A stretch of 21,399 nt of DNA from a virus, in the IMG/VR virus record IMGVR_UViG_3300043775_004952, positions 1 to 21,399 of that record; one strand, written 5' to 3'. Under the pieces are notes generated by a model. The model searched no databases. It was not told where the DNA came from and saw nothing but the letters and a program-made list of their open reading frames with translations. Shown here one piece after another: positions 1-21,399 of this stretch (its first letter is position 1; each line of letters opens with the position of its first letter). A program made the translations under genes and the position numbers.

Positions 1-618
1 CCGGGTGTTGCGGTTGCGGAGCTTGCCGTAGTTCTCCTCGACGTAGCGGGTGATCACCGCCTGCTGGTCCACGACGACCAGTCCGTAGGTTTGCCGCTGT
101 TCGGTGGCGTAGGATTCCTCGGCCCGCTGCTTGGCCGCCTTGAGTTCGGCGTTCAGCCCATCACGCAGCCCCCGGTAATAGGACGCCTTGTCCGGGTTGG
201 CGTGGGTCTTCTTGAACTCGTTCCAACAGCGGAAGAATGTCTGCCGCAGGTAGTTGAAGGCGAAGATGGCGAAGTCGATGTCGGCGGCGGCACCGATGAT
301 ATCTACCGGCGTTCCATTGCCGCTCGGCATCAGGATCGTCTTCACGTTGAAGTGCGACTGGAGCAGCGACAGGATCATGATGTCCGCCGGGTTGAGTGTC
401 TTCGGCAGATCGACCTTGCCCTTGTTGACGGTGAAGCCGGTGCCGCCCGACTCGCCGCGCTCCATGCGGAGCAGTGCCGAGTCGATGTTATGGCGGGTCA
501 TCAATTCCTGCGCCTTGGCCAGTGCCACTTTCGCTTCGTTCTCGGTGGAACCGCGGGAGCGGTCAGCCAGGCGCAGGAGCTTGCGGATTTTTTCGAGGAT
601 TTCGGATTCGGATTTCAT
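1..618 (-). CDS. DUF2786 domain protein, C-terminus cut by window edge
   Basis: The frame is open from the ATG at 616-618 to the left edge with no stop, so 206 residues are visible and the C-terminus is missing. The N-terminus (about residues 7-45) reads ILEKIRKLLRLADRS, then NEAKVALAKAQELMTRHNID. This is the signature of the DUF2786 family: a helical domain with the paired motifs KIRKLL and A-x-A-x-ELM. Family members occur in phages, plasmids and mobile islands and have no proven biochemical role. The remainder (about residues 60-206) resembles the second domain often fused to DUF2786. It is the last visible gene of a leftward cluster, 20 bp after the stop of the upstream small gene, and has no clear Shine-Dalgarno. 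Family assignment is firm; function is unknown. Confidence 0.85.
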   Translation of the reverse strand, partial: MKSESEILEKIRKLLRLADRSRGSTENEAKVALAKAQELMTRHNIDSALLRMERGESGGTGFTVNKGKVDLPKTLNPADIMILSLLQSHFNVKTILMPSGNGTPVDIIGAAADIDFAIFAFNYLRQTFFRCWNEFKKTHANPDKASYYRGLRDGLNAELKAAKQRAEESYATEQRQTYGLVVVDQQAVITRYVEENYGKLRNRNTR

Positions 619-638
619 GGGATCTCAGTTGGTTGGGT

Positions 639-903
639 TTAGATGTCCTCGTCGGGGAGGCCTGCGGTGATGACATCCACCGGGATGTGGGTGGAGCCGT
701 GGGTATCGCAGAGGTCGGCGTAGCGGATCTTCGCGGCCTTGAGTTCGGCGCGGGCGGTGTCGAGGTCGTCCCAGCTTTCGAGGAAAACCCGGCGCGGGCG
801 GCCGGCGAGAACCGAGCTGCGTCGGGTTGTTCGAGCGGTAGGTTTCGCCGCGTCCGAATTCGAGAGTCAGGCAGCGGTGTTGTTTGATGTATTCAATGTC
901 CAT
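639..903 (-). pseudogene. Small hypothetical gene with apparent frameshift
   Basis: The ATG at 901-903 opens a normal-looking protein (MDIEYIKQHRCLTLEFGRG...). After about 32 codons that frame becomes arginine- and proline-rich, typical of off-frame translation, and runs to 625. In the frame shifted by one base, sensible protein resumes at about 805: RRVFLESWDDLDTARAELK, later DVITAGLPDEDI, then a TAA at 639-641. The two halves together give an ordinary protein of about 87 residues. The switch lies in the GC-rich stretch at about 786-815. A sequencing or assembly error, a genuine inactivating mutation or programmed frameshifting would all look like this; an error is the simplest. Function is not recognised. 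It sits between the 74-residue gene and the DUF2786 gene and is probably co-transcribed with them. Confidence 0.6.
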
Positions 904-928
904 GGTGGTGTGTGGTTGGGGTTGATGG

Positions 929-1153
929 TTAGCGGCGGGAGAACTTGCGGCGGCTGGCTGGCGTGTTGTCGCGGATCATTTGCGCGACCCGCTCTGTGCT
1001 GCCGTCGGTGAGCCAGATGCCCTCGGACTTACGGCGTTCGATCTCTGCTTGAGCGAGTGGCAGTTGATCACCGAACATGAAATCCGGGGTCGTGTTGAGT
1101 TGGGCGTCGGTCCAGTTAGTGAAGTCGATGGATGGTGTGTTTGCTTTCATCAT
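929..1153 (-). CDS. Small hypothetical protein (74 aa)
   Basis: A compact open frame, MMKANTPSIDFTNWTDAQLN... ending SRRKFSRR. It has no membrane segment or signal peptide and a basic C-terminus, and I recognise no family. The start is ambiguous: two ATG codons are adjacent (1151-1153 and 1148-1150), with a GAGGG purine stretch directly upstream. The second ATG has the better spacing and gives 73 residues. It is the first gene of the leftward cluster, which makes 1154-1365 the probable site of its promoter and of the divergent amidoligase promoter. Balanced amino-acid composition and consistent orientation and spacing with its neighbours support a real gene. Confidence 0.6.
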   Translation of the reverse strand: MMKANTPSIDFTNWTDAQLNTTPDFMFGDQLPLAQAEIERRKSEGIWLTDGSTERVAQMIRDNTPASRRKFSRR

Positions 1154-1365
1154 CCCTCATCTGCCAGTCTGACAACTTGAGTCCATGTCATTTTTCGTCT
1201 TTCTGTCGGACCTAACGCCGGAACGAAAGACCCTCGATTGGCATATCTCTTGACCCTCACGATGCGTGCCAATTCCAAGGCATTCGGAGCGATTCAACTT
1301 CTGTCTTTTTTCCTCTAACTCCACTTAGCCATGGACGTGAGGTGGCACTCTGGCAGATATTAACC
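1154..1365. promoter_or_regulatory. Intergenic region between divergent genes
   Basis: About 210 bp separate the leftward 74-residue gene from the rightward amidoligase gene, so promoters for both should lie here. I see no convincing -35/-10 pair. A GTCGGAC heptamer at 1205-1211 matches half of the palindromic operator found at 11110 and 11197, but a single half-site can occur by chance. Function is inferred from gene orientation only. Confidence 0.35.
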
Positions 1366-2172
1366 ATGACAACGCCAACCATGTCCCGCCGCTTCGGAGT
1401 TGAGATTGAATTCCTCTCCACCATCACACGAGAACAGGCCGTGATGAGTCTGAGAGCCGCAGGCATCCGGGTTGAATCTTCCTACTACACCCACGACACC
1501 ACTCCCTATTGGAAGATCGTCGTGGATGGCTCCTGCGGTTATGAACTGGTCAGCCCGGTTCTCGAAGGCGAGGCCGGACTTGAGGAAGTTAGAATCGCCG
1601 CCGCCGCACTGGAAGCCGCCGGAGCCACGGTGGACAAGCGGTGCGGACTCCACGTCCACTACGATGCCAGCACGATGAACCTTCGTTCCGTCAAGAACCT
1701 CCTCAAGATCTGGACCAAGTTCGAGGACGTGCTCGATACGTTTCAACCGCAGTCACGCCGGGGCAATGCCAACAGCCTGCTGGCTTCCAATCTCTCAGCA
1801 TCCTTCCATGACGCTGAAAACCACCACGAGGCCTGCCGATCCATCTTCCAGAAAATCGACGACTGCCGGACGATGGAGCAAATCAAGGACCTCTACATTT
1901 CCCGCTACCGCAAGCTCAACGTCCATTCCTACTTCCGCCATCAAACGCTCGAAGTCCGCCACCACTCCGGAACCACCGATCCAGAGAAAATCACCAACTG
2001 GGTCCGACTGATGGCCCGCATGTTCGACGCCGCCGAAGCTGCCACCACCGTCCGCAACCGGCCAGTGGATACCGGCCTCGGAATGAGCCGCACGAAGTGG
2101 TTCTTCCAAACCATCGAGGCCAAGGGACTGACCAAATTCTATACCGCCCGCGCCAAAAAACTGGCCGCCTGA
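1366..2172 (+). CDS. Predicted amidoligase (Amidoligase_2-like)
   Basis: A protein of 268 residues from the ATG at 1366; a GTG at 1342 and an ATG at 1381 are alternatives. Hallmarks of the glutamine-synthetase-fold amidoligases are in order: FGVEIEF at residues 10-16 (metal-binding acidic motif), GYELVSPVLEG at about 58-68, CGLHVHYD at 93-100, and RHQTLEVRHHSGT at 191-203. The family is predicted, largely from comparative genomics, to form amide or isopeptide-type bonds using ATP, on peptides, proteins or cell-wall precursors. Length and motif spacing are normal and no key residue appears lost. It heads a rightward three-gene run with two small proteins, either of which could be substrate or partner. 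The gamma-glutamyl cyclotransferase gene often found beside such ligases is absent. Family is confident; substrate is unknown. Confidence 0.85.
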   Translation: MTTPTMSRRFGVEIEFLSTITREQAVMSLRAAGIRVESSYYTHDTTPYWKIVVDGSCGYELVSPVLEGEAGLEEVRIAAAALEAAGATVDKRCGLHVHYDASTMNLRSVKNLLKIWTKFEDVLDTFQPQSRRGNANSLLASNLSASFHDAENHHEACRSIFQKIDDCRTMEQIKDLYISRYRKLNVHSYFRHQTLEVRHHSGTTDPEKITNWVRLMARMFDAAEAATTVRNRPVDTGLGMSRTKWFFQTIEAKGLTKFYTARAKKLAA

Positions 2173-2181
2173 TTTCCACCA

Positions 2182-2460
2182 ATGACAATGACCACCATGA
2201 ACACCGAATACCACACCATCGACGGCGCGACGTTCTCCGCTGTCGATTCGACCGACCTGATGACCCAGCTCCGCCGGGACAGCTTCAACCCGGGGGACGA
2301 TCTGCCGTCCTACTGCCGCGCCACCGCCCGTGCGTCGAAGATGCAGACTGGAAAACCTCACCGCCCGTGGCCTCCGAAGGCACTGGTCGAAGACATGCTC
2401 GCCTCCGGCCTTGTCGCCACCGGTGAGCGCCATCCGCAATGGGGAAACTCCAACGACTAA
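2182..2460 (+). CDS. Small hypothetical protein after amidoligase (92 aa)
   Basis: A frame of up to 92 residues starting 9 bp after the amidoligase stop, with three in-frame ATGs (2182, 2191, 2200) and no clear ribosome binding site to choose between them. The sequence includes FSAVDSTDLMTQLRRDSF and RPWPPKALVEDMLASGL and has no membrane segment, signal peptide or cysteine motif. I do not recognise a family. Tight spacing on both sides (7 bp to the next ATG) indicates one transcript with the amidoligase, so it could be a substrate or accessory factor, but nothing in the sequence proves that. Confidence 0.6.
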   Translation: MTMTTMNTEYHTIDGATFSAVDSTDLMTQLRRDSFNPGDDLPSYCRATARASKMQTGKPHRPWPPKALVEDMLASGLVATGERHPQWGNSND

Positions 2461-2467
2461 AACGGCC

Positions 2468-2746
2468 ATGGCATACAGAATCATGCAACCACGCTTCCCG
2501 CTGGGAAGGACCGTCGCCACGCCCGGTGCCATCGAGCTCGGGATCGACCTGGCGTCCTACATGCACCGCCACCACTGCGGCGACTGGGGCGACCTCGACG
2601 AATGCGACAAGCAATCGAACGAGGATGCCCTGACAAACGGCGACCGCATCCTGAGCTGCTACCAGGTCGGCGGCGGGAATCGGATCTACATCATCACGGA
2701 GGCGGATCGCAGTTCGACCTGCATCCTGCTCCCCGAGGAGTATTGA
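2468..2746 (+). CDS. Conserved hypothetical protein of plasmid/phage type (92 aa)
   Basis: The ATG at 2468 gives 92 residues; a second ATG at 2483 would give 87. The pattern FPLGRTVATPGA near the N-terminus, then HHCGDWGDLDECDKQSN, GDRILSCYQVG, IYIITEADRSSTCILLPEEY at the C-terminus matches a well-known small family found across plasmids, phages and genomic islands. Members often carry unreliable labels such as restriction-modification subunit, and no function has been shown. Length is normal and the protein looks complete. It closes the amidoligase gene run. Its last 53 bp overlap tail to tail with the endonuclease gene on the other strand. Confidence 0.8.
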   Translation: MAYRIMQPRFPLGRTVATPGAIELGIDLASYMHRHHCGDWGDLDECDKQSNEDALTNGDRILSCYQVGGGNRIYIITEADRSSTCILLPEEY

Positions 2747-3056
2747 TCCACGCGACAATCCGCTCGATGAAATCCACTTCCAGCTGCTGAGCCGTCAGCC
2801 GGATGACCGTCCAGCCTGCGAGCACGGCTTCGAGATACTTCTCGGCGTCCTTCGCATACCCGCCGCCCCGGTTGTGCCGGCCACCGCCCGGGAGGAAGAT
2901 TCCGCCTTCGATTTCGATGAGCGTTCGGCTTCCCATGTGTGCGAAGTCAGCGCGCCACCGACGGGAAGTATGGAACCTCACTTCCCGCTCCAGAGGCGGA
3001 CCTTGCGCCACCCTCCAGAGTAGCAGAAACCTTGATTCCAAGCGGGATGCAGCCAT
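2694..3056 (-). CDS. DUF559-like PD-(D/E)XK endonuclease
   Basis: The ATG at 3054-3056 gives 120 residues; an upstream TTG at 3077 adds seven. The core reads REVRFHTSRRWRADFAH, then TLIEIEGGIF, GRHNRGGGYAKDAEKY and LAGWTVIRLT. The aspartate in RADFAH and the two glutamates of the IEIEGG strand are the likely catalytic acids of the PD-(D/E)XK fold. The GRH-RG-GY-KD-EKY stretch is typical of small phage proteins annotated as endonuclease-domain or Vsr/DUF559-like. It probably cuts or nicks DNA during replication, recombination or packaging; the substrate is unknown. It is the last gene of the leftward replication cluster, 99 bp after the 59-residue gene. Its C-terminal tail overlaps the convergent gene by 53 bp. 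Confidence 0.8.
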   Translation of the reverse strand: MAASRLESRFLLLWRVAQGPPLEREVRFHTSRRWRADFAHMGSRTLIEIEGGIFLPGGGRHNRGGGYAKDAEKYLEAVLAGWTVIRLTAQQLEVDFIERIVAWINTPRGAGCRSNCDPPP

Positions 3057-3155
3057 TTCCCTAGCACCCGGAGTCAACGTCCCGAGCGTCCGTTATGTGG
3101 GAAACGCAAAAATAAAATATCACGTAAATTGGACGAGGGTCGCAACATCCCTGCC

Positions 3156-3335
3156 TTAGTCATTGGCTTTCAATAGATTCCTTGCTTCCTCGGGGGTGTT
3201 TGAACCCATTTGAACCTCCGCCAGCGCAGTGGCAACGTCCGGTGTGACGTCGATAACGATGTTTCCTGGCAGATAGGCGACGAAGCGTGCTTCTTCATCG
3301 AGGAGGCGCGTGATTCGTTGGACTGGAGTGGTCAT
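3156..3335 (-). CDS. Small hypothetical protein (59 aa)
   Basis: From the ATG at 3333-3335 this encodes MTTPVQRITRLLDEEARF... ending EEARNLLKAND. It is acidic and helical-looking, without a recognised domain. A longer in-frame start at 3383 is rejected because it would translate through the tRNA-like element at 3347-3419. The coding sequence contains an exact 19-bp copy (3198-3216) of part of the repeat cluster at 5030-5097, read in the same frame (VQMGSN). There is no evident Shine-Dalgarno. It lies between the tRNA-like element and the endonuclease gene, same strand. Moderately likely to be real. Confidence 0.55.
   Translation of the reverse strand: MTTPVQRITRLLDEEARFVAYLPGNIVIDVTPDVATALAEVQMGSNTPEEARNLLKAND
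3198..3216. repeat. 19-bp exact repeat GTTTGAACCCATTTGAACC (copy 1)
   Basis: GTTTGAACCCATTTGAACC here is identical to 5042-5060. It holds two TTTGAACC half-sites in direct orientation, 10 bp apart. This copy lies inside the 59-residue gene, while the other belongs to a cluster of such half-sites in a non-coding region. A binding site for an element-encoded regulator or initiator is a reasonable inference. Confidence 0.6.
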
Positions 3336-3346
3336 GATCGAGTGAG

Positions 3347-3419
3347 TGGTTGCAGGGGCGGGAATTGAACCCGCAGAGGGCAAGGGTATGAGGCTCGCCT
3401 GGGACCGTCCCTCCCTGCG
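3347..3419 (-). tRNA. Degenerate tRNA-Met(CAT)-like gene with encoded CCA
   Basis: Read on the minus strand, 3419-3413 is CGCAGGG and 3357-3351 is CCCTGCA. These form a 7-bp acceptor stem whose first pair is a C1-A72 mismatch, the mark of bacterial initiator tRNA. A73 and an encoded CCA follow (3350-3347). The T arm is perfect: GCGGG, loop TTCAATT, CCCGC (3374-3358). The anticodon loop CTCATAC carries CAT; the stem below it is imperfect, with a C-C mismatch at its top and one G-T pair. The D region is about 4-5 nt short and can only form a small GGG/CCC hairpin, giving 73 nt in total. The GGG/CCC anticodon-stem pairs of true initiators are missing. It could be a divergent functional tRNA, a pseudo-tRNA, or a tRNA fragment left by integration. 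Confidence 0.6.
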
Positions 3420-3425
3420 CTTGGG

Positions 3426-4034
3426 TTAGAGCGCCTCGTAGATGTCGAGGATCAGCTTGAAGTCCTTCTTCACTGAATCACGGAACGCAGGTTCCCATTC
3501 ATCAACGGGCAGCTTCTCTGTCTGGTGCATCCACCACCGGCGAAGTTCATTGAGAATCGACAGGTGGGTTGGAAGGCCGCGCTCGACTGGGTTCGGACGA
3601 GCTTCTTCGGGTGTGAGAGGGCGGCCGGCATTGATGGATTTACGCAGGCGCGTGACGCTCATCCTTTCTCGCTCGGCGATGTCGAGCCAGCGTCTTTTCT
3701 CATCGGTATCCTTGATCTTCGCGACGACCTTGTGATGGTGAAAATCCAGAAAGTTGTTACGTAACAACTTTTCGACGTTCCTGGCGACGTGAGAATACAC
3801 CTTGAGTGTTTCGATGGCCAAGCCGGTGAGTCGAATCGCTTCGACATATTTTTCGCCATAGCGTTTCTCGCCATAGTTCAGCCAGTCGCCGACCACAAAC
3901 CCGATGGCCTTCGCCATGGGCACAAGCTCGATACCGATGCCGTTCCATTCGGCGAACGTCAGCTCGTCGTGGAATTCAATTCCGGTTCGACTTACGGTGA
4001 ATTTCGTGCTCTCAATGGTAGCCAGTGATGTCAT
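3426..4034 (-). CDS. Putative DNA-binding protein, LmbU/ParB-like
   Basis: A 202-residue soluble protein. The central segment reads GDWLNYGEKRYGEKYVEAIRLTG, then TLKVYSHVARNVE, FLDFHHHKVVAKI and RWLDIAERERMSVTRLRKSI. This order matches a helical region seen in LmbU-type regulators and ParB-related DNA-binding proteins of actinobacteria and mobile elements. By similarity it should bind DNA as a regulator or partition-type factor. There is no ParB nuclease motif or ATPase. The gene overlaps the upstream 188-residue gene by 23 bp, which suggests translational coupling, and it ends just before the tRNA-like element. It is one candidate protein for the operator sites in this window. Family-level similarity is from memory, so confidence in function is moderate. 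Confidence 0.6.
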   Translation of the reverse strand: MTSLATIESTKFTVSRTGIEFHDELTFAEWNGIGIELVPMAKAIGFVVGDWLNYGEKRYGEKYVEAIRLTGLAIETLKVYSHVARNVEKLLRNNFLDFHHHKVVAKIKDTDEKRRWLDIAERERMSVTRLRKSINAGRPLTPEEARPNPVERGLPTHLSILNELRRWWMHQTEKLPVDEWEPAFRDSVKKDFKLILDIYEAL

Positions 4035-4578
4035 GTTGGGTGGTCTTGCTTTGGATTTGTGATTGTTGATAGGTCTTGCGAGCTTTCAGGCTCCGCATGG
4101 CTCGGGATGGCAGCAGTCTCAGCTTTCGGGTGATGTCAACGCAGCGCTTCGAGACCGCGGCTCGGGTAACACCGTGACGCCGGGCGATGTCGCTCATGCT
4201 ATCGCCGTTGTAGATGTTCAGCCCGATAGCGACCGCCAGGCACTCCAGCGTGAGGCGTGCATTTCCCTGGGCTAGAAGGTCGGCCACCAATGAACGAAGC
4301 ATGGTGGTGGCTGCGTCCATCACCACATTCTCGTCCTCTTGGTCTTGCGCAGGATCGACTAGAGCCGCGATGTCCGGCGTGTGACTGGCTCGCGATGATT
4401 CGGCCATGTCGTGATCCGCAGCACCATTGCCGTGGCGTTGGATGCATGGTTTGAGCAGTCCAAGCTTTTCCGCTTCCCGTCGTTCTTCGAGGGTCATGGA
4501 CTTCACCCAAGCCTCGTAGTCGCGTTCGTACTGAGCATCCCGTTTTGTCTGCTTTTTGGTGTAGTCGTCGGAGTTCAT
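4012..4578 (-). CDS. Helix-turn-helix protein, sigma-70 region 4-like
   Basis: A 188-residue protein starting at the ATG at 4576-4578. A strong Shine-Dalgarno (AGGAGG at 4590-4585 on the minus strand) sits 6 nt upstream. Residues about 105-155 contain a likely helix-turn-helix: NGDSMSDIARRHGVTRAAVS followed by KRCVDITRKLRLLPSRAMRS, resembling sigma-70 region 4 or phage-type transcription regulators. The first 90 residues are polar, charged and probably flexible. Its start overlaps the stop of the upstream 94-residue gene as ATGA (4575-4578), the usual sign of coupled translation, and its own end overlaps the next gene by 23 bp. A role in regulating this cluster is inferred from the HTH and its position among small regulators. 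Confidence 0.65.
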   Translation of the reverse strand: MNSDDYTKKQTKRDAQYERDYEAWVKSMTLEERREAEKLGLLKPCIQRHGNGAADHDMAESSRASHTPDIAALVDPAQDQEDENVVMDAATTMLRSLVADLLAQGNARLTLECLAVAIGLNIYNGDSMSDIARRHGVTRAAVSKRCVDITRKLRLLPSRAMRSLKARKTYQQSQIQSKTTQHDITGYH

Positions 4579-4859
4579 GGCTGACCTCCTTTGCGTCCCT
4601 GCCAGAGCCGGGTGGCCGGGTTGAACTTGATCACGCCCTTGGCTGAAGCTGCGTGGAAAATCCTGTCAGCCTCCTCCAGGGTTGCCCCAAAGCTCTCAAT
4701 CAGGAATCGAAGGACCTGGCTGCATTTCTTCTGATAGATGTCGGGACGATTCGGCCAGTGGTCGAGGTCGGGCATGAATTCCAACTCGGGCCAAAGGTGG
4801 ATATATTTTGAAACCCTTGGCTTTTGAATTTTTTTCAGAGGTCTTTTCCTGAGGTTCAT
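4575..4859 (-). CDS. Standalone paralog of the primase C-terminal domain (94 aa)
   Basis: This basic protein of 94 residues starts at 4857-4859 behind a near-perfect Shine-Dalgarno (AGGAGG, 4871-4866 minus strand, 6 nt spacing). Residues 47-92 (SQVLRFLIESFG... TLEEADRIFHAAS... FNPATRLWQGRKGG) align with residues 621-674 of the primase-helicase encoded just upstream (SGVLAYISDRIA... TLKEAQRVFYCLA... FDKATRLWRGRRHG). Shared positions include S-VL, TL-EA-R-F and ATRLW-GR--G. The pattern fits a small winged-helix-type nucleic-acid binding domain. The two genes flank the palindrome-rich region 4917-5097. I infer that both may bind the same DNA or partner, the small one as regulator or competitor. 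No function is established. Confidence 0.65.
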   Translation of the reverse strand: MNLRKRPLKKIQKPRVSKYIHLWPELEFMPDLDHWPNRPDIYQKKCSQVLRFLIESFGATLEEADRIFHAASAKGVIKFNPATRLWQGRKGGQP

Positions 4860-4916
4860 TTGTCACCTCCTCTCGGCGTCAACGGAAGGCAAATGACTGC
4901 TGTCGCTTTCCTAAGC

Positions 4917-5000
4917 GTAACAGCGCACGCGAATCCTGGTTCACCAGTTCGCGCTGTTATACTACGTATAACTGTCAGATCGCCAGTAAGGTGCCTTACT
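4917..5000. promoter_or_regulatory. Dense palindromes: candidate origin or control site
   Basis: Consecutive inverted repeats are visible. TAACAG (4918-4923) pairs with CTGTTA (4954-4959). Inside it CGCGAA (4928-4933) pairs with TTCGCG (4948-4953), and inside that CTGG (4936-4939) pairs with CCAG (4944-4947). GTTATAC-TAC-GTATAAC (4956-4972) is a perfect 7/3/7 repeat. AGTAAGG-TG-CCTTACT (4985-5000) is a perfect 7/2/7 repeat. All lie in the 231-bp gap between the primase-helicase gene and the 94-residue gene. Such density suggests protein binding or extruded hairpins at an origin, operator or terminator; which one is inference. Confidence 0.6.
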
Positions 5001-5029
5001 ATACAGCGCAGCGGACCGTTAGAAAACGC

Positions 5030-5097
5030 GGGTTCAAACCAGTTTGAACCCATTTGAACCCGAGGTTCAAACCCACCTGAAATGACGGGTTCAAACT
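5030..5097. repeat. Cluster of GTTCAAAC/GTTTGAAC half-sites
   Basis: Five half-sites occur in 68 bp: GGGTTCAAAC (5030-5039), GTTTGAACCC (5042-5051), ATTTGAACCC (5052-5061), GGTTCAAACC (5065-5074) and GGGTTCAAAC (5088-5097). The first two form a perfect 10/2/10 inverted repeat. The stretch 5042-5060 recurs exactly at 3198-3216. The last site overlaps the 3' end of the primase-helicase gene. The array resembles iterons or a multi-site operator, and its position directly after the palindromes at 4917-5000 supports a replication or regulatory role. Confidence 0.65.
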
Positions 5098-7118
5098 CCA
5101 TGGCGACGCCCCCTCCAAAGGCGGGTTGCTTTGTCGAAAACAAGCGGTGAACCGCTCTTCATGTTAGCAAGGCAGTAGAAGACGCGCTGGGCTTCCTTGA
5201 GCGTGCAGTCGCCATCAATCTCGGCGATCCGGTCGGAAATGTAAGCCAGCACGCCGGACTCCTGAGGGACGCGACCATTTGCCATCGGTGGCATGGTTTC
5301 GACTGCTTTGCCGAAGCGATCAGCCGTGCTGCCCATCTTGTAGGTTGCCTTCGCCTTCTCGCTCTTGGGGCTGCCCTGCGGAGCCTTGAGTGCCGCAGGA
5401 TCGGCGTTGCGGTCGGCGATGAAGATCGACTCACACCAGCGGACGACAAACGGCTTCACGGGCGGCAGGGCGCGCAGTGTGAGGTCGATGACATGGGCGT
5501 CGTCTTCCTCGTGAGGCGTCATCGTCAAGATCACGTCCGGGTCACGAGCGAAGACACCCGAGCCGCCGATCCGGTCGATCGATTCCTTGCCCGCCTGGTT
5601 GCCCTTGCTGAAGTGGGCACCGAAGACGGCGGCCGCACCGGATTTCAATGCCAGTTGCTCGACTTCATTGAGCAGGCTGGCGATGTCGCCGGCGTCGTTT
5701 TCATTGCGTGAACCAAGGCCCTTGTAGATCGGGTCGATCAAGATGAGCGAATACCCGGTGTCGCGGATACGCCCGAGGATCTTCGGGATGAGCGCGGAGA
5801 AGTCAGTGGCATGGCCGCGCAGGTTCCAGATGTCGAAGCCGGTGAAGTCGGAGATTTCCTTCGCCGCCGCAATCCGCGTGATCCGGTATTGAAGCGCGAA
5901 GGGTGGGAGCTCGAAGTTCAGATAGAGAGCCCTGCCACGGCGCGTCGGAAATCCCCACCAGGGTGAGCCGGTGGATACCGAGAGCATGAGGTCGATCAAC
6001 GACCAGCTCTTGCGCGCCTTGGACGGGCCGCCTAGCACCATCTTGGCACCCTGGTGGAGCACTCCATCGACGAGCTGTGGCGGTTCCGGCTCCGGCTGGC
6101 CCATAAATCCGTCACCAGGTAAAATGGGCGGCAGGTCGGAATTTGCGTGTGCCGCCTCCCATGCCGTCCACGACTCAGCACCGAATTCAACGGCCAACAA
6201 GCACTGGCGACGAACATTGTCGTCCACCGTGCGCCAGCCGTCAGGACAACGAGACAAGCGCGACGCATTACGGTTCTGCTTGTCCAGGTTGATGCCGGAG
6301 AACCAGCCCCAGATGACTTCGACGCGACGCTTGTATTCGGCCTCGTCCGGAGCATCGACCCGGATCCATGCGTGCAGGCTCTTGTTGCCCGAATCGATCA
6401 AGGCCGCGACCGGCATGCCGCTGGCGACGACCGCGTGGTATTGCTCTTCTTTCGGGATCTCCTTGCCGGCCTCGTCACGGTCGAACTCAACCAAGACATG
6501 GCGGAATGCGGTGACATCATCGTTCTTTGCGCCGCCCTTGGTCATCGGGTTGATCCGCAGGAATAGCCCGAGCTTGGTGCTGAAGACGCGATCAATGCCG
6601 CCCTTGGCCGCGACCTTGGATTTCCACTCGGAGGCCGTGAGCGTCACGCCACGGCGCGGCACGACACCACCTTCGTCGGACTCCGCAGCGGGTGCGATGG
6701 CGACGAATTCATCCGGCTGGAAACACGCATCAAGCAGACGAACAAAGCCGTCGTCGATGGTGACCGGCAGCGCCATCGTGGAACGGTCTCGATGAACGGG
6801 GACCGGTGACGGCCGTCGAGGTGGCGATGACATTTTCGGCATCGCTGGTGCCATGCCCGTGCCGAGCGGTTCCCGTGAATTGCGGGCATAGACGGAGCGG
6901 ATGGTCGTCCGTGCTTCGGCTTCGGTCAGCCCGTCGGCCAGTGCGCGGGCTAATAATTGACCTTCCGTTTCCTCCAGCGGGTGGCCGGCGTCGCGGAACT
7001 GACAGGTTGCATCGAAGAGTTCGGCATTGCGCATGCCCTCGCTCGCGCCGCGCTGAAGGTATTCCAGCGTGCGGCGTGGCAAGGTCATGGTTAGCCCAGG
7101 TGATCGGTATCGTGCCAT
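5091..7118 (-). CDS. Primase-helicase fusion (AEP primase plus RepA/AAA_25 ATPase)
   Basis: A protein of 675 residues. Residues about 22-78 resemble a PriCT-type helical domain. Residues about 205-300 look like an archaeo-eukaryotic-type primase core: VLVEFDRDE (209-216) with the catalytic acids, SGNKSLHAW (243-251) with the nucleotide-binding histidine, and ASRLSRCPDG (285-294). Residues about 350-560 form a RepA-like hexameric helicase ATPase with Walker A GGPSKARKS (363-371), Walker B LILIDP (458-463) and GAHFSKGN (500-507). A C-terminal domain (618-675) is duplicated in the 94-residue protein downstream. It should synthesise primers and unwind DNA at the element's own origin. Its start lies 5 bp after the helicase stop, so the two are probably co-transcribed. 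Domain calls are from motifs. Confidence 0.85.
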   Translation of the reverse strand: MARYRSPGLTMTLPRRTLEYLQRGASEGMRNAELFDATCQFRDAGHPLEETEGQLLARALADGLTEAEARTTIRSVYARNSREPLGTGMAPAMPKMSSPPRRPSPVPVHRDRSTMALPVTIDDGFVRLLDACFQPDEFVAIAPAAESDEGGVVPRRGVTLTASEWKSKVAAKGGIDRVFSTKLGLFLRINPMTKGGAKNDDVTAFRHVLVEFDRDEAGKEIPKEEQYHAVVASGMPVAALIDSGNKSLHAWIRVDAPDEAEYKRRVEVIWGWFSGINLDKQNRNASRLSRCPDGWRTVDDNVRRQCLLAVEFGAESWTAWEAAHANSDLPPILPGDGFMGQPEPEPPQLVDGVLHQGAKMVLGGPSKARKSWSLIDLMLSVSTGSPWWGFPTRRGRALYLNFELPPFALQYRITRIAAAKEISDFTGFDIWNLRGHATDFSALIPKILGRIRDTGYSLILIDPIYKGLGSRNENDAGDIASLLNEVEQLALKSGAAAVFGAHFSKGNQAGKESIDRIGGSGVFARDPDVILTMTPHEEDDAHVIDLTLRALPPVKPFVVRWCESIFIADRNADPAALKAPQGSPKSEKAKATYKMGSTADRFGKAVETMPPMANGRVPQESGVLAYISDRIAEIDGDCTLKEAQRVFYCLANMKSGSPLVFDKATRLWRGRRHGV

Positions 7119-7123
7119 GAGGG

Positions 7124-8626
7124 TCAGCGTTTGGAGAACTGGGTGTCGAGGAATGCCTTGGCTTCCTCAAAGGTGGCGATCTCCGGACGTTGATGGCCGT
7201 GGCGGCGCATCACGCGGACTTGTTTCGGCGTCGCCAGACCGAGCTTGCGACGAGTGATGAGGCGGTCGAGAATCAACGACGCGTGCCCCTTGGTCTTAAT
7301 GTTGATGACATCGAGGCCGAACTTATGCAGCACATCGAGCTGCTTGAACGTAGGCTCGGCGGCCTGCCATGCCATGGTCGGGACATAGTCGGCGAGCGCG
7401 GCTTCGTTGAGCGAGATGGCAAGCTCAATAGGATCAAGCACACTGCCGCTCCGAGTTTGGTTAGCCCGCAGCCGGTCGGTGAGTGATCGAGTGCGATCCG
7501 CATTTACTTCCTCGCGTGCTTCTTCGAGATCGCCCTCGCCACCGAGTTTCTCCGTGAGCGCCTTCGCGTCCGCATCATCTTCGGCGATCAGGTTCGCCGG
7601 TCGCATCAAGCTGTGTTCCTCCGACTGCCAGAGGAAATCTAGCACCAACAGGTGGTCCTTGCCGGGCCAGATCCGCGTCCCACGTCCGATGATCTGAGAA
7701 TACAGCGCACGCACCTTGGTGGGGCGCAGGCAGACGATACAATCAATCGACGGTTCGTCGTATCCTTCGGTGAGCAACATCGCATTGCAGAGGATGCGCG
7801 TCTCATCCCGCTTGAACCGTTCCAGCGTCGCCTTTCGCTCATTTGTCTGCCCGTCGATGTGCTCAGCCAACAACCCGCGCTCGCGGCAGATTTCTGCGAA
7901 GCGTTTCGACACCGCGATCAACGGCAGGAAGACGAGCGTCTTGCGGTGTCGATGTTCGACCAACACGTCGGCGATTTGTTCGAGATACGGTTCGAGTGCG
8001 TGGCCGAGATCGTCGGCACTAAAGTCGCCATGACTCGTCCGCACGCCGCGCAGGTCCATCCCCAGCGGAACGGTCTTCACCTTGATCGGTGCGAGCCATC
8101 CTTGATTGATAAGATCCAGCAAGGTCACCTCGCAGGCGATGTTCTCGAAGTATTTTCCGAGGTTCTTCTTGTCGCCTCTCTCCGGAGTCGCACTAACACC
8201 TAGCACCTTCGCATGATCGTGGAAATGACCGAGCGTGTTCTGGTAGCTATCCGATAAAACATGATGGCATTCATCGACGACCACGAGGCCGAAGTGATCC
8301 CGCGGCCACCGCTCACGGCGTTTCTCACGCATGAGCGTCTGGACGGAGGCGACGACGACCGGCGCATCAAGCGACGCCCGCTCACTACCCATCTCGACCT
8401 GCGCTTCGATACCGGTCGAGACGCGGAGCTTGTCCACCGCCTGGGTGATGAGTTCCTCGCGATGTGCGAGGATCAACGTGCGCCGGGGCTGATAGTCCTG
8501 TGCCAGTCGGCTGAAAATCACGGTCTTACCCGCACCGGTTGGCAGCACGCCGAGCTGACGGTCGAAATCTTCAAAGCCCTTGTGGATGTCCATCCGGGCT
8601 TTCATTTGGTAGGCACGAAGGCCCAT
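7124..8626 (-). CDS. SF2 DEAD/DEAH-box DNA helicase, phage type
   Basis: The ATG at 8624-8626 gives 500 residues. The longer frame from 8788 is rejected because its first 54 residues are proline- and serine-rich shadow of the upstream gene. SF2 motifs in order: LPTGAGKT (28-35, Walker A), TLILAHREEL (50-59), VVVDECHH (115-122, DECH box), GVSATPER (143-150), TLVFLPL (230-236), LLTEGYDEPSID (284-295) and SQIIGRGTR (310-318). This is the helicase type found in phage replication modules and type III restriction-like enzymes; with no nuclease domain attached, replication or recombination is the likely job. It begins 4 bp after the DUF669 gene stop. Structure and length look complete. Confidence 0.88.
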   Translation of the reverse strand: MGLRAYQMKARMDIHKGFEDFDRQLGVLPTGAGKTVIFSRLAQDYQPRRTLILAHREELITQAVDKLRVSTGIEAQVEMGSERASLDAPVVVASVQTLMREKRRERWPRDHFGLVVVDECHHVLSDSYQNTLGHFHDHAKVLGVSATPERGDKKNLGKYFENIACEVTLLDLINQGWLAPIKVKTVPLGMDLRGVRTSHGDFSADDLGHALEPYLEQIADVLVEHRHRKTLVFLPLIAVSKRFAEICRERGLLAEHIDGQTNERKATLERFKRDETRILCNAMLLTEGYDEPSIDCIVCLRPTKVRALYSQIIGRGTRIWPGKDHLLVLDFLWQSEEHSLMRPANLIAEDDADAKALTEKLGGEGDLEEAREEVNADRTRSLTDRLRANQTRSGSVLDPIELAISLNEAALADYVPTMAWQAAEPTFKQLDVLHKFGLDVINIKTKGHASLILDRLITRRKLGLATPKQVRVMRRHGHQRPEIATFEEAKAFLDTQFSKR

Positions 8627-8630
8627 TTTT

Positions 8631-9044
8631 TCAGAAGGGCTCGTTGTCACTACGGCGTGCGGGTTGGGGTTGAGCGGAGGGCTTGGTGGTGCCGACAATC
8701 CAGGCGACGACTTTGTTGCGCTTCTTGCCGTTGTATTCCTCAACGGTGAGGCGGGCGGTGCCGGTGCGGCCGATGACGTGATCGGCACTGATTTCGACGT
8801 CCTGATCGGGCTTCACGTCCTCGCCGGTGGCGGCGCGGAAGGAATCGATCTTCCAGAATGCGGTCGGGATGAAGACGAGGAAGTCGTAAAGATAGCTGCC
8901 AGCGGACGTCTTGAGCTTGAGCTCAATCATGTCGTGGCCGCCTTTGCTGATCGTTTCGATCGCATCAATAACTTCGACTTGGTAGTCGCCCGGTTCAACA
9001 AATTCAGGGCGTTCGCTTGGAGTGGATGATGTATAGGATGGCAT
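8631..9044 (-). CDS. DUF669-like single-strand DNA binding protein
   Basis: A protein of 137 residues with the layout of phage DUF669/OB-fold proteins: PGDYQVEVIDA near residue 18, HDMIELKLKT, a YDFLVFIPTAFWKIDSF segment, VIGRTGTARLTVEEYNGKKRNKV, then a flexible tail ending RRSDNEPF. DUF669 genes sit in phage replication operons beside AAA ATPase and helicase genes, exactly as here, and are thought to coat single-stranded DNA. The acidic tip ending in PF resembles the C-terminal peptide by which bacterial SSB recruits partner proteins. Spacing is 4 bp to both neighbours, so all three genes are one transcript. Family call from pattern and context. Confidence 0.72.
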   Translation of the reverse strand: MPSYTSSTPSERPEFVEPGDYQVEVIDAIETISKGGHDMIELKLKTSAGSYLYDFLVFIPTAFWKIDSFRAATGEDVKPDQDVEISADHVIGRTGTARLTVEEYNGKKRNKVVAWIVGTTKPSAQPQPARRSDNEPF

Positions 9045-9048
9045 GGTA

Positions 9049-10050
9049 TTAGTTCGGTTTGGTTTTGGTTTGTTTGAGATAGGTGGAGGGCGCGGCGTGC
9101 TTCACCGACTCCTCCGGAAATTGCTTTTCGCTGGACATCCGCTCGCTCCACAAATCGCGGAACTTGCTGGCTGGTAGATTTCCGTAGGCCGCGAGCACCG
9201 GGCCGAAGCCCATGCGCTGGATGTGGTGGCCGATCGTTTCGCAATCGACGAAATCACTGCCCTTGCGGGTGACGAGCTTCCAGCCGGGGACCTTGCCGCC
9301 GGTCTTGATTCGCTCGGTGGCAATCTTCTTGGCTCGTTCGTGCAAGCCCTCGATGAACGCACAAGCTGTCAGGAATCGGCCGAGCTTTTCCGGGTCGGCG
9401 AGCACCACGTCGAAATCGAAGCCGGGTTCCGTGACCGTCAGTGTTTCACCGACCATCGCCAACCGTGCCGGACAGGTATCCGCCTTGGCGCACCAACCGC
9501 AGTATTCACAGGGGTTGGGCTTTTTCGCCGGATCGTTGAACGATTTGACGACCTGATCGACGATGTCGTGCGCCTCCTCGTAGGTGAACTTGATCGTCTC
9601 GATTTCCCGCTGGTCGCAGAATAACAAGTGCGCCGTCCACTCGCCGGCAAAATGCGCGCCCATCAGGCCGAGGGCGTAGGCTGCCATTTGCTCGCGGTAG
9701 TTTCGGCGCGCCCCGGTCTTCAGGTCGAAGTGGGTGAGCCTGCTTGGGACGATGGCATCCGCGGTTCCTGTAAGATTGAGCATCTTCACCCGGCAGTCGT
9801 CCTCCCGGGCAAGCACTCGCTCGCGGCCGGAGATCGCCCGGACCATCGAGACTGACCACGCAACAGCGGCGATCTCGTCGGCCGTCAGTTTGTTGGCGAT
9901 CACCAAGCGTTCTTCGAGACCGAGCAGCTCGGCGCGGAACGCGGTGTCCAATAGCGTGCCACGCTCGGCAGCGGGGCCGGCCACGGGATTGCTCTCGTAA
10001 CACGGGCAAACCGCCAGCTTCGGCAGGTTGGAGGGACGAAGCGCACTCAT
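9049..10050 (-). CDS. DUF2800/Cas4-like PD-(D/E)XK nuclease with cysteine cluster
   Basis: The ATG at 10048-10050 gives 333 residues. It overlaps the upstream stop as ATGA (10047-10050) and has an AGGAGG about 7 nt upstream. Motifs are those of RecB/Cas4-type nucleases: AERGTLLD at 28-35, TGTADA at 94-99, DLKTG at 109-113 (catalytic Asp and Lys) and REQMAAYALGL at 119-129. Cysteines at 15/17 and at 181, 184, 187 and 193 (NPCEYCGWCAKADTC) can hold an iron-sulfur cluster, as in Cas4 and AddB. Such DUF2800 proteins are common in phage replication modules and probably resect DNA ends for recombination. Length and motifs look complete. It lies between the ATPase and the single-strand binding protein. 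Confidence 0.85.
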   Translation of the reverse strand: MSALRPSNLPKLAVCPCYESNPVAGPAAERGTLLDTAFRAELLGLEERLVIANKLTADEIAAVAWSVSMVRAISGRERVLAREDDCRVKMLNLTGTADAIVPSRLTHFDLKTGARRNYREQMAAYALGLMGAHFAGEWTAHLLFCDQREIETIKFTYEEAHDIVDQVVKSFNDPAKKPNPCEYCGWCAKADTCPARLAMVGETLTVTEPGFDFDVVLADPEKLGRFLTACAFIEGLHERAKKIATERIKTGGKVPGWKLVTRKGSDFVDCETIGHHIQRMGFGPVLAAYGNLPASKFRDLWSERMSSEKQFPEESVKHAAPSTYLKQTKTKPN

Positions 10051-11063
10051 ACAGCGCCCTCCTTTTGGTTCGCAGCAACCCACTCATTGACGGCGGCGAC
10101 GAAGCGATCCGGGTCAGAGAGCATCCGGGCGGCGTAGGCGGGATCCAGATTGTCGATGGATTCCAGCGGACCTTCCTGCGTGTAGGAGAGCTGGCCGCGG
10201 GCGACCAAGAAATCGACCACATTGGCCATGTCTGCCTTGCGCTGGAAGGCGGCGAAGACCCGGTCGGTCAACGACGGTGCCGGTTCTGATGCAGAAGCCG
10301 CCGCCGGGGCAGGGGATTTCGCATCACCGAACACCGGGCTCAAAGCCTCGATGGCGAACGGAAGTTTGTCAGCCAGTCCATGGCGGTTCTTCGCGTCGTA
10401 GGCCGCCGTGTGGGTGGCGAAGAGCACACGCTCCTTGCCGCCGACACCACGCATCTTGCCATTGTCCTTCTCCGCGACCTTGGTCACGTAGTTGGCGAAG
10501 AGCACGACGTCCGCCCATTCCTTGACCAGCGGGGCGACCTGCTTGCTCAGCTTCAGCTCGAAGCGGTCGTAGCTGCCGGCCTGGTCAGGAGCTTCGAATT
10601 TCTTCACCGTGGCGTGTGCCAGGAAAACAACGTGGATGCCGCGTGCCAGCAGGCCATCAAGCGAGTTGAGGAAGCGGGCGAACTCCTCGGTGAGCAGGAC
10701 CCAGCCTTTGCCGTAGCCAAAATCCTCGATGGAGTCCTTGTTCGACTTCCGGCACAGGTGCTCGGCGAGCCGCTTCTCCAGCCAGTCGGCCGTGTCGATC
10801 ACCAGTGTCTTGAACGGGTGATCCGCCTTGGCGAGCTGGGTGACGGTGGCGGTGATTTCCTCCCAAGTCGCGGCCGCATCGAGGCGGGCAACGTCGAGGT
10901 GGTGGGTGCCGCCCTCCGTATCGAGGAAGACGGGTTCGGGTGTCTGGCTGGCGAGCGTCGATTTCCCGACGCCTTCCGGTCCGTAGATGACGACCTTCTG
11001 AGGTCGGGTGATTTTGCCCCGGCGGATGGCCAGGGGACTGTTGGACTTGGTGTTGGTTTGCAT
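10047..11063 (-). CDS. AAA_24/Sak4-like recombination ATPase
   Basis: The ATG at 11061-11063 gives 338 residues; a TTG at 11087 is less likely. Motifs: VVIYGPEGVGKST (24-36, Walker A), PVFLDTEGG (44-52), TLVIDTADWLE (86-96, Walker B) and HVVFLAHAT (144-152). This is the phage nucleotide-binding/Sak4 type, a single-domain RecA-like ATPase that promotes single-strand annealing together with an SSB. The C-terminal 100 residues contain an Ala/Pro/Ser linker and a helical tail. It is the first gene of the leftward replication cluster, so the operators at 11110 and 11197 probably control it. It overlaps the nuclease gene by 4 bp. Confidence 0.85.
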   Translation of the reverse strand: MQTNTKSNSPLAIRRGKITRPQKVVIYGPEGVGKSTLASQTPEPVFLDTEGGTHHLDVARLDAAATWEEITATVTQLAKADHPFKTLVIDTADWLEKRLAEHLCRKSNKDSIEDFGYGKGWVLLTEEFARFLNSLDGLLARGIHVVFLAHATVKKFEAPDQAGSYDRFELKLSKQVAPLVKEWADVVLFANYVTKVAEKDNGKMRGVGGKERVLFATHTAAYDAKNRHGLADKLPFAIEALSPVFGDAKSPAPAAASASEPAPSLTDRVFAAFQRKADMANVVDFLVARGQLSYTQEGPLESIDNLDPAYAARMLSDPDRFVAAVNEWVAANQKEGAV

Positions 11064-11109
11064 CTGGCGAATGCGGCGGGGTGTCAATTGCCCGCCGTCA
11101 CCCCCATTG

Positions 11110-11125
11110 GTCGGACATGTCCGAC
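11110..11125. promoter_or_regulatory. Palindromic operator, copy 1
   Basis: GTCGGACATGTCCGAC is a perfect 16-bp palindrome. With the following TTT it is 19 bp identical to copy 2. It lies 47 bp upstream of the ATPase start codon, a good place for a dimeric repressor. The binding protein is unknown. Confidence 0.75.
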
Positions 11126-11147
11126 TTTGGGTCGCTGCATCGCTGAA

Positions 11148-11167
11148 TTCCCCGTAACTACGGGGAA
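11148..11167. promoter_or_regulatory. Hairpin between the two operators
   Basis: TTCCCCGTA (11148-11156), AC, TACGGGGAA (11159-11167) is a perfect 9/2/9 inverted repeat. A-rich then T-rich runs follow on the plus strand. It could be a further binding site or, read rightward, a terminator-like hairpin. Function is not determined. Confidence 0.5.
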
Positions 11168-11196
11168 AAATTTTCGTAGATTTTTTTCAAACCGGA

Positions 11197-11212
11197 GTCG
11201 GACATGTCCGAC
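11197..11212. promoter_or_regulatory. Palindromic operator, copy 2
   Basis: A second perfect GTCGGACATGTCCGAC, again followed by TTT. Here the palindrome extends one base on each side (A...T). It starts 87 bp from copy 1, about eight helical turns, which would suit a looped or cooperative repressor complex. Confidence 0.75.
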
Positions 11213-11478
11213 TTTCAGCCAAAATGGGACCACTGAGGGGCAGCCCTGTGGCAAAGAGTTTCAGCTTTCCGAACTATCCGAGTGCTCGTGAACAGAGGAT
11301 TTGACCGGGGTTTTACTTTTTTATTTTCCAAATAGTCAAAAGGTGTTCAAAAGAACTGCCCTAACCCAATTTGCATGCCAGCGATTCGCTCTACCCGTCT
11401 TGTCCGTCCCGGTGTTCTTTCAAACCTCAAGCCCTCCAGCATCCACTGTCTTCTATCTCCATTCTCAGCTTATTTTGC

Positions 11479-11493
11479 GGGGCGCGGCGCCCC
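11479..11493. promoter_or_regulatory. GC-rich palindrome in the leader of the rightward gene
   Basis: GGGGCGC-G-GCGCCCC is a perfect 7/1/7 inverted repeat followed by TTT. It lies 43 bp before the preferred ATG at 11537. It could be an attenuator or a binding site, and it argues against translation starting at 11375. Confidence 0.4.
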
Positions 11494-11536
11494 TTTGGAT
11501 GGGATCACAGAGCCTAGCCCTGCGCTCGATGAGGTG

Positions 11537-12529
11537 ATGGCGGTGCTTGCGTCTCCCACGGAGTCGACCCCACCGGAGCTGGTCGAGCGGCTGGAATTGC
11601 TGGATCTGATCGCGGACCCGACCAATGGCATTAGCTTCGAGGATGCCTACGATGGATTGGTCGCTTACTGGCTGGAACCGGACGATTCTGCCGAGGATCT
11701 CGCCGTGAAAATCCTACTGCACGCGCCGGATGTCGTGTGGCGCGAGTTCGATCGACGAGTTCTCCAAGTCCGGCGCTCGCTGGTTTCTTTCTCCCAAAAT
11801 CCTTCGCTTAAATTTCTCGCACCGGATGATCAACGGATTGCCCAGTTGGAAAAACTGATGAGCCCGTGGTTTTTGAAAAATGCCCGCTCGGGGAACTGCC
11901 GGGTCCACGTCCGACGGGAACGTGGAGGGGCGGCATTCGTCATCCGGCATGGCGACCTCCTCAAGCGGATTGGCGTGTATGACGAGGATGGACGCTCGTC
12001 ATCCAAGATCCTCAGACCGGAGCGGGTTGACGTCGCACATTTCCGCTATGCGACGGGGGAGTGGCAGATTTCCGGTATCGGTGGGAGGCTTCAGGAACTC
12101 TACCGACAGGCATTCGGCACGGCCTTCTATGGATCACCAAACGCGCTGGCGCATTCCAAGCGATACTCGCTTAAACCGCTTCGCGAAGGTCCATCCGTCC
12201 TTGTTTGCGACCCAAATTCCCAAATTCCTTTTGCCGAATTGGTAGCCCTGAAAATTGAGCTTCCGGGCGGACAACAGGTGCTTTTTAGTCGCGGAAATAT
12301 CTTCAACGCGCTTTCCGCCCTCAACGCGTCGATTCTCCAAGGCGCGGTTTTCCTGGAAGCACGCATCGATCTCAAAATCGCAGGGAAGCGCCGCCTGGTG
12401 CCCGTAGTGCTCAATCCGCTTCGGGACAAGATTTCCGGTCCGCACCTGCATGAAGCCATCGAGCCATGGCTCGCCGAACGTGAATTTTCCAACATCACCC
12501 ATGAAACCTTCCTTTTGGAAAGCGCTTGA
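11537..12529 (+). CDS. Unrecognised protein, first gene of overlapping pair
   Basis: I chose the ATG at 11537 (330 residues). The frame is open back to an ATG at 11375, but that part reads like non-coding sequence. The protein is soluble, with no signal peptide or membrane segment. Visible blocks include LVERLELLDLIADPTNGISFEDAYDGLVAYWL, broken by charged stretches; WREFDRRVLQVRRSLVSF; an unusually basic central part (CRVHVRRERGG); and a C-terminal region with GGQQVLFSRGNIFNAL and IDLKIAGKRRLVPVVLNPL. No catalytic signature is obvious and I do not recognise a family. It overlaps the next gene by 29 bp and diverges from the replication cluster. A regulator, or half of a two-protein complex with the next gene, are the plausible options. 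Confidence 0.6.
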   Translation: MAVLASPTESTPPELVERLELLDLIADPTNGISFEDAYDGLVAYWLEPDDSAEDLAVKILLHAPDVVWREFDRRVLQVRRSLVSFSQNPSLKFLAPDDQRIAQLEKLMSPWFLKNARSGNCRVHVRRERGGAAFVIRHGDLLKRIGVYDEDGRSSSKILRPERVDVAHFRYATGEWQISGIGGRLQELYRQAFGTAFYGSPNALAHSKRYSLKPLREGPSVLVCDPNSQIPFAELVALKIELPGGQQVLFSRGNIFNALSALNASILQGAVFLEARIDLKIAGKRRLVPVVLNPLRDKISGPHLHEAIEPWLAEREFSNITHETFLLESA

Positions 12530-13517
12530 GAGCCTCGGGGCTGCGGGGGCTGCGGTTTGTGACTGGCGGCACTTCCTCGGCACTGAATGGGATCGCTGCG
12601 AGTCGTTCTTGAAACGAACCGGTCGCATGGCCAGATGCGTGGTGGATCCGGTTCACTCGCCACGCCGATTGGACCTGATGGTGGATGGGGAAGAGGACTT
12701 CGTAGCGGTCGGTGACGATTGGTCCGTCCCGCCAATCGCGATCAAAGCTGCGGACGCGGTGGAAATACAGCCCCATTGGGAGCCCATCGCGCGATCTCTG
12801 GCAGACTGCATCGGGTTCGACTACGGCGCGTGGGAAACCTCCGGGCATCTCCGTCGGATCGGGTCGTGCCAGAACCCCTTCGGTCACGTCAGTCCGGTCC
12901 TTTTGTTCCTGCCGCCCGGTCACCTCGGCGATTACCACGAGCTTTTCCGCGACTTGACGGGCCGAACGGATTCGACCGTGCTTTTTCCGTCGGGCCGCTG
13001 GTTCACTGAGGAAATGGAATCTTTGAGGAGCCGGAACCGCTTGGAGTTCGTGGATCTCACGCAGCGCCTCGCCCAGATCGAGGACCAACCGACCATGCGT
13101 GTGCCGCTGCCAACCCTCATCAAGCCGCGCCAATCCGACGAATCGTCGCCTCGGGCAGTGATTCATGCCGGGAATGGGCTGACTTGGAGCCAAATCAGCA
13201 TCGAGATCCCGGGTAACCAGACGATCCGCCTGACCGCACCGGGCCAGGACGGGTGCCACGTGTTCCCGAAACGCCAGCAACTCGGTCCCGAACACCCGCT
13301 CGGCATCCTGATGACGCTCGCAGCAAAGGGTGAATGGCGGAATCCGCCGATCTCCTCGCCAGACTACGACCGGGTTTCCAAGGCGTTCAATCGCCTGCAA
13401 GCCCTCCTCCGGGCTCTCGTTCCGCTGCCAGAAAAGCCGTTCCAGAAGTCTGCCGGTGCCTTCGTGCCGCGCTTCCAAGCGCGCATTCACTCGAAGTTGA
13501 GAGACGGCGGGAGCTAA
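12501..13517 (+). CDS. Unrecognised protein, second gene of overlapping pair
   Basis: The ATG at 12501 gives 338 residues and overlaps the end of the previous gene by 29 bp in another frame. The 17-residue extension to 12450 is unlikely. The protein is soluble. Its C-terminal third (about residues 235-335) reads WSQISIEIPGNQTIRLT, LGPEHPLGILMTLAAKGEW, then DRVSKAFNRLQALLRALVPL. This helix-strand layout resembles a winged helix like those at the C-terminus of transcription regulators, but the similarity is weak. No nuclease, ATPase or methyltransferase motif is seen. Together with its partner it forms a compact operon that diverges from the replication genes. Function is unknown. Confidence 0.65.
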   Translation: MKPSFWKALESLGAAGAAVCDWRHFLGTEWDRCESFLKRTGRMARCVVDPVHSPRRLDLMVDGEEDFVAVGDDWSVPPIAIKAADAVEIQPHWEPIARSLADCIGFDYGAWETSGHLRRIGSCQNPFGHVSPVLLFLPPGHLGDYHELFRDLTGRTDSTVLFPSGRWFTEEMESLRSRNRLEFVDLTQRLAQIEDQPTMRVPLPTLIKPRQSDESSPRAVIHAGNGLTWSQISIEIPGNQTIRLTAPGQDGCHVFPKRQQLGPEHPLGILMTLAAKGEWRNPPISSPDYDRVSKAFNRLQALLRALVPLPEKPFQKSAGAFVPRFQARIHSKLRDGGS

Positions 13518-13928
13518 GTGAAAAACACCCTACTCGCGTCCAAGGAGCTCACAACTTCCCTAATATTGATCATCCACCCTTATCGGTGGCACCGTTCTGG
13601 CAGACGTATTGCGCATGGACGAGAATCTGACTAGACACGCGAGGTCCTGGATTCAGAGCAATGTGCGGGTCCAACCAGTCCCTCGCCAATCATCTCACCG
13701 AAAGTCAGGTTTCTCCTTGAGAATCGGCCCAAAACGTGGTCGCTGGGTGCAGGTTGATAAGGATAATCAGCAAGGGTAAAATTTTTCAGATTTTTTGAGG
13801 GTATCCCCCTATTTGACCCGCCCTCTGTTGTAAAAGCTGGAAGACTGACCACTGAAGCCAGTCCGTGATTCCACCAACAGGCAAGACACTAGAAAGAAGT
13901 TAACCCACACTTGAAAACTGACCACCTC
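13518..13928. other. Gene-poor region upstream of the YqaJ gene
   Basis: About 410 bp without a credible gene; the 73-codon minus-strand frame at 13631-13852 has no supporting features. It holds a small CCACC/GGTGG hairpin (13574-13589), T-rich tracts at 13780-13800, and the C-rich element at 13805-13833 that recurs at 17968. The promoter of the nuclease-helicase module should lie here. Confidence 0.5.
13805..13833. repeat. C-rich repeated element, copy 1
   Basis: CCCCCTATTTGACCCGCCC followed by TCTGTTGTAA aligns with 17968-17998 with one 2-base gap and a handful of mismatches. It lies 95 bp before the YqaJ start codon. The two copies bracket the nuclease-helicase module; each also precedes a rightward gene, so it may be either a promoter-type element or a recombination border. 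Confidence 0.5.
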
Positions 13929-14504
13929 ATGAAACCTTGGGAAATCGTTAATTTAGAGCAGCGCAGCCCGAAATGGCACGCCTGGCGTGAGGCGGGCATC
14001 GGCGCTTCCGAGGCCCGGTATCTAATCAATTGGAATAATGGTGAACTATCTCCCCACCTGATCAAAATCAAGACCACCCTAGGCAAGCCATTTTGGGGCA
14101 ATAAGGCGATGCGGCTGGGGAGGCTACTGGAACCTGTTGCGTTGAGCGCTTATGAGAAGCGGGTAGGCAGTTCATTCACCCCGGTCTGCATAGAGCACCG
14201 CAAGCAGCCTTGGCTCCGTGCGAGCCTTGACGGAATTTCCGACTGCCACACTTGTGCCGTTGAAATCAAATGTGGACATGCGACTCATGCCAAGGCTCTC
14301 GCCGGAGAGATCCCGCACGATAATCTCATGCAGGTTCAGTATGTCATGGCGATCACCGGCTTTGAAGAGGTCGATTACTGGTGCTACCTGCCGGACTTTG
14401 AACCCGTATTGATGACCATCCCACGCGATGAAGCAATCATCGCGAAACTCATTCAAAACGCCGCCATCGCCTGGGAGCAGGTGATCGCGGGGCGAGAGGT
14501 TTAG
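13929..14504 (+). CDS. YqaJ-like viral recombinase family exonuclease
   Basis: The ATG at 13929 gives 191 residues; a TTG at 13911 would add six. Motifs of the YqaJ/lambda-exonuclease fold: WHAWREAGIGASEA at 16-29, RLGRLLEPVALSAYEKRVG at 62-80, WLRASLDG at 95-102 with the catalytic Asp, VEIKC at 111-115 with Glu and Lys, and QVQYVMAITG at 135-144. Family members degrade one strand from double-stranded ends and usually work with an annealing protein such as RecT. No RecT gene is nearby; the Sak4-like ATPase or the helicase-nuclease next door may supply that step. The following gene starts 52 bp later on the same strand. It is on the short side for the family, but all core motifs are present. 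Confidence 0.88.
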   Translation: MKPWEIVNLEQRSPKWHAWREAGIGASEARYLINWNNGELSPHLIKIKTTLGKPFWGNKAMRLGRLLEPVALSAYEKRVGSSFTPVCIEHRKQPWLRASLDGISDCHTCAVEIKCGHATHAKALAGEIPHDNLMQVQYVMAITGFEEVDYWCYLPDFEPVLMTIPRDEAIIAKLIQNAAIAWEQVIAGREV

Positions 14505-14556
14505 TTAAAAGCAAATTTGACGAGTATTGCCACCACCACCCATTCACTTCCAATTC

Positions 14557-17500
14557 ATGAAAAAATCCCAAAGAACCATCCTCTACTCCCCGACCGACCT
14601 GATTCGGTTCATGGAGTCTCCGTTTGCAAGCTGGATGGAGCGCCTCCGTCTCGAAGATCCCACCCGGGCGATCCCGGATGTGAAAAGTGACGATGCCGAA
14701 CTCATCGCCAAAACCGGCGAAAAACACGAGGAGCGGTTTCTTAAATATCTACAGGATGAGGGGCGCGACATCGCTTCCATTCCGAAGGATGATTTCCAAC
14801 AAGCCCATGACGAAACCCGGCAGGCTATTGTTGATGGTAGGGAGGTGATTTACCAAGGGGCCCTTTCCATGGATCGCTTCGCCGGATTCACCGATTTCAT
14901 CGTCCGGGGTGAGGATGGCGGATACGAGATTTGGGACACGAAACTTGCCCGCAAGACTAAACCCTATCACCTGGTCCAACTCTGCTGTTACGCCGAGATG
15001 CTGGCTCCGTTGAACGGCGGCCTTCCGGAAACCATCCGCGTGGTTCTCGGAAACCAGAAAATCGCTCCCTACCGCACCGCCAATTTTTTTCATTCCTACC
15101 TCCAACTCAAGCGCGCGTTCCTCGATCAAATGGACGCTTTTTCCACGGATGCGGAACCACCTGTCCCCGACCCTCGTGCTGATCACCGCCAGTGGACGTC
15201 TCACGCCGAAGCGTGGCTTCTGAACCGCGACCATCTCGTCCAGATCGCCGGCATCAACATCAGCCAAATCCGCAAACTCGAAGCGGCGGGTATCAACACG
15301 TTGGAAAAACTCGCCGGCTCCACGCTTTCCCGCGTCCCGAAAATGAGCGAAGAGATCTTCGCGAAGATCCAGTCCCAGGCCCACATCCAGGTGAAAGGCC
15401 GCGCTACGCCCGAAGGCAGTCCTCCACCTTTCGAGATTCTCAGCCCATCGGAGGATACACCGAGAACCGGGCTGGCTCTCCTTCCTCCCGCTTCACCCGG
15501 CGACGTTTACTTCGACATCGAAGGCTACCCGCTCGAAAATGACGGACTCGAATACCTGCTCGGTGTAACCCACCTCGTCGGCGGCAAACCCAAGTTCAAG
15601 GATTGGTGGGCTCACAACGATCCGGAGGAAAAACAGGCCTTCGAGGAGTTCATCGACTGGGTGACAGATCGCTGGCGCAAGCATTCGGGCATGCACATCT
15701 ATCACTACGCGCCCTACGAAGTCACCGCCATGAAGCGGCTCATGGGCAAATACGCAACCCGCGAAGCCGAGGTCGATTCGCTCCTGCGTAATGGCGTCTT
15801 CATCGATCTCTACCGCGTCGTTCGCCAGGGCATGCTCATCGGAGCTCCAAGTTATTCGCTCAAGAAAGTCGAGAAACTTTATCTCCCGCCCCGCGAAGGC
15901 GATGTCCAAAACGCGGCCGCCTCCATCGTCTATTACGCCCAATGGCTGGAAAGCGGAGAGTCCAACACATGGAAACAATCACCCATCCTCAAGAAGATCC
16001 GCGATTACAACGAAGTGGATTGTGAGTCCACGTGGATGCTCGCCCGGTGGTTACGCGATCAACAAGGGAAAAACGGCATTCCCTATCTTTCTACCGTAGG
16101 CACATCTCTCAATGACGATCCCAAGGAAGAGCCAATCTCGGAGCGTGTCATGGAGCGCATGAAATTGGCATCACGCATTCTTAACAATCTTCCCTCGGAT
16201 GGAGAAAAAAAGGTCATCGCGGAAATGGTCGCCCATTTCATCGAATTCCACCGCCGTGACAACAAGCCCATGTGGTGGGCGTTGTTCGAACGCGCCGCCA
16301 TGACCGAAGAAGAGCGCTACGACGATCTGTCCTGTCTCGCCGGCCTCACGCTCACAGGTCCACCGGTCCCGGAAAAGAAATCATTGGTTGCCACCTACCG
16401 TTTCGATCCCGAGCAGGAAACCAAGATCAACGGCAAGTCGAGCGTGATCATGGCACATTGTCTCGATGCAAAACCCACTGTGACGTTGTTCGATCCCGTG
16501 ACCGGAACCGTCGATCTCAAGATGGGCACGGCCACCCTGAATGCGAAACTGGATGGCACGTTTCCATCGCAACTCTCGCTCCTGCCCGACGAATTCATCT
16601 CGCCCGGAGTGATCGAAGTCGCACTATTCGACCTCGCGGCCTCATGGGGGAACAACGGTAAAATCCCACCCTGCCTCAAGCGCCTCATCCTGCGGCAAGG
16701 ACCGGATCTGCATGGACTGCCGCCAGATGCCCCGCTTAAGGATCTCAACCGGATAGTGCCCGCCATGCGCGACTCCACCCTTGCTATCCAGGGGCCGCCG
16801 GGAACAGGGAAAACCTACACCGCCTCACGCCTGATCAAGCTCCTGATCAAAAGCGGAAAGCGTGTCGGCATCACCTCCAACAGCCACAAGGCCATCGTCA
16901 ACCTGATCGAAGGAATTCACAAAGCCGGCGGCAACCTCAGCGGATCCGCCTACGCGACCACTTCGCAGGACCCCATCCTGAAAACCATTCCCGGCATCAG
17001 ACTTGTCGATTCAAAGACAGCTCTCGCCAGTTACACCGGCGGAATCATCGCGGGCACTGCCTGGCTCTTCTCACGCCCCGAGTTTGCAGGCGAGCTCGAT
17101 TACCTTTTCGTCGATGAAGCCGGCCAAGTCTCGCTCGCAAATGTCGCCGCCATGTCCCGGGCGACCTGCAACCTGATCCTGTTGGGCGACCAGAATCAAC
17201 TTCCCATGCCCACCCAGGGAACCCATCCGGGAGAAAGCGGACAATCCTCCCTGGTATATCTCCTACGCGGCCATGCCGTCGTCCCGCCCGATCTAGGCGT
17301 CTTCCTCGAAACCACTTATCGCCTCCATCCAGACGTCTGTGAGTTCATTTCGGAGTCATTCTACGAGGGGAAGCTCCACTCCGCTCCCGCCGCGTCCAAT
17401 CACCGTCTCTCGCGGCCTCCGAATGCCGGCCCTATTCCCATCGAATCCGGTATCCTCTTCCACCCTGTGTCCCATACCGGTAACACCCAGGCCAGCGACG

Positions 17501-17937
17501 AGGAAGTTGCCGCCATCCAGAAAATCCTCAAATCCCTGCTCGGCCGCAGTTTCACCAATGGCGATGGCAAGTCACGCCCTCTCAGCCTCGACGACATCCT
17601 TTTCGTCGCGCCCTACAACATGCAAGTCCGCCGCTTGGAAAAAGTTCTCCCACAGGGAGCCCGGGTCGGCTCCGTTGACCGTTTCCAAGGCCAGGAAGCG
17701 CCGGTCGTGATCGTCTCGCTCTGCTCCAGCGCCGGGGAGTTTGGCACGCGCGGACTGGGGTTCATCCTAGACCACAACCGCCTCAACGTCGCTATTTCCC
17801 GCGCTCAAGCCATCGCCATCGTTGTCGGAGATCCAAACATCGCCCACGCCCCCGCAAACTCGATCAAGGAGCTACAACTGCTCAGCACCTTCTGCCGATT
17901 AGTTCGTGGCGACAAGGAACTCCACAAGGCCCCCTAA
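14557..17937 (+). CDS. TM0106-type RecB nuclease fused to UPF1/Dna2-like SF1 helicase
   Basis: The ATG at 14557 gives 1126 residues; a TTG at 14527 is less likely. Domains in order: a PD-(D/E)XK nuclease (about 40-200; TGEKHEERF at 53-61, EIWDTKLA at 124-131 with catalytic Asp and Lys, QLCCYAEML at 141-149); a helix-hairpin-helix-like segment (about 228-265); an RNase H-like DEDD domain (about 315-500; YFDIEGYP, IYHYAPYE, YNEVDCES); and an SF1B helicase (about 735-1100; GPPGTGKT 746-753, VDEAGQ 852-857, GDQNQLP 877-883, TYRLHP 920-925, VDRFQGQE 1040-1047, NVAISRA 1077-1083). All catalytic motifs look intact. It should unwind and cut DNA or RNA ends. Related proteins serve repair, and nuclease-helicase fusions also occur in defence islands; the role here is inferred. 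Confidence 0.88.
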   Translation: MKKSQRTILYSPTDLIRFMESPFASWMERLRLEDPTRAIPDVKSDDAELIAKTGEKHEERFLKYLQDEGRDIASIPKDDFQQAHDETRQAIVDGREVIYQGALSMDRFAGFTDFIVRGEDGGYEIWDTKLARKTKPYHLVQLCCYAEMLAPLNGGLPETIRVVLGNQKIAPYRTANFFHSYLQLKRAFLDQMDAFSTDAEPPVPDPRADHRQWTSHAEAWLLNRDHLVQIAGINISQIRKLEAAGINTLEKLAGSTLSRVPKMSEEIFAKIQSQAHIQVKGRATPEGSPPPFEILSPSEDTPRTGLALLPPASPGDVYFDIEGYPLENDGLEYLLGVTHLVGGKPKFKDWWAHNDPEEKQAFEEFIDWVTDRWRKHSGMHIYHYAPYEVTAMKRLMGKYATREAEVDSLLRNGVFIDLYRVVRQGMLIGAPSYSLKKVEKLYLPPREGDVQNAAASIVYYAQWLESGESNTWKQSPILKKIRDYNEVDCESTWMLARWLRDQQGKNGIPYLSTVGTSLNDDPKEEPISERVMERMKLASRILNNLPSDGEKKVIAEMVAHFIEFHRRDNKPMWWALFERAAMTEEERYDDLSCLAGLTLTGPPVPEKKSLVATYRFDPEQETKINGKSSVIMAHCLDAKPTVTLFDPVTGTVDLKMGTATLNAKLDGTFPSQLSLLPDEFISPGVIEVALFDLAASWGNNGKIPPCLKRLILRQGPDLHGLPPDAPLKDLNRIVPAMRDSTLAIQGPPGTGKTYTASRLIKLLIKSGKRVGITSNSHKAIVNLIEGIHKAGGNLSGSAYATTSQDPILKTIPGIRLVDSKTALASYTGGIIAGTAWLFSRPEFAGELDYLFVDEAGQVSLANVAAMSRATCNLILLGDQNQLPMPTQGTHPGESGQSSLVYLLRGHAVVPPDLGVFLETTYRLHPDVCEFISESFYEGKLHSAPAASNHRLSRPPNAGPIPIESGILFHPVSHTGNTQASDEEVAAIQKILKSLLGRSFTNGDGKSRPLSLDDILFVAPYNMQVRRLEKVLPQGARVGSVDRFQGQEAPVVIVSLCSSAGEFGTRGLGFILDHNRLNVAISRAQAIAIVVGDPNIAHAPANSIKELQLLSTFCRLVRGDKELHKAP

Positions 17938-17967
17938 ATCGAGCATTTCAGCATTTATTCGTGCCCT

Positions 17968-17998
17968 CCCCCGCTATTTGTCCCACCCCCTGTGATAA
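17968..17998. repeat. C-rich repeated element, copy 2; possible G-quadruplex on minus strand
   Basis: CCCCCGCTATTTGTCCC followed by ACCCCCTGTGATAA is the second copy of the element at 13805. Including 17964-17966, the minus strand carries four G-tracts (5, 3, 5 and 3 bases; spacers 1, 9 and 1), which could fold as a G-quadruplex. It lies 31 bp after the helicase stop and about 105 bp before the LRR-type gene. Confidence 0.5.
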
Positions 17999-18014
17999 TG
18001 TCCTCCAACTTTTC

Positions 18015-18034
18015 GATCCCGGGCAACCGGGATC
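18015..18034. promoter_or_regulatory. Perfect hairpin with GCAA tetraloop
   Basis: GATCCCGG, loop GCAA, CCGGGATC: eight uninterrupted pairs and a stable GNRA tetraloop, in the 165-bp gap between the helicase and LRR-type genes. No T-run follows, so a classic terminator is unlikely. It may be a leader structure of the LRR gene or a transcript-end stabiliser. Confidence 0.5.
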
Positions 18035-18102
18035 AGGAGAAATCCGCCCTGCGAACCAACCAGGAACCACACAAAACCGAACACAACTAACCACCCAAAA
18101 AT

Positions 18103-19863
18103 ATGGCTGAAGTATCCATGGCAGTAATACCAAAGATAGACCTCAACAAATCGCGAAGAATTGAGTGGGATCGAATTTGCGATGAACTCGATGTTGACGA
18201 TAACCCGAATTTGGAGATCCAAGAGGTCAAAGACCTTAAAGAATGGTACGTCAACCCGCGGGGTGAGCAGACCTGGAGTGTATGCGTCGCCGGTATAAAC
18301 CTCATCATAGTCTGTCTTGCCGAACACTGTGAATCCGAGGATTACAGTAAAATCTGCAAGATCGCCTATTTCCAACAACTCAACGATTGGTTGGAGCAGG
18401 AGGCAAAAGAGGATGCAAGAATGGCTACCATCTTGGATCGGATCAAAGCAGAGCGATTTCTTGAGGACGAAGGTAGCGTGAATCTGTCCGAGATGACATC
18501 GATCACTGAAGAGGCCGCGGAAATACTCTCCACTTATGGGGGCGAAATTGACCTCTCTGGTCTGACCGATTTGTCTGAGAAGGCTGCAGAGGCACTCTCC
18601 AAATATAAGGGGGAATATGAGGGGGAGTGGATTCCACTTGACGGACTAACAGAGCTTTCGCCCCCAACTGCAAAGGCGCTTTCCAAATATCAGGGCACTC
18701 TTTCTCTCGACGGCCTGACCGTGCTATCGGACGCCGCCGCCGAAGCTCTTTCCAAGCATCAAGGAGATTTTATTAGCCTTGGGGGCCTGACCGAACTGTC
18801 GGAGGCTAACGCGGAGGCTCTTTCCAAGCATCAGGGGGTGCTTTTCTTAAACGGTATGACCTTACTTTCGGCCGTCACTGCAGAGGCTCTTTCCAAGCAC
18901 CAGGGGAAACTTTATCTCTACGGCCTGACCGAACTCTCGGACGCTGCTGCGGAGGCTCTTGCCAAGCATCAGGGGGAGCTTTATCTCAATGGCCTGACCG
19001 TGCTCTCGGACGCCGCTGCAGTGGCTTTTTCCAATCATCGGATGCTTTGGCTCGGCGGCCTGACCGAACTCTCTGAGGCCGTTGCTAAAGTTCTCTGCAA
19101 TAGAAACGGAGAGCTTTATCTCAATGGCCTGACCGAGATCTCGGACGCAGCTGCGGAGGCCCTTTCCAAACATCAGGGAAATCTTTATCTCCGCGGCCTG
19201 ACCGGACTCTCAGACGCTGCGGCAAAAGCTCTTGCCAATCATTTGGGTAATCTCGACCTATCCGGCCTGACCGAACTCTCAGACGTAGCCGCAAAGGCTC
19301 TTTCCAAGCACCAGGGGAATCTGTCTCTCGGTGGTCTGACCGAGCTCTCGGACGCTTCGGCAAAGGCTCTTGCCAAGCATCAGGGAAGGCTTGAGATCTG
19401 GGGCCTAACCGAACTTTCAGCAACTGCGGCAAAGGCTCTTACCAACTATAAGGGATATCTTGACTTCCCTTGCCTGACCAAACTCTCGGACGCTGCGGCT
19501 AAAGCTCTTGCCAAGCATCAGGGGGAGCTTTATCTCAATGGCCTGACCGAACTCTCGGACGCCGCTGCAGAGGCTCTTTCCAAGAATCAAGATTGGCTTA
19601 GACTCTGCGGCCTGACCGAACTCTCGGACGCCGCGCTTAATGCTCTCTCCAAGCATCAGGGATCTCTTTCCCTTGACGGCCTGACCGAACTCTCGGACGC
19701 CGCAGCGGAGGCTCTTGCCAAGCATCAGGGAAGGCTTGAGATCTGGGGCCTGACCGTGCTCTCGGACGCCGCTGCGGCAGCTCTTTCCAAGCATCAGGGG
19801 CAGATTAATTGGAAGGAACCCGCCGAATGGGTGGCCTCGCTCGAAAACAAGAACAAGAATTGA
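18103..19863 (+). CDS. Leucine-rich-repeat-type protein (586 aa, about 19 repeats)
   Basis: The first 125 residues are a non-repetitive soluble domain, and no signal peptide is seen, so the protein is probably cytoplasmic. Residues about 126-567 are about nineteen tandem units, mostly of 23 residues, with consensus GLTELSDAAAEALSKHQG plus a short strand such as LYLN. Each unit fits a strand-turn-helix solenoid of leucine-rich-repeat type. Such arrays are common in Verrucomicrobiota and Planctomycetota and usually bind other proteins. A short tail (INWKEPAEW...) closes the protein. The gene follows the nuclease-helicase on the same strand after 165 bp containing a hairpin, so it may be separately expressed. 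A sensor or adaptor role is a guess; no enzymatic motif is seen. Confidence 0.85.
   Translation: MAEVSMAVIPKIDLNKSRRIEWDRICDELDVDDNPNLEIQEVKDLKEWYVNPRGEQTWSVCVAGINLIIVCLAEHCESEDYSKICKIAYFQQLNDWLEQEAKEDARMATILDRIKAERFLEDEGSVNLSEMTSITEEAAEILSTYGGEIDLSGLTDLSEKAAEALSKYKGEYEGEWIPLDGLTELSPPTAKALSKYQGTLSLDGLTVLSDAAAEALSKHQGDFISLGGLTELSEANAEALSKHQGVLFLNGMTLLSAVTAEALSKHQGKLYLYGLTELSDAAAEALAKHQGELYLNGLTVLSDAAAVAFSNHRMLWLGGLTELSEAVAKVLCNRNGELYLNGLTEISDAAAEALSKHQGNLYLRGLTGLSDAAAKALANHLGNLDLSGLTELSDVAAKALSKHQGNLSLGGLTELSDASAKALAKHQGRLEIWGLTELSATAAKALTNYKGYLDFPCLTKLSDAAAKALAKHQGELYLNGLTELSDAAAEALSKNQDWLRLCGLTELSDAALNALSKHQGSLSLDGLTELSDAAAEALAKHQGRLEIWGLTVLSDAAAAALSKHQGQINWKEPAEWVASLENKNKN
18481..19803 (+). 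repeat. 69-bp tandem repeat array within the LRR-type gene
   Basis: The coding repeats are also visible in DNA as about nineteen 69-bp units. Some distant units are nearly identical: 18955-19020 and 19504-19569 differ at two of 66 bases, eight units apart. Positions 19366-19406 and 19711-19751 are identical over 41 bases, exactly five units (345 bp) apart. This points to block duplication or gene conversion within the array. Unit length varies slightly: one has 22 residues and the second has 28. Confidence 0.85.
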
Positions 19864-19875
19864 TTGGGGCCAATC
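19862..19875. terminator. Short inverted repeat between convergent genes
   Basis: GATTGG-GG-CCAATC directly overlaps the stop of the LRR-type gene, in the gap between convergent genes. The 2-base loop and the lack of a T-run make this a weak terminator candidate. Confidence 0.25.
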
Positions 19876-19976
19876 CGTATCCCTTTCCCGCCACCCGGCG
19901 AGGTTTCTGAAGATGCTAAAAAGCAAATTTTATGACAACCAACAGACCGCAGACCTGGAGGAGTAGCGGCGGGATG

Positions 19977-20594
19977 TCAGTCTTCAGTATTCGTAGCTTT
20001 CCGGGTCAATTCCGGAGCTGATTTGGACCCCTTTGCGAGCTCGTTTTCGACCCACTTGCGGCCTTTGTCGGATATCACCATGCAGTTGGTCGGAGAGTTG
20101 CTCATTGTCCATTTCTTGTCCGTCAGCATCTGTCTTGCTTGTCGGAACTTCGGGTAAAGCATTTTAACGCGCTTGTTTACCCGTGTGGAGACGTCTTGAT
20201 TTTTCGCGTGTCCGCCCAGGCCGACCAATGCTTCGAGAATGTGGATGCAGAGGGCCACGGTTTCGGGGGTGGCAACAGGCTGGCTTGAACTCCGCGTGGC
20301 GGATGGTCTTGGTGGTTTGACCGTGAAGATGCGGTCGCCAACAATTTCCCTGACCTGCGGGCTTGCATCATCTCGCAGGTCCTCCAGTTCCTTCCAATTC
20401 TCAGTCAGCAATTCGACTTCCTCTTGAAACGAAAGCAGGCGCTGCGCGAATTGAATTACTGCGGTGGCGGTCGCGAAATCTCCGATTTTCATCGCTTTAG
20501 CCCCTTCGTCATTGAGTCGTTGCTTTTCCTCTCCCAATGTTTCAAGGAGCAGGCCAAGCGCGGTGGAAACGTCGTCTTTATCGGGTGTTGACAT
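19977..20594 (-). CDS. Winged-helix protein with N-terminal coiled region
   Basis: The ATG at 20592-20594 gives 205 residues; a longer start at 20666 adds unlikely sequence. The N-terminal half is helical and charged (LGLLLETLGEEKQRLNDEGAKAM, broken here; then FATATAVIQFAQRLLSFQEEVELL), suggesting a coiled coil or small helical bundle. A polar Ser/Pro/Arg linker follows at about residues 92-107. The C-terminal half (about 108-190; TVALCIHILEALVGLGG, RVKMLYPKFRQARQML, MVISDKGRKWVENELAKG) has the layout of a winged-helix domain like that at the N-terminus of Mrr-type proteins. It probably binds DNA through this part. No Mrr nuclease domain is attached. It converges on the LRR-type gene and its own promoter should lie in 20595-20844. 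Confidence 0.65.
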   Translation of the reverse strand: MSTPDKDDVSTALGLLLETLGEEKQRLNDEGAKAMKIGDFATATAVIQFAQRLLSFQEEVELLTENWKELEDLRDDASPQVREIVGDRIFTVKPPRPSATRSSSQPVATPETVALCIHILEALVGLGGHAKNQDVSTRVNKRVKMLYPKFRQARQMLTDKKWTMSNSPTNCMVISDKGRKWVENELAKGSKSAPELTRKATNTED

Positions 20595-20844
20595 GTGGCA
20601 GGTAAGTGATGAATCGATGGTAGTGGAAGTGGCAACAGTGGGGCCGAAGCCCGCCGGGGAAACCAATGAGCCATTCCAGTTGGCTGAGGTGGGAACGATT
20701 TTTTCCGCTCAATCGCTAAAGGCCCAGGAAGCTGGCTGACGGGCATCCGGTAGGGAAATCCGCCTCCTCTTGCAAGTCCCGATTGCGTTGGCCGTTTGAA
20801 TCCGCCGCCCAACGGTTTCGAGGATTCGGCAAGCATCCATCATT
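20595..20844. other. Intergenic region between two leftward genes
   Basis: About 250 bp between the exported repeat protein and the winged-helix gene. Open frames here are short and arginine- or proline-rich and look like chance. I see no strong promoter, repeat or terminator. Confidence 0.4.
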
Positions 20845-21399
20845 TTACCGTTTGGCGGCCAGCGGCGGAACCGGCACCTTCGTGACGCCTTGGCATTTTC
20901 CACTGCCCGTGCTGCGGCCTATCAGGCGGCCGGACGCGTCCCGCTGGGTGCCGGTGAGTGATCCCGAGGGGCTGGCATTCGTGGTCTGGCTGCCGGTGAG
21001 TCGTCCCGAGGCGTCGCGGTATTGGGTGTTCGTGGCCGAGCCGCTGCCTGTCCGGGTGTCGGCGCTGCCAGCCAAGCGTCCGCTGGCGTCGCGGTAGGTC
21101 GTGCGCGACGAGGCTCCCGCGGTGGGTTGCGTGGTGGCGGTGCCGGTCAGCCTGCCGCTGGCGTCGCGATAGTTGGTCTGCGCGCTGCCGCCGGCATTCG
21201 GGTTGGTGGTGGCGGTCCCGATGATCCGGCCCGAGGCGTCGCGCGTGGTGGCTTGCACGGTTCCGCCCGCGCTCTTCTGGCGGTCGATGGTCTGGACGAG
21301 CCGGCCGGAAGCGTCACGGACCAACTCCCGGCAAGTCTGCGCGGTGAGGGTGCAGGCCAAGGCGAGCGAGAGCAGGACGGGGAGGAGGAGTGCCTTCAT
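20845..21399 (-). CDS. Exported protein with six 25-residue RDASGR repeats
   Basis: The ATG is the last codon of the window (21397-21399); the frame gives 184 residues. Residues 1-21 (MKALLLPVLLSLALACTLTA...) form a signal peptide, probably cut near TAQ; the Cys at 16 does not make a good lipobox. Six repeats follow with a 25-residue period, each starting RDASGR(L/I) and mostly continuing with GTATT-type Thr/Ser/Gly-rich sequence. They loosely resemble YD-type repeats of RHS proteins but are shorter and lack the rest of that family. Two further cysteines (in TAQTC and SGKCQG) bracket the array and could form a disulfide. It should be secreted or periplasmic; function unknown. Low-complexity proteins of this kind are typically lineage-specific. 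Confidence 0.75.
   Translation of the reverse strand: MKALLLPVLLSLALACTLTAQTCRELVRDASGRLVQTIDRQKSAGGTVQATTRDASGRIIGTATTNPNAGGSAQTNYRDASGRLTGTATTQPTAGASSRTTYRDASGRLAGSADTRTGSGSATNTQYRDASGRLTGSQTTNASPSGSLTGTQRDASGRLIGRSTGSGKCQGVTKVPVPPLAAKR

Follow-up and report, generated by a model that had tools for sequence, protein, structure and literature searches.

PICI origins lie immediately 3′ of rep, and rep-ori segments of Gram-negative PICIs replicate a plasmid (PMC6092414). In SaPI Rep and SCCmec Cch2, the C-terminal domain reads iterons situated downstream of the proteins’ own genes (PMC7581432). The ssi element recognised by RSF1010 RepB′ is 40 nt long and includes a hairpin (PMC4434180), and the stem-loop 3′ of the pRN1 prim-pol gene is essential for replication, even if binding of the pRN1 protein to this stem-loop could not be detected (PMC4234260). 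The alpha protein of phage P4—one primase-helicase—binds origin repeats through its C-terminal winged helix (PMC4234260). The marks of the InversePrim family, which was described from prophages, are a His in motif II, a RepA-type helicase and a PriCT domain that precedes the primase (PMC5862659). A search of the freely accessible literature returned no earlier description of an origin for InversePrim phages.

Here, we analysed a 21,399-nucleotide stretch of viral DNA (‘the window’) and interpret its positions 4899–5097 as a probable cis-acting origin from which a Verrucomicrobia (pro)phage with an InversePrim-family primase-helicase replicates. The basis for this interpretation is formed by repeats, their place and density, their co-change with part of the neighbouring protein, compensatory changes in the hairpins and the domain architecture. 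What is likely to be new is an origin directly 3′ of the initiator-helicase gene for the InversePrim family, one that combines lineage-specific iterons with a three-hairpin element.

The locus resembles PICI/SaPI and SCCmec (Cch2) elements in that iterons lie immediately 3′ of the initiator-helicase gene and are specific to each element (PMC6092414, PMC7581432). However, PICIs and SaPIs use a different helicase family, whereas in the present locus a single protein comprises primase and helicase, and the iterons are followed by three conserved hairpins. Moreover, two iteron sets flank an AT-rich stretch in PICI origins, whereas we found no clear AT-rich melting segment between the two site types of the window. 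With RSF1010 oriV, the locus shares a RepA-type helicase (the closest solved fold), an AEP primase, and iterons together with hairpins (ssiA/ssiB, PMC4434180); a helicase half that is RSF1010 RepA-like thus fits an origin with iterons and hairpins. RSF1010 differs in having three separate proteins (RepA, RepB′ and RepC) and one ssi per strand in place of one fused protein and three tandem hairpins, and no RepC homologue was identified here. RSF1010-type oriV also includes an AT-rich region; iterons and hairpins are what is present in the window. pRN1/BPP-1-type elements likewise have a stem-loop right behind an AEP primase-helicase gene whose product carries a C-terminal winged helix (PMC4234260), and in the locus, too, the structure 3′ of the replication gene is kept while its sequence diverges. 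In contrast to the RepA/RecA-type helicase found here, pRN1 has an SF3 helicase, and its single 100-nt stem-loop comes without iterons. Phage P4 possesses a two-site arrangement, ori and crr, which the two repeat clusters of the window resemble, and it likewise relies on one primase-helicase. Its alpha protein, however, combines a Toprim primase with another helicase family, and the second cluster here is partly conserved and falls within coding sequence.

Architecture of the gap 3′ of the primase-helicase gene

The gap at 4860–5090 is flanked by two co-directional genes, one of which encodes the primase-helicase (Table 1). The N-terminus of this protein is all-helical in a structure model, and its residues 21–81 match PriCT_1 below threshold (E 0.0043; 17.1 bits vs a cut-off of 21.1); PriCT_2 is clear in Bacillota relatives (residues 7–81). 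The AEP primase domain contains EFD and SGNKSLH motifs and an invariant motif II His. The helicase half adopts a RecA fold (AAA_25, E 1.5e-23), with RSF1010 RepA as its top match both by profile and by fold, and the small C-terminal domain (helix-helix-strand-strand) is winged-helix-like. The protein hence displays the InversePrim (PrimPol-PV1) marks: PriCT ahead of the primase—though sub-threshold in the window—a C-terminal helicase of the RepA family, and the motif II His. Its relatives reside in viral records and cultured phages, in line with the prophage association of the family. The initial annotation had assigned a common DNA-binding-like domain to the two genes bordering the gap, and comparison of the 94-aa protein with the primase C-terminal domain bore this out (E = 7e-4). 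The 202-aa protein of the window shows weak ParB-HTH similarity, below the cut-off.

Table 1 Repeats, hairpins and genes at and around the candidate origin.
Feature	Position	Strand	Remarks
TTTGAACC site 1	5088–5095	−	includes primase stop codon TGA; kept in all same-type loci
TTTGAACC site 2	5064–5071	−	24 bp from site 1
TTTGAACC site 3	5053–5060	+	inverse orientation
TTTGAACC site 4	5043–5050	+	right arm of 10/2/10 inverted repeat
TTTGAACC site 5	5031–5038	−	left arm of 10/2/10 inverted repeat
Second site type	4972–5000	−	AGTAAGGCACCTTACT inverted repeat and CTGACAG; ~12-bp period; abuts P1
Hairpin P1	4956–4972	.	7-bp perfect palindrome, 3-nt loop
Hairpin P2	4927–4954	.	7 bp + 2-nt bulge + 4 bp + 4-nt loop
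Hairpin P3	4899–4924	.	5 bp + 2-nt bulge + 5 bp + 4-nt loop
Second TTTGAACC pair	3199–3216	+	inversely oriented; 1.9 kb from array; 3′ end of small ORF
Primase-helicase, 675 aa	5091–7118	−	PriCT-like, AEP primase, RepA-type helicase, C-terminal domain
94-aa gene	4575–4859	−	has primase C-terminal domain; optional (about half of array-bearing loci lack it)
188-aa gene	4012–4578	−	HTH, sigma-region-4-like; kept where iteron changes

Read in gene direction, an array of TTTGAACC copies (5097–5031) is followed by CTTACTG-like sites (5000–4972) and by three consecutive hairpins, P1, P2 and P3. Since site 1 takes in the primase stop codon, the array starts within the last codons of that gene. Two perfect inverted repeats that had been noted earlier, GTTATAC-TAC-GTATAAC (4956–4972; 7/3/7) and AGTAAGG-TG-CCTTACT (4985–5000; 7/2/7), are both present, as are the perfect 10/2/10 inverted repeat GGGTTCAAAC-CA-GTTTGAACCC at 5030–5051 and the three additional half-sites, which correspond to TTTGAACC sites 1–3. 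A nested stem proposed at 4918–4959 does have matching arms (TAACAGCGC/GCGCTGTTA at 4918–4926/4951–4959), but it constitutes an alternative pairing in competition with hairpin P3. The latter had not featured in the initial annotation, and with it the whole unit spans ~4899–5097.

This arrangement exceeds the chance level. TTTGAACC occurs eight times in the window vs 0.71 times expected, a count that 0/100 shuffles reached, and five exact copies fall inside 65 bp; no 8-mer was found five times per 70 bp in any of 100 shuffles, the shuffle maximum being three. The 200-bp bin at 4901 holds 17 of the 79 short inverted repeats of the window, compared with nine in the next bin outside the region. 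The earlier impression that nothing else in the window is as dense thus holds for inverted repeats, but not for short direct repeats, which are denser in a coding LRR gene (at ~19.6 kb). In the diverged relatives L085 and L106, the iterons (CCTTAC and CCTTGC) have the same core as the second site type. TTTGAACC and CTTACTG-like sites occur together in the window’s group, and either may be the one that the primase reads. GC skew along the 21-kb linear fragment showed no extremum at 5 kb and followed gene direction; it is therefore uninformative on the origin, neither for nor against.

Folding of both strands, an analysis that had been suggested at the outset, yielded z-scores of −3.9 and −5.0 vs shuffles for positions 4890–5000 (111 nt) as ssDNA, and of −2.65 for the transcribed strand as RNA. 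Compensatory changes keep the hairpins across relatives. P1 exists in 12 sequence versions, with 84/84 Watson-Crick pairs and no G.U. Across all helices of 21 representatives, 465/472 cells are Watson-Crick—a somewhat favourable count, as helix limits were set by hand—and the non-Watson-Crick cells on the transcribed strand comprise four G.T, three other mismatches and no A.C. Pairs were counted from a hand-made table whose motif order was checked against the records; a MAFFT alignment of the hairpins lost the structure. Two of the 21 entries for P3 (L106, L087) fell outside the check pattern, and the P3 check covered the loci other than L088. That P1 is free of wobble would speak for selection acting on the DNA, and the conserved one-sided bulges of P2 (2 nt, on the 3′ side in the transcribed-strand sense) and P3 suggest a single strand folding on itself instead of a duplex palindrome bound by protein. 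ARAGORN and Rfam searches retrieved no RNA family fitting the hairpins and no Rfam match above chance.

The hairpin sequences (for instance in L002, L004 and L019) consist of a few near-invariant blocks that are exchanged whole between loci. One hairpin class, AGAGCGCG, is mostly found in loci lacking the 94-aa gene.

Repeat position and sequence among relatives

Relatives were drawn from genome and viral collections. Homologous elements lacking the array at this place would have spoken against the initial proposal; instead, 50/50 same-type loci, a count that includes the window, have a TTTGAACC array beginning at the stop codon of the primase gene. Some of these loci have just two exact TTTGAACC copies left. 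The spaced double site TTTGAACC-N6-16-TTTGAACC is confined to a single place per record in the 12 exact-match records among 26 searched, including four MAGs of millions of bases. A second TTTGAACC cluster accompanies the array, with an exact site at the matching place, 1.4–2.1 kb downstream, in 32/46 same-type loci. Verrucomicrobia relatives with the same helicase type (58–66% identity) have CCTTAC, CCTTGC, TCTCG or TTCCCT repeats at the same spot and share the hairpin layout of the window. Iteron enrichment was weak in L087 and L088, where 6–10/200 shuffles reached it, and not significant vs shuffles in L113.

The primase reading frame of L088 is scrambled at its 3′ end relative to relatives, and that of L109 has an early stop; both are probably frameshift or decayed copies.

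A blastn search of phage records with the array region produced no match, so generality was tested through the primase protein. With tblastn, relatives at 35–41% identity were recovered from Streptococcus, Faecalibacterium, Flavonifractor, Paenibacillus, Enterococcus and Bacillus phages. We took 12 cultured Bacillota phage loci, which are not independent samples because six are streptococcal. From the primase to the next convincing gene, usually one for RusA/resolvase, these loci have a stretch of 211–407 nt (12/12); small hypothetical ORFs annotated within the gaps of Castelnaud and Diane were treated as doubtful. In 11/12 cases, the 200 bp with the highest repeat density anywhere in the 5-kb locus fell within the gap immediately following the primase gene, Paenibacillus phage Diane—with its top repeat bin elsewhere—being the sole exception. 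The highest copy count was observed in the Javan535 gap (AGGGACA, 16 copies), and the Bacillota gap sequences fold into hairpins. Arrays at the same place in relatives from two bacterial phyla support the idea, put forward in the initial annotation, of a candidate origin.

A subset of loci (L048–L050 and L089–L114, except L104) have kept the AEP domain (56–84% identity), joined to a different RecA-type helicase with a C-terminal HTH. In the corresponding position, their repeats read GCTGCAA, GTGCAA, CTGACA or CTGCCA; the iteron spacing is nearly unchanged (23/24/9 vs 24/23/10), and one long hairpin is found at the array position. In these comparisons, the repeat sequence changes with the helicase/C-terminal half of the primase. 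It follows neither the primase domain nor the 94-aa or 188-aa gene and, on thinner evidence, does not seem to follow the 202-aa gene either. In the near-identical pair L111/L112, the 188-aa and 202-aa proteins are as similar as within the TTTGAACC group, yet the iterons are CTGACA, which makes these proteins unlikely readers of the array (again with thinner evidence for the 202-aa protein). The 94-residue protein, initially considered as a binder, is not needed: many array-bearing loci lack its gene. The helicase/C-terminal half of the primase would be the likelier reader. Linkage stays a caveat because array and helicase half adjoin: a single recombination block might carry the two along together even if they never interact. 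The one observation against pure linkage is the distant second TTTGAACC cluster, which lies in coding sequence and is absent from L111/L112, with their CTGACA array, a loss seen in this one near-identical pair.

A candidate origin and its alternatives

The best reading of these patterns, and the most likely one, is an initiator-specific origin. The C-terminal DNA-binding part of the primase-helicase would bind the repeats that directly follow the gene encoding it, whereupon the RepA-type hexameric helicase would assemble and open the DNA. The exposed single strand could then fold into the P1-P2-P3 hairpins, at which the attached AEP primase may lay the first primer.

The position of the array between co-directional genes and ahead of a conserved ribosome-binding region would also suit an operator or promoter, at which a regulator—the 94-aa, 188-aa or 202-aa protein, or the primase—controls downstream genes, with hairpins that are incidental or shape a leader; that the 94-aa protein has the primase C-terminal domain points the same way. 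We consider this unlikely, given that the 94-aa gene is missing from many array-bearing loci, that the 188-aa and 202-aa genes stay while the iteron changes, and that Bacillota arrays are present despite a differing next gene (RusA, hypothetical or pyrophosphohydrolase). Nor did inspection by eye reveal a promoter motif common to the hairpin classes. Alternatively, the hairpins might act in the transcript, as an attenuator, a leader or a small antisense-type RNA, with the TTTGAACC array as a separate protein site. Three hairpins whose bulges are conserved and whose stems show compensatory changes, with transcribed-strand exceptions that are G.T or other mismatches and never A.C, are consistent with such an RNA. 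The wobble-free P1, however, would be unusual for an evolving RNA helix, a terminator-like U run is lacking, and the fold is stronger as ssDNA than as RNA, rendering a structured RNA quite improbable.

The palindromic nature of the sites, along with the ParB-HTH-like 202-aa protein as a potential reader, would be compatible with a parS-like partition site or a resolution site. We deem this highly implausible: the 202-aa protein of L111/L112, with their other iterons, is about as similar as within the TTTGAACC group, the genes scanned around the array yielded no recognisable ParA or recombinase, and in both phyla the array keeps its place next to the primase gene.

An initiator-specific origin would carry the general prediction that the gap 3′ of the InversePrim gene is the origin in streptococcal, enterococcal and Bacillus phages, too, and the swaps of helicase half and iteron that have occurred naturally would offer a way to learn which domain sets origin specificity and could yield small compatible replicons for poorly tractable Verrucomicrobia. 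More tentatively, and with some doubt on our part, there may be family-wide InversePrim origin cassettes in which the helicase/C-terminal half, the iterons and a hairpin loading element form one exchangeable block, allowing origin specificity to be swapped with the primase unchanged; the bulged three-hairpin element might then represent a new priming/loading structure used by a fused AEP primase-RepA helicase. Origins of this kind could also serve as decoys against phages, a use for which there is a precedent in the Sfi21 origin element in dairy streptococci (PMC6356513).

Other features of the window

A tRNA-like sequence of 70–72 nt (3418–3347, minus strand) ends in AACCA and carries TCATA (CAU) where the anticodon loop would be; its T-arm is normal, whereas its D-arm is strongly reduced. 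It was missed by ARAGORN and had no Rfam tRNA match. It is located right after the 202-aa gene in dozens of loci, exists in 28 sequence versions and shows compensatory changes in 5/18 pairs. Separately, a likeness of TTTGAACC to the tRNA T-arm was dismissed as coincidence because diverged relatives use unrelated repeats.

Between a 75-aa ORF and a DUF559-like endonuclease gene lies a strongly conserved block, GGCAGGGATGTCC...TTTCCCACATAACGG (3155–3060, minus strand), which is AT-rich in the window and has multiplied TTCCCA repeats in some relatives (L043, L045, L025). Upstream of a Sak4-like gene, between divergent gene groups, two copies of the perfect palindrome (A)GTCGGACATGTCCGAC(T) (11110–11126 and 11196–11213) enclose a 9/2/9 inverted repeat (11148–11167); the palindromes are likely repressor operators. 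A putative amidoligase gene (1342–2172, plus strand; PF12224, E 1.9e-37) is situated in a phage-like region. The most repeat-dense coding stretch of the window is a 586-aa ORF (18103–19863, plus strand) with many leucine-rich-type repeats (LTELSDAAAEALSKHQG).
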